64,000 nt of DNA. Origin: Parvibaculum lavamentivorans DS-1 (lineage in GTDB: Bacteria; Pseudomonadota; Alphaproteobacteria; Parvibaculales; Parvibaculaceae). The position numbers and the translations under genes were made by a program. Below are positions 1 through 64,000 of the stretch, in pieces. The notes below the pieces were generated by a model. The model ran no database searches. It saw only the letters and a program-made list of their open reading frames with translations, and was not told where the DNA came from. The stretch's first letter is position 1. Every line of letters begins with the position of its first letter. The stretch covers positions 2,835,001 through 2,899,000 of the forward strand of contig NC_009719.1 of assembly GCF_000017565.1 (NCBI RefSeq), read 5' to 3'.

Positions 1-270
1 CGCTCGCGAACGAGTTCGTCGCCCGATCCTCTCCTGTTCCTATCGCCCCGCGCCACCTTCATTCTCCCTGACCATGGCCTGCGGCCTGTCTCCAATTGGT
101 ACAGGTTGCGGCGCAATCCGGTACGGCCCGGCCCACAGGGCACATTCCCAGTGCCCGCCTTTCGGGCCGTCCTCTTCTTATAACCCGCTGAAATTAAAAG
201 ATCATTTCAAATTCTCGCGCCTTGGACGCTCCCCCGAGGCGGCTGGTATGGCGCTTGCGGACAAGGGGGC

Positions 271-636
271 ATGACAAAGTTCGTTTTCAAATCGCTGATG
301 ATTGCCGGGGCCTTCCTGTTTTTCGGGGGACATCTGCCGCTGCCGGGAGATGCAGAGCTGGCGGTGCCGCAATTTGCCTGTGAGGCCGATCTCGGTTCCT
401 GCCGGCTTGGCGAGACGGAAGTCGCGCTCGGCGACCGTTCGCCGCTCATGGCGGCGCTGGCCGCGCGGGCACACGGCAACCCTGCCGAAGATTTCAGGCG
501 GTCGCTTGCCGATCCGCGCCTCGCCAGCCTGCTCGACGAACAGGTCATTCCGGATTTCGCGGTGGAGGCGGCACACACCCGCCTTGCGGCCGTTGCAACT
601 CAACTTATTGCGGGGATCGAAACCGGCGCCCGCTGA
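271..636 (+). CDS. Small exported protein of unknown function
   Basis: This 121-residue protein is not recognised. Residues 1-28 look like a signal peptide: Lys at positions 3 and 7, then a hydrophobic stretch (SLMIAGAFLFFGG), with possible cleavage near Gly-Asp-Ala. The remainder is Ala/Leu-rich and probably helical, with two Cys (CEADLGSC) that could form a disulfide in the periplasm. A purine-rich AAGGGGG lies just before the ATG. It precedes a small membrane-protein gene by 38 bp on the same strand, so the two may be cotranscribed. No catalytic motif is visible and no function is proposed. Confidence 0.55.
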   Translation: MTKFVFKSLMIAGAFLFFGGHLPLPGDAELAVPQFACEADLGSCRLGETEVALGDRSPLMAALAARAHGNPAEDFRRSLADPRLASLLDEQVIPDFAVEAAHTRLAAVATQLIAGIETGAR

Positions 637-674
637 GGCGGCCGGATCGAACGATACAGGGCGGACAGGGGCAC

Positions 675-986
675 ATGCATCAGTTTTCGGCACTATTCTT
701 CTCGGTCGCGACGGGCTTCATCGCGGCGGGTCTGGTCAGCAGCTTTTACAGACTGGTGACGAACAAGCCGCCGAGCTTCCAGCTCGCATCTGAGACGATG
801 CTTTGGCAGGTCGTTGGCATCGTCACGCTGATCTTCGCCGGGCCGACGGTCATCCTTCGCAATGCGCTGCGCGCGCAGGTGTTCGAGAACCGCCCGCCAT
901 TCTGGATGGTGCTTTCCGGCTGCATCGCGATGATGTGGAGCTTTCTCTCCGGCGTCTTCCTGCTCGGCGTGATGCTTTCAGCCTAA
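675..986 (+). CDS. Small integral membrane protein, unknown function
   Basis: A 103-residue protein with three likely membrane segments at about residues 5-23, 40-60 and 75-100. No catalytic motif is seen. Its spacing looks like that of small conserved alphaproteobacterial membrane proteins of unknown function. An AGGGG Shine-Dalgarno sits about 4 bases before the ATG. The stop codon overlaps the end of the convergent gene on the other strand by 4 bp. It is probably in the inner membrane and cotranscribed with the preceding small exported protein. Confidence 0.6.
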   Translation: MHQFSALFFSVATGFIAAGLVSSFYRLVTNKPPSFQLASETMLWQVVGIVTLIFAGPTVILRNALRAQVFENRPPFWMVLSGCIAMMWSFLSGVFLLGVMLSA

Positions 987-2044
987 GCTCTTTGCCGGCG
1001 GCCGCGCACCACGCGGCGGCCAAGCGCAGTCGCGAAGAGGGCGCCGATGCCCGCGACGATTGCCCAGACGAATTCAAGTGCGACCAGCAACAGATTCCAA
1101 GCGGTCTTGAAGGCCCGCAGGCTGGTCTTGCCGGTGATCTCGATGATACCGCGCGTCTTGGTGCCGAGTGTGCCGCTCATCTTCGTGACGCGGGCGAGAT
1201 CGTCGGCGCTATCCACATATCTCATGACACGCACGGTTTCGGCCGGGCCGACACTCTTTTCCAGCACCGCCACATCGTCGAGGATGGGGGTGATGCGGGC
1301 CATCGAAATGCCATCGGCATATTCGGTCACGGCGCGTCGCGTCGCCTGCGGATTGGTGAGATCCACTGCGCGGAGGGTGCCGCCGAGTTTCTCGAAATTG
1401 ACGGCTTCCTGGAGCGCCCGCGTCACGTCGCGCGTCAGGCCGGCGGTAATGGTGCCCGTCTTGCGGGCGATCTTGAGCAGGGAGACGCCGATGCGGGCGG
1501 GAAGGCCGCCGCCGCCGGTTGCGACTGTTGCCGTCGTCGCGGCGAGGCCGACGACCGACAGGCCGAGGATCATTTTTGAGTATTCCTCGCCCCGCGCGAG
1601 TTTCGCGCCTTCGGAGCCGATGTCGCGGACGTCGCCGATGACGGTGAGGTCCGATGCCACGGCGCCCATGAAGGCGGGCGTGTCGTTGCCCTCGCCAGTG
1701 ACGAAGCCTTGAGCGAAGCTCGTTGTATTGCGGGTGAGGCGGCGGGCATAGGCGTCTTCTGCTTCGAGGCGCATGGCCGTGTCGGCGTTGAGCGGCTCCT
1801 CGATATAGTTCGCGATTTCGGCATACATCACGGCATCGTCATAGGCGTTTTCGTCGAGCGCCTTGTCGATGCGGCGGCTCAGATCCGCGCCGCTGGTCTC
1901 CTGCCGCAGCTCCGCAATGATGAAGGGTTCGGCGGGAATTTCATCATCCGCCACATAGTCATCAAGCAGGCCTTGCTGAAAGGCGAACAAGAATACAAGC
2001 GGCAGGACGAGCAGGAAAATGACGAGAGTGAAGAGAAATCGCAT
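983..2044 (-). CDS. Membrane-anchored protein of unknown function
   Basis: A 353-residue protein whose ATG at 2044 begins an obvious N-terminal membrane anchor (MRFLFTLVIFLLVLPLVFLF). The same frame stays open further upstream, but that part overlaps the coding region of the neighbouring PhoX-family gene and has no matching features, so I reject it. Residues 20-80 are acidic and helical. A glycine-rich hydrophobic stretch (LGLSVVGLAATTATVATGG) lies mid-protein, and a second hydrophobic helix lies near the C-terminus before a basic tail (RRVVRGRRQR). It sits 112 bp downstream of the PhoX-family gene on the same strand. The family is not recognised. Confidence 0.65.
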   Translation of the reverse strand: MRFLFTLVIFLLVLPLVFLFAFQQGLLDDYVADDEIPAEPFIIAELRQETSGADLSRRIDKALDENAYDDAVMYAEIANYIEEPLNADTAMRLEAEDAYARRLTRNTTSFAQGFVTGEGNDTPAFMGAVASDLTVIGDVRDIGSEGAKLARGEEYSKMILGLSVVGLAATTATVATGGGGLPARIGVSLLKIARKTGTITAGLTRDVTRALQEAVNFEKLGGTLRAVDLTNPQATRRAVTEYADGISMARITPILDDVAVLEKSVGPAETVRVMRYVDSADDLARVTKMSGTLGTKTRGIIEITGKTSLRAFKTAWNLLLVALEFVWAIVAGIGALFATALGRRVVRGRRQRA

Positions 2045-2156
2045 ACAGGAACGCCCATGCTGAAAGCCGCGTGGCAAGCTTGGGCCATCATGGCCCCATA
2101 CGCAACCCGCGGCTCGGGACCTGGTTCCATCCGGGAGCGGAAGTGCCGTCCACGGA

Positions 2157-4148
2157 TCAGCCGCCGACAGGGCCGCCATTCTTCGCCGTGATGACGAGAA
2201 CCGAGGGCCGGGGCGGCATGGCGGCATCGAAATCGGGCCAGCGTGTTGCCGGATCCTCGAATGTGGAGGTGCGCTCGAAGCCCTTGAAGCTTTTCGTTCC
2301 GTCGGCGCCTGGATGCTGAACGGCGAGGAAGAGCGTGGTGCCGTCGGGGGTGAAGCAGGGGCCACATACTTCGGCGCCGATGGGCGCACGGAAGATGCGC
2401 CGCGCGAGGCCGCGCTTTTCGCCCTGCGTTGCCAGAGCATAGAGCCCATCGGCCCCGCCTGAGGAGGCGCTCCAGCCGGACCCCTGGTCGGTCGCGACCC
2501 AGAGGCGGCCTTTCGCGTCCACCTCCATGTTGTCAGGACAGGTGAACCAGCCGTTCTCACCCGTATCGGGATGCCACGCCGCTCCAATGGCGGGGAAGCG
2601 CGGATCGCCGCATTTGACGATGAGCGTCCAGGCGAAATTCTCCGCACCGTGATCGCCACCTTCGGGTTCCATCTCGACGATCTGGCCCCAGAGATTTGCG
2701 GCGCGCGGGTTTACGGCGTCCACCTGTTCGGGCGCTCGCTCCTTCGAGTTGGTGAGCGCGACATAGATTTTGCCGGTGGCGGGGCTGGGGGTCACATCTT
2801 CAGGGCGGTCGAGCGGGGTTGCCCCGAGAATATCGGCCGCGCGGCGCGCTTCGATCAGCACATCCGCCTGGGAGGCGAAGCCATTCGTCTCGTCGAGGCC
2901 GTTTTGTCCGTGCACGAGCGGCAGCCATCTGCCGCCGTCTTCCTCGAAGCGGGCGACATATAATGTGCCATTGTCGAGGAGATCTGCATTCGCCGCGCGA
3001 TCGCCGGCATCGACCATTCCGGCGGTGACGAATTTGTAGAGATATTCGAACTGCTGGTCGTCGCCCATGTAAACGACGAGGCGGCCATCCTTCGTCAGCG
3101 CGTTCTCGCAGCCTTCATGCTTGAAGCGGCCGAGCGCCGTACGCTTGACCGGCGTGGAGGCGGGATCGAGCGGATCGACCTCCACCACCCAGCCATAACG
3201 GTTTGGCTCTCGCGGTTCGGCGGCGAGGTCGAACCGCTTGTGATAGGCACCCCAGGGATAGGCGCGGCCGGCGGGGAAACCCATGCGTTCATGGTTTGCG
3301 GCTTCCGCCTCGTCGGAGGGCTGGCCGATGAAGTAGAAGTTGAAGTTCTCCTCCGACATAAGCCATGTGCCCCAAGGCGTGATGCCGCCGGCGCAGTTGT
3401 TGAACGTACCCATGACATTGTGACCGGTGGGGTCCTCGCTCGTCTGCAGGCGCGGATGGCCGGCGGCCGGGCCGGAGATGCTCATGGTGGTGGAGAGCGG
3501 AGTGATGCGGCGGTTGTATTTGCTTTCCGTCACGACCTGCCAGTTGCCGTTGCCGTCGCGCGCGACCTCGACGATCGTTCCGCCATGCGCGGCCATCGAT
3601 ATTTCCGCGATGCGGCGCGTGTAGAACTCGCGCGGGTCCGCGTCAGCCATGCCCGCATGCATGAGATCGTCATTGGTATATTCGTGATGGATGCAGAGCA
3701 GGCCGCGATCGCTGGCGTTCGACCCATAGGGCAGGGGAATGAAGCCGATGTAGTCGTTGTTGTAGCCGAACTGTGCAAGCTGAGAAGCGGCGCTCTGTTC
3801 GAGGACGTTGAAGGGCGGAGCGCCCGGCAGGACGGGGTCGCCCCAGCGGATGAGGATGCCGGCGTTGTGATCCGCGGCTATGTGGTGGGTTTCGTCGATG
3901 CCGTGCGGCACTTCCTCGAAACCGAAAATATCATCGGGCGTGTATTGGGGCGTGTCGTCACAGGCTGCGAGCGAGAGGATGGCGGGCGAAACCGTGGCGA
4001 GGAGAGCCGCCTTGCCGAAGCCGGAGAGGAGATCGCGCCGGCCGATGCGGCGTTGCCAGAGCGTGGCGAGCGAGGGCGCGGTTGCGCGCGCCACCGGCTC
4101 GTCGTCCGCGGCTTCGAGTTGCTCGCCTCGCGAATCGCACTCACTCAT
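2157..4148 (-). CDS. PhoX-family (DUF839) Tat-exported phosphatase-like protein
   Basis: A 663-residue protein with a twin-arginine signal (RRDLLSGFGKAALL, RR at residues 37-38) followed by an Ala-rich stretch ending in LAAC (Cys 63), a possible lipobox. The mature part has DUF839/PhoX hallmarks: the HGIDETHHIAADH region, IHHEYTNDD, the late EGCENALTKDGRLVVYMGDD segment, and NMEVDAKGRLWVATDQGS near the end. PhoX enzymes are periplasmic or surface phosphomonoesterases that use Ca and Fe, folded in the cytoplasm and exported by Tat. Substrate cannot be told from sequence, because many DUF839 proteins are untested. Two CTGT-type half-sites lie upstream at 4202-4222, but their spacing does not match a standard Pho box. 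Confidence 0.85.
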   Translation of the reverse strand: MSECDSRGEQLEAADDEPVARATAPSLATLWQRRIGRRDLLSGFGKAALLATVSPAILSLAACDDTPQYTPDDIFGFEEVPHGIDETHHIAADHNAGILIRWGDPVLPGAPPFNVLEQSAASQLAQFGYNNDYIGFIPLPYGSNASDRGLLCIHHEYTNDDLMHAGMADADPREFYTRRIAEISMAAHGGTIVEVARDGNGNWQVVTESKYNRRITPLSTTMSISGPAAGHPRLQTSEDPTGHNVMGTFNNCAGGITPWGTWLMSEENFNFYFIGQPSDEAEAANHERMGFPAGRAYPWGAYHKRFDLAAEPREPNRYGWVVEVDPLDPASTPVKRTALGRFKHEGCENALTKDGRLVVYMGDDQQFEYLYKFVTAGMVDAGDRAANADLLDNGTLYVARFEEDGGRWLPLVHGQNGLDETNGFASQADVLIEARRAADILGATPLDRPEDVTPSPATGKIYVALTNSKERAPEQVDAVNPRAANLWGQIVEMEPEGGDHGAENFAWTLIVKCGDPRFPAIGAAWHPDTGENGWFTCPDNMEVDAKGRLWVATDQGSGWSASSGGADGLYALATQGEKRGLARRIFRAPIGAEVCGPCFTPDGTTLFLAVQHPGADGTKSFKGFERTSTFEDPATRWPDFDAAMPPRPSVLVITAKNGGPVGG

Positions 4149-4295
4149 CCTTCAGCCCCCGTTTCGTATACCCAACCCTAGGCTTCCGCCTTGACGCTCC
4201 GATGACAGCCTTGTTTTACAGCGTTTCGCAAGTCTCGTCTCCCGGCCGCGCCCGTGCCATAGTCGCATCAAAAGCAACCGTCAGGGAGAAAGCTC

Positions 4296-4826
4296 ATGCC
4301 CGTCTATGCTATCGGCGATACGAAACCGATCCTGCCCGCTGCCGGCGACTACTGGATCGCGCCCAATGCCGAAGTCATGGGTAATGTGAAGCTGGAGAAG
4401 AATGCCAGCGTCTGGTTCGGCGCGGTGCTGCGCGGCGACAACGACCTCATCACCATCGGCGAAAACTCCAACGTACAGGACGGCTCGGTTCTGCATACCG
4501 ATCCCGGTTCCGCTCTCACGATCGGGCGCGACGTCACCATCGGCCATATGGTCATGCTGCATGGCTGCACCATCGGCGACGGAAGCCTCATCGGTATCGG
4601 CAGCATCGTTCTCAACAATACGAAAATCGGCAAGGGCTGCCTGATCGGCGCGAATACATTGATTTCGGAAGGCAAGGATATCCCGGACTATTCGATGGTG
4701 CTCGGCTCGCCCGGCAAGATCGTTCGTACACTGGATAAGGAAACCGCAGAGGCGCTGCGTCTGTCCGCCGATCATTACGTCCAGAACTGGAAACGCTACG
4801 CCGCCGGACTGAAGCGGATCGACTGA
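4296..4826 (+). CDS. Gamma-carbonic anhydrase family protein
   Basis: A 176-residue left-handed beta-helix protein built from hexapeptide repeats such as [18 protein letters not shown] and IGKGCL. The metal-site histidines of the gamma-carbonic anhydrase/YrdA group are visible as LHTDPGS and GHMVMLHGC, which would bind a metal at the trimer interface. Activity as a carbonic anhydrase is possible but not proven for this subgroup. A GGGAGA Shine-Dalgarno lies 8 bases before the ATG. The stop overlaps the next start as TGATG, so it is translationally coupled to the DUF192 lipoprotein gene. Confidence 0.88.
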
Positions 4827-5299
4827 TGCGCATATATGCCTTTTTGATGGTGCTTGGCGCCGTTCTTGTTTCATCCGGATGTACGGAGAAGCCGGGGCAG
4901 GACGCCAACCTAACGATCGAGACGGCAGGCGGCGAGGTGCATGAATTCATCGTGGAGCTTGCTGTCGACGACGAGGAGCAGCAGCGGGGGCTGATGTTCC
5001 GCGAGAAGCTGGCCGATGAGCGGGGCATGCTTTTCTTTTATCCGCGATGCGACACGGCGCAGTTCTGGATGAAGAATACCTACATCCCCCTCGACATGAT
5101 CTTCATCGAAGCGGATGGGCGGATTTCCGGGATCGAGCGGAATACGGAGCCGGAAACACTCGCCATCTATCGCTCGGCCGGACCGGTAAACGGTGTGCTC
5201 GAAATAAATGGCGGGCTGACGCAGCGTCTGGGCATTGCCGAGGGAGACTATGTCCGCCATCCGTGGTTCGGCGAGGGCGGCAAGGCTACTTGCGGCTGA
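4826..5299 (+). CDS. DUF192 domain lipoprotein
   Basis: A 157-residue protein with a lipoprotein signal ending in LVSSGC (Cys 19). The mature part is a complete DUF192 domain with the typical segments VDDEEQQRGLMFRE, FFYP, FWMKNTYIPLDMIF and VLEINGG. DUF192 proteins are small beta-rich proteins of unknown biochemical role, often secreted or periplasmic. The start overlaps the stop of the carbonic-anhydrase-like gene by one base, so translation is probably coupled. Membrane location is inferred from the lipobox. Confidence 0.88.
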   Translation: MRIYAFLMVLGAVLVSSGCTEKPGQDANLTIETAGGEVHEFIVELAVDDEEQQRGLMFREKLADERGMLFFYPRCDTAQFWMKNTYIPLDMIFIEADGRISGIERNTEPETLAIYRSAGPVNGVLEINGGLTQRLGIAEGDYVRHPWFGEGGKATCG

Positions 5300-5360
5300 T
5301 TTTATCGGCTAGACTGCGCGCAACACATATTCCGTCAAAACCAGAACATCGGGAGGGGCC

Positions 5361-6185
5361 ATGAGCCAGGCACAGGCGGCGACGCAGGAAGCACAGGAAG
5401 TTCTCTACGGCGTGGATGGGCACATAGCGACCATCACGCTCAATGCGCCCGAGCGCATGAACACGATTTCGGGTCCGATGCTGAACCAGCTCACAAAGCG
5501 TCTTCAGGAAGCGGACGCGGACCCGGAGGTGCGCTGCGTGATCCTTACCGGCGCTGGCCGCGCATTCTGCGCCGGGCTCGACCTTCGCGCGCAGACACAG
5601 GGCGGCGGCCTTTCGATCGGCTCGAGTGGCGGTGTCACCTCGACGACGCTTGATCTCAAGAACACGCCGCCCACCGTGCTGCAGGAAATGGAAACGCCGA
5701 CGATCTGCGCCGTAAATGGTGGCGCTGCCGGTTATGGCATGGATACGGCGCTCGGTTGCGACATCCGGATCATGGGCCGGTCGGCGAAACTCGCGGCGGC
5801 CTTCTGCAAGCGCGGTCTTGTGCCGGAATCGGGCGGCACATGGTATCTTCCGCGCCTCATCGGCTGGTCGAAAGCGGCTGAGCTGATCTTTACGGGCCGT
5901 ACCTTGTCGGCGGATGAAACGGTCGCATGGGGCCTTGCTTCCGAAGTTGTCGAGGATGCGGAGCTGATGGCGCGCGCACGCGCGGTTGCCGGAGAGATCG
6001 CAGCCAATGCGCCGCTCGCCGTGAAGGCAGCGAAGCGGATGATGCGCATGGGGCTCAACGAGCCTTTCCCGGAGCATGTGCATCACGTCTATCTTCAGCT
6101 TCTGCCGCTGATGCGGACGGAAGACGTGAAAGAGGGAATGATGGCATTCGTCGAGAAACGGGAGCCAAAGTTCAAGGGCAGGTGA
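5361..6185 (+). CDS. Enoyl-CoA hydratase/isomerase (crotonase) family protein
   Basis: A 274-residue crotonase-fold protein. Oxyanion-hole segments are visible: AGRAFCAGLDLRA for the first loop and NGGAAGYGMDTALGCD for the second. One catalytic-type acid is retained in the region KRGLVPESGGTW, and the C-terminus (KRMMRMGL, FVEKREPKFKGR) is typical of the family. These enzymes hydrate or isomerise enoyl-CoA thioesters in the cytoplasm, usually in beta-oxidation or aromatic-acid catabolism; the substrate here is unknown. A strong GGGAGGGG Shine-Dalgarno supports the ATG. The longer insert after the first loop (TQGGGLSIGSSGG) is flexible and Gly-rich. Confidence 0.9.
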   Translation: MSQAQAATQEAQEVLYGVDGHIATITLNAPERMNTISGPMLNQLTKRLQEADADPEVRCVILTGAGRAFCAGLDLRAQTQGGGLSIGSSGGVTSTTLDLKNTPPTVLQEMETPTICAVNGGAAGYGMDTALGCDIRIMGRSAKLAAAFCKRGLVPESGGTWYLPRLIGWSKAAELIFTGRTLSADETVAWGLASEVVEDAELMARARAVAGEIAANAPLAVKAAKRMMRMGLNEPFPEHVHHVYLQLLPLMRTEDVKEGMMAFVEKREPKFKGR

Positions 6186-6263
6186 TCGCCGCCACTGCGG
6201 TGAATGCTGTAGAGTTGGCGTCTGAAGTGGCGGTGCTGGACGCCCGGAGAGTAGCAAAGACGA

Positions 6264-7427
6264 ATGATATGGGGGCTGGCCGCGACTTTCGCGGCAACGG
6301 AGACTTGGGCGAGGGCAAGATGCATAGCGGCGGCTTTGCTGGCTTTCATCATGCTTGCGCCGCCTTCGGGCGCGGCAGAGTTTGGCGGCGGTTTCGACGG
6401 GATCGGCGAGGCGGCAGGTATGACGCTCACGCTGACGCAATCCGAAAAGCGGGTCGTCGGCCGGTTCACTACGCCGGGCGGGACGGGTTACACGCTGAAC
6501 GGCGAGCGTGCGGACGTATATGAGGGTAGTGCGCAGGGTGCGCTGCGAGCCGTGGGCGCGGATAATGACGGCGCTTTCTTCCATATCGAGGAGCGGCCGC
6601 TCGGCCTGCAGTTCCTCTTCATTCCGGCCGGGGCTGACGGTACGCCGGACCTTGGCTCGGCGCGGGAATATTCATTTCTGAAGCGCGGCGTACGGCCGAC
6701 CATCACCGCGGAAGAGGAGAAGCGATACCGTCCGGCGCCTTCGGAGCCTGTCGATATTCTTGTGTTTCTCGACGGCTTTCGCGGCTGGAGCCCCAGCGAT
6801 ACGGCGCGGCTTTATGCGCAACTCGACGACCGCAACCGCGGCCTCATCCTTCTTTACGACCATGCGACGGCGGAACTGATGTGGCGCATTTGCGAGGCGG
6901 CGCCTGCCGAGGCATCGCTTGAAGCGATCAGGCTTGCGGAAATGCAGGAGCGGCAACACACGGAATGCACCGCCTATCTGCAGCTGGTGGAAGCGGCGCG
7001 CAACGGGGGACTCTTTCCGGAATTTCTCAGGCGCTCGCAGTTTCAGCTCGAGCTGGTGCGCGCGACGGTGTTATGCGACCGCCGGGAAACCGCCGCCGCC
7101 CGTTGTGCTGATGTAAGTGCACTTGGCGCCCCGCTCATTCTGCGGTGGCGGCGCGCCGAAGCCATTATGGGCGGGCTTGTGCCGGCGGACCAGCGCGTGG
7201 CAGCGCAGCCCACCGCTGAAACAGAAGAAGCGATACCTGAGGAGGCCCCTTCTGGCACCGGGCTAGCCGTGCCGCCGGAGATACAAGGTCCCGTGCCGCT
7301 TGCACGACCGGGCGGCAACCCTTCCACAGCGGAGGGCGAGTTCGTTTCGGATTTCGAGCCGGATGTCGCGGCCACACAGGCCCGCGAGGCGGCAAATTAT
7401 CGTCTGCCGCTTGCGAGGCCGCGCTAG
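6264..7427 (+). CDS. Exported protein of unknown function
   Basis: A 387-residue protein with a hydrophobic stretch at about residues 20-38 ending APPSGAA, read as a signal peptide. The extended n-region before it is unusual, so the true start may be a little later. Residues 39-150 form a beta-rich module (GMTLTLTQSEKRVVGRF) resembling small exported lipocalin-like domains. The central part is helical and has three Cys. The C-terminal third is Pro/Ala/Glu-rich and low complexity, ending RLPLARPR. It is convergent with the FKBP gene, 18 bp apart. The family is not recognised and no function is assigned. Confidence 0.6.
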   Translation: MIWGLAATFAATETWARARCIAAALLAFIMLAPPSGAAEFGGGFDGIGEAAGMTLTLTQSEKRVVGRFTTPGGTGYTLNGERADVYEGSAQGALRAVGADNDGAFFHIEERPLGLQFLFIPAGADGTPDLGSAREYSFLKRGVRPTITAEEEKRYRPAPSEPVDILVFLDGFRGWSPSDTARLYAQLDDRNRGLILLYDHATAELMWRICEAAPAEASLEAIRLAEMQERQHTECTAYLQLVEAARNGGLFPEFLRRSQFQLELVRATVLCDRRETAAARCADVSALGAPLILRWRRAEAIMGGLVPADQRVAAQPTAETEEAIPEEAPSGTGLAVPPEIQGPVPLARPGGNPSTAEGEFVSDFEPDVAATQAREAANYRLPLARPR

Positions 7428-7445
7428 CCGGATTCTCAGTCGCCG

Positions 7446-7871
7446 TCAGGCGACCGCAACGAGCTGGATCTCGAAGGTGAGGTCCTCGCCCGCAAGCGGA
7501 TGATTGGCGTCGAGCCGCACCACGTTGTCGTTCACTTCCGTTACGACGAGCGCAATTTCGCGTCCATCTCCGCCGCTCGCCGTCAGGCGCATGCCTGTTT
7601 GCGGCTCGAGTTCCGGCGGAAGCTCGGTGCGGGGGATATCCTGCACAAGGCGGGGATCATGCTCACCATAAGCTTCCTGCGAAGCAATGGTCACGCTTTT
7701 CGTGTCGCCCGGTTCCATGCCAACGACTGCGTTTTCGAAACCGGCAATGACCATCTGGCTGCCGATCGCGAATTCTATGGGTTCACCGCCCTGGCTCGAG
7801 TCGAACACCGTGCCGTCTTTCAGTTTGCCAGTGTAATGCACCCGAACCTTGTCGCCATTCTGTGCTGCCAT
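7446..7871 (-). CDS. FKBP-type peptidyl-prolyl isomerase (SlyD-like)
   Basis: This FKBP-fold prolyl isomerase starts GDKVRVHYTGKLKDGTVFDS, followed by EPIEFAIGSQMVIAGFE and a SlyD-type insert-in-flap chaperone domain (SVTIASQEAYGEHDPRLVQD to the NHPLAGEDLTFEI motif). These enzymes help proline isomerisation and folding in the cytoplasm. SlyD's metal-binding His-rich tail is absent. I chose the second ATG at 7871 because an AAAGG lies about 7 bases upstream. The first ATG, at 7895, has its AAAGG only 2 bases away. It lies just downstream of the terminator of the GYF-domain gene, so it has its own promoter. Confidence 0.9.
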   Translation of the reverse strand: MAAQNGDKVRVHYTGKLKDGTVFDSSQGGEPIEFAIGSQMVIAGFENAVVGMEPGDTKSVTIASQEAYGEHDPRLVQDIPRTELPPELEPQTGMRLTASGGDGREIALVVTEVNDNVVRLDANHPLAGEDLTFEIQLVAVA

Positions 7872-7954
7872 TTGCGTGCCTTTCCGCGCGGCCATGTCCT
7901 TTTGGCCAAGGTCCGCGCTATTGATGTATCAGCGGGCCGATCAGACCTGATTAA

Positions 7955-7990
7955 AACGAAAAAGGCCTTCAGGTGTTGCACCTGAAGGCC
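7955..7990 (-). terminator. Rho-independent terminator of the GYF-domain gene
   Basis: A perfect 12-bp stem (7964-7975 with 7979-7990; arm GGCCTTCAGGTG) with a 3-base loop. Read on the minus strand it is followed by TTTTTCGTTTT. It lies 58 bases past the stop of the minus-strand gene at 8049-8858 and separates it from the FKBP gene. Confidence 0.9.
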
Positions 7991-8048
7991 CCCAAATCAT
8001 CGCCACACAAACTTTAACAGCCGAAGGCGGGCGTGGCCACCTTTCGGA

Positions 8049-8858
8049 TCAATAAGTCCTGCGCCAAACGCGGCGGATTTTCGCGTCAACTTCCGGGCCC
8101 ATCGAGCTCCAGGCTGTACGATCGCGCGTTGTGTCGGCGATGAACATGCTGTCGGAACGGCCGATATAGGGGCTCAGATCATTGAGCAGGCCGGGCGCTG
8201 TCGCGTCCGTGTTCACGCACCAGACATTTGCGGCGAGCTTGTAGGCGGGTCCAAGCGACATGATCGCCTGCTCCAGCGGGCCTGCGAAGCGCGCCTTGAT
8301 GTCCATGATGATGAGGAAGTTTGCCGTTTCGGGCTGCTTGCGTCTGTCGACCTGGCCCTTGGCTGGGCCGTAGACACGGCGTTCATCGGCGGGCTGGGTG
8401 ATAGAGGCAGGTTCCGCGAAGGGCCGATCCTGTTGCCCGGGTTCATCCGCCGCAGCAACGGGATCGGCCTCGTCGCGTTCCGTCAGATCTGTGTCTTCCG
8501 CCCTGACGGCAGTTTCATGCGCCGCTTCCGCGGGGGATTGGGGCTGCAGCGCTTCCGGGTCAACGCTCGCGTCTGCATCCGGTTCCGCTTCAGGCTGGGA
8601 AAGATTTCGAAGAAGTTCGGCGAAAAGCGGCAGGTCGATCGCATAGCGCCACATGCCGGCGCCGGCGGGTGTTCCTTCGGGCGCGAGCAGGCTGTGCTCC
8701 GCGACACGGCCTTCGGCGACATAGGTCTTCATCGTTTCGAAGCTGTAGGGCCCGTAAACGCGGTCGCCATACTTCAACACCCACCGTTGTGCGGCGGCAT
8801 TGTCGACGCTCGGCTGGGACGATATTTCGTTTGTTTGCGCCATGTCGGTCTGCGCCAT
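8049..8858 (-). CDS. GYF-domain protein with acidic linker and conserved C-terminal domain
   Basis: A 269-residue three-part protein. Residues 24-75 match a GYF_2-type domain (WVLKYGDRVYGPYSFETMK, then LLAPEGTPAGAGMWRYA), which in other proteins binds proline-rich peptides. Residues 85-165 are an Ala/Glu/Asp/Pro-rich disordered linker. Residues 175-269 form a compact domain (NFLIIMDIKARF, LGPAYKLAANVWCVNTDATA, SDSMFIADTTRDRTAW) with the alternating pattern of a small ferredoxin-like fold, reminiscent of SinR-like proteins, though that is only an impression. There is no signal peptide, so it is probably cytoplasmic. It ends with a strong terminator and looks monocistronic. Confidence 0.75.
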   Translation of the reverse strand: MAQTDMAQTNEISSQPSVDNAAAQRWVLKYGDRVYGPYSFETMKTYVAEGRVAEHSLLAPEGTPAGAGMWRYAIDLPLFAELLRNLSQPEAEPDADASVDPEALQPQSPAEAAHETAVRAEDTDLTERDEADPVAAADEPGQQDRPFAEPASITQPADERRVYGPAKGQVDRRKQPETANFLIIMDIKARFAGPLEQAIMSLGPAYKLAANVWCVNTDATAPGLLNDLSPYIGRSDSMFIADTTRDRTAWSSMGPEVDAKIRRVWRRTY

Positions 8859-9049
8859 CGCTCTTCATTCATGAGATTGGAGGATCGCTCGCGCGACCCT
8901 TGAACCGGTTTTCTGTTTCTATTTTTAGAGAATTTTGGTTACCGCAACGTCAACGCGCGACGCTTGCCGGGGTCGGGACAACGAGGCAAAGTCCCCTCCG
9001 AAGCGCATTAGAAGCGCCAATGATTAATAGATTTTAACGGGAAACGCCG

Positions 9050-9823
9050 ATGACCGAATTCTGCAAGGCCGAGCGCGACGGGCACATGCTCATCGTCACC
9101 ATCAACCGACCTGAACGCATGAACGCCCTGCATCCACCGGCGAATTTCGAGCTGGAAAAGATTTTCGACGATTTCGCCGCCGATGACGACCTGTGGGTTG
9201 CGATCATCACGGGTGCGGGCGAACGCGCCTTCAGCGCCGGCAACGATCTTCGCTGGCAGGCCGAAGGCAACAAGATGGAAGTGCCGAAGTCGGGCTTCGC
9301 CGGTCTCACCTCGCGCTACGACCTGAACAAGCCGGTGATAGCGGCGGTCAATGGCGTTGCGATGGGCGGCGGGTTTGAAATCGCGCTTGCCTGCGACCTT
9401 ATCATTGCGTCGGACAACGCTGTTTTCGCTCTGCCCGAGCCGAAGGTCGGACTGGCCGCGCTTGCGGGCGGTCTGCACCGGCTGCCGCGACAGATCGGCA
9501 CCAAGCAGGCGCTGGGCATGATCCTTACCGGCCGCCAGGTGCCGGCGAAGGAGGGGAAAGAGCTCGGCTTCGTGAATGAAGTGGTTCCCGCTGCCGAGCT
9601 GCTCGACGCCGCGAAGCGCTGGGCAGGCCTCATCATGGAATGCTCGCCCATGTCCATTCGGGCGTCCAAGGAATCTGTCTATCAGGGGCTCAATGAAGCC
9701 AATCTGGAAAAGGCCGTCACCGGGAAGTACCCGGCGGTTGCGGCGCTTTTCAAAAGCGAGGATCTCATCGAGGGTCCGCGCGCCTTCGCCGAGAAGCGCA
9801 AGCCTGTCTGGAAGGGCAAGTAG
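9050..9823 (+). CDS. Enoyl-CoA hydratase (crotonase superfamily)
   Basis: A 257-residue crotonase with both catalytic acids typical of hydratases: the second oxyanion loop NGVAMGGGFEIALACD with its Glu, and ALPEPKVGLAALAGG with the second Glu. The first loop is GAGERAFSAGNDL. It resembles the carnitinyl/crotonobetainyl-CoA hydratase (CaiD-like) branch, but the substrate is not certain. It is cytoplasmic, hydrating 2-enoyl-CoA to 3-hydroxyacyl-CoA. A GGGAAAC Shine-Dalgarno precedes the ATG. The gene stands alone on the plus strand between two minus-strand genes. Confidence 0.9.
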   Translation: MTEFCKAERDGHMLIVTINRPERMNALHPPANFELEKIFDDFAADDDLWVAIITGAGERAFSAGNDLRWQAEGNKMEVPKSGFAGLTSRYDLNKPVIAAVNGVAMGGGFEIALACDLIIASDNAVFALPEPKVGLAALAGGLHRLPRQIGTKQALGMILTGRQVPAKEGKELGFVNEVVPAAELLDAAKRWAGLIMECSPMSIRASKESVYQGLNEANLEKAVTGKYPAVAALFKSEDLIEGPRAFAEKRKPVWKGK

Positions 9824-9828
9824 GCACG

Positions 9829-9871
9829 CAATAAAGAACCGGCCCTGCTGCGGGGGGAGCAGCAGAGCCGG
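9829..9871 (-). terminator. Terminator of the BTLCP lipoprotein gene
   Basis: A 13-base stem pairs 9839-9851 with 9859-9871 (arm CCGGCTCTGCTGC on the minus strand). One pair is a C-A mismatch read from the plus strand but a G-U pair read from the minus strand. On the minus strand it is followed by TTCTTTATT. This orientation fits termination of the minus-strand gene ending at 9923. Confidence 0.75.
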
Positions 9872-9922
9872 CCTCGACAGGACCAGGCCCCAAGCGGGGG
9901 GCGGCGGAGCCCGGTCAGCAGA

Positions 9923-10681
9923 TCAATTGAATGCGGCGGTGGGCGCGTCGGCCACGCCGGGGCGAAGCATGGCGGGATTGTTTTTCTGGATCGCGGCGAG
10001 GAAGGGCGCGGGTTCGCCGAGAGGCGGCAACTCGGCCTCAGCCACGTTCCTGAAGGTTCTGGCGTCAAGGTTCACCCAGAGATAGGGCCGTTCGCGCGAC
10101 TGCCGCTTTATCCACTGATAGGGAGCATCGGACCAGGCGACGATTTCCCAGTTCTTGTTGTCGAGAACGAATTCCCCGCGATCGGTTTTAACGACAAGAA
10201 CCGCGTGGCCGTCGCCATTCCATTCGCGCACGACGGAGAGCAGCAGGTTTTCCGGCGCCCAGCCGCGCTCGATCAGGAGCTTGCGCTTCATCAGCGCGAG
10301 GTCTTCGCAATCGCCGCCACTCGCGGTCGGGTAGGCCCACCATTCGGCGCGCTCATAAAGCGCGGAATCGGAGACCTGGGGGATCGAGCGGTTGACGTAG
10401 TCGTTGACCTTGTTGAGCTCGGCCCAGCTTTCGGGCGTCAGCGCCGTATCCTGCGGCATGTTTGTGCCACCGCCGCACTCATCGGGATTGCGCACGCAGA
10501 AGCCGATATAGCCGTAGGGCGCCATGACCCGCTGGCCCTCCGGCATCGAGGCGACAACCAGTTGCACGCTCGCCGTTTCATCAAAAAAAGAGGGGCCGAT
10601 GCTGCCGACCTGGCCGGGCGCCTGACAGCCGACCATTCCAGCAGCGACACTCACCAACGCAACGATACGCAACCACGACAT
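9923..10681 (-). CDS. BTLCP transglutaminase-like cysteine protease, lipoprotein
   Basis: A 252-residue protein with a lipoprotein signal (VSVAAGMVGC, Cys 19). The bacterial transglutaminase-like cysteine protease signature is clear: catalytic Cys in ASGGDCEDLALMKR, His in GDGHAVLVV, Asp in FVLDNKNWEI. In Pseudomonas, the BTLCP LapG cleaves the adhesin LapA and is controlled by the c-di-GMP receptor LapD. In alphaproteobacteria BTLCPs are common but mostly untested. The predicted lipid anchor is unlike soluble periplasmic LapG. A GAGGTGA Shine-Dalgarno supports the start. No LapD/LapA homologue is visible here. A 332-bp AT-rich region lies upstream. Confidence 0.88.
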   Translation of the reverse strand: MSWLRIVALVSVAAGMVGCQAPGQVGSIGPSFFDETASVQLVVASMPEGQRVMAPYGYIGFCVRNPDECGGGTNMPQDTALTPESWAELNKVNDYVNRSIPQVSDSALYERAEWWAYPTASGGDCEDLALMKRKLLIERGWAPENLLLSVVREWNGDGHAVLVVKTDRGEFVLDNKNWEIVAWSDAPYQWIKRQSRERPYLWVNLDARTFRNVAEAELPPLGEPAPFLAAIQKNNPAMLRPGVADAPTAAFN

Positions 10682-11013
10682 TTCCGTTCACCTCAACAAC
10701 CGACCCCGCCTATCGGGTCGCTGAGGTGCACAATGAAGCCAATGAATTTGCGTCTGTTTAAACGTGTGAAACGTCTTTGACGTAAATACGGATCAAAGTG
10801 GATTCAGCTTTTCATAAAATTTGAATCGTTTCTGTTTGAGTAAAATTTCGACCATTCACTCACACAGGAAAAATATTTTTCTTTCAACCACTTAGCCGAC
10901 ACGAATGTTTCAAGTGGAGGCAATGATTTGCCATAGGCGGGTGTTTCGCGAGACACTTTTACTCCTGCGGGATTTTTTGCGAAAAATTGTCGCAGCGCGG
11001 GTTTCTGCCGTTT
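10682..11013. other. AT-rich intergenic region upstream of BTLCP
   Basis: 332 bp, clearly AT-richer than the flanks, with no convincing open frame. It contains runs such as TTTTCATAAAATTTGAATCG and GATTTTTTGCGAAAAATTG. It holds the promoter of the minus-strand BTLCP gene and the 3' flank of the crotonase gene at 11014. A weak 6-bp inverted repeat (CCACTT/AAGTGG) lies near 10890-10916. I see no RNA gene or clear terminator. Confidence 0.5.
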
Positions 11014-11721
11014 TCAGGAGGGGTTTGCGCCGTTGAATGTCTCCGAATCCGCATTCAGTGTCTCACGCACGCCTTTAATGGTTAAGAACCTTTCCTTCCG
11101 CTTCGTATTCGCGAAGGCGGGTTGGGAAAGGGCGGCGAGGGCGGCGGCGCGAGTCTTTGCCGCTTCGATCAGCGTGGCGAGGGGCGCGGTCTCATCCAGG
11201 TAGCCCACAGCGACAGCTTCGGCGGGAGCGTAGATGCGAGCCTGGGTGACGGCCTCCGTCAGCCGGTTCCGTGCCAACCGGTCCCGCGCGAGCTCGAGGC
11301 CAAACACCGGCATGGTCATGCCGATGGCCACTTCCGGCAGGCCAATCTTGAAATCACCCTCTGCGCCGAGGCGGCTATCGGCGGCAAGCAGCAGCAAGCC
11401 GCCCGCAGCGAGGGCATGTCCGGTACAGGCGATGACGACGGGCAGGCGGAATTCGTAGAGGCGCATGAGAAGTTCGGCACCCGCAGTGACGAGCTTGCGC
11501 ACATTGTCGGGGCCAGAAGCCATGACCTCAAGGTCGAAGCCGGCGCAAAAGCGCTTCTCCCGGCCGGCAATCAGCACGGCTTTCGCTTCGTTCTCGGCGC
11601 GGTCAAGCGCGGCGTTGATCTCGCCGATCATGGCAAAGCCGAGCGCGTTGGCGCGGCCATCATCCATGGTCAGAATAGCGATATCGTTTTCGATGACGGT
11701 GGAAAGAATAGATCCGGTCAT
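11014..11721 (-). CDS. Divergent crotonase/enoyl-CoA hydratase family protein
   Basis: A crotonase-fold protein of about 235 residues. The loop AGREKRFCAGFDLEVMA is the first oxyanion segment and GHALAAGGLLLLAADSRLGA the second. The usual hydratase Glu in the second loop is replaced by Leu-rich sequence, so hydratase activity is doubtful and the reaction is unclear. Start at 11721 follows GGGGGG with 5-base spacing. The alternative start 4 codons earlier lies inside that Shine-Dalgarno region. It is convergent with no gene and follows the PilZ gene (43 bp upstream on the same strand), so the two may be cotranscribed. Confidence 0.82.
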   Translation of the reverse strand: MTGSILSTVIENDIAILTMDDGRANALGFAMIGEINAALDRAENEAKAVLIAGREKRFCAGFDLEVMASGPDNVRKLVTAGAELLMRLYEFRLPVVIACTGHALAAGGLLLLAADSRLGAEGDFKIGLPEVAIGMTMPVFGLELARDRLARNRLTEAVTQARIYAPAEAVAVGYLDETAPLATLIEAAKTRAAALAALSQPAFANTKRKERFLTIKGVRETLNADSETFNGANPS

Positions 11722-11763
11722 GTTGCCCCCCATTTGTTTGGGGCACTCTAGACCGGCGCGTTC

Positions 11764-12381
11764 CTAGCCGAAAGGCCGGGAAAGTGCGTTGGAGTGCTCG
11801 GGCACATTCGTGAACTGGATGCCGACGCCCTCTTCGGTGTGACGCACGATGCGGCCTTGCATTTTGCCTATCGAGACCTGGGTGCCGATCATGGGACGGG
11901 GATCGATAGCCACCTGCGCGCCACCCAGCGACATATCGATGATGCGGCATGGAATGGACGAGCCGTCCGTCATCGTCAGCACCGAGCTTTCTTCCAGACC
12001 AGCCTCGCCCGGCACGTAGCGCGCGAAGGCACGACGGGCTGACACGTCGATCTTTTCGCCGCGGGCAAGGGCTTCAAGCCGTTGCTGCAGACGCTCGCGG
12101 CGCGGGCCGCTGATCGCGGTTTCGATGGCGAAGCCCCCGTCGAAGACGCGCACGATCTTTCCTTCGAAACGCCCGAAATCGTCGATATACACGATGATCT
12201 GCGCCCCTATCTGGAGCGGGACGGGCGACGAAATGGCGATGCCACCAATCGAAATATCGCGAAGGGCGCATTGATGTTCGGAGCCGTCGGGAGCGAGAAA
12301 GCGTCCGGGCGTTTCCACGGCAACCCGTGGATAGCGGCGGCGCTCGTCTCCGTTCCTGTCTGATTCCTGCTCTGGCTGCAT
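11764..12381 (-). CDS. Tandem PilZ-domain protein
   Basis: A 205-residue cytoplasmic protein made of two PilZ domains. The first has RRYPR (RxxxR) at about residue 15 and DISIGG (DxSxxG). The second has RAFAR (RxxxR) and DMSLGG. Both thus keep the c-di-GMP-binding residues, suggesting a receptor for that messenger, likely in motility, adhesion or polysaccharide control; the output partner is unknown. A shared motif GTCACGGTTAACGATT lies 58 bases upstream (12439-12454), see the separate entry. It is followed 43 bp later by the divergent crotonase gene on the same strand. Confidence 0.9.
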   Translation of the reverse strand: MQPEQESDRNGDERRRYPRVAVETPGRFLAPDGSEHQCALRDISIGGIAISSPVPLQIGAQIIVYIDDFGRFEGKIVRVFDGGFAIETAISGPRRERLQQRLEALARGEKIDVSARRAFARYVPGEAGLEESSVLTMTDGSSIPCRIIDMSLGGAQVAIDPRPMIGTQVSIGKMQGRIVRHTEEGVGIQFTNVPEHSNALSRPFG

Positions 12382-12438
12382 CGGGTCGCCTGTAATTTGG
12401 TGGCGCTGAGGCGCCGAATCTCCGGCCAGAGTACCCGC

Positions 12439-12454
12439 GTCACGGTTAACGATT
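12439..12454 (-). promoter_or_regulatory. CtrA-like TTAAC motif upstream of the PilZ gene
   Basis: The 16-mer GTCACGGTTAACGATT occurs here and again at 51357-51372, each time 58-72 bp before a signalling-protein gene. Its TTAAC core resembles CtrA half-sites of alphaproteobacteria. Function is inferred only from position and repetition. Confidence 0.35.
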
Positions 12455-12713
12455 TTTTACCGGGGTGGTGGCGGACTCGAATATTTTCCAGCCGAACCGA
12501 AGCTTTTGGACCGACTTTCAACAAAATGACGCTTGCGTCAGCTTCCGCTATTCCCGACAATCGTGAAAATTCCGATCAGTCACGCTGATTGCAGGAAATC
12601 GGCAGGGAGCCGGCCATGAATGGAGCCGCGCGCCGATGTTGCCGCACAGGCATCAGACGTCGCGGCGGGCGGTACCGCGAACGGCAAAACAACAAATAAC
12701 TGGAAACAAGCGT

Positions 12714-14360
12714 ATGAGCGATTTCGACTACATCATCATCGGTGCCGGCAGCGCGGGATGCGTGCTGGCGAACCGCCTGTCGGAGAACCCGGCGAACAAG
12801 GTGCTGCTGCTCGAAGCAGGCTCGAAAGATTCCAATTTCATGATTCACATGCCGGCAGGCGTCGGCAAGCTGATCGGCACGGATCTCGCCAACTGGTGCT
12901 ACGACACGGAAGGCCAGCCCCACCTGAACAACCGCAAGCTCTATTGGCCGCGCGGCAAGGTTCTCGGCGGGTCGTCCTCTATCAACGGCATGATCTATAT
13001 TCGCGGTCATGCGCGCGATTACGACATGTGGCGTCAGCTTGGTCTGGAAGGGTGGGGCTTCTCCGATGTTCTGCCCTATTTCCGCCGGTCGGAGGGCAAT
13101 GAGAACGGCAACAGCGCCTTTCATGGCGGCGAAGGCCCGCTCGGCGTCAGCAATCCGCGCAAGACCAATGTGCTCTTCGAGTCCTTTGTCGAAGCGGGCA
13201 AGCAGGCGGGGCATCCCTATACGGAAGATTTCAACGGGCCGCAGCAGGAAGGCGTCGGTCCTTACCAGCTCACGATCAAGAACGGTCAGCGCTGCAGCGC
13301 CGCCAAGGGTTATCTCGTGCCGGCCCTCAACCGTCCGAACCTCAAGATCGAGGTTGAAGCGCTTACTTCACGCGTGATCTTCGAAGGCAAGAAGGCAGTC
13401 GGCGTCGAATATACGCAGAAGGGCGAAACGAAAGTCGCACGTGCGGCGAAGGAAATCGTCGTCTCCGGCGGTGCGGTCAACACGCCGCAAATCCTCATGC
13501 TTTCGGGCATCGGCAAGGGCGAGTATCTGCGCAAGTTCGGCCTCGACGTGGTCGCGGACCTACCGGGCGTCGGCCAGAACCTGCAGGACCATCTTGATTG
13601 CGTCGTCATCAACGAATGCACGCAGCCGATCACACTGCACAGCACGGTCAGCAATCCGCTGAAGCAGCTGATGAGCGGCATGCAGTACACCTTCTTCAAA
13701 ACCGGCCTTGCGACGTCGAACGGTCTTGAATCCGGCGCTTTCCTGAAGACGCGGCCGGAGCTCGAAATTCCCGATATCCAGCTTCACTTCGTGGCCGCAA
13801 TGATGCGCGATCATGCGCGGATAAAATCTGATCGTCACGGGTTCACGGTGCACATCTGTCAACTTCGACCGGAAAGCCGTGGCTATATCGGCCTCAAATC
13901 GACCAACCCGTCCGATTATGCGCTGATCCAGCCGAATTATCTGGCGGCCGAATACGACCGCAAGGTGATGCGCGACGGTGTGAAAATGGTGCGCAATATT
14001 ATTTCGCAGCGCGCGATGGACCCCTATCGCGGGCCGGAGTTCTGGCCGGGTGCGGGCAAGCAGTCGGACGCGGAAATCGATGCGTGGATCCGCGAAACCG
14101 CGGAGACAATCTATCATCCGGTCGGCACCGCCAAGATGGGCACGGACCCGATGGCTGTGGTCGACGCGAAATGCCGCGTTCATGGGCTCCAAGGGCTCCG
14201 TGTCGTCGATGCCTCCGTGATGCCGACACTGGTTGGGGGCAACACCAATGCTCCGACGATCATGATCGCGGAAAAAATTTCCGATGACATGCTCGGCAAG
14301 GCGCCACTGCCGGCCGAAAATGTGACGATTGCGGAAGACCGTATCGGCAACGCAGCCTGA
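12714..14360 (+). CDS. GMC-family FAD-dependent alcohol dehydrogenase (choline dehydrogenase-like)
   Basis: A 548-residue GMC oxidoreductase. An FAD Rossmann motif (IIGAGSAGCVLANRL) lies at residues 7-21, ADP-binding continues in LLLEAGS, and the GMC signature region is WPRGKVLGGSSSINGMIYIRG. A second GMC signature is GGAVNTPQILMLSGIG and the catalytic His lies in YHPVGTAKMG. Such enzymes oxidise alcohols (choline, long-chain or aliphatic alcohols) using FAD, usually in the cytoplasm or at the membrane; substrate is not shown. The chosen ATG starts MSDFDYIIIG after GGAAAC; longer upstream reading lacks any domain. A bidirectional terminator follows. Confidence 0.92.
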   Translation: MSDFDYIIIGAGSAGCVLANRLSENPANKVLLLEAGSKDSNFMIHMPAGVGKLIGTDLANWCYDTEGQPHLNNRKLYWPRGKVLGGSSSINGMIYIRGHARDYDMWRQLGLEGWGFSDVLPYFRRSEGNENGNSAFHGGEGPLGVSNPRKTNVLFESFVEAGKQAGHPYTEDFNGPQQEGVGPYQLTIKNGQRCSAAKGYLVPALNRPNLKIEVEALTSRVIFEGKKAVGVEYTQKGETKVARAAKEIVVSGGAVNTPQILMLSGIGKGEYLRKFGLDVVADLPGVGQNLQDHLDCVVINECTQPITLHSTVSNPLKQLMSGMQYTFFKTGLATSNGLESGAFLKTRPELEIPDIQLHFVAAMMRDHARIKSDRHGFTVHICQLRPESRGYIGLKSTNPSDYALIQPNYLAAEYDRKVMRDGVKMVRNIISQRAMDPYRGPEFWPGAGKQSDAEIDAWIRETAETIYHPVGTAKMGTDPMAVVDAKCRVHGLQGLRVVDASVMPTLVGGNTNAPTIMIAEKISDDMLGKAPLPAENVTIAEDRIGNAA

Positions 14361-14380
14361 CGGACGTCTCCCAAGAAGAC

Positions 14381-14412
14381 AAAAGCCGGTGTCGAAGGAC
14401 ACCGGCTTTTTT
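14381..14412 (+). terminator. Bidirectional Rho-independent terminator
   Basis: A perfect 10-bp stem (arm AGCCGGTGTC, 14384-14393 with 14398-14407) around a GAAG loop, followed by TTTTT on the plus strand and preceded by AAA, giving U-runs on both strands. It sits between the convergent GMC gene and the PAS-like gene, so it probably serves both. Confidence 0.92.
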
Positions 14413-14439
14413 GCTGTCTGGTTTCAGGTGGACGCAGAC

Positions 14440-15111
14440 CTATCCGTGGCCTTCGTCCCCGCTGAGCACATTTTTCACAAGGCGCAGATAGGATCGTTCG
14501 CTTCTGAGTGGCGGCGTGCGGCCGGCGTGGCTGGCGATGCTCGAAATCGCTACCGGCGGTTTTTCGGCAACGATCCGGCGCGCAACGGTTTCGGCGGTGG
14601 GCTTGCGCTTCGGCATACGCTCCGGGTCGAGACGGCGCAGGCGGTCGATCCATTGACGAGCAAGCAAACGGTCGCCTATCCATTGGAACTGGTCGATCGG
14701 GACGGCGGCACCGAGAACGCGCGAGATAGAGCCGTCTTCATGCGCAAGCGGCAGCAGGATCATCTCGAAAGTTGCTTCGCGCTTGTCGTTGGTCGCTGCG
14801 GTATATTCTACAACGCTGATGGTTGCGTTGTTCGCCACATCGTCCAGCGCCTCTTTCAGGTTTTCCACGCAATCGTCCTGCCACATGGAAAGCATGTTGT
14901 GGCCGCGGAACTCCATCCCGTAGACGCTGCAAAGGCCGGTACCGGCCAGGCGGAAGCGGTAATCATTCCGGTCTTTCCGCTCGAGAATGAACACATAGGG
15001 CAGGATGCGGCGGATGCTGCCGGGCTCGATTTCGGCACGGCGCGGCGCCGGACGGCCCGCGCGGAGGGCGTTCCAATAGTCGAACAGCGCCTGATTGGTC
15101 TTGTGCTTCAT
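14440..15111 (-). CDS. PAS_5-family (PAS-like) regulatory protein
   Basis: A 223-residue protein. The region from FDYWNALRAGRPAPRRAEI through RILPYVFILERKDRNDYRFR to LAGTGLCSVYGMEF matches the PAS_5 sensor fold common in alphaproteobacteria. The C-terminal 60 residues are basic and disordered, ending SERSYLRLVKNVLSGDEGHG. I see no kinase, HTH or output domain, so it probably acts by protein contact or ligand sensing; PAS_5 proteins are mostly uncharacterised. The start was placed at 15111 (MKHKTN) after GGAACGAG; the frame open further upstream is Arg-rich without domain. Confidence 0.75.
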   Translation of the reverse strand: MKHKTNQALFDYWNALRAGRPAPRRAEIEPGSIRRILPYVFILERKDRNDYRFRLAGTGLCSVYGMEFRGHNMLSMWQDDCVENLKEALDDVANNATISVVEYTAATNDKREATFEMILLPLAHEDGSISRVLGAAVPIDQFQWIGDRLLARQWIDRLRRLDPERMPKRKPTAETVARRIVAEKPPVAISSIASHAGRTPPLRSERSYLRLVKNVLSGDEGHG

Positions 15112-15574
15112 ACTCGTTCCCCTGCCGGCCTGGTCCCGTTCCGGCTGGAGAAAACCCCCGATTGCCCCAAAACGAGATACTAGCTCATTCCCTGCGGATC
15201 GTCCCGTTTCGGGTCTCACCGTCTTCCGCTGGTTCGCTCCCGGTCTTCGTTTCGATCCGGTACGGCGTTTGGCGCCGGTCCCCGCGGACGTGGGTGGAGG
15301 AGCAGAAAACATGCCAGCCGTTAACGCGTGACGGGAAGGGCGCGGCGCGGATGGAGTTTTATCAATTAAATCAGGAGGTTGTTTCGCGCTTGGTCAGGGA
15401 GGGGGAAGCGTAAACGTTAATTTCCGGGACAGCTCGTACCGGCGCCGCGTATCGAAAGGAGCGTCAGTAAGGGGTGCTCAACATCCGTTTCGACCGGCAC
15501 GGCTTCTGCATTCTCTCCCGCAGAACTCTCAACGACGCAGGCCAACGTGCCCTTATGGGCCGGGAGTGTCAGGA
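15112..15574. other. Intergenic region, divergent promoters
   Basis: 463 bp between the PAS-like gene and the Asn-rich secreted protein gene. It contains TTAAC-type motifs at about 15308-15320 and 15410-15421 resembling those before the PilZ and receiver genes. A GGGAG Shine-Dalgarno lies at its right end. A 20-codon frame from about 15351 is too short to call. No RNA gene is seen. Confidence 0.4.
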
Positions 15575-16495
15575 ATGAAGACGATGAATTTCCCCCTTAC
15601 CAGCGGCCAGCTGGCTTTGACTTCGATGGTGGCTGGTGCCGCCCTGTTTCTTTATGCGTTCGCGGGCACGGCGCAGGCCGGTTCGTGCGGCGGCGGCTGC
15701 ACGCCTCCTCCGCCCCCGCCGAGCCATGATTGCGGCTGCGATGGCGGCGGCAAGGGTGGCGGCAAGAACTACAACAAGAATTACAACTACAACTACAACA
15801 AGAACACCAACGTCAATAACAACACCAATACCAACACGAACAACAACCACAACGAGAACAACATCGATGTGATTGTGAACGTGAACAATCAGGTGAGCGC
15901 CACCGCGACGGCGATCGCGAATGCCAATGCGGCGGCGGACAGCGCCTCGTCGGCCCTCGACCGTACAAGCTCGGTTGCCGTCGGCAATGGCAGCGGCGGC
16001 GGATATGGCGGCGGCGGTTCCAGCTTCTACGTCTCCGCGCCCCAGGCGGCACCGATGGGCTCGCTCAATGTCATCGTCCGCACCGCGCGCGTTGTGAAGC
16101 CGGTCAAGGCGATCTGCGTCAGCGCGAAGGGTCTTGAAGAAGCCGCGCGCATGAGCTCCAACGTCACGGAAGTCGATCCGGCCGATGATATCGAATTGTT
16201 CCATTGCGTTGCCGGCGACATGCTTGTGGCCACGCTGGGCCGCATGGCCGGCAAGGACGAAAACGCACGCGCAGATTACACGGGTGGCTATGTCATCGAG
16301 TGCCGCGCCGGCGAGGCCCTGCGCCATGGTTCGAACGGGATGCTTGCCTGCGTGCCGCAGCAGAAATATGGCTACAGCGAAATTCCCGCGCGCACTCGCA
16401 TGGCCTATGCGGAAGTTCTCATCCGCAAGAACGAACGCGGCGAGGAAGTGGCCGCCACGGGCGGCGCCTTCTTCTCGGGCGGTGTGGGCTACTAA
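15575..16495 (+). CDS. Secreted Asn/Gly-rich protein, possible surface polymer subunit
   Basis: A 306-residue protein with a signal peptide ending AFAGTAQA. The mature N-terminus has a Cys/Gly/Pro patch (CGGGCTPPPPPP, CGCDGGGKGGG), then an Asn-repeat tract at about residues 65-100 where Asn alternates with Tyr, Thr or Lys, then NNQVSATATAIANANAA. A flexible Gly/Ser tract leads to a C-terminal domain of about 140 residues with four Cys that could form two disulfides. ATG at 15575 follows GGGAG by 8 bases. Alternating polar/hydrophobic Asn-rich sequence is typical of fibre or adhesin proteins, and an HfaB/CsgG gene lies 2.5 kb away, so export to the surface is a reasonable inference. No homologue is recognised. 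Confidence 0.7.
   Translation: MKTMNFPLTSGQLALTSMVAGAALFLYAFAGTAQAGSCGGGCTPPPPPPSHDCGCDGGGKGGGKNYNKNYNYNYNKNTNVNNNTNTNTNNNHNENNIDVIVNVNNQVSATATAIANANAAADSASSALDRTSSVAVGNGSGGGYGGGGSSFYVSAPQAAPMGSLNVIVRTARVVKPVKAICVSAKGLEEAARMSSNVTEVDPADDIELFHCVAGDMLVATLGRMAGKDENARADYTGGYVIECRAGEALRHGSNGMLACVPQQKYGYSEIPARTRMAYAEVLIRKNERGEEVAATGGAFFSGGVGY
15766..15864 (+). repeat. Asn-codon repeat tract (AAC NNN)
   Basis: Within the secreted-protein gene, codons AAC/AAT alternate with TAC, AAG, ACC and GTC over about 100 bases. The repeat is biased enough to leave a long false open frame on the minus strand. Such tracts can change length by slippage. Confidence 0.75.
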
Positions 16496-16533
16496 ATCAG
16501 ACAACCGGGGTGGGGATCACCGGGGGCACGAGG

Positions 16534-16564
16534 AACGGGGAGAGCGAAAGCTCTCCCCGTTTTC
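16534..16564 (+). terminator. Rho-independent terminator after the Asn-rich gene
   Basis: A 12-bp stem with a GAAA tetraloop (16534-16545 with 16550-16561; arm AACGGGGAGAGC) ending in TTTT. It lies 38 bases past the plus-strand stop and before the convergent DUF2147 gene, suggesting the Asn-rich gene is transcribed alone. Confidence 0.9.
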
Positions 16565-16699
16565 GTTCTGGCGCGGAGCAAAGAAAAGCTCTCGCCGATT
16601 CCGCTGTCGCATTGCGAGGAATGTGAAGCCGCGAGACGGAAAACAGCGAGAGCAAGGGACGAACGGCGGAGGGGCAGCCGCTCGCGGTCTTGCCTGTGT

Positions 16700-17131
16700 T
16701 TACTCAACCCGTTCCCAGGTTTGCGAACGGCTCATTATTCCCTTGGAGCCGGTGACCTCAAGTTTCTGCCCGCCATCAAGGAGTGTCGCGCTCGCGTTTG
16801 CTGTCTTGCCGTTGGCGGGGCGCAGGATGGTGCCGCCGGTCCATTCGTTGCCTTTCGGCTTCACGTCCCAGAGAATAATCATGCCGACAAGCGGCTGGTT
16901 CTTCAGGTCACCGTCGCATTGCGAGCAGACGGTCTCACCGTCGTCCAGCAGTTCGATGATCTTCCCCTCAAGCGCACCATTGGCGTCGGTGATCTCCACG
17001 ACGGTTTTTGGGGCGCCGGTATCGGGATCGAAGGTCCGCCATTTGCCGAGGGGCGAGGGTGTGTCCGCTGCTGCGGGTATCGCAAACGCCGCCACGAGGA
17101 GCAGCGTTGCAGTCAAACCACGTAAAGCCAT
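16700..17131 (-). CDS. DUF2147 family exported protein (copy 1)
   Basis: A 143-residue protein with signal peptide (LRGLTATLLLVAAFAIPAAAD). The mature part is a DUF2147 domain: GKWRTFDPDTGAPKTVVEI, GALEGKIIEL, then CSQC, DLKNQPLVGMIILW and GGTILRPANGKTA. DUF2147 domains are small beta-barrels of unknown function, usually periplasmic. ATG at 17131 follows GGGAGAG. It is the last of three paralogs on this strand (see 17218 and 17751). All three keep a CxxC pair, which could bind metal or form a disulfide. Confidence 0.88.
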   Translation of the reverse strand: MALRGLTATLLLVAAFAIPAAADTPSPLGKWRTFDPDTGAPKTVVEITDANGALEGKIIELLDDGETVCSQCDGDLKNQPLVGMIILWDVKPKGNEWTGGTILRPANGKTANASATLLDGGQKLEVTGSKGIMSRSQTWERVE

Positions 17132-17217
17132 GTTTCTCTCCCCTGCGATCTTTGACATGTGTAGCACCGAACAAGCCGGAAGGCCGGTTCAAGTCTAGCC
17201 GCGTTTCATGAATCGTC

Positions 17218-17661
17218 TTATTCGATCCGTTCCCATTTCTGCGTAACGCGGAGCGGTCCCCGGCCGGTTGTCATCTGAAGGGCTGCGCCGCCCGGCACAA
17301 GCTCGAAATAGGCGGGGGAGACCATGCCTGTCGCGGGGCGAAGCAGGGCGCCGCTCCAGCCTTGTCCGTCCTGTCTTGCGTCCCAGATGATCTTCATGCC
17401 GGCGAGCGGCTTGTTGTGATTTTCGCCGGAGCAGCTCCAGCAGACCGCATCTTTCGGTCCGTCCGCGAGTTCCACTATATGGCCCTCAAGCGCGCCGCCT
17501 TTTTCCTCGATCTCGATGATCATGTGGGGCTGGCCGCTCTGCGGATGATAGATGCGCCATTTGCCGCCCGGCGACGATGTGTCGGCCGCGGCGGGCTGCA
17601 CCGCCGAAAAGGTACAGGCACCCGCCAGCAGCAGCGCCGCTCCAAAGCCTCTGACTGTCAT
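17218..17661 (-). CDS. DUF2147 family exported protein (copy 2)
   Basis: A 147-residue paralog of the flanking DUF2147 proteins. The signal peptide is VRGFGAALLLAGACTFSAVQPAAAD; the domain includes GKWRIYHPQSGQPHMIIEI, GALEGHIVEL, CWSC, NHNKPLAGMKIIWDA and GALLRPATGMV. GGGAGA lies before the ATG. The order and spacing suggest tandem duplication. Function unknown; periplasmic location is inferred. 86 bp separate it from copy 1. Confidence 0.88.
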   Translation of the reverse strand: MTVRGFGAALLLAGACTFSAVQPAAADTSSPGGKWRIYHPQSGQPHMIIEIEEKGGALEGHIVELADGPKDAVCWSCSGENHNKPLAGMKIIWDARQDGQGWSGALLRPATGMVSPAYFELVPGGAALQMTTGRGPLRVTQKWERIE

Positions 17662-17750
17662 GTTTTTCTCCCAGCCGTTATATTGGCATTGTGTGTGCCA
17701 CTATAACACCGCTCACACGGGCCGCCAAGAGGTTATGGCAGTCGGTGTGT

Positions 17751-18266
17751 CTATTTATTTTCGAGCTCGGCTGCCTCGTCCGCCCGTTCCCAGACTTGGG
17801 TGCGGCCAAGCCACGAAATCCCGACATAGCCCCGCACGTCGAGCTTCTCGCCTGCTTCGTCCATCTGGAGAGAGGCGCTGTAAATCCGGCCATTGCTCGG
17901 ATCGAGAATTTTGCCATCGGCCCATTGGTCGCCTTCGCGCTCAAAACCCCAAAGGACGGTCATGCCTTCTATCGGCTCACCTTTCAGCTCCCCCGGGCAA
18001 CTCTTGCAGATGGCCGGTCCTGTCTGATTTTCCTGATCAAGCACACGGACAACCTTGCCCTTCAGTTCGCCATTAACTTCGCTTATTTCGACGATGCCTT
18101 TCGCACGATCGGATTTATCGTCGATCACCCGCCAGGTGCCCACAGGAGTTTCCTGCGTAACCGCCTGGGCGAGGGTGCCGAGCGCAGTGTGGGAGACGAC
18201 AGCAACAAACACGGCGGATCCCACGGCGATGAATGTGTGACTGGCAAACATGTTCATTGTTCCCAT
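17751..18266 (-). CDS. DUF2147 family exported protein (copy 3)
   Basis: A 171-residue DUF2147 protein, the most canonical of the three: GTWRVIDDKSDRAKGIVEI, GELKGKVVRVLDQ, CKSC, GEPIEGMTVLWGF and WADGKILDPSNGRIYSA. The leader is FIAVGSAVFVAVVSHTALG. The exact start is uncertain: ATGs at 18266, 18257 and 18251 are all in frame, and the last has GGGA at a workable distance. It is the first gene of the DUF2147 array. The promoter lies between it and the riboswitch-controlled gene on the other strand. Confidence 0.85.
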   Translation of the reverse strand: MGTMNMFASHTFIAVGSAVFVAVVSHTALGTLAQAVTQETPVGTWRVIDDKSDRAKGIVEISEVNGELKGKVVRVLDQENQTGPAICKSCPGELKGEPIEGMTVLWGFEREGDQWADGKILDPSNGRIYSASLQMDEAGEKLDVRGYVGISWLGRTQVWERADEAAELENK

Positions 18267-18360
18267 GAATTCACGAAACGCCCCTTACGCTCCGGATTTC
18301 TTGGTTGTGAACGCGGGGTAAGGCTTCCAGTTCCGTATCGGGGTGCTATATATGCCGCAG

Positions 18361-18421
18361 GCAGGGACGACCCTGCGTGAGGCGCTTCACAGGCCTCATC
18401 CCATCGCGGGGACGGCCTCGC
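18361..18421 (+). promoter_or_regulatory. Guanidine-II (mini-ykkC) riboswitch
   Basis: Two short hairpins with ACGR tetraloops, the defining features of mini-ykkC RNAs: GCAGGG-ACGA-CCCTGC at 18361-18376 and GCGGGG-ACGG-CCTCGC at 18406-18421 (one G-U pair), 29 bases apart. The second hairpin is 23 bases before the ATG of an SMR exporter, with the AAGGAG Shine-Dalgarno in between. Guanidine-II RNAs bind guanidinium by loop-loop pairing and raise expression of exporters such as Gdx (SugE). Confidence 0.9.
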
Positions 18422-18443
18422 TTCTTCCGGAAGGAGAGGCGGC

Positions 18444-18761
18444 ATGGCCTGGATTTATCTTCTCATTGCAAGCGCGGCAGAAATCGTCTGGGCCTTCACG
18501 TTGAAGGCGAGCGAGGGCTTTACGCGGCCATCGATGATTGCACTGAATATCGCGGCGCTGCTGGTGGCGGTCTGGTTTCTCGTGCAGGCGATGCGTACCC
18601 TGCCGCTCGGCACTGCCTATGCCGTCTGGACGGGTATAGGCGTCGTCGGTGCCGCCATACTCGGCGTTATTCTTCTGGGAGAGAGTGCTTCGCCAGCGCG
18701 GCTCGGGGCGATTACCTTAATCGTCGCCGGGGTCGTGATGCTCAAAGTGGTGGAGGGCTAG
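18444..18761 (+). CDS. sugE: SMR-family guanidinium exporter (Gdx/SugE type)
   Basis: A 105-residue four-helix SMR transporter. The membrane-embedded Glu essential for the family is at residue 13 ([17 protein letters not shown]). Segments [18 protein letters not shown] and [15 protein letters not shown] match the SugE/Gdx subgroup, which exports guanidinium as a dimer by proton antiport, rather than the EmrE drug exporters. The guanidine-II riboswitch upstream agrees and makes the function quite secure. An AAGGAG is about 9 bases before the ATG. It sits alone on the plus strand in the inner membrane. Confidence 0.92.
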
Positions 18762-18776
18762 GCCGGCCGTCCGGCG

Positions 18777-18805
18777 GAAAAAAGGGGGAGGGCACAGCCC
18801 TCCCC
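18777..18805 (-). terminator. Terminator of the HfaB gene
   Basis: A 9-bp perfect stem (arm GGGGAGGGC; 18785-18793 with 18797-18805), which on the minus strand is followed by TTTTTT. It lies 165 bases past the stop of the minus-strand HfaB-like gene. It has no U-run in the plus direction. Confidence 0.8.
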
Positions 18806-18969
18806 AAGTGGTCTTCCGGAATGAGACGAAACTCAAAAAGGCCCCGTTCCGGTTGGCGGGCAAAGCTCCGCCGTAGCTCTCAAGGTTCGACCGGAGGCCG
18901 CCGGGCCGAACAGGCTTGAGGGGTTGAACCGGCGGCGGTGCCGCCGGTAATGCTGTTTTGGTCAGAGGA

Positions 18970-19998
18970 TCAGTAGGCGCCGCCGCGAAGGCCGCTGTCT
19001 TCAAAGGCGAGCTCGCTGTAGTAGGCGTAGGGTTCGGTTTCCGGCTGCTTTGCCGCCATGCGCGCGGCGGGCTTTACCTTGGCGCCGGGATTGGCCTGGC
19101 GGTAGTCGATCTCGCCCATCGGGTCCTTGTTGCCAGGGAAACGGGCGCAGTCGGCGGGCTTCACGCCGTAGAGCGGAACGAGGAGCTTCAGGACCGCACG
19201 TTCGACAACCGCACGCACCGCGAGCTGGATCGGCTCCTGGGCGCTGGAGCCCACACCGAGCGAGAACAGGTTGCCGCCGAAGAAGTCGAACACACCAGCC
19301 TTGATTTCGCGGCCGACGATCTGCTTCTGGTAGGACACATAGTCGACGACTTCGAGCGTACGGCTGTTCACGAGGCGCAGGTCGAGGCCGATATTCATGA
19401 CGTAGGTTGCGGCCGACGCATTCGCCGCAGCGCCCATATCGCCGCCTTCGGCGTAGGAGCCGTTGATGCCGCCGGACTGGATGTTGAAGTTCAGTTCGGT
19501 GATGCCGCCGACGAGATAGTAGTCGCTGCCGCGGATTTCGCCCGCATAGATCTTACGGTATTCGCCGTCGACCGCGTCGCCGATAAGCTTGTTGTTCGTA
19601 TATTTCATCTCCAGTTCGGAGATCGACGTGTCGTAGCGCTCCACCAGCGGCACACCGGCCTTGCCGAGCGCGGACATCGCCATCAGCGAGGCGCCCTGAG
19701 TGACCTTCATGCCGGTGCCGTCGGCTTCGGCCTTGCCCGTGTAGTCGCGGATGTTGCCCACGGCGATACGCGTCGTATTGGCTGCGGACGGCACGTGGCC
19801 GGCGAGGCAGCGAAGCGCGCTGGAATAGGGGGTTTCGTTGGTGATGACGGGTGCGTTGCCGATCGGCGCCACGTAACGGCCATCCGAACCCGCATTGGCG
19901 CTGACGCAGCCGGTGAGGGCGAATGCCATGGCGAGGGCGCCTAGCGTACGCTTGGGTGCTCCCTTCTTCTTCGCGATCGACAGAACCGTTGTAAGCAC
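18970..19998 (-). CDS. hfaB: CsgG/HfaB-family outer-membrane secretion lipoprotein
   Basis: A 342-residue protein with lipobox ALTGC (Cys 31). The CsgG/HfaB fold is clear: TRIAVGNIRDYTGK, KVTQGASLMAMSALGKAG, PLVERYDTSISELEMKY, GSDYYLVGGITELNFNIQSGG, DLRLVNSRTLEVVDYVSYQKQIVGRE, FFGGNLFSLGVG. HfaB anchors holdfast in Caulobacter by secreting HfaA/HfaD. CsgG secretes curli. The GTG start is supported by AGGAGG at 5 bases. There is no HfaA or HfaD beside it, but the Asn-rich protein at 15575 is a candidate cargo. The C-terminal 50 residues are extra and poorly conserved. Confidence 0.92.
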   Translation of the reverse strand: MLTTVLSIAKKKGAPKRTLGALAMAFALTGCVSANAGSDGRYVAPIGNAPVITNETPYSSALRCLAGHVPSAANTTRIAVGNIRDYTGKAEADGTGMKVTQGASLMAMSALGKAGVPLVERYDTSISELEMKYTNNKLIGDAVDGEYRKIYAGEIRGSDYYLVGGITELNFNIQSGGINGSYAEGGDMGAAANASAATYVMNIGLDLRLVNSRTLEVVDYVSYQKQIVGREIKAGVFDFFGGNLFSLGVGSSAQEPIQLAVRAVVERAVLKLLVPLYGVKPADCARFPGNKDPMGEIDYRQANPGAKVKPAARMAAKQPETEPYAYYSELAFEDSGLRGGAY

Positions 19999-20338
19999 TT
20001 TGGCCTCCTGGTGGTCATCGGTTGGAGGTCAGCGCAGGCGATCATTTTTTGATCTTGCTCGGCGCGCCGCCGACCGGTTGGTTGCAGGCTTGATTGCAAC
20101 CGGCATGCCAGCGCTTACCTTTCGTTAAGAACCGCAGAAAACCTCGGGTTTTCAATGGCACAGACCGATGATCCGGACCAGGGCAGGCTGGCGCGAAGCC
20201 GCTTCGTTACGGGTCTGGCACGGCCCCGCGTCCCGCTTCGATACGCCAAGGGTTCATTGTGCCAATGCCGGGACAGGGCGGGCGGGGTTGCGGGTTGGAT
20301 GCGTGCGGGCGACACTCCGCGCAGTGGAATTCAGACAG

Positions 20339-20959
20339 ATGAAGTGGACGAAAGCCTTGGCTACCCTCGAATTTTTCTTCGATTGCTCCAGTCCGTGGAC
20401 CTATCTCGCCTTCGCGCGAGTGGAGGCGGTGGCCGAACGGACGGGAGCCACAATCGAATGGCGGCCGATCCTTGTCGGAGGGGTCTTCAACGCGGTTAAC
20501 GAAAGCGTTTACGAAGCACGCGCCAACCCGCACCCGGTGAAGGGCCGCTACTACGTCAAGGACCTTAGGGACTGGGCACGCTATTGCGGCGTGGAGATCG
20601 GCCAGCCGCCGGTCTTTCCGGTGCGGTCGGTGGATGCCATGCGGGCCGCCATTGTGGCGCAGGACGAGGGCAAGCTTCCGGCTTTTGCCTGGGCGACCTT
20701 TCGCAGCTATTGGGGCGAGCTGAAGGACATCAGCCAGCCGGAAGTGCTGGAAGAGATCTGCAATGAGGTGGGCCTCGACTGGAACATGGTTAACCAGCGC
20801 ATCAAGGAAGAGAATGTGAAGGGGCGGCTGCGGGCGAACACGGAAGAGGTGATCGCGCGGGGCGGGTTCGGTTCGCCGACGATGTTCGTCAATAAGACGG
20901 ATATGTATTTCGGCAATGACCGGCTGCCGCTCGTCGAGGCTGCGCTCGCCAATGGCTGA
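20339..20959 (+). CDS. DsbA-fold 2-hydroxychromene-2-carboxylate isomerase-like protein
   Basis: A 206-residue DsbA-fold protein with the kappa-GST/HCCA isomerase pattern: FFFDCSSPWTYLAFARVE near residue 11 (active-site Ser instead of CxxC), then WRPILVGGVFNAVNE, PVFPVRSVDAMRAAI and ending GFGSPTMFVNKTDMYFGNDRLPLVEAAL. HCCA isomerase interconverts naphthalene catabolites using glutathione; the substrate here is unknown. The ATG at 20339 matches the fold start, and the longer upstream frame is unsupported. Its end overlaps the rhomboid gene start by 8 bp, so the two form an operon. Confidence 0.85.
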   Translation: MKWTKALATLEFFFDCSSPWTYLAFARVEAVAERTGATIEWRPILVGGVFNAVNESVYEARANPHPVKGRYYVKDLRDWARYCGVEIGQPPVFPVRSVDAMRAAIVAQDEGKLPAFAWATFRSYWGELKDISQPEVLEEICNEVGLDWNMVNQRIKEENVKGRLRANTEEVIARGGFGSPTMFVNKTDMYFGNDRLPLVEAALANG

Positions 20960-21752
20960 ACCGCTGCCGTCCGATACCGAAGCGCGGCGCGAGCCGCCGG
21001 CCTTCAACGTGCCCGGACCGGTGGGTCTGCTGCTTGTGCTGATTGTGGGCGTGTTCCTCGCGATGAGTTTGCTGCCGCCGGAAACGGTGGAGCAGGCGAT
21101 CCTGCTTTTCGCGCTCTTCCCGGCGCGCTATTCGCCGCAAGCCTTGTCGCTTTACGGAGAACTTCCGGGTGGCTTCGGGGCGGAACTATGGACCCCCGTC
21201 ACCTATACGTTTCTTCATAGCGGCTGGGAGCATCTGATTGCGAACGGCGTCTGGCTACTTGCATTCGGGACGCCTGTCGCAAGGCGTTTCGGCGCTTCGC
21301 GATTTTTCATTTTCTATTTCGCCTGCGGCGCAGCGGGCGCCTTTCTCCATGTGCTGCTTTATCCCGGATCGCCGATCCCTGTCGTGGGGGCCTCGGCCGC
21401 CATATCGGGGTTGATGGGAGGAGCGGCGCGGTTCGTCTTTCTCGCCGGCGGCCCCCTGGGTGGACTTGGCGGCCGGGGCGGGCACTCAACGCGGCGGGCC
21501 GGCATACTCGCGGCCCTCGCCGACAGGCGAACGCTGATCTTTGTCGGGCTCTGGATCGGGGTGAATTTTCTTTTCGGCGCAACGCCGCTCAGCGGCGTGC
21601 TGGGGGTGGCCGGGCAGGTTGCGTGGGAGGCGCATCTGGGCGGCTTCCTTTTCGGCTTGCTGCTTTTCGGCTTTTTCGATCCGCCGCGGATGTCGCCTTC
21701 CGGCGGGCCCGGCAATGTCGGCTATGGCGAGTGGCTGAACCGCTTCGACTAG
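20952..21752 (+). CDS. Rhomboid-family intramembrane serine protease
   Basis: A 266-residue protein with about six membrane helices. Rhomboid hallmarks: the catalytic Ser in VVGASAAISGLMGG near residue 148 (GxSx), the His of the dyad in WEAHLGGFLFGLL near residue 226, and the HSGWEHLIANGVWLL motif preceding them. These proteases cleave substrates within the membrane. The ATG overlaps the upstream gene's stop region (ATGGCTGA). The short positively charged N-terminus lies in the cytoplasm. The long loop (GGHSTRRAG) before helix 5 is Gly-rich. Substrates unknown. Confidence 0.9.
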   Translation: MAEPLPSDTEARREPPAFNVPGPVGLLLVLIVGVFLAMSLLPPETVEQAILLFALFPARYSPQALSLYGELPGGFGAELWTPVTYTFLHSGWEHLIANGVWLLAFGTPVARRFGASRFFIFYFACGAAGAFLHVLLYPGSPIPVVGASAAISGLMGGAARFVFLAGGPLGGLGGRGGHSTRRAGILAALADRRTLIFVGLWIGVNFLFGATPLSGVLGVAGQVAWEAHLGGFLFGLLLFGFFDPPRMSPSGGPGNVGYGEWLNRFD

Positions 21753-21831
21753 ATGCGTGTTGAATTCGGATCGGGCTGAACCACATAAAAGAAAGGCCCT
21801 TTATGAAGGGTTCTTTTCAGGAGGAGGTCCA

Positions 21832-22167
21832 ATGAGCGACACATCCGCATATCCGGGCGCCGGGCCGGAGGATGAGCGTACCGTTCACAGCGATGACGCA
21901 TCGTCTGGCCGCAAAGAATTGTGGATTCGCTTTCTCTACATGATCGCGTTCTGGTTTCTCGGCAATGTTGCTTTCTCGGTTGCGATCTTTCTGGGCGCGG
22001 TGCAATTCATCGTCATTCTCGTGACGGGCGAAAAGAACGAGGAACTGCGGAGCTTCAGCCGCAATCTCATTCAGTATGTCTGGGAGTGCCTGGCCTTCGT
22101 GACGTTTGCGCGTGAGGAAAAGCCGTTTCCTCTCGGCAGGTTTCCGTCGGTCACGAACCCCGCGTAA
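21832..22167 (+). CDS. DUF4389-type small membrane protein
   Basis: A 111-residue protein with a hydrophilic acidic N-terminus of about 35 residues and two tightly packed hydrophobic segments around LWIRFLYMIAFWFLGNVAF and AIFLGAVQFIVILVTGE, then a conserved NEELRSFSRNLIQYVWECLAFVT region. This matches DUF4389 proteins, whose function is unknown. A strong AGGAGG lies 4 bases before the ATG. Its 3' end overlaps the end of the convergent TetR gene by 17 bp. It may share the transcript with the rhomboid gene, but the 79-bp gap leaves this open. Confidence 0.8.
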   Translation: MSDTSAYPGAGPEDERTVHSDDASSGRKELWIRFLYMIAFWFLGNVAFSVAIFLGAVQFIVILVTGEKNEELRSFSRNLIQYVWECLAFVTFAREEKPFPLGRFPSVTNPA

Positions 22168-22831
22168 ATCCGTCCAGTTTTTTCAGGCCCGCTGGCGTCA
22201 ACAGGCCGCGCAGGACCGCTCCAGCCGTTACGTTGAAGCGCTTCTCCGCGGCCTCGGCGCTGATGTGAAAGCCGGCGAGTTCGAGGCTGCTCAAGCCGTG
22301 AACCGCGGCCCATAAGGCATCCGCCAATATTTCGGCCTCGATGTCGGAGGGCAGACTGCCGTCGGCGACACAAGCCTCCACTGCATCCAGCAATGTCTGG
22401 TACGAGGGATGGCGCGTGATGCTGCGCGCGGGCGGTTCGCCTTCTGCCTGATTGCTATGACGCAGCGATGCGGGCACCGGCAAGGTGGCGCTGATCATCA
22501 ACGCATAATAGGACGGGTTTTTCAGGGCGAAGCTACGATAGGCGCGAGCGAGATCCGCCAGCCAGAGCAGGGGCTCCGGGTTGCGCGGAACGGCAAGTTC
22601 TGTCGCCGCGAGACGATCGAACGCCTCTTCGAAAAGCGCGGTGATCAGGCCTTCCTTGCCGCCGAAAGCCGTGTAGACCGCCATGGTGGAGGTGCCGACT
22701 TTCGTTGCGAGCTTGCGCAGGGAGATGGCGTCCGGCCCGCCGAGCATCAGCATTTCGCTTGCGGCATCGAGAAGGGCTTCGCGTTGCGCGGTGCGGCGAT
22801 TGTCGGCGGCGGGGGACGTTTCGTTGCTCAT
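22151..22831 (-). CDS. TetR-family transcriptional regulator with WHG-type C-terminal domain
   Basis: A 226-residue TetR regulator. The N-terminal HTH is LLDAASEMLMLGGPDAISLRKLATKVGTSTMAVYTAFGGKEGLITALFEEAFDRL (positions 22-73). The C-terminal domain, with GGPDA-type entry and LADLARAYRSFALKNPSYYALMIS, matches the TetR_C_33/WHG group. It is divergent from the carotenoid oxygenase gene and the palindrome at 22888-22900 in the shared promoter is a probable operator, so it most likely regulates that gene and itself. Ligand unknown. Confidence 0.88.
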   Translation of the reverse strand: MSNETSPAADNRRTAQREALLDAASEMLMLGGPDAISLRKLATKVGTSTMAVYTAFGGKEGLITALFEEAFDRLAATELAVPRNPEPLLWLADLARAYRSFALKNPSYYALMISATLPVPASLRHSNQAEGEPPARSITRHPSYQTLLDAVEACVADGSLPSDIEAEILADALWAAVHGLSSLELAGFHISAEAAEKRFNVTAGAVLRGLLTPAGLKKLDGFTRGS

Positions 22832-22887
22832 GGGCCTTTCTATCGAACAGGCTTGACCTCAAGTCCAGCGCTAACTATAACGAGATT

Positions 22888-22900
22888 ATAACACTGTTAT
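22888..22900. promoter_or_regulatory. Putative TetR operator
   Basis: A perfect palindrome ATAACACTGTTAT in the 112-bp gap between divergent TetR and carotenoid oxygenase genes. A TATAAC half-site is repeated just upstream (22876-22881). Assignment to the adjacent regulator is inference from position. Confidence 0.55.
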
Positions 22901-22943
22901 GGATGCTGCGCCATGCGTGCGGCAGAGGGCGAGGAGAGCCACC

Positions 22944-24377
22944 ATGTCGAAGCCTTATCCGAACAATCCGTTTCTACAGGCGAATTTTGCGCCGGTGCAG
23001 GCGGAGTGCGATGCGCCGGACCTTGTGGTGGTGGAAGGGGAGTTGCCGCGCGAGCTGACGGGCACGCTTTACCGCAATGGACCGAACCCGATGTTTCCGC
23101 CCCTCGGCAACCAGCATCACTGGTTTCTCGGTGAAGGCATGATCCATGCGATCCGCGTGGAGGACGGGAAGGCGAGCTACCGGAACAAATGGGTGCATAC
23201 GGAGCAATACGAAGCGCAGCGGAAGGCGGGCAAGCGCCTGCTGCCGACGGGCTTCGGCGAAGCGCCGGTGGAGGGCGCGGAGAATGTGAAGCGTAATGTC
23301 GCCAATACCAATATCGTCTGGCACGCCGGCAAGCTGCTGGCGCTGGACGAGGGAAATTCGCCGGTGGCGATGGATGGCGACACGCTGGAAACGGCGGGGC
23401 CGTGGACCTTCGAGGGAAAATACCAGGGGCCGATGACGGCGCATCCGAAGCTCGATCCGCGCACGGGCGAGATGCATTTCTTCGGCTATATGGCGGCAGG
23501 CCCGGCGACGCCCGATATTTCCTACCAGGTGGTGGACCGCAATGGCGCGCTCATCCGCAGCGACATGTTCAAGGCGCCTTATGCGAGCATGGTGCATGAC
23601 TTCATCGTGACCGACGAGCATGTGATCTTTCCGATCTTTCCGGCGACGATCGACGTCGACCGGATCATGAAGGGCGGACCGGTGATCGCATGGGACCCCG
23701 ATGCAGGCTCGCATATCGGCATCATGGCGCGGGACGCGAGTGTCGATACGATCCGCTGGTTCAAGGGCGACCCCTGCTATGTCTATCATCCGATGAACGC
23801 ATGGACGACGCATGAAGGCGGGCGCACGCGGGTCATCGCGGATGTGATGAAGTACAGCCGCGTGCCGCTCTTTCCGAATGCGGATGGCAGCAAGGCGCCG
23901 GCCAGTCTCACCGACGAGCAGAGCCTGTTGGTGCGCTGGACGTTCGATCTCGACAGCAATTCGGATTCCTACACGGAAGAAGTTCTGACCGATCTCGGCG
24001 GCGAGTTTCCGCGCTTCGACGAGCGGTTTGCGGGACACAAGAACCGGCATGGCTATTACGCCGCGATGCGGCGGCCGAAGGAAGCGCCGGGTGCGTCCTA
24101 CGACACGTTTGTGCATATCGATCTTCAAAGCGGCAAGCGGCGTGAGTGGGAGCCGGGTGTAGGGAGGTATGTGCACGAGCCGGTTTTCGTGCCGCGCAAG
24201 GAGAGTGCGGCGGAGGGTGACGGCTTTCTGGTGTCGCTCTGCTACGACACGGCGCGAAACATCAGCGACTTCATCGTTCTCGACACGGACGATATTTCCA
24301 GGGGCCCGGTGGCGCGAGTAGAGCTGCCAATGAGGGTGCCTTTCGGCTTCCACGGGAACTGGCGAAACGGGGCATAA
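22944..24377 (+). CDS. Carotenoid oxygenase (RPE65/lignostilbene dioxygenase family)
   Basis: A 477-residue seven-bladed propeller dioxygenase. It shows ELPRELTGTLYRNGPNP, HHWFLGEGMIHAIRVEDGKASYRNKW, then AHPKLDPRTGEMHFFGY, MVHDFIVTDEHVIFP, CYVYHPMNAW and the end FGFHGNWRNG. The four Fe(II)-binding His sites fit AHPK, MVHD, YHPM and the final HGNW. Family members cleave C=C bonds in carotenoids, stilbenes or related isoeugenol-type substrates; the substrate here cannot be told. An internal GAGGAG precedes the ATG at 22944. It is divergent from its probable TetR regulator. Confidence 0.92.
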   Translation: MSKPYPNNPFLQANFAPVQAECDAPDLVVVEGELPRELTGTLYRNGPNPMFPPLGNQHHWFLGEGMIHAIRVEDGKASYRNKWVHTEQYEAQRKAGKRLLPTGFGEAPVEGAENVKRNVANTNIVWHAGKLLALDEGNSPVAMDGDTLETAGPWTFEGKYQGPMTAHPKLDPRTGEMHFFGYMAAGPATPDISYQVVDRNGALIRSDMFKAPYASMVHDFIVTDEHVIFPIFPATIDVDRIMKGGPVIAWDPDAGSHIGIMARDASVDTIRWFKGDPCYVYHPMNAWTTHEGGRTRVIADVMKYSRVPLFPNADGSKAPASLTDEQSLLVRWTFDLDSNSDSYTEEVLTDLGGEFPRFDERFAGHKNRHGYYAAMRRPKEAPGASYDTFVHIDLQSGKRREWEPGVGRYVHEPVFVPRKESAAEGDGFLVSLCYDTARNISDFIVLDTDDISRGPVARVELPMRVPFGFHGNWRNGA

Positions 24378-24483
24378 AAGCGGGTTATCCCCGCGACTGT
24401 CATCGAACCGTCATCAAACTGTTGCAAACGGCTTTCGGACGGCAAGTCAGGCCACGCGTGTGACGGCGGACGTGCGCGCGGCG

Positions 24484-24536
24484 ATACGCGCGCGCGGACG
24501 TTTATGCGTACATGTGCGCGCACGCGCAGCGTACAT
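24484..24536. repeat. Alternating purine-pyrimidine tract with direct repeat
   Basis: Between the convergent carotenoid oxygenase and TetR genes (226-bp gap), strictly alternating pyrimidine-purine sequence runs for 26 bases at 24503-24528, after a GC-alternating run at 24484-24496. The octamer GCGTACAT occurs at 24506 and 24529, and GTGCGCGCAC is palindromic at 24514-24523. Such tracts can form left-handed Z-DNA under supercoiling. Only sequence pattern supports this. Confidence 0.6.
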
Positions 24537-24603
24537 CCTGGCGGTAAGTCAATGGTGCGTGTTCACGTCAGGCTGAAAAAACTTATCCCCGTTTTGAAGG
24601 GCG

Positions 24604-25212
24604 CTAGCGGGCGCGCATGGATTTGCGGGTCGTGCGGGAGGGAGCGGCGTCCCGCAACTGAGCGGTCAGGAACCTTGCCGAGGCGGACGAGAAGCCACCG
24701 ACATCCGAAGGTGCGCGCAACAAGGCGGCGAGATGAAGCGAGTGGAAGAGACGCGCGGCATTCGCCGCATCGTCTTCCGTCAGATCATAGGCGCGCTGCA
24801 GCAGGGTCGAGATGATGGCTTCGCGCGCTATGTCTGCCTTGTTGACCAGATCCCGGACCTTGCGATTGTTTGCCGCCAGCGTTCTGACGCCGATCTCCAG
24901 GCGATGGTTCACGCTGTCGGAGAGGCTTGCGAGCTTTTTCAGGCTTTCGGCCGCGCCAGGGCCAGCCAGGGCATTGCGTGCGATCGCGTCGGTTTCGGTG
25001 CGTCGCCATCGTTCGCCGACGGCGACGAGGAAATCATCCACCGATTTGAAGTGATGATAGAAGGAGCCCTTCGTCAGCTTTGCGCGCTCGCAGAGGCGGT
25101 CGACCGTCAGCGCGCCGGGACCGTGGCGGGCGAGGCTGCGGACGCCGAACTCGACCCAATGATCGCGGTTCCAGCGGCTACCGCCGCGAGGTGTGGACTC
25201 CCGTTCTTTCAT
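24604..25212 (-). CDS. TetR-family transcriptional regulator
   Basis: A 202-residue TetR regulator with HTH in residues 18-66 (EFGVRSLARHGPGALTVDRLCERAKLTKGSFYHHFKSVDDFLVAV). The C-terminal half is an unclassified all-helical ligand-binding domain with a conserved LFHSLHLAALL. The basic tail (SRTTRKSMRAR) is extra. It is divergent from the YCII gene with 85 bp between and carries a palindrome overlapping its own start region (25211-25230). It probably regulates itself and the YCII gene. Confidence 0.88.
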   Translation of the reverse strand: MKERESTPRGGSRWNRDHWVEFGVRSLARHGPGALTVDRLCERAKLTKGSFYHHFKSVDDFLVAVGERWRRTETDAIARNALAGPGAAESLKKLASLSDSVNHRLEIGVRTLAANNRKVRDLVNKADIAREAIISTLLQRAYDLTEDDAANAARLFHSLHLAALLRAPSDVGGFSSASARFLTAQLRDAAPSRTTRKSMRAR

Positions 25213-25230
25213 ACCATACGGTATCGTATG
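25211..25230. promoter_or_regulatory. Putative TetR operator (nested palindromes)
   Basis: Two interleaved inverted repeats: ATACC-ATAC-GGTAT (25211-25224) and CATACG-GTAT-CGTATG (25215-25230). They lie at the start of the TetR gene and before the YCII gene, the usual position for autoregulation. Confidence 0.65.
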
Positions 25231-25297
25231 TTATTGGAAGCATGTCAATCCAGTTTAGCCACATGCCAAATCCAGCTTGAGCCAAAGGACGGTCTTC

Positions 25298-25699
25298 ATG
25301 GTGCGAAAACTTGCGATCGCGGCGGCTGCCGCAATTTCCTTCGGCATGGCGGGGCCGGCACCGGCGTCGCCGGAACAGGGAGCGCAGAACGAGATGAAGC
25401 TCTTCGCATTTGTCTATCGGCAGGGCCCCGCATGGGAAGAGGGGCGAAGCATGAGAGAACAGGCGCTGGGTCCGCATGCGGAGTTCATGCAGCGCCTGAT
25501 GGACGACGGACGGCTGCTGGCGGCGGGGCCTTTGCTGGAAACGAATGGCGGGCTTGCCGTCATCCGCGCACGCGACAGGGATGAGGCGGCGGAGCTTCTT
25601 GCCGCCGATCCGGCGATTGCCGGCGGCATCTTCACCGCCGAGGTCAATTCATGGTTCGTGACGTTCGATGCGGGTGTTCCGCTCAAGGCGGCCGACTGA
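25298..25699 (+). CDS. Exported YCII-family protein
   Basis: A 133-residue protein whose first 26 residues are a signal peptide (KLAIAAAAAISFGMAGPAPAS). The rest resembles the YCII domain: MKLFAFVYRQGPAW, LGPHAEFMQRLMDDGRLLAAGPL, GGLAVIRARDRDEAAELLAADP and the ending GIFTAEVNSWFVTF. YCII-related proteins have a His-Asp pair and unknown chemistry; here it would be exported, which is unusual. ATG at 25298 follows AAAGGAC; the upstream TTG at 25277 is less likely. Confidence 0.82.
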   Translation: MVRKLAIAAAAAISFGMAGPAPASPEQGAQNEMKLFAFVYRQGPAWEEGRSMREQALGPHAEFMQRLMDDGRLLAAGPLLETNGGLAVIRARDRDEAAELLAADPAIAGGIFTAEVNSWFVTFDAGVPLKAAD

Positions 25700-25710
25700 C
25701 GGCAACCGCT

Positions 25711-26310
25711 TCAGAAAAGCGGTTCCTCGTAGACGGGTTCGCCTTCGAGACGAAGGCGCTTGATCGCCCCTTCGCCGTCTCTGCCGAGCGCCACATCGAC
25801 GGTGAGATTTCCAGCGTTGCGCTGGTCCTCCAGCGAGCGGCCTTCGCCTTCGGGTACGAAGTAGCTTTCGATGCCATAGGCGATGGTGGCGGTGCCGCAA
25901 TCGAGGCAGGGCATTTCTTCGCCATCGGCGGGCGAGGCCACGGGGCGGGCGTCGATGACCCAGGAAACGCGGCCGCGGATGATTTCATTTCCCGCTGCCG
26001 GTTCGCGATGGTCGCGCCATGCGGCGACGGGCTGCCAGAGATCGCCGGCGGGCGCGAGTTCGACATGGATCGTGTCGCCCTGCGCGAAGCCATCGTCGCC
26101 TTCAAGGGTGTCGAGGCGGAGGCGCGATATTTCGTAGTTCAGGATGACGTAGTCGCCGCGGAAGAGATCGCGCGGGTCGACGGGCTCTGTCTTCAATGTG
26201 ACGACGCTTTCGGAGCGGAGCAGCGAGACGCGGTCCCAGACCATGACAGCGAGGAAAAGCGATTGCCCGAGCGCGAGGGCGATGAGGGCGAGGCCGAAGC
26301 GGGCGTTCAT
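25711..26310 (-). CDS. GDYXXLXY domain protein
   Basis: A 199-residue protein. It has an N-terminal membrane anchor (LALIALALGQSLFLAVMVW) and then the signature GDYVILNY near residue 52 inside VDPRDLFRGDYVILNYEIS, which matches the GDYXXLXY family. Two Cys (MPCLDCGTA) are near residue 135. These proteins are usually encoded next to DUF2157 membrane proteins, as here; their joint function is unknown. The ATG overlaps the stop of the upstream DUF2157 gene by 3 bp. It is the second gene of a two-gene operon. Confidence 0.88.
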   Translation of the reverse strand: MNARFGLALIALALGQSLFLAVMVWDRVSLLRSESVVTLKTEPVDPRDLFRGDYVILNYEISRLRLDTLEGDDGFAQGDTIHVELAPAGDLWQPVAAWRDHREPAAGNEIIRGRVSWVIDARPVASPADGEEMPCLDCGTATIAYGIESYFVPEGEGRSLEDQRNAGNLTVDVALGRDGEGAIKRLRLEGEPVYEEPLF

Positions 26311-27602
26311 GGCGCGTCTCCTTCGCTCGCGGCTTTCACCAGACGGCGGCGCATTCGCTCCATGACGATGCTGCCGGCGATGAGCAGAACGCCGCCGAGG
26401 GCGAAGAAGAGCGCCGTGCTGAGAAGATCGCCCAGCGTTTCAAAATAGAGGTAGAGGACCTCGGCGGCGAAAGCGACGAAGCCGAAATTGACGGCGAAGC
26501 GGCTGCCGCGCCCGGTGCCATAGGAGACGAGCCATGCGGCGAGGACGAGGAAGGCGGCGGCATAGAGCCAGGGAATGGTTTCCCCGGCGCCCGATCTCAG
26601 CACGGGGAACAGAAGAGCGAGGACCGCCAGCGCGCCGATGCCGATGATGTGGCGGGCTTCGAGCTTGCTTCTTGCGATGCAGAGGAAGGCGAGCCCGGCG
26701 ACGACCACGGCCATGAGGCCCGTCACCAAGGGGCCGGCGGCGGAGGAGGCGATTTCATTATCGGAGGGCGCGGTCTGGAAAATCCAGAAGATCGCGAAGG
26801 CAAAGGCGATTGCATATGCTTCCGCGATGGAAGCGAAGCGCGGGCCGCGCTCGGAGAGCAAGACAGCGGCGAGCCAGATCGCCAGCATTTCCAGCAGAAT
26901 AATGATGGCGAGTTGCGTTTCGACGATGCCATAGGTCTCGACGATGGCTTGCGCGTTCATCGCCTGCCAGATGAGGCCGGCGATCAGAGAGAGATGCAGC
27001 CCGGGCGACCATGAAAGACGCAGCGACAAAACGAGGGCGGCGGCCCAGGGCAGCCAGAAGCTCCAATGCGGCGAGACGGCGCCGGGCATTTCCACCACGA
27101 AATATGTCCAGACGACAGTAAGTAGAATGCCGAGGGCAAGGGCGGGGCGTGACGGAAGGAGCCATGCGGTGGAGAGGGCGGCGATGCACCATGCGAGCAC
27201 GCCCGCCGGATCGTCGGTGACGATGTGATAAATCTGGGCGATGAGCATGATGCCTGCGCCAAAAAGGCCGAGGCCTATCAGCACGGCGGCTTGCGCCAGA
27301 GCCGGATGATCGCGCTTCTGGAGGAGGAAAGCGGCGATATAGGCCGCCCACATGGCGCCGAAGATCATGATGAGTTTGGCGAGCTTTGAAATCTCCGCCC
27401 AGTTGGCGGCGACGAAGCTCATGACGGCGAAGCCGATCAGCACCGCGCCGAGAATGGCGAGGACGCCGGGCATGCGCCGCGTGGCGGCAGGCTCGCGGGC
27501 GGAGAGGAGGATGGATTCGGCGTTTGCCGGTGTGACCCAGCCCCGCTCGATCCACAGATCGAGATCGTGCTTCAGGCGCTGCAAGTAGATGCGCTGCCAC
27601 AT
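26307..27602 (-). CDS. DUF2157 integral membrane protein
   Basis: A 431-residue inner-membrane protein with about 12 hydrophobic helices. The N-terminal cytoplasmic segment (DLDLWIERGWVTPANAESILLS) is the DUF2157 entry motif, followed by PGVLAILGAVLIGFAVMSFVAANW. Function unknown. Its genomic coupling with a GDYXXLXY protein is a recurrent arrangement. It overlaps that gene by 3-4 bp. AGGG precedes the ATG by 6 bases. 262 bp separate it from the divergent CBS gene. Confidence 0.9.
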   Translation of the reverse strand: MWQRIYLQRLKHDLDLWIERGWVTPANAESILLSAREPAATRRMPGVLAILGAVLIGFAVMSFVAANWAEISKLAKLIMIFGAMWAAYIAAFLLQKRDHPALAQAAVLIGLGLFGAGIMLIAQIYHIVTDDPAGVLAWCIAALSTAWLLPSRPALALGILLTVVWTYFVVEMPGAVSPHWSFWLPWAAALVLSLRLSWSPGLHLSLIAGLIWQAMNAQAIVETYGIVETQLAIIILLEMLAIWLAAVLLSERGPRFASIAEAYAIAFAFAIFWIFQTAPSDNEIASSAAGPLVTGLMAVVVAGLAFLCIARSKLEARHIIGIGALAVLALLFPVLRSGAGETIPWLYAAAFLVLAAWLVSYGTGRGSRFAVNFGFVAFAAEVLYLYFETLGDLLSTALFFALGGVLLIAGSIVMERMRRRLVKAASEGDAP

Positions 27603-27864
27603 GGGGAGCCCTGTTTCTCTCCGGGTGGGAAAACGGCTGATGACGACTCAAACCCGATACGGAGCCGATTATCCGGGGCGGGGGCCCGAAGTCAAAGCGC
27701 GGATCGGGACGGCGGCAAGGACGGGAGATTCCTGCGATTTGCATGTATCTCCTTGTCGGATGCGGCGGAATGTCGCATCATTGGCCAGAAAGGTTGCCGG
27801 TGCTGCTGGGGGGTGCGCAACGGCAAGGGGGGCCGCTCGACGGTCCAACTGGGAGGAAATGCCG

Positions 27865-28293
27865 ATGAATGTTGCAGCCATCCTGAAGGCCAAAGGCTCC
27901 GATGTCGCGACCGTGAGCCCGCAGACCACATTGTCGGAGGTCGCGACGTTCCTCACCGAGCGGCGCATCGGCGCTGTTGTCGTCATGCAGGACCGCAAGG
28001 TGCTGGGCATCGTTTCGGAGCGCGACATCGTGAAGGCCGTTGCGCGCACCGGCGCGCAGGCGCTCGGCGCGCCGGTGCGGGACGTGATGACGTCGCGTGT
28101 CGTGACCTGCGGCCTCAATGATTCCGTCGACGAGCTGATGGATTCCATGACCATGGGCCGCTTCCGCCACCTTCCCGTGATCGAGGATGGCGAGCTTGTG
28201 GGCATCGTGTCGATCGGCGACGTGGTGAAGCACCGGATCGCCGAGACGGTGATGGAGACGGAAGCACTGCGGCTCTATATCGCCAACGGCTAG
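27865..28293 (+). CDS. CBS-pair domain protein
   Basis: A 142-residue protein consisting almost entirely of two CBS domains: VAAILKAKGSDVATVSPQTTLSEVATFL with VSERDIVKAVARTGAQALG, and PVRDVMTSRVVTCGLNDSVDELM with GRFRHLPVIEDGELVGIVSIGDVVKHRI. CBS pairs bind adenine nucleotides and regulate partner proteins; free-standing pairs often respond to energy or ionic state. I chose ATG at 27865, 7 bases after GGAGGA. The in-frame ATG at 27859 is too close to it. Cytoplasmic. Regulated target unknown. Confidence 0.9.
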   Translation: MNVAAILKAKGSDVATVSPQTTLSEVATFLTERRIGAVVVMQDRKVLGIVSERDIVKAVARTGAQALGAPVRDVMTSRVVTCGLNDSVDELMDSMTMGRFRHLPVIEDGELVGIVSIGDVVKHRIAETVMETEALRLYIANG

Positions 28294-28298
28294 ACGCT

Positions 28299-29405
28299 CT
28301 ACTGCATGATCTCGATGGTTTCGAGGATCCGAGGGATCGCCTCCTCGGCGGCCTCCTCGCCGAGCCTTATCAACTCGTCGGCGCGGTCGAAATCGAGCAG
28401 GCTCAGATGTCCCACCTGCGGCGCGATCATGATGTCGGGCGGGTCGCCCGCCATGCGCATGCGCGCCAGCCTGTCCTGCACAATGTTGAGCGAAGCGAGC
28501 ATGACGCTGGCGATGCCGGGGCCACGCTGGCTGCCGCCGACGACGCGGCGCATCAACTCGCTTTCGGGATTGCGTTTCCAGCTGAAATTCTTGAGACCCT
28601 GCCTGATCCTGTCGGCCACGGCGGGGGTCGTTTCAGCGGCGTCCTTCACAAGCTCGGCCGCGCCTTCGGTGGCGGCCCCGTCTTCTTCCTGTTCCGCGGC
28701 ATTCTGCAGGTTCAGTTCCTCTTCGATCTTCTCCTCGATGTCGTGGAAAAGATCGTCATCGGGCAAGCGCGGCGGCGAGGAGCGGATATAGCCCGGATAG
28801 ACCGCCTCATGCGCGCGGCGGCGCGCGGCGGGATCGAAGGGATCGGTGTTGAGGTTGACGGCGATGACGACGCGGGCGCCGAGCGCGCGGGCGACGGAGA
28901 CGGGGACCGGGTTCACCAGCGCGCCATCGATCAGCCAGCGGCCATCGACAGCGACCGGCGGGAAGACGCCGGGGAGCGCATAGGAAGCGCGGATCGCCTG
29001 AATGAGATTGCCCTTGTGCAGCCAGAGTTCATGGCCGGTGGTGAGCTCGGTCGAGACGCCGACGAAAATCTGTTTCAGGTCTTCGATGTTGATGTCGGCA
29101 AGCTGTTCGCGCATCAGTTCGGCGAGCTTGGAATCGCCGATGAGGCCGGAGGAGCGGAAGCGGAAATCGAGAAGGCCCAACATGCGGCGGCGCGTCAGCG
29201 AGCGCGCGAAATCCTCAAGCGGTTCGAGCTTGTCGGCGACGAGGCAGCCGCCGACCAGGGCGCCGATGGAGGTGCCGGAGACGATGTCGGCTTCTATGCC
29301 CGCGCGCTTCAGCGTTTTCAGGACGCCGATATGGGTCCAGCCGCGCGCAACGCCGGCGCCGAGAGCTATGCCGATTTTTGGGCGGGGCATACGTAACTGC
29401 TTCAT
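28299..29405 (-). CDS. Patatin-like phospholipase (RssA-type)
   Basis: A 368-residue patatin-fold hydrolase. The oxyanion loop is GAGVARGW, the nucleophile elbow GTSIGALVGG (GxSxG, Ser near residue 42) and the catalytic Asp in DGALVNPVPV. The C-terminal 150 residues are an acidic extension (EEKIEEELNLQNAAEQEEDGAATEG) not in the core family. Patatin-like enzymes release fatty acids from membrane lipids; RssA-type members are poorly understood. An ATG at 29405 is used. A TTG two codons earlier is possible. Convergent with CBS (5 bp apart). Confidence 0.88.
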   Translation of the reverse strand: MKQLRMPRPKIGIALGAGVARGWTHIGVLKTLKRAGIEADIVSGTSIGALVGGCLVADKLEPLEDFARSLTRRRMLGLLDFRFRSSGLIGDSKLAELMREQLADINIEDLKQIFVGVSTELTTGHELWLHKGNLIQAIRASYALPGVFPPVAVDGRWLIDGALVNPVPVSVARALGARVVIAVNLNTDPFDPAARRRAHEAVYPGYIRSSPPRLPDDDLFHDIEEKIEEELNLQNAAEQEEDGAATEGAAELVKDAAETTPAVADRIRQGLKNFSWKRNPESELMRRVVGGSQRGPGIASVMLASLNIVQDRLARMRMAGDPPDIMIAPQVGHLSLLDFDRADELIRLGEEAAEEAIPRILETIEIMQ

Positions 29406-29531
29406 GGTCAAGGGTACTCGAAAGAATGCAACAAGGCCGCTCTCATACCAAGCGGCAGACGGTATATGGGGATGAAATGTGACGGAATTCGAGCGCGGAG
29501 GATGTCAGTGGCGGTGACGATAAAAATACAA

Positions 29532-29562
29532 TGTCATGCCCGGGCTTGACCCGGGCATCCAG
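29532..29562 (+). repeat. Palindromic repeat, left arm
   Basis: Imperfect inverted repeat of the 31-base element at 29617-29647 and 35792-35822. Core CCCGGGCTTGACCCGGGC is itself palindromic. Together with the 29617 copy it flanks a 54-base loop in a 249-bp gap. Such elements occur widely in alphaproteobacteria as intergenic repeats. Confidence 0.8.
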
Positions 29563-29616
29563 GGCGAGGAAGTGAGGCGTAAGAGTCTTGTGAAGAGAGA
29601 CGCCGCTTTGCGGCTA

Positions 29617-29647
29617 CTGGATTGCCGGGTCAAGCCCGGCAATGACA
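29617..29647 (+). repeat. Palindromic repeat, right arm
   Basis: The same element as 35792-35822 (identical over 31 bases), in inverted orientation relative to 29532-29562. Core GCCGGGTCAAGCCCGGC forms a 7-bp stem around TCA, so each copy can fold as a hairpin. It lies in the gap between patatin and hisI genes. Confidence 0.85.
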
Positions 29648-29660
29648 GGACTATTTAAGT

Positions 29661-30098
29661 TCAGTGCTCGTGGCTGTGCAGTTTCGTCGCGCCTGTGGCT
29701 TCGAGTTTCGCGGGCTCGCCTTTCGGAACGCGGCGATAGAAGCAGGAGCGGTAGCCGACGTGGCAGCAGCCGCCATCGCCCGCGACATCGACCTTGAGCC
29801 AGACGGTGTCCTGATCGCAGTCGGTGCGAAGCTCGATAACGGTTTGCACCTGACCCGAGGTTTCGCCCTTGTGCCAGAGCTCGTTGCGGGAACGGCTCCA
29901 GTACCAGGCTTCGCCGGTTTCGACGGTGCGGGCCAGCGCCTCGGCGTTCATCCAGGCGACCATGAGAAGCTCGCCCGTCTTCGCGTCGGTCGTGACGGCG
30001 GTGATGAGGCCGTCGCGGTCGAATTTGGGCGAGAAGGTTGTGCCTTCCTCGATTTCCTGCGCGGTGCCGCGCGGGGCGAAGGGGGATGTGCCAGTCAT
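29661..30098 (-). CDS. hisI: Phosphoribosyl-AMP cyclohydrolase (HisI)
   Basis: A 145-residue enzyme opening the purine ring of phosphoribosyl-AMP in histidine biosynthesis. Hallmarks: [37 protein letters not shown] and the metal-binding part [14 protein letters not shown] with [14 protein letters not shown] (Cys for Zn, Asp for Mg). The ATG at 30098 follows GGAAACGAG. Histidine genes are not adjacent; it pairs with folE upstream, separated by a terminator, so it probably has its own promoter or partial read-through. Confidence 0.95.
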
Positions 30099-30115
30099 AT
30101 TTCTCGTTTCCAATT

Positions 30116-30150
30116 GAAAAGGCCCCGCCATTCAGATGAAGGCGGGGCCT
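30116..30150 (-). terminator. Terminator of folE
   Basis: A 10-bp stem (arm AGGCCCCGCC; 30120-30129 with 30141-30150) and 11-base loop. Read on the minus strand it is followed by TTTTCAATT. It lies 29 bases past the folE stop and just before the hisI start. Confidence 0.85.
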
Positions 30151-30178
30151 CTTGTCAAAGCCGTATGGCTTTTGAAGG

Positions 30179-30847
30179 TCAGTATCCGCGGATCATCTGC
30201 ATGAACCGGCTTTCCATGCGGGGATCGTCGCGGAAGACGCCGGTGAACTGCGTGGTGATGGTGGCGACATCCGGCTTCTTGATGCCGCGCGTCGTCATGC
30301 ATTGATGCTTCGCCTCGATGAGGATGGCGACGCCTTGCGGCTGGAGCGCGGCATTGATGGTTTCCGCGATCTGGGCCGTCATCGTCTCCTGCGTCTGGAG
30401 GCGCTTGGAATAGATCTCGATGACGCGGGCGAGCTTCGATATGCCGACGACCTTCTTGGTCGGGACATAGGCGACATGTGCCTTGCCGAGAATGGCCACC
30501 ATGTGATGCTCGCAATGCGACTCGATGTTGATGTCGCGGAGCATGACCATGTCGTTATAGCCTTCGACTTCCTCGAAGGTGCGGGTCAGTTCCTTGTAGG
30601 GGTCTTCGTTGTAGCCCTCGAAGAACTCCTCATAGGCGCGCACGACGCGGCCGGGGGTGTCGATCAGGCCTTCACGTTGCGGATTGTCGCCCGCCCAGGC
30701 GATGAGGGTGCGCACGGCGGCTTCCGCCGCCTCGCGGCTCGGCTTCTCGACTTGCGTCAGGCGCTCGTCATCCGGCTGGGCGCGGAGCCCATCAACTGCA
30801 GCATTCATGTCCATTCGACCAATCTCGTCTAGGGGTTTCCCGGCCAT
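30179..30847 (-). CDS. folE: GTP cyclohydrolase I (FolE)
   Basis: A 222-residue homodecameric enzyme making dihydroneopterin triphosphate for folate. Zn-site Cys and His are in [25 protein letters not shown] and the second Cys in [14 protein letters not shown]. The segment [17 protein letters not shown] and the C-terminus [17 protein letters not shown] are typical. AAGGG precedes the ATG by 5 bases. It is cytoplasmic. A long promoter region upstream (30848-31354) also serves cysS in the other direction. Confidence 0.95.
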
Positions 30848-31354
30848 ACGGCCCTTCTTTCGGGACCGTTCGTCCGGTTCAAGTCACAGGCCGTTCCATT
30901 GCCGGAACCGCCCATTTTGCCCATCAAGCACGGGGTCTTATGCCATGCTGAAGCTGATGTGACATCGTCTCAACCATGCATATAGCCTTGCGGAAAGGGG
31001 CTATCAAGGGTGCGTTAAACGCAGGGTTGCGCAAAATCGGGGGGCGGGCCGGTTCGTATTTTCAGGGTTTTGGACGCAGAAAAGCGGCTGCCGGTTCTCT
31101 TTTGCGGCGTTTTTGGTTAATTCTTAAACCTTGCCGGGCAGCATCGGCTCGGCTAACAGAGTGGCAGACGGTCCACAGGATTTGATGGTCATGACGCGCC
31201 GGACGACATGTTGTCGAACTTCGCTCCACCCCTCCTTCGTTTTTTGGGGTGGATGCGCGGACTGCTGCGCAGGCACCCGCACCGCCGACTGAAGGCCCGT
31301 GATGAAGGCGGGCCGCCAGGGAAGCCCACGCCGAACCACATCAAGGCCTGACCG
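30848..31354. other. Intergenic region between folE and cysS
   Basis: 507 bp with divergent genes on both sides. It holds a GGTTAATTCTTAAACC motif near 31115, and an 8-bp inverted repeat TCCACCCC/GGGGTGGA (31225-31232 with 31246-31253) in the cysS leader. A 69-codon frame at 30976-31185 has no convincing features, so I do not call it. No tRNA or T-box is recognised. Confidence 0.5.
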
Positions 31355-32761
31355 ATGAATACCCAGCCCAACAAGTTGAAGCTCTCGCTCTACAACACGC
31401 TGACGCGGCAGAAGGAAATCTTCGAGCCGGCGGAGCCCGACCGCGTGACGATGTATGTCTGCGGGCCGACGGTCTATAACCGCTCGCATATCGGCAATGC
31501 GCGGCCGGCGGTCGTGTTCGACGTGCTGGCGCGGCTGCTGCGGCGGCTTTACCGGCATGTCGTTTATGCGCGGAACATCACGGACATCGAGGACAAGATT
31601 ATCGCCGCCGCGAAAGAGGCGGGCGTCGATATTTCCGTCATCACGGAGAAATATGCGCGGATATACCGCGAGGATATGGGCGCGCTCGGCGTGTTGGCGC
31701 CGGATATCGAGCCGAAGGCGACGGAAAGCATCGCCGAGATGATCTCGATGATGGAGCGGCTGATCGCGAGCGGGAACGCCTATGCGGCGGAGGGCCATGT
31801 GCTCTTCAACGTGCCGAGCTTTGCGGAATATGGGCGGCTTTCCGGGCGGGACCGGGACGACATGATCGCGGGCGCGCGCGTCGAAGTGGCGCCCTACAAG
31901 AAGGACCCGGCGGATTTCGTGCTGTGGAAACCGTCGACGCCGGAGCAGCCGGGCTGGGATAGCCCGTGGGGACGCGGGCGGCCGGGCTGGCATATCGAAT
32001 GCTCGGCGATGATCGAGAAGCATCTCGGAGAGACAATCGACATTCATGGCGGCGGCATCGACCTGCAGTTCCCGCATCACGAGAACGAGCTGGCGCAATC
32101 GTCCTGCGCGCATGGCCACACGCCGCTCGCGCGGTTCTGGCTGCATAACGGCTTCGTGAACATGGGCAGCGAAAAGATGTCGAAATCGCTCGGCAATGTG
32201 CTGCTGGTGCATGAGCTGCTCGCGCAGGCGCCGGGCGAGGCGGTGCGGCTTGCGCTGCTCAACGCGCATTACCGGCAGCCGCTCGACTGGTCGGATGAGG
32301 GGCTGGCGCAGGCGAAGCGGATGCTCGACCGGCTTTACGGCGCGCTGCGGGCGCTTTCGGATGTGAAGGCGGAGCCGACAAACGACGCGGCGCCCGATGC
32401 CTTCATGGAGGCGCTGGCGGACGACCTCAACACGCCGAAGGCGCTGGCGGTGCTGTTCGACCTAGCCAAGCGGGCCAATACGGAGACGGACCCCGGCACG
32501 AAGGCGCAGCTCAAGGCGGCGCTGATCGGGGCGGGCCGGCTTCTCGGCGTGCTCGAAATGGACCCCGAAGCCTGGTTTGCAGGGGCGGGGGCGGCTTCCC
32601 ATATAGACGGGGAGGAAGTGGAGCGGCTGATCGCGGCGCGCAATGCCGCCCGCAAGGCGAAGGATTTCGCCGAGGCCGACCGCATCCGCGGCGCGCTTGC
32701 CGAGATGGGCGTGGCGATCGAAGATGGGCCGCAAGGCACAAGCTGGAGAGTGGCGAGCTAG
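31355..32761 (+). CDS. cysS: Cysteinyl-tRNA synthetase
   Basis: A 468-residue class I aminoacyl-tRNA synthetase. The HIGH motif appears as RSHIGNARP, the KMSKS as KMSKSLGN near residue 274. Zn-site residues are in [19 protein letters not shown] and [13 protein letters not shown]. The anticodon-binding C-terminal domain ends [11 protein letters not shown]. Length matches the family. It is cytoplasmic and charges tRNA-Cys. It is followed immediately by the Fe-S scaffold-like gene (start codon directly after the stop). Confidence 0.97.
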
Positions 32762-33262
32762 ATGCTCAACGAAATCTACAACAAGCGCATTCTCGAACTC
32801 GCATCGGATATTCCGCATGGCGAGCGGCTTGCCGCGCCTGACGCCTCGGCGACGGCGGTGTCGAAGCTCTGCGGCTCCAAGGTGACGGTCGATGTGAAGC
32901 TCGACGGCGAGGGTCGGGTTGTGGATTACGGCGCCGACGTGAAGGCGTGTGCGCTGGGGCAGGCGTCGTCCTCTATCATGGCGCGGCATGTGATCGGCGC
33001 GAGCGCGGCCGAGCTGCACGAGATCGGCGCTGCGATGAGGCGGATGCTGAAGGAAGGCGGCGAGCCGCCGCGCGAGATCTATGGCGGCAAGTGGAAAGAC
33101 CTCGAAGTGCTGGAGCCTGTGCGCGAGTACAAGGCGCGGCATGCCTCGACGTTGCTCGTATTCGACGCGGTGGAAGAGGCGGTGGACGCCGCGCTGGCCG
33201 AAAAAGGGAGTGGTACTGCGCCGCAGACCGGGACCCTCACTAGCACCGGCCCGGCCGCTTAG
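32762..33262 (+). CDS. Iron-sulfur cluster assembly scaffold protein (IscU/NifU-like)
   Basis: A 166-residue protein of the IscU-like scaffold family. Starts with YNKRILELASDIPHGERL, then cysteines in SKLCGSK and DVKACALGQASSSIMARH, and the end PVREYKARHASTLLVFDAVEEAVDAAL. The third cluster ligand of IscU (Cys) is replaced near RHAS, as seen in several alphaproteobacterial versions. Function in Fe-S assembly is inferred. Translation is probably coupled to cysS, which ends at the base before the ATG. A GC-rich repeat with T-run near 33266-33310 may be a terminator. Confidence 0.85.
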   Translation: MLNEIYNKRILELASDIPHGERLAAPDASATAVSKLCGSKVTVDVKLDGEGRVVDYGADVKACALGQASSSIMARHVIGASAAELHEIGAAMRRMLKEGGEPPREIYGGKWKDLEVLEPVREYKARHASTLLVFDAVEEAVDAALAEKGSGTAPQTGTLTSTGPAA

Positions 33263-33419
33263 GCGCCGGGCCCGACCGCTCCCGCGCGACCCCGCGCCCG
33301 GGCGGCTTTTTCCCAGACGAATCAGACGGATAGGCCGGAAGGCGCCGAGGGTGCCTGCAAGTTGTGCCGATTCCAATTAAAAGCTAACAAGTGCGTGTAA
33401 CAAGGGGACTTCCGATCCC

Positions 33420-33734
33420 ATGCGGCGCGATCCTTTGTCGCTCATCATGCGCGGGCTGATCCGGTTCTATCAGTGGTTCATATCGCCGCTGATCGGGCCG
33501 AAATGCCGGCATTTGCCGACCTGCTCGGACTATACGATGCAGGCGATCGAGCGGCATGGAGCATGGCGCGGCGGATGGCTGGGGCTGGCGCGGATCGCGC
33601 GGTGCCACCCATGGGGGAGCCACGGTTTCGACCCGGTGCCGGAGCGGCTGGCGGACCAGCCTTTCTGGGCGCCGTGGCGATATGGAAGCTGGCGGATGGA
33701 AGAACAACGCGACTGCACGCACGGAACGCATTGA
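33420..33734 (+). CDS. yidD: YidD family membrane-insertion efficiency factor
   Basis: A 104-residue protein with the whole YidD signature: [59 protein letters not shown]. YidD is a small membrane-associated protein that assists YidC-dependent insertion. The three Cys of the signature are present. It is 9 bp upstream of thrS on the same strand. The tail ([20 protein letters not shown]) is longer than usual. Confidence 0.92.
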
Positions 33735-33743
33735 GAGAGACAA

Positions 33744-35702
33744 ATGATAAAGCTGAAACTTCCAGACGGTTCCGTTCGCGAGCATGAAGTGCCGCTCGAC
33801 GGGCTCGCCTTTGCCGAGAGCATCGCGAAGTCGCTGGCGAAGAAGGCGGTCGCGATCAAGATCGACGGCCAGATGAAAGACCTCTCCACGGTGATCGACC
33901 GCGATGCCGAGGTGGAGATCGTGACGCGCGAGACGCCGGACGGCGTCGACCTGCTGCGCCACGATGCCTCGCATGTGATGGCGGAAGCCGTGCAGGAGCT
34001 TTTTCCGGGCACGCAGGTGACGATCGGGCCGGTGATCGAGAACGGCTTTTATTACGACTTCGCGCGGGCAGAGCCCTTCAAGGCGGAAGACCTCGAGAAG
34101 ATCGAGCAGCGGATGCGCGAGATCGTGGACCGCGACGAGACGATCACGCGGGAAGTGTGGGACCGCGACGCGGCGGTCGAGTATTTCAAGAAGATCGGCG
34201 AAATCTACAAGGCGGAGATCATTGCCTCCATTCCGGCGGGCGAGCAGGTGTCCGTCTACCGGCAGGGGAACTGGCTCGATCTCTGCCGGGGACCGCATCT
34301 GCCCTCGACGGGGAAGCTCGGCAAGGCGTTCAAGCTTACGAAGCTCGCGGGCGCATACTGGCGGGGCGACAGCCGCAACGAGATGCTCCAGCGCATCTAT
34401 GGCACGTGCTGGGCGAACGAGAACGACCTCAAGGCTTACCTCACGATGGTGGAGGAGGCGGAGCGCCGCGACCACCGCAAGATCGGCCGCGAGATGGACC
34501 TGTTCCATCTGCAGGAGGAAGCGCAGGGCTCGGTCTTCTGGCATCCGAAGGGATGGCGCATCTGGCAGGCGCTGGAACAATATGTCCGCAGGCGGATCGA
34601 CGCGGCGGGCTATGTGGAAGTGAGGACGCCGCAGCTTCTCGACTCGAAGTTCTGGGAGCAGTCCGGCCATTGGGGCAAGTATCGCGAGAACATGTTCGTG
34701 GTGCCGGACGAGGTGCCGTCGACGGATGAGGACGCGCCTGTGCTTTCCGGCAAGGCGAAGCTCATGGCGATCAAGCCGATGAACTGCCCGGCGCATATCC
34801 AGATTTTCAAGCAGGGCGTGAAATCCTATCGCGACCTGCCGCTGCGGATGGCGGAGTTCGGCTGCTGCCACCGCAACGAGCCGCATGGCGCGCTGCACGG
34901 GCTGATGCGTGTGCGCCAGATGACGCAGGATGACGCGCATATCTTCTGCACGGAAGACCAGATCAAGGAAGAGACGGAAGCCTTCGTGGCGCTGCTCGAA
35001 AGCGTTTATGAGGATATGGGCTTCACGGGCACGAAGCTCCGGCTGGCGACGCGGCCCGATGTGCGGGCCGGTACGGACGAGACGTGGGACAAGGCGGAGA
35101 AGGCACTTGAAGAGGCGCTGAAGGCGCTTGGCAAGGAGTTCGACTTCGCGCCGGGCGAGGGCGCGTTTTACGGGCCGAAGCTCGAATTCCATCTGCGCGA
35201 CGCTATCGGCCGCTCATGGCAGCTCGGTACGCTGCAGCTCGACTTCGTGCTGCCGGAACGTCTCGATGCGTCCTATATCGGCGAGGACGGCAACAAGCAT
35301 CGCCCGGTGATGCTGCATCGCGCGATTTTGGGTTCGCTCGAACGCTTCATCGGCATTCTGATCGAGAATTACGAGGGACGCTTCCCGATGTGGCTGGCGC
35401 CGGTTCAGGCGGTGGTGACGACGATCACTTCCGACGCCGACCCCTATGCCGAAGAGATGCTGCAGAAGCTGCGCGATGCAGGCATTCGCGCGGAGCTCGA
35501 TCTTCGCAATGAGAAGATCAACTACAAGGTGCGCGAGCATTCGGTGGCGAAGGTGCCGGCGATCTTCGTGGCCGGCAAGCGCGAGGCGGAGGAGGGGACT
35601 GTGTCGATCCGCCGTCTCGGTTCGCAGCAGCAGCAGACGATGAAGCTCGACGAGGCGATCAAGGCGCTGGCGGAAGAGGCGACGCCGCCTGATATGCGAT
35701 AG
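33744..35702 (+). CDS. thrS: Threonyl-tRNA synthetase
   Basis: A 652-residue class II synthetase. The TGS domain is residues 1-60, then the editing-type domain ([30 protein letters not shown]). Catalytic Zn ligands: Cys 348 in KPMNCPAHI, His in [20 protein letters not shown], and a further His near the C-terminal region ([17 protein letters not shown]). The anticodon-binding domain is [22 protein letters not shown]. Editing site looks intact. It is cytoplasmic and charges tRNA-Thr. It is followed by a Rho-independent terminator. Confidence 0.97.
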
Positions 35703-35726
35703 CGCTCTGGCTGAGCGATGTGAGTG

Positions 35727-35766
35727 GCCCGTCCTCCTTTGTAATAAAGGTGGGCGGGCTTTTTTT
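35727..35766 (+). terminator. Terminator after thrS
   Basis: An imperfect inverted repeat (GCCCG at 35727-35731 with CGGGC at 35755-35759, helix continued by CCTTT/AAAGG) followed by seven T at 35760-35766. It lies 25 bases past the thrS stop. Confidence 0.88.
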
Positions 35767-35791
35767 ATGGACAGGTACGGAGCGTGCCGCC

Positions 35792-35822
35792 CTGGATTGC
35801 CGGGTCAAGCCCGGCAATGACA
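35792..35822 (+). repeat. Palindromic repeat, solo copy
   Basis: Identical over 31 bases to the arm at 29617-29647. It lies between the thrS terminator and the VOC gene and can fold as a short hairpin. See findings. Confidence 0.85.
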
Positions 35823-35849
35823 TTGTTTTTTAGAACTGGTTTTGGATGC

Positions 35850-36248
35850 TCACGGCAGGTTCAGCTGCCAGGAGATTCCGTAGCGGTCGCTGAGCCAGGT
35901 GAAGCGTTGGCTGAAGCCGTAATTATCGAGGGGCATCATCACCGCGCCGTCCTTGCCGAGGATGGCGGCGATCCTTTCAAGTTCTTCGAGCGAGGGAAGA
36001 TCGACGAAGAAGGAGAAGGATGGCGTGAAGGTGAAGGCGTGTTTTGCCGGGCTGTCGATGCACATGACCGTTTGCCCGGCGAGGGTGAAGCTCGCGAGCT
36101 GCACCGTGCCTTCGGGGCCGGGTTCGCCCGGTCCATATTTGTTCATGCTGTCGATGCGGCTGCCGGGGAAGAGCGAGACGTAGAGGTTCATCGCTTCCTC
36201 CGCGTTGCCTTCGAACATCAGGAAGGGTCTGATCGTCGTGCCGGTCAT
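35850..36248 (-). CDS. VOC-family protein (PhnB-like)
   Basis: A 132-residue VOC-fold protein: RPFLMFEGNAEEAMNLYVSLFPGSRI, GPEGTVQLASFTLAGQTVMCIDS, FTPSFSFFVDL and the end FTWLSDRYGISWQL. This is the PhnB/3-demethylubiquinone-methyltransferase-like subgroup, whose members are usually metal-binding proteins of unknown function. It is the third gene of the ArsR-SRPBCC-VOC operon, 17 bp after the SRPBCC gene. Confidence 0.85.
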   Translation of the reverse strand: MTGTTIRPFLMFEGNAEEAMNLYVSLFPGSRIDSMNKYGPGEPGPEGTVQLASFTLAGQTVMCIDSPAKHAFTFTPSFSFFVDLPSLEELERIAAILGKDGAVMMPLDNYGFSQRFTWLSDRYGISWQLNLP

Positions 36249-36265
36249 CCTGTTTCCTCCTGCGC

Positions 36266-36808
36266 TTACTTTTCCGAATAGCGCTTTCTGTATTCGTCCT
36301 CAATGCCGTCGAAGGCTTCCCAGAAGGGGGTTTTCGGATTGCCTTCGAGCTGTTCGGCGAGCATCGCGAGGTGGGTGTGCCAGCCACCCGAGAAATTGAT
36401 TGCGTCGCTGACGCCGGAGACGCGGCGGTGGGTGAGGACGAGGCGGACCTTGTCGCCTTGTTCCGTCAGTTCGATTTCCACAACCGAGCCCTTGGGGTCC
36501 ATGTCTTCGTCCCAGGTGAAACCGAGGCGATGAGGTGGCTCCCAGATCGTGACGACATGCTTGCTGTCGAAGGGGCCGGCATATTTCCTGAAGCGTTCAG
36601 GCGGCGCGGAGGGGTGGGGCCCAATATTCGAATTGTCGAAGACAATGTCCATTTTGCCGCCGACGCGCGGCTCCATGGGGCCGGCCGCGAACCAGAGGCC
36701 GCGCAGTTCGGCATCCGTCAGATATTTCCAGACGCGCTCGATCGGGCCGGGGAGCAAGCGTTCGAAGCGGACGGTGTGATTGTCGACCAGGGTGCCGTAT
36801 TCACTCAT
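36266..36808 (-). CDS. SRPBCC (AHSA1-type) protein
   Basis: A 180-residue START-like protein: HTVRFERLLPGPIERVWKYLTDAELRGLWFAAGPME, VGGKMDIVFDN, PHRLGFTWDED and VRLVLTHRRVSGVSDAINFSGGWHTHLAMLAEQL. The AHSA1/SRPBCC fold has a deep hydrophobic cavity for lipids or other small ligands. It sits 31 bp after the ArsR gene and 17 bp before the VOC gene, so it is probably the target of that regulator. No ligand can be named. The cysteine-free, Phe-rich core looks intact. Confidence 0.88.
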   Translation of the reverse strand: MSEYGTLVDNHTVRFERLLPGPIERVWKYLTDAELRGLWFAAGPMEPRVGGKMDIVFDNSNIGPHPSAPPERFRKYAGPFDSKHVVTIWEPPHRLGFTWDEDMDPKGSVVEIELTEQGDKVRLVLTHRRVSGVSDAINFSGGWHTHLAMLAEQLEGNPKTPFWEAFDGIEDEYRKRYSEK

Positions 36809-36839
36809 CGGATTACCTCGCGGGAGTTATTCGGGGCTG

Positions 36840-37160
36840 TCATTGCTTCCTGTCTCGCTCCGCCGCCGCGAGAAGTTCGCGCTCCAATGCATCGAGCTTC
36901 GGGCCCCAGAAGCGGCGGATATTCGCGAGCCAGGTTTCGATGCCCTCGATGCCCTGCGGGTCCAGTGAATAGATGCGGCGCTGCGCATCGACGCGAACGC
37001 GGACGAGGCGGGCGGATTTCAGGGCCTTCAGGTGTTGCGAGACGGCAGGTGCGCTCATTTCGAAACGGCGCGCGATGTCGCCAGCCGCAAGTTCGCCGGC
37101 GGCGAGCATTTCGACGATCTGCCGCCGGGTGGGGTCTGCCAATGCCGTGAATGTTTCCAT
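36840..37160 (-). CDS. ArsR-family transcriptional regulator
   Basis: A 106-residue winged-helix repressor: TFTALADPTRRQIVEMLAAGELAAGDIARRFEMSAPAVSQHLKALKSARLVRVRVDAQRRIYSLDPQG. It lacks the metal-binding Cys of ArsR proper and fits the SRPBCC-associated subgroup, which is ligand-sensing or unknown. It heads a three-gene operon. The 18-bp perfect palindrome 18 bases upstream is the likely operator. An ATG at 37160 is used; a GTG five codons earlier would overlap the palindrome region. Confidence 0.88.
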   Translation of the reverse strand: METFTALADPTRRQIVEMLAAGELAAGDIARRFEMSAPAVSQHLKALKSARLVRVRVDAQRRIYSLDPQGIEGIETWLANIRRFWGPKLDALERELLAAAERDRKQ

Positions 37161-37177
37161 GTTTCTTATTTTCACAT

Positions 37178-37195
37178 TTGACTTAATTAAGTCAA
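37178..37195. promoter_or_regulatory. ArsR-type operator palindrome
   Basis: Perfect 18-base palindrome TTGACTTAATTAAGTCAA, 18 bases before the ArsR ATG. Its TTGACT arm could double as the -35 element. Assignment is by position and symmetry. Confidence 0.8.
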
Positions 37196-37302
37196 TGCGA
37201 AATTTAAAAGCCGTGGCGGGGCGGTATCGGACAGAAGCGTGTGGCTATGGTTAAATCCAGCCACGGGGTACTGCTGCAGAACGCCGGTGAGGGGCCTTCA
37301 AG

Positions 37303-39057
37303 ATGATGCTTTCAACGAAATGGCGGGGTGCGATGTTCGCGCTCGGGCTGGCTTGCGCTTTCGGCCCCGCGCGGGCGGATGTGCCGGAGCCGGCCACGGC
37401 AACGATGACGCCGGTGGCGAGCGGGGGCGAGGTGCTGAGCCCTGAGCTTTACCAGACGCCCGAGGGCTTTCGCTGGCGCATCACCAAAACCGCGTGGACG
37501 GAGAGCGACGAGCGCGCCTTTGGCGAATTCGTGACCGCGATCGGCGAGAGCAATTGCCGGACCTTCGATGAATGCCTGAAGGGGCCGTGGAACATCTACC
37601 GGACGAGCGATCCGAAAGGCATGTTCTTCTATGCCGATTGCGCGGACCTGCCTTATGCGCTGCGCGCCTATTTCGCCTGGAAGACGGGATTGCCGTTTTC
37701 CTACACAAGCGGCGTGGCGGCGGTGGGGCAGTCGAGGGATCTGCGCTATTCGCGCTATGGCAATTACGTCTACAAGCGCACCGATGTGGTTCCCTCCGTG
37801 GAAGGAGCATTTCCGAACGGACGCAGCGTTCTCAACGCCATCAACAATGTCGTTTCGACGGCGATGTACCGTTTCGCGCCTTCGCCGTCGCGCGGCGACC
37901 TGTTCGATTTCTATCCGGTGAAGATCGCCAAGGGGTCGATCCGTCCCGGCACCGTGATCTACGATCCGAACGGACATGTGGCGGTCGTCTACAGCGTGGA
38001 CGAAGAGGGACGCATCCGCTTCATCGACGCACATCCCGACAATTCGTTGACGCGCGGCAGCTATGGCAAGCGGTTCGTGCGTGCCTCTGCGCCAATGGGT
38101 GCGGGCTTCAAGAACTGGCGGCCGATGAAGCTTGCCGGGGCGAGGCAGGGCGCCGACGGCACATGGTATGGCGGGCGCGTGGTGCTGGCAGCGGACCATG
38201 AGATCGCCGACTGGTCGGACGAACAATTTTACGGGAACGGTTCGCCCGCCGCAAAGCAATGGGCTTCGGCAATCTTCATCCATGACGGACAGCGGCTCGA
38301 CTATTACGACTATGTGCGGCAGGCGGTTGCGGGCGGCAATGTCACTTACGATCCGATCATGGAAACGCGGCTGATGGTGCGCGAGCTGTGCGACGATCTT
38401 CACTACCGCGCGCAATCGGTCGATGTGGCGGTGATGGCGGGGCTGCACCGGCAGGCGCAACCGGCGCGGCTGCCCGACAATATTTACGGCACGACCGGCG
38501 ACTGGGAAACCTATTCGACGCCGTCGCGCGATGCGCGGCTGAAGACCTCATTCGTGGAGTTGCGCGAGCTGGTGGAACGCTTCATCGGCATGGCGGAGAA
38601 AGGCGATCCGAAACTCGACTATGAAGGGGGCAGTCTTGCGAAGGATTTGAAGGCGGCCTATGCGGAAGAGGCCGGCGCCTGCGAGGTTGCCTATACCGCG
38701 AGCGACGGCTCTTCGCGGCGCATGAGTTTCGAGGAAGCGCGGGCGCGGGTCTTCGGGTTTTCGTTCGATCCCTATCACTGCCCGGAACTTCGCTGGGGCG
38801 CGCGCTCGGCCGACGAGCTTGCCACATGTCCTGACGGAGAAACAAAGCGCGCCTGGTATGACGCGCAGCAGCGCCTGCGCAACCAGATCGACCGGACCTA
38901 TGACGTGCGGATGGGTTTCACGCTGGCGGACCTCAGGAGGGGTGCATCCGGGAGCGGGGCGGACGCGGCGCCGGATACGGATGTGATGGCGGCGCTTCGG
39001 CGGCATGTGGCGGAGGGACAGGGCAACGGACTTCGGGCCGCTTCGTCCGAACCGTGA
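37303..39057 (+). CDS. Exported Cys-His hydrolase-like protein, unknown family
   Basis: A 584-residue protein with a signal peptide (MFALGLACAFGPARA). Residues 105-240 have the order Cys (MFFYADCADLPYALRAYFA), His (GTVIYDPNGHVAVVY) and Asp-rich site (RFIDAHPDNSLTRG), as in papain-like NlpC/P60 or CHAP hydrolases, but I cannot place it in a known family. The rest is helical with several Cys pairs and ends in an Ala-rich tail. GAGGGG lies before the ATG. A cell-wall or peptide hydrolase is possible. It is convergent with the outer-membrane protein gene (1 bp apart). Confidence 0.7.
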   Translation: MMLSTKWRGAMFALGLACAFGPARADVPEPATATMTPVASGGEVLSPELYQTPEGFRWRITKTAWTESDERAFGEFVTAIGESNCRTFDECLKGPWNIYRTSDPKGMFFYADCADLPYALRAYFAWKTGLPFSYTSGVAAVGQSRDLRYSRYGNYVYKRTDVVPSVEGAFPNGRSVLNAINNVVSTAMYRFAPSPSRGDLFDFYPVKIAKGSIRPGTVIYDPNGHVAVVYSVDEEGRIRFIDAHPDNSLTRGSYGKRFVRASAPMGAGFKNWRPMKLAGARQGADGTWYGGRVVLAADHEIADWSDEQFYGNGSPAAKQWASAIFIHDGQRLDYYDYVRQAVAGGNVTYDPIMETRLMVRELCDDLHYRAQSVDVAVMAGLHRQAQPARLPDNIYGTTGDWETYSTPSRDARLKTSFVELRELVERFIGMAEKGDPKLDYEGGSLAKDLKAAYAEEAGACEVAYTASDGSSRRMSFEEARARVFGFSFDPYHCPELRWGARSADELATCPDGETKRAWYDAQQRLRNQIDRTYDVRMGFTLADLRRGASGSGADAAPDTDVMAALRRHVAEGQGNGLRAASSEP

Positions 39058-39058
39058 G

Positions 39059-39907
39059 CTAGAAGCTGTACCAGATTGCGAAACGCAACACTGTCTCCTC
39101 AATGGTGCTGCGGCCGATGATCGTCTGCTCGATGCCTGTTTCCGCCGACCAGCCGGGTGCGAAATGCCGCGGCAGGGTATGGACGGTGGAGAAGCCGAGC
39201 TTGCTCGACTGATAGAGCTCATCATTGGCGGTGGATTTCAACGCGACGGTGTTCAGGCTTTTCAGCAGGAACATGATGTCCGGCCAGGGCTTGATACCGA
39301 GGGTGACGTCGGCGCGGGCTTCGTCGGGCCTTTGCCGGTCGCGATACCGGTAGGCGACCTCCTGCACCGAGAAGATGTTCATGCCATAAAACATATCGCT
39401 TCGTGCCATGACGATACCGAATTCAGTATCGACGTCGCCGCTGCGCGTTGCGGCGGGGTCGTTTCCGTTTTCCATCAGATGAAGCGTTATGAGGGGTTGC
39501 AGCGAGTAGAGCGTTTCCTTCCACGTGCCGAGGGCGATGCGCGCGCCGGCCTTGAGGCGAGACAGGCCGGCATTGGAAAACTCATAGCCGAAGTAATCCG
39601 TCTCTTCGCTCGTGTAGGCGGCTTCGCCGATCAGGGTGAGGTTTTCGAGAAGACCATATTCGGCATAGGGCGCGATCTCGAGCTTGGTGTAGCGGCTGGT
39701 CGAGCGCTTGTTGCCGTCGGCGTTGTATCTTTCATCCGCCGAGAGCCAGGTGATGCTTGTGATGATTTCGCCGCTGCCGGGCGCAAGCGGCCAGCCGCCC
39801 GCACAAACCTCGCCGCCCATGAGCGACATGGCGAAGAAGCAGACCATAAATATGTTATTGCGCGGTAGGAATCGCCGCACAGAAAGCCCCCCTGGCATTA
39901 AGGCCAT
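39059..39907 (-). CDS. Outer-membrane beta-barrel-type protein
   Basis: A 282-residue protein with a likely signal peptide ending GGEVCA. The rest shows alternating amphipathic beta strands with aromatic residues, such as TKLEIAPYAEYGLLENLTLIGEAAYTSE, and ends in FAIWYSF. That C-terminal aromatic residue is typical for outer-membrane barrels. Substrate unknown. Translation start has no Shine-Dalgarno and may be the second Met (residue 21). Confidence 0.7.
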   Translation of the reverse strand: MALMPGGLSVRRFLPRNNIFMVCFFAMSLMGGEVCAGGWPLAPGSGEIITSITWLSADERYNADGNKRSTSRYTKLEIAPYAEYGLLENLTLIGEAAYTSEETDYFGYEFSNAGLSRLKAGARIALGTWKETLYSLQPLITLHLMENGNDPAATRSGDVDTEFGIVMARSDMFYGMNIFSVQEVAYRYRDRQRPDEARADVTLGIKPWPDIMFLLKSLNTVALKSTANDELYQSSKLGFSTVHTLPRHFAPGWSAETGIEQTIIGRSTIEETVLRFAIWYSF

Positions 39908-39977
39908 GGTGACGGGCAGGCTTGTCTAAGTAAAGCGGGGAGCCTAAGTAAAATGCGAGCTCCCGCGCGCCGCCTAT

Positions 39978-40580
39978 ATGGAAGAGGATTTTCTTTTGGC
40001 CCGATCCCAGGAAACCATCGATCTCCTGCTCACGCGCCGCTCCGCGAAGGCGCTGACCATGGTGGAACCGGGGCCGAGCGAGGACGAGCTTCAAACGATC
40101 CTGCGGGCGGGGGCGCGGGTGCCGGATCACGGCAAGCTGGCGCCATGGCGCTTCATCGTCTTCCGGGGCGAGGCGCGGGGACAATTCGGCGCGGTGCTGC
40201 GGGATGTCTATGCGCGGGCCCAGCCTGGCGCCACCAATGACCAGCTCGATTTCGAGGCAGGACGGCTGACGCGCGCGCCGGTGGTTGTCGCCGTGATATC
40301 CCGCGTGACGCCGGGGATAAAGATTCCGGAGTGGGAGCAGCTTCTGTCCGCGGGCGCGGTCTGTCAGAACATGCTGATCGCGGCGACGGCGCTCGGCTTC
40401 GGCGCGCAATGGCTGACGGAATGGTATGCGTTCGATGCGAAGGTGAATGAGGCGCTCGGCCTTGGCGAGAACGAGAAGGTTGCCGGCTATCTCTATTTCG
40501 GCAGCGAGAGCGTACCCAAGGACGAACGTCCGCGCCCGGAGCTTTCGGAGATCACCTCCGAATGGGCGGCGAAAGGCTGA
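39978..40580 (+). CDS. Nitroreductase-family protein (YdjA-like)
   Basis: A 200-residue FMN-binding nitroreductase. TIDLLLTRRSAKAL, LRAGARVPDHGKLAPWRF (FMN contact), SAGAVCQNMLIAATALGFGAQW and a final KDERPRPEL match the family. The physiological substrate is unknown; such enzymes reduce nitro groups, quinones or related compounds with NAD(P)H. A weak ATG at 39978 is used; a TTG at 39996 has a better-placed GAAGAGG and may be the real start. Confidence 0.88.
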   Translation: MEEDFLLARSQETIDLLLTRRSAKALTMVEPGPSEDELQTILRAGARVPDHGKLAPWRFIVFRGEARGQFGAVLRDVYARAQPGATNDQLDFEAGRLTRAPVVVAVISRVTPGIKIPEWEQLLSAGAVCQNMLIAATALGFGAQWLTEWYAFDAKVNEALGLGENEKVAGYLYFGSESVPKDERPRPELSEITSEWAAKG

Positions 40581-40583
40581 CGC

Positions 40584-40871
40584 CTAGTTTCCCTTGTAGT
40601 TCGGCGTGCCGCGCACTTCGCCTTCGGAGAAGCGCGTGAGCGCCGCAGCCTGAGCGACCGCAAGGCCGGCCTTCCCGTCCACGACCTCCTTGCGTCCTGC
40701 GTCGCCCCGGAAGAGCGTGCGCCTGTTGTCGAACAGGAATGAAACCACGACGAGGCCGAGCAGGAGCCCGACCGCGATTGCCGCACCGCCGCTTTGCAGA
40801 TAGATCATGCCCGTCACGCCGATGCAGAAAGCGGCGAGCAGCACGGCCAGAATGATCTTGAAGGTCCTCAT
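40584..40871 (-). CDS. Small membrane protein, unknown function
   Basis: A 95-residue protein with two hydrophobic segments (ILAVLLAAFCIGVTGMIYL and IAVGLLLGLVVVSFLF) and a polar C-terminal half (KEVVDGKAGLAVAQAAALTRF). Convergent with the nitroreductase, 3 bp apart. No family is recognised. Confidence 0.55.
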   Translation of the reverse strand: MRTFKIILAVLLAAFCIGVTGMIYLQSGGAAIAVGLLLGLVVVSFLFDNRRTLFRGDAGRKEVVDGKAGLAVAQAAALTRFSEGEVRGTPNYKGN

Positions 40872-40957
40872 AAGGTACCCCTACGGCTTCCGGTTGGCTC
40901 GGTCAGACGACAATATAGCGCGAAATTGTATCGAAACGGAACAAGGGAAGGGCGGGC

Positions 40958-41686
40958 ATGGCCGGCGGCGCGGGGCGAAAGCCGAGGGGCATCCTGTTCG
41001 ACAAGGATGGAACCTTGTTCGACTATCACGGAACCTGGGGCCCGATCCTCGTCGAAGCGGCTGAAATGGCCGCGCGTGAGCGGCGCGACCTTGTGCCGGA
41101 GATGCTGTCGGTCATTGGCTTCGATCCGGCGACGGCGCGGGTCGCGGCGGGCAGCATTGCCGGGGCGGGAGATACGTTCGGGCTGGTGGATGCGTGGATC
41201 ACGATTGCCGGCGGGTGGGAGAGGGCGGCGCTGATCGCGGCGCTGGACGGGCTCTTCATCCGGCTGGCGCCGGAGCGGTCGCTGCCGGTGACGGATCTGC
41301 CGGTGTTCTTCAGGGGGCTGAAGGACAGGGAGATCAGGACAGGCATTGCCACCAACGATGTGGCGGAATCGGCGCGGGCGACGATCCTGCGGTTCGGGCT
41401 TGAGACCTATATCGAATTTTCGGCCGGGTATGACAGCGGGCATGGGCAGAAGCCGGGGCCGGGCATGGCGCTCGCCTTTTGCGCGGCGGTGGGGCTCGCG
41501 CCCCATGAGATTGCCGTGGTGGGGGACAACAGCCATGACCTCGAAATGGGCCGAAGGGCGGGCGCGGCGCTCAATATCGGCGTGCTGACGGGGACTAGCG
41601 GGCGCGACGATCTCGCGCCGCTTGCCGATCACGTTATCGGGAGCATTGCGGAACTGCCGGCGCTGCTGGACGAGCTGGGCGGCTAG
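40958..41686 (+). CDS. HAD-superfamily hydrolase (phosphoglycolate phosphatase-like)
   Basis: A 242-residue HAD phosphatase. Motif I is LFDKDGTLFD, motif II IATNDVAES (Thr), motif III KPGPGMAL (Lys), motif IV VVGDNSHDLEMG. The small cap subdomain and Gph-like pattern suggest a small phosphorylated-sugar or acid substrate, but the substrate is not known. A strong AAGGGCGGG is near the ATG. Its stop overlaps the convergent phytanoyl-CoA dioxygenase stop (shared CTAG). Confidence 0.9.
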   Translation: MAGGAGRKPRGILFDKDGTLFDYHGTWGPILVEAAEMAARERRDLVPEMLSVIGFDPATARVAAGSIAGAGDTFGLVDAWITIAGGWERAALIAALDGLFIRLAPERSLPVTDLPVFFRGLKDREIRTGIATNDVAESARATILRFGLETYIEFSAGYDSGHGQKPGPGMALAFCAAVGLAPHEIAVVGDNSHDLEMGRRAGAALNIGVLTGTSGRDDLAPLADHVIGSIAELPALLDELGG

Positions 41687-42492
41687 GCGAGATCCCAGAT
41701 GGATTTGAAGTCCCGCGTTTCGCCGAGGAGGCGCTGGGCGGGCGTTTTCTTGTCGATATGGCCGATCAGGTTCATGTAGGTGCCGAAGCCGCAGAGTTCC
41801 TGGAGGCGCGGCTCGAAGGTCTTCACGAGGTCGAGCGGGAGACCGAGCTGCTGGTTCTCCTGCTGACGGATGAAGCCGGCGCAGTAATTCATGGCGATGC
41901 CGACACGGCGCGCGCCGGACTTGTTGGCGCCGCCGCCATGCCAGAGGCTGCCATGCCAGATGAGGACGGAGCCTTTCGGCATCTCGGCGGGGATGCTGTC
42001 GTAATGCGTTCCGTATTCGGGGGAGCGGTCCCATTTATGAGTACCGGGGATAATGCGCGTGGCGCCGTTCTCCTCGGTGAAATCCGTCAATGCCCACATT
42101 GAATTGCAGACGAAGGGCGCGTGGGGCTTTGCCACCGGCATCACCTGATCGTCGGCATGGATCGGCTGGCTCTTTTCGCCGGGGTCGATCGAGATGGAGG
42201 AGAGCGAGGAGATCAGGCAGCCCTTGTCCAGCACGCCTTCGATGACGGGAAGGACGGATGAATGGACGGGGATGCGCTGGAAGACGGCGCCGAAGGCGAG
42301 CAGGTTGTAGATGCGGACGGTATGGTGCCCCTCGAAGCCGTTTTTCGCGGGCACCACATTCATGTCGCGCTCAAGGCGAAGCAGCGTTTCGTTCAGCTCG
42401 TCTATGAGAGCCGGTTCGATGGCGTTTTCGACGATGGTGTAGCCTTCGGCATCAACGGTGGCGATGTGGCGGTTTGCTTCTTCCGGTGTCAT
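41683..42492 (-). CDS. Phytanoyl-CoA dioxygenase (PhyH) family protein
   Basis: A 269-residue Fe(II)/2-oxoglutarate dioxygenase. The HxD of the iron triad is in SQPIHADDQVMP; the distal His is in LIWHGSLWHGGGANKSGARRVG with the 2OG-binding Arg. PhyH-family enzymes hydroxylate various acids, amino acids or CoA esters; substrate unknown. A GGAGGAG precedes the ATG. It lies 51 bp downstream of the TPR/2OG oxygenase gene on the same strand, so both may be cotranscribed. Its stop overlaps the convergent HAD stop. Confidence 0.9.
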   Translation of the reverse strand: MTPEEANRHIATVDAEGYTIVENAIEPALIDELNETLLRLERDMNVVPAKNGFEGHHTVRIYNLLAFGAVFQRIPVHSSVLPVIEGVLDKGCLISSLSSISIDPGEKSQPIHADDQVMPVAKPHAPFVCNSMWALTDFTEENGATRIIPGTHKWDRSPEYGTHYDSIPAEMPKGSVLIWHGSLWHGGGANKSGARRVGIAMNYCAGFIRQQENQQLGLPLDLVKTFEPRLQELCGFGTYMNLIGHIDKKTPAQRLLGETRDFKSIWDLA

Positions 42493-42543
42493 TTTCTCCT
42501 CCCCGCCAGCCGCATGATACGTGCGGCGGCGGTTTCGTCCAGA

Positions 42544-43986
42544 TCAGCGCCAGCTTGTCGGCTTCACGTCGAAGGCAAGGCTGATGCGTTGCACGTCGCC
42601 CGAGAAGGGCAGCGTGCGGTGGAAGAGATATGAGGGGAAGAAGAGAGCGTCGCCCTCTCGCGGCTCATAGGCAATCGTCTTCGGTTCGAACTTCGCATCG
42701 AATTCCGGTGGCGGATGGCCGAATTCAATCCAGCCGTCATGGCTGCCTTCGCCCGTGCCGAGGGCGGGCGGGAGGGCGACATAATAGACGCCGCTCATCC
42801 AGCCGCCGACATGGATATGCGAATGCTGGTGGCCGCCTTCGGAGAGCAGCGTGCCCCAGAGATCGAGATGGTAGGTCTTTGGCACTTGCCCCCGGTATGG
42901 GTGGCCCGGCTGCGGCTTGATACTGTCGAAATGGGCGTCGATGGCGCGGCGAAGGGATTTCTCAAAGGCAATGAAAGGCTCGCGCGGCGCGTCGAGCAGG
43001 AGGCCGGTCTGGCCGCCCTTGCGGGTCGCCTTTCCGAGCGGCTCCCATGTGACGGTGGGATCTTCTTTCAGGGCTTTTGCGAGCGCGGAGTTGAGATCGG
43101 CGAGGCTTGCATAGCCTTCGGGTGGCGTCAGCGTTGCGCGGCTGACGAGATTGCCGATTTCAGCGCGGTAGCCTGACGGCATGTCGCCGAATTCCTGCGC
43201 GCGGGCGAAGGGAAGCCATGCCGCCGCGCGCCGTTCCGGGCCATGGGTGGCGAGGGCACGCTCGAAGATTTCGGCGGCTTCGCGCGCGGCGCCGAGCTTG
43301 AGGCGCGCCATGCCGAAGCTGACATATGAGAGCGTGTCTTTTGGATTGAGGGCGACCGCTTTCTCGTAGGCGGCGGCGGCGGCCTCGATGTTTCCACGCT
43401 TCTGCTCGGCATTGCCCAGATTGCCATAGGCGGCGGCGAGGTTCGGGTTGCCCTTGATTGCGGTCTGCAGTTCCTCGACGGCTTCGTCGGTGCGTTCCTG
43501 CCGCAGGAGAACCATGCCGAGCTGCATGTGATAGGCGGGGATGGGCCGGTTTTCCAGAGCGCGGCGATACTGAGCTTCTGCGTCCGTGAAACGGTTTGCG
43601 CGCTGATAGAGCTGGCCGAGCGTGGCGGCGATGCCGGCGTGAGCGGGGAAGAGGGTGGCGGCATGATGGTAATGGTCCATCGCGTCGCCCCAGCGGCCGG
43701 CCTGCTGCAACAGGCGGCCGAGGTTCATCCAGGGGGTCGGTTCGGTGGGCGCAAGTTTCAGCGCGTAGCCGAGCAATTGCTCCGCCTCTTCCAGCCTGCC
43801 GCTTTCGACGACGATGGAGGCGAGCAGTGCCAGGGCATCGGGGTCTTCCGGCGTTTCAGCCAGGAGCGCGCGGCACTTTTCCTCCGCGATGCGCTTGCGG
43901 CCCTCTTTCAGAAGGGTGAGGACATCGCTGTAGCGGTCGGGAAGGGCGGTCTCGGCGGCGGTTTCAGTGCTCAAGTTCTTGTCCAT
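42544..43986 (-). CDS. TPR-repeat protein fused to 2OG-Fe(II) oxygenase domain
   Basis: A 480-residue protein. Residues about 15-260 are TPR-like helical repeats (APTEPTPWMNLGRLLQQAGRWGD, HAGIAATLGQLYQRANRFTDAEAQYRRAL, ENRPIPAYHMQLGMVLL). The C-terminal 200 residues (GHPYRGQVPKTYHLDLWGTL, GHQHSHIHVGGWMSGVYYVALP, GDALFFPSYLFHRTLPFSGDVQR) match the TIGR02466-type putative 2OG-Fe oxygenase with HxH and Arg signature. The TPR part may recruit a protein substrate. It is adjacent to a PhyH-type enzyme. Hydroxylation target unknown. Confidence 0.88.
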   Translation of the reverse strand: MDKNLSTETAAETALPDRYSDVLTLLKEGRKRIAEEKCRALLAETPEDPDALALLASIVVESGRLEEAEQLLGYALKLAPTEPTPWMNLGRLLQQAGRWGDAMDHYHHAATLFPAHAGIAATLGQLYQRANRFTDAEAQYRRALENRPIPAYHMQLGMVLLRQERTDEAVEELQTAIKGNPNLAAAYGNLGNAEQKRGNIEAAAAAYEKAVALNPKDTLSYVSFGMARLKLGAAREAAEIFERALATHGPERRAAAWLPFARAQEFGDMPSGYRAEIGNLVSRATLTPPEGYASLADLNSALAKALKEDPTVTWEPLGKATRKGGQTGLLLDAPREPFIAFEKSLRRAIDAHFDSIKPQPGHPYRGQVPKTYHLDLWGTLLSEGGHQHSHIHVGGWMSGVYYVALPPALGTGEGSHDGWIEFGHPPPEFDAKFEPKTIAYEPREGDALFFPSYLFHRTLPFSGDVQRISLAFDVKPTSWR

Positions 43987-44138
43987 TCATCGGCGGAGCG
44001 AGGTTCAACCTGCATAGCGGCGCGGAACCCGTCAATCCCATATCCTGGCCTATGTCGGCGGGGCGGCCATGCTGCATGTATCACAAACGGGTGTCATATT
44101 GGCGGCGGAGAAAGATTCGTTACCGGAAGGCTTGATGG

Positions 44139-45470
44139 ATGACCGATCTACGCACCGTTTCCTTTGGAGAAGCCTTCGGGATATGGGCGAAGATCGGCTT
44201 TCTGAGCTTTGGCGGCCCGGCCGGGCAGATCGCCCTCATGCACCGCATTCTGGTGGATGAGAAGAAGTGGCTGAGCGAGCCGCAATTCCTTCATGCGCTC
44301 AATTTCTGCATGTTGCTGCCGGGGCCAGAGGCACAGCAGCTTGCGACCTATTCGGGCTGGCTGCTGCATGGCCTGAAGGGTGGGCTGGCAGCGGGACTGA
44401 TGTTCATCCTGCCGGGCGTGGCGGTGATGCTAGGCCTCAGCATGCTTTATGCGGCTTATGCCGATCTCGGGCTGGTGGAGGCTGTGTTCTTTGGCATCAA
44501 GGCGGCGGTCTTCGCCATCGTGATCGAGGCGCTGATCCGCATTTCAAAAAGGGTTATGAAATCGGGCGCGCTTTATGCGGTGGCGGCTGCCGCTTTCGCC
44601 GCAATCTTCTTTTTCGACGTGCCGTTTCCATTGGTTGTCGCGGCGGCGGCGTTGTTCGGTCTGGCTGCCGCGAGGCGGGCGCCGTGGATATTCGGCGATA
44701 CGCTGAAGGCGCCGGAGGAAGAAGAGCGGCGGGTCAATGGAGGCGATCATACGCGAGCGTCTCCGCGACGCACTTTCGTTACCGCTCTCGTGGGGCTCGC
44801 GCTGTGGCTCGGGCCGGTGGCGGCGCTGATCCTTTTCTTCGGCATGGGGCATGTGTTCGCGCAGGAGGCGGTTTTCTTCAGCAAGATGGCCGTCATCACC
44901 TTTGGCGGCGCCTATGCAGTGCTGGCCTATGTGGCGCAGGAGGCGGTGCAGAATTACGGCTGGCTCAATCCCGGCGAGATGCTGGACGGGCTTGGCCTCG
45001 CCGAGACGACGCCGGGGCCGCTGATCCTGGTGTTGCAGTTCGTGGGCTATCTCGCAGCGCATCGGGCGGAGACGGGGATAAATCCCGCGCTTGCGGGCGC
45101 CATCGGTGCGCTGGTGACGGTTTGGGTCACGTTTGCGCCGTGCTTCCTGTGGATTTTTCTCGGTGCGCCCTATGTGGAGCGGCTGCGGAAGGTCGCGACG
45201 CTCAATGCAGCCTTCACGGCGATCACGGCGGCGGTGGTCGGCGTGATCCTCAACCTTGCGATCTGGTTCGGACTGCATGTCCTTTTCGGCGAGGTGGAGG
45301 AAGTGCGGACGGGGATTTTGCGTCTTTGGATACCGGACACGGCCACGCTCGATCCATGGGCTCTCGCCCTGAGCGTGGCCGCGCTTGTCGCGGTATTGCG
45401 CTTTCACGCAGGCATGCTGCCGGCGCTCGGTATGGCGGCGGCGGCAGGCGTTGCGATCAGCTTTCTCTGA
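44139..45470 (+). CDS. Chromate transporter (CHR family, ChrA-like)
   Basis: A 443-residue fused two-half CHR protein. The first half carries FGIWAKIGFLSFGGPAGQIALMH and LLPGPEAQQLATYSGW; the second repeats the pattern in FSKMAVITFGGAYAVLAYVAQEAV and GLAETTPGPLILVLQFVGYL. About 10-12 membrane helices. ChrA exports chromate by an ion-driven antiport. Chromate resistance is likely but not proven. The two-domain long form is typical. The gene stands alone. Confidence 0.9.
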   Translation: MTDLRTVSFGEAFGIWAKIGFLSFGGPAGQIALMHRILVDEKKWLSEPQFLHALNFCMLLPGPEAQQLATYSGWLLHGLKGGLAAGLMFILPGVAVMLGLSMLYAAYADLGLVEAVFFGIKAAVFAIVIEALIRISKRVMKSGALYAVAAAAFAAIFFFDVPFPLVVAAAALFGLAAARRAPWIFGDTLKAPEEEERRVNGGDHTRASPRRTFVTALVGLALWLGPVAALILFFGMGHVFAQEAVFFSKMAVITFGGAYAVLAYVAQEAVQNYGWLNPGEMLDGLGLAETTPGPLILVLQFVGYLAAHRAETGINPALAGAIGALVTVWVTFAPCFLWIFLGAPYVERLRKVATLNAAFTAITAAVVGVILNLAIWFGLHVLFGEVEEVRTGILRLWIPDTATLDPWALALSVAALVAVLRFHAGMLPALGMAAAAGVAISFL

Positions 45471-45475
45471 AACCT

Positions 45476-45514
45476 GGTGTCCTTCACCGTTTCATGGAAA
45501 CGGTGAAGGACACC
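45476..45514 (+). repeat. Perfect 18-bp inverted repeat (hairpin)
   Basis: Arms GGTGTCCTTCACCGTTTC (45476-45493) and its exact complement (45497-45514) flank a 3-base loop ATG. It lies 6 bases past the chromate transporter stop. No mismatch occurs over 18 bp, which is unusual. A downstream T-containing stretch (TCTTTGTTTTG) suggests it may terminate. Confidence 0.9.
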
Positions 45515-45531
45515 CAAGTCTTTGTTTTGTC

Positions 45532-45576
45532 GCGTTTTCGAACCGCAAAAGTGGCAGCCACTTTTGCTGAAAACGC
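45532..45576 (+). repeat. Compound palindromic repeat (nested)
   Basis: An outer pair GCGTTTTC/GAAAACGC (45532-45539 with 45569-45576) encloses an inner pair GCAAAAGTGG/CCACTTTTGC (45545-45554 with 45558-45567). The pattern is familiar from dispersed alphaproteobacterial intergenic repeats, by memory and unverified. It lies between the chromate transporter and amidohydrolase ends. Confidence 0.85.
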
Positions 45577-45577
45577 T

Positions 45578-47317
45578 TTAGTCCGCCGCCTGAACGGACG
45601 GGACCTGACGCTGCGGGCCACGGATGAGGCGGCCGGGCATTTCGCCTGTCGCTTCTCCGTTTTCGAAAGTGACCGCGCCGTTGACGATGGTGGCGCGGTA
45701 GCCGTCGGCGCGCTGGATCATGCGGCGGCCATCGGCGGGAAGGTCGAAGACCATCTCCGGCGCGAGGATGCGGAGTTTCTCCAGGTCGATGATGTTGAGA
45801 TCCGCCTTCATGCCGGGCGCCACGACGCCGCGATCGTTGAGGCCGTAGAGGCGAGCCGTATCGTGCGTCTGCATGCGCACCACTTCCTCGAGCGGCAGAC
45901 GCTCGCCGCGCGAACGGTCGCGCACCCAATGCGTCAGCATGTAGGTGGGGAAGCTCGCATCGCAGATGACGCCGCAATGCGCGCCGCCGTCGGACAGGCT
46001 CAGCACCGTTGCCGGGTGGCGCATCATTTCGTGGATGTGGTCGAAGTTGAAGAGCGTGTAGTTGAGGAGCGGCAGGTAGACATATCCCCGGCCGTCCTTC
46101 TCCATCAGCATGTCATAGACGATTTCGGCGGGGTTCCTGCCCGTGCGCTCCGCAAGGGCGGCGACGCTGTCTTCGGCGCGGGGCTCGTATTCAAGCGTGC
46201 CGGTATTTTCAAGCCGGAACATGCGATCGAAGCCCTTGGTCAGGATACTGCCGAGGGGGCCGAACTCGCGCGGCTGATCTGCGATGATGCGGGCGCGGAT
46301 TTCCGGGTCCTTCAGCTTTTCGAGACGCTCGGCGAAAGGAAGAGCGGCAATCTCGTAATAAGCGGGATGCGCGATGAAGGGATGCACCGTGCTCTGCCAG
46401 CCGAGCACCATGCCGGTGGGGCGGCAGGCGATCTGCGCGGTGACATTGGCGCCTTGCTTGCGGGCTTCGTCGGTGAGACGGAGCATGTCGCGCCACTTGT
46501 CCGGTTCGACGGGCGACTGGAGCAGGGCATAGGTGACGGGAAGGCCCGTCTCCGCGGAAAGCTCCTTCATCCAGTTGAATTCCTCTTCGGCCGGCGTCAT
46601 GTCCGACGCCATTTCGAAGACGCCGTGGCCCGCCTTGCCGAGTGCGCGGCCAATGCCCATCAGCTCCGCCTTGTTGGCGAAGGTGCCGGGGACGGGTTCG
46701 CCGTCCTTCGAGAGATGCAGCATGGTGCGCGAGGTCGAGAAGCCGAGCGCGCCTGCGGCGATGCCTTCCTCGACGATCTTCGCCATCGCGGCAATGTCTT
46801 CGTCGGTCGCGGCTTCGTTGCGTGCGCCGCGCTCGCCCATCACATAGGCGCGGACGGAGCCATGCGGCACCTGCGTCGCGACATCGAGCACGCGCTTCTG
46901 CTTGTCGAGGCTGTCCATATATTCGGGGAAGGTTTCCCAGTTCCACTCGATGCCTTCGGCGAGTGCGGCACCGGGGATATCCTCTACGCCTTCCATGAGG
47001 CTGATGAGCCAATCATGCTTGTCGGGCCGGGCGGGCGCGAAGCCGACGCCGCAATTGCCCATTACGACCGTCGTCACGCCATGCCAGCAAGAGGGCGAAA
47101 GGAGCGGGTCCCATGTGACCTGGCCGTCGTAATGCGTGTGGATGTCGACCCAGCCCGGCGTGACGACGAGGCCGGTCGCGTCGATCTCGCGCCTTGCGGT
47201 ACCGGTAACGGTGCCGACTTCGGTGACGATGCCGTTGTCGATGGCGACGTCGGCGATGCGCGCGGGCGCGCCCGTGCCGTCGGCCAGCAGTCCGCCGCGA
47301 ATGATGAGATCGTGCAT
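45578..47317 (-). CDS. D-aminoacylase/N-acyl-D-amino-acid deacylase-like amidohydrolase
   Basis: A 579-residue metal-dependent amidohydrolase. It starts DLIIRGGLLADGTGAP, then VVTPGWVDIHTHYDGQVTWDPLLSPS (metal His-x-His), VVMGNCGVGFAPARP (with the Cys of the D-aminoacylase group), and SLSDGGAHCGVICDAS (Asp, His). It probably hydrolyses N-acyl-D-amino acids or related amides. A GGAGGAG is before the ATG. Neighbours do not reveal the substrate. A 102-bp gap separates it from the upstream operon on the same strand. Confidence 0.9.
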   Translation of the reverse strand: MHDLIIRGGLLADGTGAPARIADVAIDNGIVTEVGTVTGTARREIDATGLVVTPGWVDIHTHYDGQVTWDPLLSPSCWHGVTTVVMGNCGVGFAPARPDKHDWLISLMEGVEDIPGAALAEGIEWNWETFPEYMDSLDKQKRVLDVATQVPHGSVRAYVMGERGARNEAATDEDIAAMAKIVEEGIAAGALGFSTSRTMLHLSKDGEPVPGTFANKAELMGIGRALGKAGHGVFEMASDMTPAEEEFNWMKELSAETGLPVTYALLQSPVEPDKWRDMLRLTDEARKQGANVTAQIACRPTGMVLGWQSTVHPFIAHPAYYEIAALPFAERLEKLKDPEIRARIIADQPREFGPLGSILTKGFDRMFRLENTGTLEYEPRAEDSVAALAERTGRNPAEIVYDMLMEKDGRGYVYLPLLNYTLFNFDHIHEMMRHPATVLSLSDGGAHCGVICDASFPTYMLTHWVRDRSRGERLPLEEVVRMQTHDTARLYGLNDRGVVAPGMKADLNIIDLEKLRILAPEMVFDLPADGRRMIQRADGYRATIVNGAVTFENGEATGEMPGRLIRGPQRQVPSVQAAD

Positions 47318-47419
47318 GATGGGCTCCTCCCCGGTTGCTTTGGGGAGGAGAGTACGCTGGGCGATTTGCGGAGGCCAGCATAAAATAGACCGAGGTCTAT
47401 TTTTGTCCGGGCGCGGGGA

Positions 47420-48340
47420 TCAGGCCGAAGTGACCGGGTTTGGAAGCGGTTTTCCGGCGAAAAAGGCGTCGAGATTGGCGATTACGGCATCGCCCATTGC
47501 GATGATGGCTTCCGAGGTTCCGCCGCCGATATGCGGCGTCACCACCACGTTGGGCAGGGTGACAAGATCCTGACGCGGATGGGGCTCGTCCTCGAAAACA
47601 TCGAGGCCGGCGCCCGCGATGGTGCCGTTTTTGAGGGCGGCAATCAGGGCGTCCTCGTCGATAGCGGAGCCGCGCGAGATATTGACGACATGACCGGAAG
47701 GGCCGAGCGCCGCCAGAACCCCGGCATTGACCATGTGACGGTTCGACTCGTCGGCGCGGTGGGCGAGGATGAGTGTGTCGGCCCATTCGGCAAGTTCGAG
47801 CACGGTCTCGAAATAGGGATAGGGGACGTCTTTCCTGCTGCGGTTGTGATAACCGATCTCGGCTTCGAAGGCGGCGAGCCGGTTCGCGATCTTCAGGCCG
47901 ATGGCGCCGAGCCCGACGACGCCGATCCGGCGGCCCGTGATGCCGCGCGCGAAGAGGAGGGGCGCAGGGTTTTCGCCGCGCCATTGCCCGGCGCGGGTGA
48001 GACGGTCGCCAGTGACGACGAGGCGGACCGAGGCGAGAAGGAGTGCGACGGCGAGGTCCGCGACCGTGGCGGCATTGGCGCCGACGGTATTGGTGACGGT
48101 GACGTTGTGCCGGGCCGCCGCGCCGATATCGATCCCTTCATAGCCGGAGCCGAAGCAGCAGATGAGCTTCAGGTCGGGCATGGCGTCGAACCAGGCATCG
48201 TCGGCGCGCATCGTGCCGACAGTGACGACAGCATCGACGCCCTTCTGCGCCTGCGGATCGGCGACGATGGTGTACCGGTCGGTGAGCTTCCGCTCGAAAG
48301 CCTTGCCGAGCGGGAGGGCGATCAGAACGTTCGGTTTCAT
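47420..48340 (-). CDS. D-2-hydroxyacid dehydrogenase (glyoxylate reductase-like)
   Basis: A 306-residue NAD(P)-dependent D-2-hydroxyacid dehydrogenase. Rossmann motif VVGLGAIGLKIANRL is near residue 150; catalytic Arg in NISRGSAIDEDAL region, Glu in DVFEDEPHP, and His in VVTPHIGGGT. It is the third gene (after MaoC and CoA-ester lyase), 7 bp after the lyase gene. Since malyl-CoA-type lyases release glyoxylate, a glyoxylate/hydroxypyruvate reductase role fits the operon, but this is inference. Confidence 0.88.
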   Translation of the reverse strand: MKPNVLIALPLGKAFERKLTDRYTIVADPQAQKGVDAVVTVGTMRADDAWFDAMPDLKLICCFGSGYEGIDIGAAARHNVTVTNTVGANAATVADLAVALLLASVRLVVTGDRLTRAGQWRGENPAPLLFARGITGRRIGVVGLGAIGLKIANRLAAFEAEIGYHNRSRKDVPYPYFETVLELAEWADTLILAHRADESNRHMVNAGVLAALGPSGHVVNISRGSAIDEDALIAALKNGTIAGAGLDVFEDEPHPRQDLVTLPNVVVTPHIGGGTSEAIIAMGDAVIANLDAFFAGKPLPNPVTSA

Positions 48341-48347
48341 AAGTTAC

Positions 48348-49199
48348 TCAATTCGACTGGGCGGCACGGGCGAGAAGCGCCTTTGCCTGTTTCAGATGGG
48401 GCATATCCAGCATGACACCGTCGAGCGCCACGACGCCGACATCGCCCGCCTGCTCGAAAGCGGCAATGACGGCGCGGGCATGGGCAAGGTCGGCTTCGTT
48501 CGGCGTGAAGACTTCATTGATGATCGCGACCTGGGCCGGATGGATCGCCATCTTGCCGGTGAAGCCGTCTCGCGCGGCGGCGCGGGCTTCGGCTTCGAGG
48601 CCTTTCTCGTCGCGGAAATCCTTCCAGACGCCGTCGATGGGCGCGACGCCGGCGGCGACGGCGCCGAGCAGCGTCAGCGTTCGGGCGAGCTGGTAGGGGC
48701 CAGTGTAGTTTCCGTGGTCGTCCTTGTTGTCGCGCGCGCCGAGCGCGGCGGAAAGATCTTCCGCGCCCCATGTGAGGAAAGCGAGGCGGGGATGCGAGCC
48801 GCCATATGTGCCGAGCGTGAAGAGAGAGGCGGCTGTTTCCGTGGCGACGCAGCCTATGCCGATGTCGCCGCCGCCGAGGCGGTCGATCCTGTCGCCGACT
48901 TTTTTCACGCAGGCACCAGACAGGGTTTTCGGGATGACGATCATGTCGGGTTTGGCGGGGATAATGGCTTCGAGGTCGGCTTCCCAGAAGGGTGTGTCGA
49001 GCGCATTGATGCGGAGCACGAGTTTGGGGCCGGAGCGGTCAGCGCCTTTCAGGTAATCGGTCGCGGATTTGCGCGCGGCTTCCTTGTTCGAAAGCGCGAC
49101 GGAATCTTCCAGATCGAGGATAAGTGCGTCGGCGCCGGAGCCGAAGCCCTTGGCGAGTTTCTTTTCGCTGTCGGCGGGGACGAAGAGCAAGGACCTCAT
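48348..49199 (-). CDS. CoA-ester lyase (malyl-CoA/citramalyl-CoA lyase-like)
   Basis: A 283-residue HpcH/HpaI-type TIM-barrel. It shows SLLFVPADSEKKLAKGF, LILDLEDSVAL (Mg Glu/Asp), KLVLRINALDTPFWEADL, IVIPKTLSGACV, FLTWGAEDLSAALGA and GKMAIHPAQVAIINEVF. Such enzymes cleave malyl-CoA or 3-methylmalyl-CoA into glyoxylate and an acyl-CoA, or citramalyl-CoA. 3 bp separate it from MaoC. Substrate is unproven; the neighbouring dehydrogenase suggests glyoxylate as product. Confidence 0.9.
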   Translation of the reverse strand: MRSLLFVPADSEKKLAKGFGSGADALILDLEDSVALSNKEAARKSATDYLKGADRSGPKLVLRINALDTPFWEADLEAIIPAKPDMIVIPKTLSGACVKKVGDRIDRLGGGDIGIGCVATETAASLFTLGTYGGSHPRLAFLTWGAEDLSAALGARDNKDDHGNYTGPYQLARTLTLLGAVAAGVAPIDGVWKDFRDEKGLEAEARAAARDGFTGKMAIHPAQVAIINEVFTPNEADLAHARAVIAAFEQAGDVGVVALDGVMLDMPHLKQAKALLARAAQSN

Positions 49200-49202
49200 G
49201 GC

Positions 49203-49667
49203 TCAGGCCTCTTCGACGCTTTTGGCGTGCATGAAAGCCTGGCGCGTGCAGGAGGCAACTTCGTCTCCGTGCTGGTTGTAGGCCTTGTGTTCGAAGGTGA
49301 CGATGCCGGCGAGAGGGCGGGACTTCGAGCGGCGCTTCGAAAGCACCTTCGTTTCGATCCGCAGCGTATCGCCCTGGAAGACGGGCTTCGGAAAGACGAC
49401 GTCGTTCATGCCGAGATTGGCGATAGTGGTGCCAAGCGTCGTGTCGTTGACCGAGATGCCGATCATCAGGCCGAGGGTGAAGAGGCTGTTCACCAGCGGC
49501 TTGCCGAATTCGGTTTCGGTTGCCGCGTAGTGATGGTCGAGGTGGAGGGCGGCGGGGTTCATGGTCATGGTCGAGAAGAGGACGTTGTCCGTCTCGGTGA
49601 CCGTGCGCCTGATCGGGTGCTTGAATATCTGACCCTCGCTGAATTCCTCGAAATAAAGTCCCGGCAT
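49203..49667 (-). CDS. MaoC-family dehydratase (enoyl-CoA hydratase 2-like)
   Basis: A 154-residue hot-dog fold protein. It has [64 protein letters not shown] with the catalytic Asp-His of the R-hydratase type. The start 49667 follows AGGGA. In other operons MaoC paired with a CoA-ester lyase is a mesaconyl-CoA or related hydratase, making the malyl-CoA-type substrate. The reaction here is inferred. It heads the minus-strand operon and is 98 bp from the divergent acyl-CoA dehydrogenase gene. Confidence 0.85.
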
Positions 49668-49765
49668 GTCGATCCCTGTTGTTTCCGCAGGCTGTCTCGC
49701 CGCCCGCATCCCGGCTAGGTTATAGCCTCGCGCAGCAGAACGCGAAAAGACGCCGGGGAGGCTAT

Positions 49766-50935
49766 ATGGATTTCAGATTCAGCGAGGATCAGCAGGCGAT
49801 CAGGGACGCCGTGGCGCGGATCTGCGTGAAGTATGACGATGCCTTCTGGCTGAAACACGACAAGGAAGGCGGCTTCCCGGAGGATTTCGTGCGGGATATC
49901 GCGGCTGGCGGCTGGCTTGGGGTCGCGATGCCGGAAGCCTATGGCGGTTCGGGGCTCGGCGTGACGGAAGCGGCCATCGTGGCGCAAACGATTGCCGAAT
50001 CGGGGGCGTGTCTTTCGGGTGCTTCCGCCATTCACATCAACCTGTTCGGGCCGATGCCCGTGGTGGTGTTCGGGACCGAGGAGCAGAAGCAGAAGAACCT
50101 GCCGCCGCTCATCAAGGGCGAGGACCGCTGCTGCTTCGGCGTGACGGAGCCGGATGCGGGGCTCAATACCACCGCGATCTCCACCAAGGCGGAGTGGGAC
50201 GGCAAGGCCTATGTGGTGCATGGGCGGAAGATGTGGACCTCGACCGCGCAGACGGCGAACAAGATATTGCTGCTGGCGCGGACGACGCCGAAGGAGAAAT
50301 GCGCCAAGGCGACCGAAGGATTGTCACTCTTTTATACGAACCTCGATCGCGGTGGCGCCACGGAGGTTCGCGAGATCGAGAAGATGGGGCGGAAGGCGGT
50401 CGACTCGAACGCGGTGTTCTTCGATGGGCTACGGGTGCCGAAGGAAGACCTGATCGGCGAGGAGGGGAAGGGATTTCACTATCTGCTGCATGGGCTTAAC
50501 CCGGAGCGGGTGCTGATCGGCGCGGAGGCGGTGGGTGTCGGCCGGATTGCGCTGAAGAAGGCGACGGATTATGCGCGGGAGCGGGAGGTGTTCGGCCGGC
50601 CGATTGGGCAGAACCAGGCGATCCAGCATCCGCTGGCGCGGTGCTGGGCGGAACTGGAAGCGGCGAACCTGATGGTGTTCAAGGCGGCGGCGCTTTACGA
50701 CGCGGGCGAGAATTGCGGGGCGGAGGCCAATGCGGGGAAATATCTGGCGGCGGAGGCGGGTTTCCGGGCCTGCGAGACGGCGATCATGACGCATGGGGGC
50801 ATGGGCTATGCCAAGGAGTTCCATGTCGAGCGTTATATGCGCGAAGTGATGATCGCGCGGATTGCACCTGTGAGCCGTGAGCTGATCCTGAGTTTCATTG
50901 CCGAGCGGGTGCTTGGCCTGCCGAAGTCTTATTGA
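49766..50935 (+). CDS. Acyl-CoA dehydrogenase
   Basis: A 389-residue FAD acyl-CoA dehydrogenase. [20 protein letters not shown] is the helical N-terminus; [21 protein letters not shown] is the FAD/substrate signature, [20 protein letters not shown] is the second signature, and [21 protein letters not shown] the third, with the catalytic Glu region inside it. It oxidises acyl-CoA to enoyl-CoA, passing electrons to ETF. GGGAGG precedes the ATG at 49766. It is divergent from the MaoC operon, which may use its product. Confidence 0.92.
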
Positions 50936-50943
50936 GGTTGTCG

Positions 50944-51351
50944 ATGGCATTCACCCTTCACGAGCGGCTTGCCGCCGATACGCTGCTGGTGGCCGACCTG
51001 CCGCTTTGCCGGGTGCTGCTGATGAATGACCGGCGGTTTCCCTGGCTGATCCTGGTGCCGCGGCGCGAGGGGCTGCGGGATTTCGATGATGTGGCGGCGA
51101 AGGAGAAAGCGAAATTCCATGCGGAGATCGACCTTGCCTCGGATGTGCTGAGGGAAGTGACCAAGGCACACAAAATGAATGTGGCGGCGCTCGGCAACAT
51201 GGTGCCGCAGCTTCATGTGCATGTGATTGCCCGGTTTCCCGAGGATGCGGCCTGGCCGGCGCCGGTCTGGGGCGTTGGGACGGCCGAAGCCTACGGCGAG
51301 GAAGAGAGGCGTGCCCTTGTCGAACGGCTGGGACGGGATTTTCGCGGCTGA
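50944..51351 (+). CDS. HIT-family protein
   Basis: A 135-residue HIT-domain protein. It contains RVLLMNDRRFPWLILVPRR, LASDVLREVTKAHKMNVAALGNMVPQLHVHVIARF with the HIT motif (HVHVI). HIT proteins hydrolyse or transfer nucleotides (for example Ap4A or AMP-lysine). The ATG at 50944 starts MAFTLHERL. It is only 8 bp after the acyl-CoA dehydrogenase stop, so likely cotranscribed. Its link to fatty-acid catabolism is unclear. Confidence 0.85.
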   Translation: MAFTLHERLAADTLLVADLPLCRVLLMNDRRFPWLILVPRREGLRDFDDVAAKEKAKFHAEIDLASDVLREVTKAHKMNVAALGNMVPQLHVHVIARFPEDAAWPAPVWGVGTAEAYGEEERRALVERLGRDFRG

Positions 51352-51356
51352 GGGCC

Positions 51357-51372
51357 GTCACGGTTAACGATT
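51357..51372 (+). promoter_or_regulatory. CtrA-like TTAAC motif upstream of the receiver gene
   Basis: Second copy of GTCACGGTTAACGATT, followed by GGTTTAAG. It is 72 bp before the receiver-domain start. The TTAA then TTTAA pattern resembles CtrA sites but spacing is not exact. Function inferred only. Confidence 0.35.
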
Positions 51373-51443
51373 GGTTTAAGACTCGAGGCTCAATATCCGG
51401 GGGAAGACGGGGAGCGATTCACCCGCATTCCGGAGCCGGAGCC

Positions 51444-51905
51444 TTGAACACAGCCCTTGTTGCCGATCTTTCGCCCGCCTCGCGCCGCGCCGCGAGCCAC
51501 CTGCTCGAACGCCTCGGCTTTCGGGTGGCGGGAGCGTCCGGCAGCGAGGAGGCGCTGGCGATGGCGGCGGGTACGGCGCCGGACCTCATCATGATCGACG
51601 GGCGGCTGGAAATGCCGAGCGGCGGGCTGCTGGTAGAGGCGTTGCGGCGCCTGCCGGGTGGGCAGGATTTCTGCCTTTTCCATGTGACGGGCGATGCCGC
51701 GCCGGCATCGGTGCGCCGCGCGATCGAGGCTGGGGCCGACGACTATCTCGCGAAGCCGTTCGATGAGGCGTTGCTTGCCTTCAAGCTGGGGCAGGCGCGG
51801 ACGCGCGGGCGGCTCGCCGGGCGGTCGCACTTGCGGCTGGTGCAGGACAATTCAGCCGCCGGCGCCACGGCGTGGCGCTTTGGGCTGTTTGGCAAGGCCG
51901 TCTGA
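51444..51905 (+). CDS. Stand-alone response-regulator receiver domain protein
   Basis: A 153-residue single receiver domain. Phospho-acceptor Asp lies in LIMIDGRLEMPSGG; Lys near AKPFDEALL. The first 10 residues (NTALVADLSP) fit beta1. There is no output domain, as in PleD/CheY-type small receivers. The start is TTG at 51444 with GGAG two bases away; other starts are not in frame. A CtrA-like motif is upstream. The partner kinase is not in the window. Confidence 0.85.
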   Translation: MNTALVADLSPASRRAASHLLERLGFRVAGASGSEEALAMAAGTAPDLIMIDGRLEMPSGGLLVEALRRLPGGQDFCLFHVTGDAAPASVRRAIEAGADDYLAKPFDEALLAFKLGQARTRGRLAGRSHLRLVQDNSAAGATAWRFGLFGKAV

Positions 51906-51923
51906 TATCCACATTGTGGATAT
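51905..51923. repeat. Palindrome after the receiver gene
   Basis: Perfect 9-bp arms ATATCCACA/TGTGGATAT around one T, starting at the last base of the receiver stop codon. No T-run follows, so it may be a protein-binding site or mRNA-stabilising hairpin rather than a terminator. Confidence 0.6.
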
Positions 51924-52005
51924 GTGCCCAAGCCTTTGAAATCACCTATATATAGAGTTGATCCTGAGATTTAGGGTTAAGGCGCCCTTGCGCCCCAAGA
52001 TATTG

Positions 52006-52045
52006 AGAGATTGAATCCGCTTGCGGACCCAATCTCTTGTTTTTG
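52006..52045 (+). terminator. Terminator after the receiver gene
   Basis: AGAGATTG (52006-52013) pairs with CAATCTCT (52030-52037), with a smaller inner TCCG/CGGA stem, followed by TGTTTTTG. Located between receiver and the convergent MFS gene ends. Confidence 0.7.
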
Positions 52046-52048
52046 CTG

Positions 52049-53467
52049 TCACTTTTCGTTCTGGGTGCTCCAGTGCTTCAGGTAGTCGAGGCTCGCGAGA
52101 TAAGGCTTCAGCCCGAGGAAGCCCGCGACGATGGCGAGGGTCAAGACGATGGCCGGTACCACTGCCAGCGAGTAGCGCAGCATCGCTTCATCGCCATAGA
52201 CATAGTCCGTCACCAGCGCGATCGAGGTGGGGCCGAGGCCGAGGCCGATGATCGTGACCACGAAAATCAGGATGGCGGAGGCGAAGCCGCGCATCTGGTT
52301 CGGCATCAGTTCCTGGAGCGCGGAGGGGCCGGCGCCGGTGGTGAAAGTGGCGAAAAAGGTCGAGGGGCAGAGCAGCAAAAGCGCAATCCAGGGGTCGTCC
52401 ACCAGCGGATAGGCGATGGAGAAGGGGAAGGCGGCAAGGCCGGTGAAGGCGCAGACCATCATGCGGCCGTTGCGGATGCCCTTGCCGGTCAGGAAGTCGC
52501 CCGTCCAGCCGCCCGCGATGACGCCGGTGGTGCCGAAGATGACGATGACGAGGCCATACCAGAAGCCCGCTTCGGGATAGGTCCAGCCGTGGGTGCGGAC
52601 GAAGAGGGTCGGAATCCAGGCAGCGACGCCATAGGCCATCATGGCCGAGAGGGCGTAGCAGAGGTTAAGCGGCACAATGGTGCGCCAGTTTTTGCCCATA
52701 TATTCAAAGACTTCCTTCACCGGCACCTCGACGCGGCGGGAGATGCCGTCGGCGCCGGTTTCCTGACGGACATGGCCGCGGCGGACAGGCTCGCGAAGGG
52801 TCCAGACCCAGAGGGCGACAAGGATGCCGGGCAGGCCGACGACGAGGAAGGTGATTTGCCAGGCGTAGATTTCGCCGATCAGGGGCAGGGTGGCGCTGCC
52901 GCCTTCGGAGACGAGGGCGATAACGGCGGCGCCGATGATGAGGGCGAGGCCGGCGCCGATATAGACGCCCATGCCATAGACGCCGAGCGCAAAACCCAAG
53001 CGTTTCGGCGGAAAATAGTCCGCGATGATGGAATAGGCGGCGGGCGAGAGCGCCGCCTCGCCGACGCCGACGCCGGCGCGGAAGACGAAAAGCATCAGGA
53101 AGGAGCGCGCGGTGCCGCACAGCGCGGTCATCAAGCTCCAAACGAAGACGCCGAGGGCGATGATGTTGACGCGGTGGTAGCGGTCCACCAGACGGCCGAT
53201 CGGGAGGCCTGCAACACAGTAAAAGGCAGCAAAAGCAAAGCCTTGCAGCAGGCTCATTTGCGTGTCGGAGATGGCCAGATCCCGTTTGATGGGTCCGACC
53301 AGGAGGCTCAGAATCTGCCGGTCGATGAAGGAGAAGGTGTAGGCGAGGACGAGAATACCGACCACGTACCAGCCGTAAATGGCTTTGGGATAAGGCTTTT
53401 CCGCCTCTTCTTTTGCAGGGTGATGAAGACTCTCCTCGACTTCCGCCGCGACGTCGATCTCGGCCAT
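52049..53467 (-). CDS. MFS transporter (spinster-like)
   Basis: A 472-residue 12-helix MFS protein. N-terminus VVGILVLAYTFSFIDRQILSLLVGPIKRDLAIS is followed by the MFS loop motif GRLVDRYHRVN and GEAALSPAAYSIIADYFPPKRLGFALGVYGMGVYIGAGL. This fits the spinster-like family, which exports or takes up lipids or organic acids; the substrate is unknown. GGAGGGAGG precedes the ATG. It is divergent from the SLT gene with a sigma-54 promoter in between. Confidence 0.9.
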   Translation of the reverse strand: MAEIDVAAEVEESLHHPAKEEAEKPYPKAIYGWYVVGILVLAYTFSFIDRQILSLLVGPIKRDLAISDTQMSLLQGFAFAAFYCVAGLPIGRLVDRYHRVNIIALGVFVWSLMTALCGTARSFLMLFVFRAGVGVGEAALSPAAYSIIADYFPPKRLGFALGVYGMGVYIGAGLALIIGAAVIALVSEGGSATLPLIGEIYAWQITFLVVGLPGILVALWVWTLREPVRRGHVRQETGADGISRRVEVPVKEVFEYMGKNWRTIVPLNLCYALSAMMAYGVAAWIPTLFVRTHGWTYPEAGFWYGLVIVIFGTTGVIAGGWTGDFLTGKGIRNGRMMVCAFTGLAAFPFSIAYPLVDDPWIALLLLCPSTFFATFTTGAGPSALQELMPNQMRGFASAILIFVVTIIGLGLGPTSIALVTDYVYGDEAMLRYSLAVVPAIVLTLAIVAGFLGLKPYLASLDYLKHWSTQNEK

Positions 53468-53590
53468 TCCGTATTTCCTCCCTCCAGGTGGTGCATGGTT
53501 TTCCCATGCTTTTGAGGAAGCTTAACGCGGAAGGATGGAAATGCGCGCGAAAAACGCAGGGTTTCCGCGATATTGAACGGTAAATTGAAC

Positions 53591-53606
53591 TGGCACGGGG
53601 CTTGCG
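53591..53606 (+). promoter_or_regulatory. Sigma-54 promoter (-24/-12)
   Basis: TGGCACGGGGCTTGCG matches the sigma-54 consensus: GG at 53592-53593 and GC at 53604-53605, exactly 10 bases apart. It is about 33 bp before the ATG of the SLT-type gene, a normal leader. Flagellar and surface genes in alphaproteobacteria often use this sigma factor. Confidence 0.8.
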
Positions 53607-53638
53607 ACCTTGCTCACCGGAATGAGAGGAAAAACCGG

Positions 53639-54637
53639 ATGAGCCTTGTCGAAACCATTGGCATACAGCCGACAATCGCCACCGCGCTGCAGGCCGCGAG
53701 CCAGCGCACGGGGACCGATTTCGACTATCTGCTGAAGACGGCCATGCGCGAGTCGAGCCTGAATTGTGAAGCACAATCAAAGACTTCCAGCGCCTGCGGG
53801 TTGTTCCAGTTCACCGAACAGAGCTGGCTCGGCACCCTGAAGAAGCATGGCGAGGCGCTGGGTCTCGGTGACTATTCGGCGTCGATCACGCGCAATGCCA
53901 ATGGCCGCTATGTCGTGGAAAATGCTGCCGAAAGGCAGGAAATTCTTGCCTTGCGGAACGATGCGCATGCTTCGGCGCTGATGGCGGGGGCTTATACGCA
54001 GGACAGCGCGGCGCATCTCGAGGGGCGGCTGGGGCGTGAGGTGAATGAGGGCGAGCTTTACATCGCGCATTTCCTCGGCGCGGGCGGCGCATCGAAGCTG
54101 ATCGGGGCGGCGGAAGACACGCCAAATGCCCGTGCGGACACGCTTTTTCCAGCTGCGGCGGATGCCAACCGGTCGATCTTCTACAATGCGGATGGGCGCG
54201 CGCGGACGGTTTCCGAGGTCTATCGGAACCTGGTGGCGAAGCATGAAAATGCCGATGCCTCGCGGATGCAGGAAATGGCGGAAAACCGTCCACTGTCATC
54301 GAACCGTAATCAAACCGTCACAAAGGAAAAACCGGGCTTCACGGAGCAGCCGGCGGGCGAGGCGCGACGGAGCTATGCGACACGCGGCGCGGCGGCTTTA
54401 TCCCCGGTTTCGGGCGGCGCCTATCCGGCCGCCAGCACGGGGACAAGTGTCGGACGCGCGCCGCTGCAACTTACCCCCGGTATCGTCGAATTGCTGGCCT
54501 CGCTCGACCCGATTCCCGAGGGCAGCGAAACGCTGCGGAGCGGGGACAAGAAAAATGCACGCGACGAAGCGGAAGCCCGCGACGAGCGGCGTGAGCGCGC
54601 GCGGATGCTGCCGCGCTCCGGCTTCGCCTATAGCTGA
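53639..54637 (+). CDS. SLT-type transglycosylase-fold protein
   Basis: A 332-residue protein. Residues 10-70 contain a lysozyme-like SLT core: FDYLLKTAMRESSLNCEAQ with the catalytic Glu, then SACGLFQFTEQSWLG. The catalytic domain continues to ELYIAHFLGAGGASKLIGAA. The C-terminal 110 residues are disordered, Gly/Ala/Arg-rich. No signal peptide is seen, so secretion must be by another route, such as the flagellar export apparatus. A sigma-54 promoter lies upstream. The AGAGGA precedes the ATG at 53639. A flagellum-linked muramidase is the leading inference. Confidence 0.78.
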   Translation: MSLVETIGIQPTIATALQAASQRTGTDFDYLLKTAMRESSLNCEAQSKTSSACGLFQFTEQSWLGTLKKHGEALGLGDYSASITRNANGRYVVENAAERQEILALRNDAHASALMAGAYTQDSAAHLEGRLGREVNEGELYIAHFLGAGGASKLIGAAEDTPNARADTLFPAAADANRSIFYNADGRARTVSEVYRNLVAKHENADASRMQEMAENRPLSSNRNQTVTKEKPGFTEQPAGEARRSYATRGAAALSPVSGGAYPAASTGTSVGRAPLQLTPGIVELLASLDPIPEGSETLRSGDKKNARDEAEARDERRERARMLPRSGFAYS

Positions 54638-54715
54638 GACGGAACCAAGTTCCATTCCTCCCGTTGGTAGAGGAAGGCGGCTTCAAGTCCGCCTGCATTC
54701 CGATTGGAGGTACTT

Positions 54716-54925
54716 GTGGAGACCGATTTCACGACTGCCCTGTGGTCCGGCGGCAATCTCTGGCTTCTCGTGGTCGGCGGCGGCGCGGTAGTGCTTGGCG
54801 TTGTATTCGCCTATGCCACGATGCAGTGGCGCACGGCGCGACAGGAAGAGACCCCTGCCGAGAAGGCCGAACGCGAAGTCGTGACGCGAGAGAATTTCGG
54901 AAAGACCGAGCAGGGCAAGCACTGA
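54716..54925 (+). CDS. Small single-span membrane protein
   Basis: A 69-residue protein with one hydrophobic helix (LWLLVVGGGAVVLGVVFAYA) and a charged tail (TPAEKAEREVVTRENFGK). A GTG at 54716 is used: TTGGAGG lies 5 bases before it. It is 78 bp downstream of the SLT gene. Function unknown. Confidence 0.65.
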   Translation: METDFTTALWSGGNLWLLVVGGGAVVLGVVFAYATMQWRTARQEETPAEKAEREVVTRENFGKTEQGKH

Positions 54926-54931
54926 TCCGTC

Positions 54932-55369
54932 TCAGCCAGCAAGAGCGAGCAGACGGCGGAGCGGTTGCGGTCGTTCGACGAGATCGGCAAGCGTGGTGTC
55001 GTCCAGCACGGCAAGCCAGGCATCGAGCGCCTGCTTCAGCACGCGCTTGAGGCGGCAGGCGGGGCCGATGCGGCAGCGGTCCGTCTCGGCCGCGAAACAT
55101 TCCACGATGCAGAAATCCTCTTCCATCGCCCGGACGACGTCGCCGATGCCGATTTTCCCGGCCGCGCGGGCGAGCCGCAGGCCGCCGCCGCGACCGCGCA
55201 GCGTTTCGACGAAGCCGGCGCGGCCGAGTTCATGCGCGACTTTCGTCAAATGGTTGCGCGAGATGCTGTAGCTCTCCGCCACTTCGGAAATGGTGGCAAT
55301 CTCATCCGGCTTCAGCGCCAGATAAGTGAGGAGGCGCAGCGCATAATCCGTATGGAGGGTGAGGCGCAT
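54932..55369 (-). CDS. nsrR: Rrf2-family regulator, NsrR-type nitric-oxide sensor
   Basis: A 145-residue Rrf2 winged-helix protein: HTDYALRLLTYLALKPDE, then ISEVAESYSISRNHLTKVAHELGRAGFVETLRGRGGGLRLAR. The cysteines FCIVECFAAETDRCRIGPAC include a C-x7-C-x5-C set, as in B. subtilis NsrR, that can hold a [4Fe-4S] cluster sensitive to NO. It is divergent from a group III truncated haemoglobin gene, with an NsrR-like palindrome between. It probably represses that gene until NO destroys the cluster. Confidence 0.9.
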   Translation of the reverse strand: MRLTLHTDYALRLLTYLALKPDEIATISEVAESYSISRNHLTKVAHELGRAGFVETLRGRGGGLRLARAAGKIGIGDVVRAMEEDFCIVECFAAETDRCRIGPACRLKRVLKQALDAWLAVLDDTTLADLVERPQPLRRLLALAG

Positions 55370-55442
55370 GGGGAGCTTTCGTGAACCGGCGAAATGCCGC
55401 AGGCGGGAAATGTTGCATTCGGCGCCGCGAGGCGTGACTTTA

Positions 55443-55465
55443 AAGATGTATCAAAGATACATGTT
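55443..55465. promoter_or_regulatory. NsrR-type operator
   Basis: Perfect arms ATGTATC/GATACAT around AAA (55446-55462), within AAG..GTT edges, matching the general AAGATGTAT-type NsrR consensus. It lies 20 bp before the haemoglobin start and 73 bp before NsrR start, so could regulate both. Confidence 0.75.
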
Positions 55466-55481
55466 AAAGGAGCGGGCGATA

Positions 55482-55949
55482 ATGGGCAATGACGAACCGG
55501 GCGGTGGCGAAGGCGAAAGCGAGAATGCCCGCTGGTGCATCGACGAGGATGCGAAGCGCCGCGCGACCGACGAGCAGGAAATCGAGCGGCTGGTGCGCGC
55601 TTTTTATGTGAAGGTGCGGAGCGATGCGGTTCTCGGGCCGATCTTCGACGGCGTCATCGGCGAGGACTGGGAACCGCATCTGAAAAAGATGTTCGACTTC
55701 TGGTCCTCCGTGATGCTGACCACCGGCCGCTACAAGGGGCAGCCGATGCGGGCGCATCTGAAGCTGAAAGAGGTGAGCCCCTCGCATTTCGACCGCTGGC
55801 TGACGCTTTTCCGCGAGACGGCGGACGAGATCTGCGCGCCGGAAGTGGCGGACCTCTTCACGGAGAAGGCGGCGCGGATCGCGGAGAGCCTGCAGCTCGG
55901 TATGTTCTTCGAGCCGGCGCTGCACGATCCGGAACGGCAAAGACGCTGA
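55482..55949 (+). CDS. Group III truncated haemoglobin
   Basis: A 155-residue protein of the truncated-globin group III. The first 25 residues are an acidic extension. Then EQEIERLVRAFYVKVRSDAVLGPIFDGVIGEDWEPHLKKMFDFWSSVMLTTGRYKGQPMRAHLKL shows the PE-loop and distal residues, and PSHFDRWLTLFRE contains the proximal His. Such globins bind O2 and NO; with NsrR control it is likely involved in NO detoxification. ATG at 55482 follows AAGGAG. Cytoplasmic. Confidence 0.92.
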   Translation: MGNDEPGGGEGESENARWCIDEDAKRRATDEQEIERLVRAFYVKVRSDAVLGPIFDGVIGEDWEPHLKKMFDFWSSVMLTTGRYKGQPMRAHLKLKEVSPSHFDRWLTLFRETADEICAPEVADLFTEKAARIAESLQLGMFFEPALHDPERQRR

Positions 55950-56022
55950 GGACATTCCGACGCGGGACGGCTTTGCGGGAAATCTGTTACATAGAAACGG
56001 TCTGAAGCAGAACGGGGCCGGC

Positions 56023-58740
56023 GTGGCAGCATCGCAGGAAAAAGTCGCAGCGCCGCAAGCGCGCGCATGGCATTCGCTGGAGCGCGAGGCCGTTCTGGCC
56101 GAGACCGGCAGCGGGCATGGCGGCATCTCCGAGGAGGAGGCGGCGCGGCGGCTCGAAGCCTATGGGCCGAACCGGCTGCCCCGCGCGAAGCCTCGCGGGC
56201 TCGCGATGCGCTTTCTCCTCCAGTTTCACAATCTCCTCATCTATGTGCTGATCGCGGCGGGTGTTCTCGCGGCGGGGATCGGCCATGTGACCGACGCTGC
56301 CGTGATCCTGCTGGTCGTCATCCTGAATGCGATTATCGGCGTCGTACAGGAAGGGCGCGCGGAACAGGCGCTCAACGCGATACGCGACATGATCGATCCG
56401 CATGCCTCGGTGATGCGTGGCGGACGGCGGCTGACGATCGGCGCGGACGAGGTGGTGCCGGGCGATGTGGTGCTGCTGGAAGCGGGGGATCGGGTGCCCG
56501 CCGACCTGCGGCTGCTGAAAGCGCACAACCTGAAAGCCGACGAGGCGGCACTGACGGGCGAGTCCGTGCCGGTCGACAAGAGCACCTCCCCGGTGGATGC
56601 AGGAGCGCCGCTGGGCGACCGCTTTTCAATGGCGTTTTCCGGCACCTTCATCGCCGCCGGACAAGGGGCAGGCGTGGCCGTGGCCACGGGCGCGGCAACG
56701 GAGCTTGGACATATCAGCGGTATGCTCGGCGATGTCGAGCGGCTGACGACGCCGCTGGTGCGGCAGATGAACCTGTTCGCACGGCAGGTGACTGTGGCGG
56801 TGCTTGGCGTTTCCGCGCTCGTCTTTCTCTACGCGGTTTTCGCGGGCGGCTATTCGTTCAGCGACGCCTTCATGGTGATGGTGGGGCTGGCGGTTGCGGC
56901 GATCCCCGAAGGGCTGCCCGCCGTCATGACCATTGCGCTTGCCGTCGGCGTGCGGCGCATGGCGAGCCGCAATGCCATCATCCGCCAGCTGCCCGCCGTG
57001 GAGACGCTGGGATCGGTGTCGGTGATCTGTTCCGACAAGACCGGCACGCTGACCCGCAACGAGATGACGGTGCGCGCGGCGGTGACGGCGGCTGGACGAA
57101 CGGATGTCGAAGGGGCGGGCTATGCGCCGGAGGGGCGGTTTCTCGCGGATGGGGCGCCTGCCGACATTGCCGCCTATCCGGTGGTGGAGGAATTGTCGCT
57201 GGCGGGGCTGCTGTGCAACGACGCGCATCTGCGCCATGCGGACGGGAACTGGCTGGTGGATGGCGACCCGATGGAGGGGGCGCTGGTTTCGCTTGCGGCG
57301 AAAGCGGGGCACGACATCGACGCCGCGCGCCAACGCTTCACGCGGCTCGACGTCATTCCCTTCGATGCGCGGCATCGCTACATGGCGACGCTCAATGCGC
57401 GCGGGAGCGGCGCGCCGGTGCTTTACCTGAAAGGCGCGCCCGAGCAGGTGGTGGCGATGTGCGCGCGCGCCGCGACGGCGGAGGGCGAGGGGGCGGTGGA
57501 CGCGGATTACTGGCAGCGGCAGATCGAGGCGCTGGCTTCCGACGGCCAACGCGTGATTGCGCTGGCGCGGCGCGTGATGCCGGAGGGTTGCACGGAGATT
57601 TCGCCGCGCGATGCGGAAGAGGGGCTGACATTACTCGGCATTGCCGGGCTGATCGATCCGCCGCGCGAGGAAGCGATGAAGGCGGTGGCCGAATGCAGGG
57701 CGGCGGGCATCAGCGTCAAGATGATTACCGGCGACCACGCCGCCACCGCCTGCGCGATCGCGCGGCAGCTCGGCATTGCCGACGAGCCGAGGACCGTGAC
57801 GGGCGCGGAACTGGACCGGATGGCGGATGATGAATTCCGCAGGACGGCGCGGGAGGCGGCGGTGTTCGCGCGGACGAGCCCGGAACACAAACTGAGGCTG
57901 GTGGAGGCGTTGCAATCGGACGGCTCGGTGATCGCGATGACGGGCGACGGCGTGAACGACGCGCCGGCGCTGAAGCGCGCGGATGTGGGCGTCGCGATGG
58001 GCGGCAAGGGAACGGAGGCGGCGAAGGAGGCGAGCGAGATGGTGCTGGCCGACGACAATTTCGCGTCTATCGTCGCCGCCGTGCGCGAAGGGCGGACGGT
58101 CTATGACAATATCACCAAGGTGATCACCTGGACGCTGCCGACCAATGGCGGCGAGGCGCTGACCATCATTCTCGCGATCCTGTTCGGGCTGACGCTGCCT
58201 GTGACGCCGGTGCAGATTCTCTGGATCAACATGGTGACGGCGGTGGCGCTCGGCCTGACGCTGTCGTTCGAGCCGACGGAGGCGGGCGCGATGCGCCGGC
58301 CGCCGCGACAGGCGGGGCAGAGGCTGCTGTCGGGCAGGCTGCTGTGGCGGATCGTTTTCGTCTCGCTGCTGATGGTGGCGGGCACGTTCGGCATCTATGC
58401 CTGGGCGACGAGCCGGGGCCTGCCGGTGGAGACGGCGCGGACGATGGTGGTGAACGCGCTGGTCGTCATGGAAATCTTCTATCTTTTCAGCGTGCGCTAT
58501 GTGCATGGCACGTCGCTGACATGGCGGGGGGTGCTGGGCACGCCCGCCGTTCTCGCGGGCGTGGGGACGGTAATCGCGGCGCAGTTCGCCTTTACCTATA
58601 TGCCGTTCCTTCAGGGCATTTTCGGCAGCAGGCCGGTCTCCCTGACCGACGGTGCCGTCATAGTCGGCGCGGGCATTTTGTTGCTGGTCGTGGTCGAGAT
58701 CGAGAAGCGCGTGGCGGCGCGGTTCGGATTTGTAAGGTGA
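56023..58740 (+). CDS. P-type cation-transporting ATPase (P2 type)
   Basis: A 905-residue P-type ATPase. GTG at 56023 is used. Actuator motif LTGESVPVDKS, phosphorylation site CSDKTGTLTRNEMTV (Asp 338), ATP-binding LKGAPEQVVAMC, hinge MTGDGVNDAPALKRADVGVAMG. The membrane motif PEGLPAVMTIALAVGVRRMA is typical for P2A/P2C pumps (Ca, Na/K or Mn). The ion is not shown. C-terminal cation-ATPase domain (FFYLFSVRYVHGTSLTW-type) is present. Ten membrane helices. It stands alone upstream of the carboxylase. Confidence 0.9.
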   Translation: MAASQEKVAAPQARAWHSLEREAVLAETGSGHGGISEEEAARRLEAYGPNRLPRAKPRGLAMRFLLQFHNLLIYVLIAAGVLAAGIGHVTDAAVILLVVILNAIIGVVQEGRAEQALNAIRDMIDPHASVMRGGRRLTIGADEVVPGDVVLLEAGDRVPADLRLLKAHNLKADEAALTGESVPVDKSTSPVDAGAPLGDRFSMAFSGTFIAAGQGAGVAVATGAATELGHISGMLGDVERLTTPLVRQMNLFARQVTVAVLGVSALVFLYAVFAGGYSFSDAFMVMVGLAVAAIPEGLPAVMTIALAVGVRRMASRNAIIRQLPAVETLGSVSVICSDKTGTLTRNEMTVRAAVTAAGRTDVEGAGYAPEGRFLADGAPADIAAYPVVEELSLAGLLCNDAHLRHADGNWLVDGDPMEGALVSLAAKAGHDIDAARQRFTRLDVIPFDARHRYMATLNARGSGAPVLYLKGAPEQVVAMCARAATAEGEGAVDADYWQRQIEALASDGQRVIALARRVMPEGCTEISPRDAEEGLTLLGIAGLIDPPREEAMKAVAECRAAGISVKMITGDHAATACAIARQLGIADEPRTVTGAELDRMADDEFRRTAREAAVFARTSPEHKLRLVEALQSDGSVIAMTGDGVNDAPALKRADVGVAMGGKGTEAAKEASEMVLADDNFASIVAAVREGRTVYDNITKVITWTLPTNGGEALTIILAILFGLTLPVTPVQILWINMVTAVALGLTLSFEPTEAGAMRRPPRQAGQRLLSGRLLWRIVFVSLLMVAGTFGIYAWATSRGLPVETARTMVVNALVVMEIFYLFSVRYVHGTSLTWRGVLGTPAVLAGVGTVIAAQFAFTYMPFLQGIFGSRPVSLTDGAVIVGAGILLLVVVEIEKRVAARFGFVR

Positions 58741-58826
58741 GAACTTCCGAAGGCCGGGTTTGACAGGGGCGGTCCATCTCCCTACTCCAATTGGTAAAAG
58801 CCATTGGGGCGAGGGAGGCCCGATCC

Positions 58827-61800
58827 ATGAAAAGCCTGTTGATTGCCAATCGCGGTGAAATTGCCGTGCGCATTGCGCGCGCGGGTGCGGAACTCGGATT
58901 GCGGACTGTCGGGGTCTATGCGGAGGATGATGCGCTGTCGCTGCATGTGCGGGCGGCGGACGAGGCGTTGCCGCTGACCGGCACGGGGGCAGCCGCCTAT
59001 CTCGACATCAAGCAGATCGTGGCCGAGGCGAAGCAGGCGGGATGCGACGCGATCCATCCGGGCTATGGCTTCCTGAGCGAGAATGCGGCTTTCGCGGAAG
59101 AATGCGCGAAGGAGGGGATTATTTTCGTCGGACCTTCGCCCGAGGCGCTGCGGCTGTTCGGCGACAAGGCCAAGGCGCGGGCGCTCGCCGAGAAAGAGGG
59201 TGTGCCGCTTTTTCCCGGCACGAACGGCGCCACGAGCCTCGAAGAGGCGCGGGCTTTCATGGAGAAGGTGAAGGCGCCGATCATGCTGAAGGCGCTGGCG
59301 GGCGGCGGCGGCCGCGGGATGCGCGCCGTCACCGACATCAAGGAATTGCCGGAAGCCTATGAACGCTGCCGCTCGGAAGCGACGGCGGCATTCGGCAGCG
59401 GCGACCTCTATGCCGAGAAGCTGGTGCGGAAAGCGCGGCACATCGAAATCCAGATCGTCGGCGACGGCAAGGATGTGATCGATCTCGGCGAGCGCGAATG
59501 CACGCTGCAGCGGCGGAACCAGAAGGTGGTGGAGGTTGCGCCAAGCCCGACGCTCGACGCAGGGCTTCGCAAGCGGCTGGTGGAGGCGGCGCGGAAGCTG
59601 GCGGGCGCGGCGAACTACAAGGGGCTTGGCACGTTTGAATTCCTGATCGACATGGAAGCGAAAAGCGCGGAGAGCGCGATTGCCTTCATGGAGGCCAATC
59701 CGCGATTGCAGGTGGAGCATACCGTCACCGAAGAAGTGACGGGGGTCGACCTCGTGAAGACGCAGCTCAGGATCGCGGGCGGCGCGACGCTGAAGGAAGT
59801 GGGGCTGACGGAGACGCCAAGCCCTCGCGGTTTCGCGATCCAGCTTCGCGTGAACATGGAGCGGATGAACGAGACGGGCGAGGCTGTGCCGACGGGCGGC
59901 GTGCTCAATACGTTCAACCCGCCTTCGGGGCCGGGCATTCGCGTCGACACGTTCGGCTATGCCGGATACCGCACGAGCCCGAACTACGACTCGCTGCTGG
60001 CGAAGCTGATCGCACATTCGCCGGCGCCGGACTATGCGGCGGCGGTGGCGCGGGCGCGGCGCGCGCTCAGTGAATTCCAGATCGAGGGCGTGACGACGAA
60101 TATTTCGTTCCTGCAGGCGCTGATGGCGCGGGACGACGTGCAGGCGAATGAGGTGAGCACGGGCTTCATCGCGGAACATGCGGGCGAGCTGGCAAAGGCG
60201 GAGGCGACACCGGGGCGCTATTTCACCGGCGGGAACGGTACGGGCGCGGCGGCGGCTGCCAGACATGTGGAAGGGCCGGCGGGGACGACGCCTGTTCCTT
60301 CGTCGATGCAGGGCAAGGTGATTTCCGTCGATGTGGCGGAAGGCGCGACGGTTGCGAAGGGACAGCAGATCGCGGTGCTCGAAGCGATGAAGATGGAGCA
60401 CACCATCGCGGCGCCGTTCGGCGGCACGGTGCGGAAAATCGCCGCCGTGACGAATGCAACGCTGATGGAGGGAGAGCCGATCCTCTTCATCGAAGAGGGC
60501 GCGGGCGACGACGCGGCGGCGGTGACGGAAGAAGCGGTCGATCCCGATTACATCCGCCCCGACCTGCAACATGTGATCGAGCGGCATGCGCTGGGGCTCG
60601 ACGAGAACCGGCCGGACGCTGTGGCGCGGCGGCGCAAGCGCAACCAGCGGACGGTGCGCGAGAATATCGACCAGCTCTGCGACGAGGGGAGCTTCATCGA
60701 ATATGGCGCGCTGGCGCTGGCCGCGCAGCGGAGGCGGCGCTCGCTGGAGGAGCTTCTGAAGATGAGCCCGGCGGACGGGCTGGTGTCGGGCATCGGCACT
60801 GTGAACGCCTCGCTCTTCGGCGAAGAGAAGGCGCGCGCGATGGTGATGGGCTACGACTTCACCGTGTTCGCAGGGACCCAGGGTGCGATGAACCACAAGA
60901 AGATGGACCGCATGCTCTTCCTCGCGCGGGACCAGAAGCTGCCCATCGTGCTGCTGGCGGAAGGCGGCGGCGGGCGGCCGGGCGACACGGACACGGCGGG
61001 CGTTGCCGGTCTCGACACGCCGAGCTTCCACACGTTTGCGACGCTTTCAGGCAAGGTGCCGCTTGTCGGCATGACGGCGGGGCGGTGCTTCGCGGGGAAT
61101 GCGGCGCTGCTCGGCTGCTGCGACGTCATCATCGCGACGGCGGATTCCAATATCGGCATGGGCGGCCCGGCGATGATCGAGGGGGGCGGGCTCGGCGTTT
61201 ATGCGCCCGAGGATATCGGCCCGGCGGCGGTTCACCGCAAGAATGGCGTCATCGATATTTTCGTGAAGGACGAAGAAGAAGCGATCGAGGCCTGCCAGAA
61301 GTATCTTTCGTATTTTCAAGGTGCGGTGGAGAAGTGGGAGGAGAGCGACCAGCGGCTATTGCGCCACATGATCCCCGAGAACCGGTTGCGCGCCTATGAC
61401 ATCGACAAGGTGATCGAGGGCGTGGCGGACAAGGGATCGGTGCTGGAACTCAGGCGCGAATTCGGTATCGGCATCAAGACGGCGCTTATCCGCATGGAAG
61501 GGCGGCCGATGGGGCTGATGGCGAACAATCCCTATCATCTCGGCGGCGCCATCGACGCGGAGGCAGCGGACAAGGCGGCGCGCTTCATGCAGCTTTGCGA
61601 TGCGTTCGGGCTGCCGATCCTGTCGCTCTGCGACACGCCGGGCTTCATGGTGGGGCCGGAGATCGAGAAAGAGGCGCAGGTGCGCCATGTCAGCCGCATG
61701 TTCGTGACGGCGGCGAATATGAGCGTGCCGCTCTTCGCGGTGGTGCTGCGCAAGGGCTATGGGCTCGGCGCGCAGGCGATGACGGCGGGGAGCTTTCATG

Positions 61801-62102
61801 CGCCGTTCTTCAACATCTCCTGGCCGACGGGCGAATTCGGCGGCATGGGCCTCGAAGGGGCGGCGCGGCTCGGCTATCGCCGCGAGATGGAGGCGATCGA
61901 AGACCCGGAGGAGCGCGACGCCTTCTACCGCAAGATGGTCGACCGCTATTACGAGAACGGAAAGGCGACCAATATGGCCGCCTTCCTAGAAATCGACGCG
62001 GTGATCGATCCGGCGGAGACAAGGCACTGGATCACGCGGGGCTTGAAATCGCTGCCGCCGATGGAAGCGAAACCCTCCCGCGCCTTCATCGATACGTGGT
62101 GA
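58827..62102 (+). CDS. Single-chain biotin-dependent acyl-CoA carboxylase (BC-BCCP-CT fusion)
   Basis: A 1091-residue fusion. Residues 1-450 are biotin carboxylase (LLIANRGEIAVRIARAG, GGGGRGMRAV, NPRLQVEHTVTEEVTG). The biotinyl domain has VLEAMKMEHTI with Lys 522. Residues ~580-1091 are a carboxyltransferase: KKMDRMLFLARDQKLPIVL, GGPAMIEGGGLGVY, LCDTPGFMVGPEIE and GEFGGMGLEGAARL. This order and size match single-chain long-chain acyl-CoA carboxylases known from Mycobacterium and Rhodopseudomonas, but the preferred acyl group is not shown. ATG at 58827 follows GGGAGG. Cytoplasmic. Confidence 0.92.
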   Translation: MKSLLIANRGEIAVRIARAGAELGLRTVGVYAEDDALSLHVRAADEALPLTGTGAAAYLDIKQIVAEAKQAGCDAIHPGYGFLSENAAFAEECAKEGIIFVGPSPEALRLFGDKAKARALAEKEGVPLFPGTNGATSLEEARAFMEKVKAPIMLKALAGGGGRGMRAVTDIKELPEAYERCRSEATAAFGSGDLYAEKLVRKARHIEIQIVGDGKDVIDLGERECTLQRRNQKVVEVAPSPTLDAGLRKRLVEAARKLAGAANYKGLGTFEFLIDMEAKSAESAIAFMEANPRLQVEHTVTEEVTGVDLVKTQLRIAGGATLKEVGLTETPSPRGFAIQLRVNMERMNETGEAVPTGGVLNTFNPPSGPGIRVDTFGYAGYRTSPNYDSLLAKLIAHSPAPDYAAAVARARRALSEFQIEGVTTNISFLQALMARDDVQANEVSTGFIAEHAGELAKAEATPGRYFTGGNGTGAAAAARHVEGPAGTTPVPSSMQGKVISVDVAEGATVAKGQQIAVLEAMKMEHTIAAPFGGTVRKIAAVTNATLMEGEPILFIEEGAGDDAAAVTEEAVDPDYIRPDLQHVIERHALGLDENRPDAVARRRKRNQRTVRENIDQLCDEGSFIEYGALALAAQRRRRSLEELLKMSPADGLVSGIGTVNASLFGEEKARAMVMGYDFTVFAGTQGAMNHKKMDRMLFLARDQKLPIVLLAEGGGGRPGDTDTAGVAGLDTPSFHTFATLSGKVPLVGMTAGRCFAGNAALLGCCDVIIATADSNIGMGGPAMIEGGGLGVYAPEDIGPAAVHRKNGVIDIFVKDEEEAIEACQKYLSYFQGAVEKWEESDQRLLRHMIPENRLRAYDIDKVIEGVADKGSVLELRREFGIGIKTALIRMEGRPMGLMANNPYHLGGAIDAEAADKAARFMQLCDAFGLPILSLCDTPGFMVGPEIEKEAQVRHVSRMFVTAANMSVPLFAVVLRKGYGLGAQAMTAGSFHAPFFNISWPTGEFGGMGLEGAARLGYRREMEAIEDPEERDAFYRKMVDRYYENGKATNMAAFLEIDAVIDPAETRHWITRGLKSLPPMEAKPSRAFIDTW

Positions 62103-62105
62103 GGT

Positions 62106-63197
62106 TTACGCGGCCTCTTCGGCAACGAAGCCCTTCCAGCCGCGCATATAGGTGACGAAGGCGGAGCCGAGGCCTTCGTCGCGGAGATGCTGTTCCGTGA
62201 CGGGGAGCGGCGGCGAGACATAGGCGGGGTCGGCGAGGGCCCGGCGCGGGAAATCGTGGCGCAGGATCGCGGCGCGGCCGATGATCGCGAAGTCGCAACC
62301 GGCCTCGATGACTTCGGCGGCATCCTGCGCGGTCATGATCTTGCCGGCGGCGCCGAGGCGGACCGGCCCACGGGGCAGGTCCGTGAAGAGGCTCATCAGC
62401 GAGCGGCCGTGGAATTCCTCTTCCACCGGCTCCTTCTTCACATCCCAGAGAGACATGTCGAGATAGTCGATCTTTGCGTCGGAGAGAAGTTCGGCGGCGA
62501 CATCGCGTATCTCCGCGAGCTTCAGGCCGAAACGCTCCGGGGACAGACGAATGCCGAGCTGGAAGTCCGGGCGGCAGGCGGCGCGGATGCCGTTGACGAT
62601 CTCGAAGACGAGGCGGGCGCGGTTTTCGAGCGAGCCGCCATAGATGTCGTCGCGACGGTTGAATTCGGGCGAAAGGAACTGCGCGAGGATGTAGCCATGC
62701 GCGCCATGCACCTCGACGCCGTCGAAGCCCGCCTTCTCGGCGCGCTTTGCGGCGGCGATGAAATCGTCGCGCAGTTTTTCGACTTCGGCGGTGGTGAGCG
62801 CGCGGCCGCCGGTGTCCTTGTCGTCGGAGGGGCCGACGACATCGCCCACGAGGTCCTTCGGCGAGCGGATGCCCGCATGATGAAGCTGGACGGAGGAGAC
62901 CGAATCCTGCGCCTTGATGGCGGCGGCGAGGCGCGTCAGCCCTTCGAGGTGACGGTCGTCCCAGATGCCAAGCTGGCCGGGGAAGCCCTGTCCGCCCGCC
63001 TGGACATGGGCAGCGCAGGTCATGGTGAGGCCGAAGCCGCCTTCCGCGCGCATGGTGAGCCAGCGGAATTCATCGTCGGAGAGACGGCCATCGGGGTGGC
63101 TCTGCGTGTTGGTGAGCGGCGCCAGCATGAAGCGGTTCTTCATGGCGGGTCCGTGGGCGAGCGAAAGCGGCTCGGCAAGCTTTTCCGTTGTCAGCAT
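62106..63197 (-). CDS. NADH:flavin oxidoreductase (Old Yellow Enzyme family)
   Basis: A 363-residue FMN TIM-barrel. KNRFMLAPLTNTQSHPDGRL, then HHAGIRSP, DGVEVHGAHGYILAQFLSPEFNRRDDIYGGSLENRARL (typical OYE signature with catalytic HxxH) and IMTAQDAAEVIEAGCDFAIIGRAAILR. Reduces alpha,beta-unsaturated carbonyls with NAD(P)H. Substrate unknown. A GAGGACGGAA precedes the ATG. A 22-bp palindrome is just upstream (63227-63248). It is convergent with the carboxylase (4-bp gap). Confidence 0.92.
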   Translation of the reverse strand: MLTTEKLAEPLSLAHGPAMKNRFMLAPLTNTQSHPDGRLSDDEFRWLTMRAEGGFGLTMTCAAHVQAGGQGFPGQLGIWDDRHLEGLTRLAAAIKAQDSVSSVQLHHAGIRSPKDLVGDVVGPSDDKDTGGRALTTAEVEKLRDDFIAAAKRAEKAGFDGVEVHGAHGYILAQFLSPEFNRRDDIYGGSLENRARLVFEIVNGIRAACRPDFQLGIRLSPERFGLKLAEIRDVAAELLSDAKIDYLDMSLWDVKKEPVEEEFHGRSLMSLFTDLPRGPVRLGAAGKIMTAQDAAEVIEAGCDFAIIGRAAILRHDFPRRALADPAYVSPPLPVTEQHLRDEGLGSAFVTYMRGWKGFVAEEAA

Positions 63198-63226
63198 TTC
63201 CGTCCTCGAAATGAAAGCGAATGGCG

Positions 63227-63248
63227 ATGCCCCCTATATAGGGGGCAT
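63227..63248. promoter_or_regulatory. Perfect 22-bp palindrome upstream of the OYE gene
   Basis: An 11-base half-site ATGCCCCCTAT followed by its exact complement. It lies 29 bases upstream of the Old Yellow Enzyme ATG and 38 bases past the glutathione transferase stop. No T-run follows, so an operator for an unknown regulator is more likely than a terminator. Confidence 0.75.
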
Positions 63249-63285
63249 CTGTGCATTCATCCATCCGCCGGCAAAAAAGATGCCG

Positions 63286-64000
63286 TCAGCTTTCGGCCTT
63301 CGCGACTTTCTCGAAGTCCGAGGCGTCGTGGCGCTCGGGGAGCTGGCTCGAAGGCTCGCCCCAGGCGCGATTGACCATGCGGCCGCGCTTCACCGCCGGA
63401 CGTTCGGCGATTTCGTCGGTCCAGCGGATGACGTTCTTATATTCGTGGACGCTGAGGAACTCGGCGGCTTCGTAGAGGAGGCCTTTGGCGAGCGCGCCGT
63501 ACCAGGGCCAGATGGCCATGTCGGCGACGGTGTATTCGTCACCCGCGATGTAGCGGCTCTCGGCGAGGCGGCGATCGAGGACGTCGAGCTGGCGCTTGAT
63601 CTCCATGGCGAAGCGGTCGATCGCATATTCGATCTTGAACGGTGCATAGGCATAGAAATGGCCGAAGCCGCCGCCGAGATAAGGCGCGGAGCCCATCTGC
63701 CACATGAGCCAGGAATAGACCTCGGCGCGCTTCGTGAGGTCCTTCGGCATGAAGGCGCCGCCGAACTTCTCCGAGAGATAGAGGAGCATGGCGCCGCTTT
63801 CGAAGATGCGGGTCGGCGGATTGGTGCTGTGGTCCATCAAGGCGGGGATCTTCGAGTTCGGATTGACGGCGACGAAGCCTGAGCCGAACTGGTGGCCTTC
63901 CGAGATGTTGATGAGCCAGGCGTCGTATTCGGCGCCCTTGTGACCGGCTTCGAGAAGCTCTTCCAGCATGACCGTGACCTTGACGCCGTTCGGTGTCGCC
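63286..64000 (-). CDS. yghU: Glutathione S-transferase, YghU-type (partial, 5' end outside)
   Basis: The gene continues past the window: the frame before MLEELLEAGHKGAEYDAWLI reads TPNGVKVTV, typical of YghU/nu-class GSTs. The visible part has SKIPALMDHSTNPPTRIFESGAMLLYLSEKFGG (N-terminal thioredoxin-fold end) and YTVADMAIWPWYGALAKGLLYEAAEFLSVHEY (C-terminal domain). Nu-class GSTs act as disulfide-bond reductases using two glutathiones, but substrate here is unknown. The C-terminus ASDFEKVAKAES is complete. About 238 residues are visible. Confidence 0.9.
   Translation of the reverse strand, partial: ATPNGVKVTVMLEELLEAGHKGAEYDAWLINISEGHQFGSGFVAVNPNSKIPALMDHSTNPPTRIFESGAMLLYLSEKFGGAFMPKDLTKRAEVYSWLMWQMGSAPYLGGGFGHFYAYAPFKIEYAIDRFAMEIKRQLDVLDRRLAESRYIAGDEYTVADMAIWPWYGALAKGLLYEAAEFLSVHEYKNVIRWTDEIAERPAVKRGRMVNRAWGEPSSQLPERHDASDFEKVAKAES

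Follow-up and report, generated by a model that had tools for sequence, protein, structure and literature searches.

According to PMC6707917, the tethering of polar polysaccharide adhesins to the cell is poorly understood and has been little explored. In Caulobacter crescentus, HfaE was named in 2019 as a holdfast-anchoring protein; the product of hfaE (CCNA_02722) is exported and without a known family, and the mutant sheds its holdfast (PMC6372794). The holdfast anchors HfaA and HfaD are, like the Parvibaculum lavamentivorans protein considered here, exported, repetitive, and associated with HfaB. Curli (CsgA/CsgB with CsgG) resemble the Parvibaculum gene pair in joining an Asn/Gln-rich exported protein to a CsgG-type pore. 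Here we compare these systems with a locus found in a 64,000-nucleotide stretch of the P. lavamentivorans chromosome, referred to as the window.

The gene of interest occupies positions 15575 to 16495 of the forward strand. The reading frame is open from either 15566 or 15575, and the ATG at 15575 is common to relatives, giving a protein of 306 amino acids. By eye, the N terminus resembles a signal peptide, with a hydrophobic segment that runs to AQA and is kept in relatives. CxxxC and CxC segments with a proline run follow, and Cys 38, 42, 53, and 55 are additional to the four cysteines of the C-terminal domain. Residues 65 to 95 (31 residues; positions 15767 to 15859, forward strand) then form a ladder in which Asn occupies every second position 16 times in a row, a pattern that no shuffle reached in 20,000 trials with the tract or in 5,000 with the whole protein. 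Beyond an Ala/Ser-rich linker lies a conserved C-terminal domain (16043 to 16492, forward strand), from which search profiles A2, A3, and A5 were derived. Its Cys 181, 211, 243, and 259 were invariant in 21 aligned sequences, the window protein included, and it closes in FFSGGVGY, the GGVG of which was present in 58 of the 59 family members examined. The protein matched no Pfam or NCBIfam model and hence neither NF037934 (HfaA) nor NF037936 (HfaD), in which it differs from both anchors. Structure prediction for the C-terminal domain, made from 11 close sequences, gave a mean pLDDT of 37, and the sole match of profile A5 to a solved structure (E = 0.33) was taken as chance. A search for a plasmid copy of the gene found none.

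A full-length hfaB gene lies on the reverse strand at 18970 to 19998, convergent with the Asn-rich gene and separated from it by about 2.5 kb between stop codons. Its product scored 393 bits against the NCBIfam model of the holdfast anchoring protein HfaB (NF037935; cutoff, 300), covering profile positions 2 to 263 of 264, and was the only such match in the genome. It is a CsgG-type outer membrane secretion lipoprotein that also matched CsgG chains of solved structures (E = 1.5e-9) and carries a lipobox-like LTGC, judged by eye. Unlike the curli pore, it scored 37 bits against the CsgG model, for which the cutoff is 505, and curlin, CsgE, and CsgF were absent from the six genes of the scanned interval. 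Neither HfaD (NF037936) nor HfaA (NF037934) was matched anywhere in the genome, and our own HfaA profile, A6, found nothing at an E value of 1. Terminator-like hairpins follow the Asn-rich gene (16537 to 16556, forward strand) and, with a T run, hfaB (18805 to 18785, reverse strand), in a scan that returned 18 hairpin sites against 5.8 expected. Three DUF2147 genes and one SMR transporter gene sit between the two. A gene for a single-domain PAS_5 protein (14440 to 15111, reverse strand) is divergent to the Asn-rich gene and adjoins it in many loci of the window's own order and of the order of genome G314. We conclude that the first-pass annotation correctly described an exported Asn-rich protein with a four-Cys C-terminal domain near a complete HfaB-like lipoprotein, on opposite strands with separate terminators and with no HfaA or HfaD in sight.

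That annotation had also put the protein forward as a candidate undescribed surface polymer. In G314, however, the locus contains hfaA (137 bits), hfaB, hfaD (366 bits), and a convergent four-Cys gene with PAS_5 beyond it, and four Caulobacter-like genomes (G477, G428, G473, and G468) have the same arrangement plus a GMC gene. In G527, the four-Cys gene is the tenth gene after hfaB by a count in which one of the ten was inferred from open frames, a place that fits CCNA_02722 for hfaE given that hfaB is CCNA_02712 (PMC12340889). A profile of family f1 matched a profile of the G314 order with which it shares no rows (99.5%; E = 1.2e-22), and BLASTP aligned the window protein with one Caulobacter-like member at 29% identity (E = 3e-9). 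The window protein shares with C. crescentus HfaE an exported N terminus, no known family, and co-occurrence with HfaB, in many cases close to the hfa locus, and it is homologous to the protein found in Caulobacter-like genomes at the place that hfaE takes some ten genes from hfaB. It differs from Caulobacter-like members in lacking a CNERSLLRR segment and in the length of its ladder, 16 steps compared to 1 to 6 in 19 members examined from the G314 order; moreover, neither HfaA nor HfaD was found in its genome. We conclude from position, gene count, and description, rather than from the sequence of C. crescentus HfaE itself, that the Asn-rich protein's family probably corresponds to HfaE, so that "undescribed" is not supported for a family named in 2019 (PMC6372794).

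The first-pass annotation had suggested following the C-terminal domain and HfaB together across genomes, and the outcome was strongly positive. In a draw of 385 genomes across the class, the domain was found in 17 and HfaB over its cutoff in 20, and all 17 fell within those 20 (Fisher P = 6e-27, without a correction for kinship); five of the 17 belong to the window's own family, the source of the profile, and 12 lie outside it. HfaB over its cutoff stood without the domain in G391, G118, and G232 by profile A3, and G391 was negative with the broader A5 as well. Within the window's own order (40 genomes), 35 had the domain, 36 had HfaB (34 over cutoff), and 35 had both; G010 showed HfaB without the domain but is 70% complete. 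Among 120 genomes of the G314 order, two of which (G314 and G101) supplied profile rows, 63 had the domain, 57 had HfaB over cutoff, and 56 had both. The seven with the domain but no HfaB over cutoff comprise G516, with no HfaB; G220, with a weak match; and five of genus g279 (G420, G429, G439, G464, and G478), with only a CsgG-type match of 247 to 252 bits. HfaB ends are visible at two contig edges of G420, and G488, a complete relative, has two HfaB copies.

Two genes may also keep company through inherited gene order alone, with no functional link between them. In the window's family, a block of enoyl-CoA hydratase, PilZ, GMC, PAS_5, HfaE-type, hfaB, DsbA-like, rhomboid, and TetR genes is largely conserved, and G001 and G002 lack PAS_5, the HfaE-type gene, and hfaB as a single clean gap from the GMC gene to the DsbA-like gene, in favor of such a reading. 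Co-occurrence nevertheless persisted with the genes far apart in several lineages: of the 56 G314-order genomes with both, 35 had them within 20 kb, six had a single contig carrying both at a distance of 180 kb to 1.2 Mb, and 15 had them on different contigs, a few of these cases perhaps reflecting assembly breaks. Moreover, G449 lacks both genes while the six other domain-bearing genomes of genus g290 all carry both, unlinked. We therefore reject chance adjacency, consider inherited order alone highly improbable, and conclude that an HfaB partner or cargo other than HfaA and HfaD is the best reading, as the first-pass annotation had ventured. Three other candidate joint losses were set aside: in G029, the hfaB start is cut by a contig end, and G015 is also missing any close counterpart of the DsbA-like gene that flanks the pair, so that both may be assembly gaps; G434, without either gene, belongs to g279, five other genomes of which have the domain without HfaB over cutoff. 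Among the 20 HfaB genomes of the class draw, HfaE was present in 17, HfaA over its cutoff in 12, and HfaD over its cutoff in 2. HfaE is the most widely kept HfaB partner among those tested, and its distribution extends well beyond Caulobacter-type bacteria, which looks new.

A partner need not be a cargo, and the protein could instead serve HfaB in the periplasm or outer membrane as an accessory, such as a chaperone or a gate. Tight co-occurrence, a Cys-rich domain, and a nearly invariant C-terminal tail would suit an accessory; a long, repetitive, low-complexity middle part, of a kind usual for surface proteins, would not. Furthermore, C. crescentus HfaE is reported to co-localize with the holdfast and to form SDS-resistant species, which also speaks against an accessory, and a 2022 paper reportedly found it to be HfaB dependent. 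We regard an accessory role as quite unlikely and, judging from homology and co-occurrence, the window protein as very probably belonging to the HfaE family of holdfast anchors and working with the neighboring HfaB. Such a protein would be exported via Sec, stay unfolded in the periplasm, and, as co-occurrence suggests, pass through the HfaB outer membrane pore. Outside the cell, the repetitive middle would self-associate, with the Asn ladder favoring stacked beta strands, and the four-Cys domain, probably disulfide bonded, together with the GGVG tail would fasten the assembly to either HfaB or a surface polysaccharide and so keep the polymer attached to the cell.

Alternatively, the protein might be an HfaB cargo that builds a free-standing, amyloid-like Asn-rich surface fiber with no link to polysaccharide. 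In favor of such a fiber, the tract alternates perfectly, and ladders of 9 to 25 steps recur in each of the 25 loci examined in genera g1 and g3; a CsgG-type pore adjoins the gene, and no close HfsD-type exporter was seen in the genome. Long ladders (at least 9 steps) were otherwise seen in single members (L080 and L119), however, and many members have none, so any fiber role of the ladder would not extend to the whole family; the idea that the ladder is confined to the window's own family was also wrong, as shorter ladders recur elsewhere. Moreover, if the identification holds, the C. crescentus family member is an anchor by phenotype (PMC6372794). We consider a free-standing fiber unlikely, and the "surface polymer" role first proposed remains unproven, with the mutant phenotype pointing to anchoring and long ladders in only part of the family.

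Because HfaA and HfaD are undetectable in Parvibaculum, HfaB and HfaE would anchor without them. The two Poly_export proteins of the genome are not close to the exporter of a presumably hfs-like cluster in G527, so labeled from gene order (30 to 31% identity, compared to 48 to 57% with another G527 exporter). One of the two genes clusters with genes for flippase-type and O-antigen-ligase-type proteins. At high surfactant concentration, P. lavamentivorans needs an added solid surface, which is thought to support a biofilm (PMC3368416).

The locus suggests, on comparative grounds, that the Parvibaculum anchor is pared down to HfaB and an HfaE whose Asn ladder is unusually long, which looks new. 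More tentatively, only the HfaB pore and HfaE may remain of the anchor in Parvibaculum and its sister genera g3 and g4, the ladder replacing the lost HfaA and HfaD as fiber former in g1 and g3 and the GGVG tail serving as an HfaB recognition or anchoring signal. Genus g5, of the same family, keeps HfaA and lacks the ladder (2 steps); g4 has no HfaA and a ladder of 3, which is at odds with a ladder that takes over. If the reduction is real, HfaB would have HfaE, rather than HfaA or HfaD, as its most widely kept client. Parvibaculum would offer a natural anchor for studying HfaB and HfaE in the absence of HfaA and HfaD; the conserved domain and tail indicate residues for mutation.

The HfaE-type gene (15575 to 16495, plus strand) is an open frame of 306 residues, and its product comprises, from the N to the C terminus, a signal-peptide-like start, CxxxC/CxC segments flanking a Pro run, and an Asn ladder joined by an Ala/Ser/Gly linker to a four-Cys domain. 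Within the ladder (residues 65 to 95), 16 consecutive alternate positions are Asn, a run matched by 0 of 20,000 within-tract shuffles. The four C-terminal Cys and a GGVG tail were invariant, and the terminal residue was Tyr in 20 cases, among 21 aligned family sequences (the window's included, the others being 33 to 91% identical to it). In a wider set, 58 of 59 members had the GGVG tail, and the sole member without it was L131:6864-8114 of genome G178 (L082 in the tail survey). At L127:5424-6680 (genome G175), the domain looks circularly permuted by eye, with the CFERSLLRKYGPG segment before the CVDDKG segment, which it follows elsewhere.

The first-pass annotation had placed an HfaB-like gene near the Asn-rich gene on the opposite strand, each with its own terminator, and both points held: a convergent hfaB ends approximately 2.5 kb on, and a terminator-like hairpin follows each gene. 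hfaB scored 393 bits against the NCBIfam model NF037935 (cutoff, 300) and was the single match to that model in the whole genome; its product matched CsgG structures at an E value of 1.5e-9. Between the two genes lie three tandem DUF2147 genes (16700 to 18266, minus strand) and one SMR gene, and the matching stretch of relatives contains none to two DUF2147 genes. A PAS_5 gene (14440 to 15111, minus strand) is divergent to the HfaE-type gene, as at many loci in two orders; its product scored 79 bits against the MopJ model (cutoff, 200) and may regulate the anchor. In L068 of G013, a genome of the window's genus (g1), there is a further, distant HfaB-like gene (152 bits) away from the hfaB locus. 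At least two HfaB copies over the cutoff were present in G448, G438, G488, G517, and also G276, in which one TAG lies inside hfaB.

A scan of genome contigs gave 10 relatives, from Parvibaculum (n = 6), Parvibaculaceae (n = 1), Rhodobiaceae (n = 2), and Alphaproteobacteria (n = 1). In these and in the family's more remote genera, the order PilZ, GMC oxidoreductase, PAS_5, HfaE-type gene, variable stretch, hfaB, DsbA-like gene, rhomboid, and TetR was largely conserved, except that individual genes were not found at some loci and contig ends truncated others. The variable stretch spanned about 0.8 to 9.7 kb across relatives and resembles a hot spot for insertions. In G001 and G002, the DsbA-like gene directly follows the GMC gene and PAS_5, the HfaE-type gene, and hfaB are jointly absent, which was scored as one event because the three are linked in that family.

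Profiles of the domain (A2, A3, and A5) were set against NF037935 across genomes. Co-occurrence of the C-terminal domain with HfaB, which the first-pass annotation had proposed as a check, was borne out in a class draw of 385 genomes: with at most 10 candidates scored per genome, the domain was found in 17, all of which were among the 20 with HfaB over the cutoff (42 had HfaB at any level, E 0.001). Five of the 17 belong to the window's family: three of them, G000 (the window's genome), G009, and G011, contributed rows to A3; G034 is apparently the source of row L002; and G003 is closely related. The window's own order (40 genomes) had the domain in 35, HfaB in 36 (34 over the cutoff), and both in 35. 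In the order of genome G314 (120 genomes), presumably Caulobacterales from its HfaA/B/D genes, the corresponding counts were 63, 57 (over the cutoff), and 56. Fisher tests, which ignore kinship, gave P values of 6e-27 for the class draw and 4e-25 for the G314 order.

HfaB without the domain occurred in G391, G118, and G232 of the class draw and in G391 of the G314 order. G391 is the clearest counterexample, having hfaA-hfaB with HfaE undetectable. At L117 8898-11185 of that genome, hfaA-hfaB is adjoined by an AxGN-repeat gene matching no NCBIfam model. The domain without HfaB over the cutoff occurred, in the G314 order, in G220, where the match (E 8.6e-4) is likely due to chance, in G516, and in five genomes of genus g279 (G420, G429, G439, G464, and G478), each with a CsgG-type match of 247 to 252 bits. 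As the single-contig g279 genome G488 carries two HfaB copies and G420 has short HfaB ends at two contig edges, HfaB of the g279 drafts may have been lost in assembly. Among the 56 double positives of this order, the two genes were no more than 20 kb apart in 35; in 6 they shared a contig at a distance of 180 kb to 1.2 Mb, and in 15 they lay on different contigs. In family f5 (G043, G178, G356, and G276), the block is divided between contigs with both parts retained. In genus g290, G449 is without both genes, and each of the six g290 genomes in which the domain was found carries both, unlinked.

No HfaA had been visible in the first-pass annotation, and a purpose-built profile (A6) likewise matched nothing in the window's genome at E 1. 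Among 45 genomes examined, HfaA exceeded its cutoff in 14 and HfaD in 2; a further 9 genomes had weaker HfaD matches, which in three of them (family f121) lay directly beside hfaB. The 20 class-draw HfaB genomes included 17 with the domain, 12 with HfaA, and 2 with HfaD. Neither HfaA nor HfaD (weak HfaD matches included) was detected in any of the 16 genomes of g1, the 6 of g3, or the 1 of g4; both g5 genomes had HfaA. In surface adhesins, it is usual for a conserved domain to be accompanied by repeats that change fast. Ladder length, counted as the most Asn in a row at every second position, was surveyed at 59 loci, one gene each. Ladders measured 14 to 25 at all 19 loci of g1, 9 to 15 at all six of g3, 3 at the one g4 locus, and 2 at both g5 loci. 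Elsewhere they measured 1 at three f121 loci, 2 to 12 at four f5 loci, 2 to 3 at two f4 loci, 1 in family f137, 7 and 9 at two f63 loci, and 1 to 6 at 19 loci of the G314 order. Long ladders thus mark g1 and g3, both without HfaA, and are absent from HfaA-bearing g5. The link is suggestive only; against a strict one, g4 has neither HfaA nor a ladder, and HfaA is present alongside ladders in L080 (f5, 12) and L119 (f63, 9).

In G314, the four-Cys gene and a bona fide hfaA-hfaB-hfaD operon converge on either side of an M16 peptidase gene, and PAS_5 is divergent from the four-Cys gene; this layout recurs in Caulobacter-like genomes. Profile A3, from the window's family (f1), and profile A7, from the G314 order, share no rows and matched at 99.5% (E 1.2e-22). 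In G527, the four-Cys gene is by our count the tenth gene after hfaB, where one gene in the count (L208, near 9250-9996) was missed by the gene caller and inferred from open frames. Chepkwony, Hardy, and Brun are said to have described in J Bacteriol in 2022 an HfaE that depends on HfaB, co-localizes with holdfast, and forms SDS-resistant species. According to Hershey et al. 2019 (PMC6372794), CCNA_02722, there named hfaE, encodes a hypothetical, signal-peptide-bearing protein outside known families; its deletion leaves holdfast on glass with few cells, and hfaE was identified in many stalked bacteria. CCNA_02712 is hfaB (PMC12340889). In an older signature-protein list (PMC2241609), CC2628 is hfaA, and CC2639 is a hypothetical protein that occurs in Caulobacter, Oceanicaulis, and Maricaulis; the spacing is the same. 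In the literature searched, outside which most subscription papers fall, no account of HfaE in Parvibaculum was found, HfaE and holdfast appeared together in PMC6372794 alone, with the hfaE locus tag also mentioned in PMC11853020, and Parvibaculum and holdfast appeared together only in a Caulobacter NA1000/K31 comparison. The window's genome has two Poly_export genes, neither close to that of the hfs-like cluster in G527. Compared with HfaE elsewhere, Parvibaculum differs in its partner set, HfaA and HfaD not being found, and in the length of the Asn ladder. We conclude that the window protein most probably belongs to the HfaE family, whose Caulobacter-like members probably correspond to CCNA_02722 by position, gene count, and description, and that it would serve as an anchor of the holdfast type, acting through HfaB.
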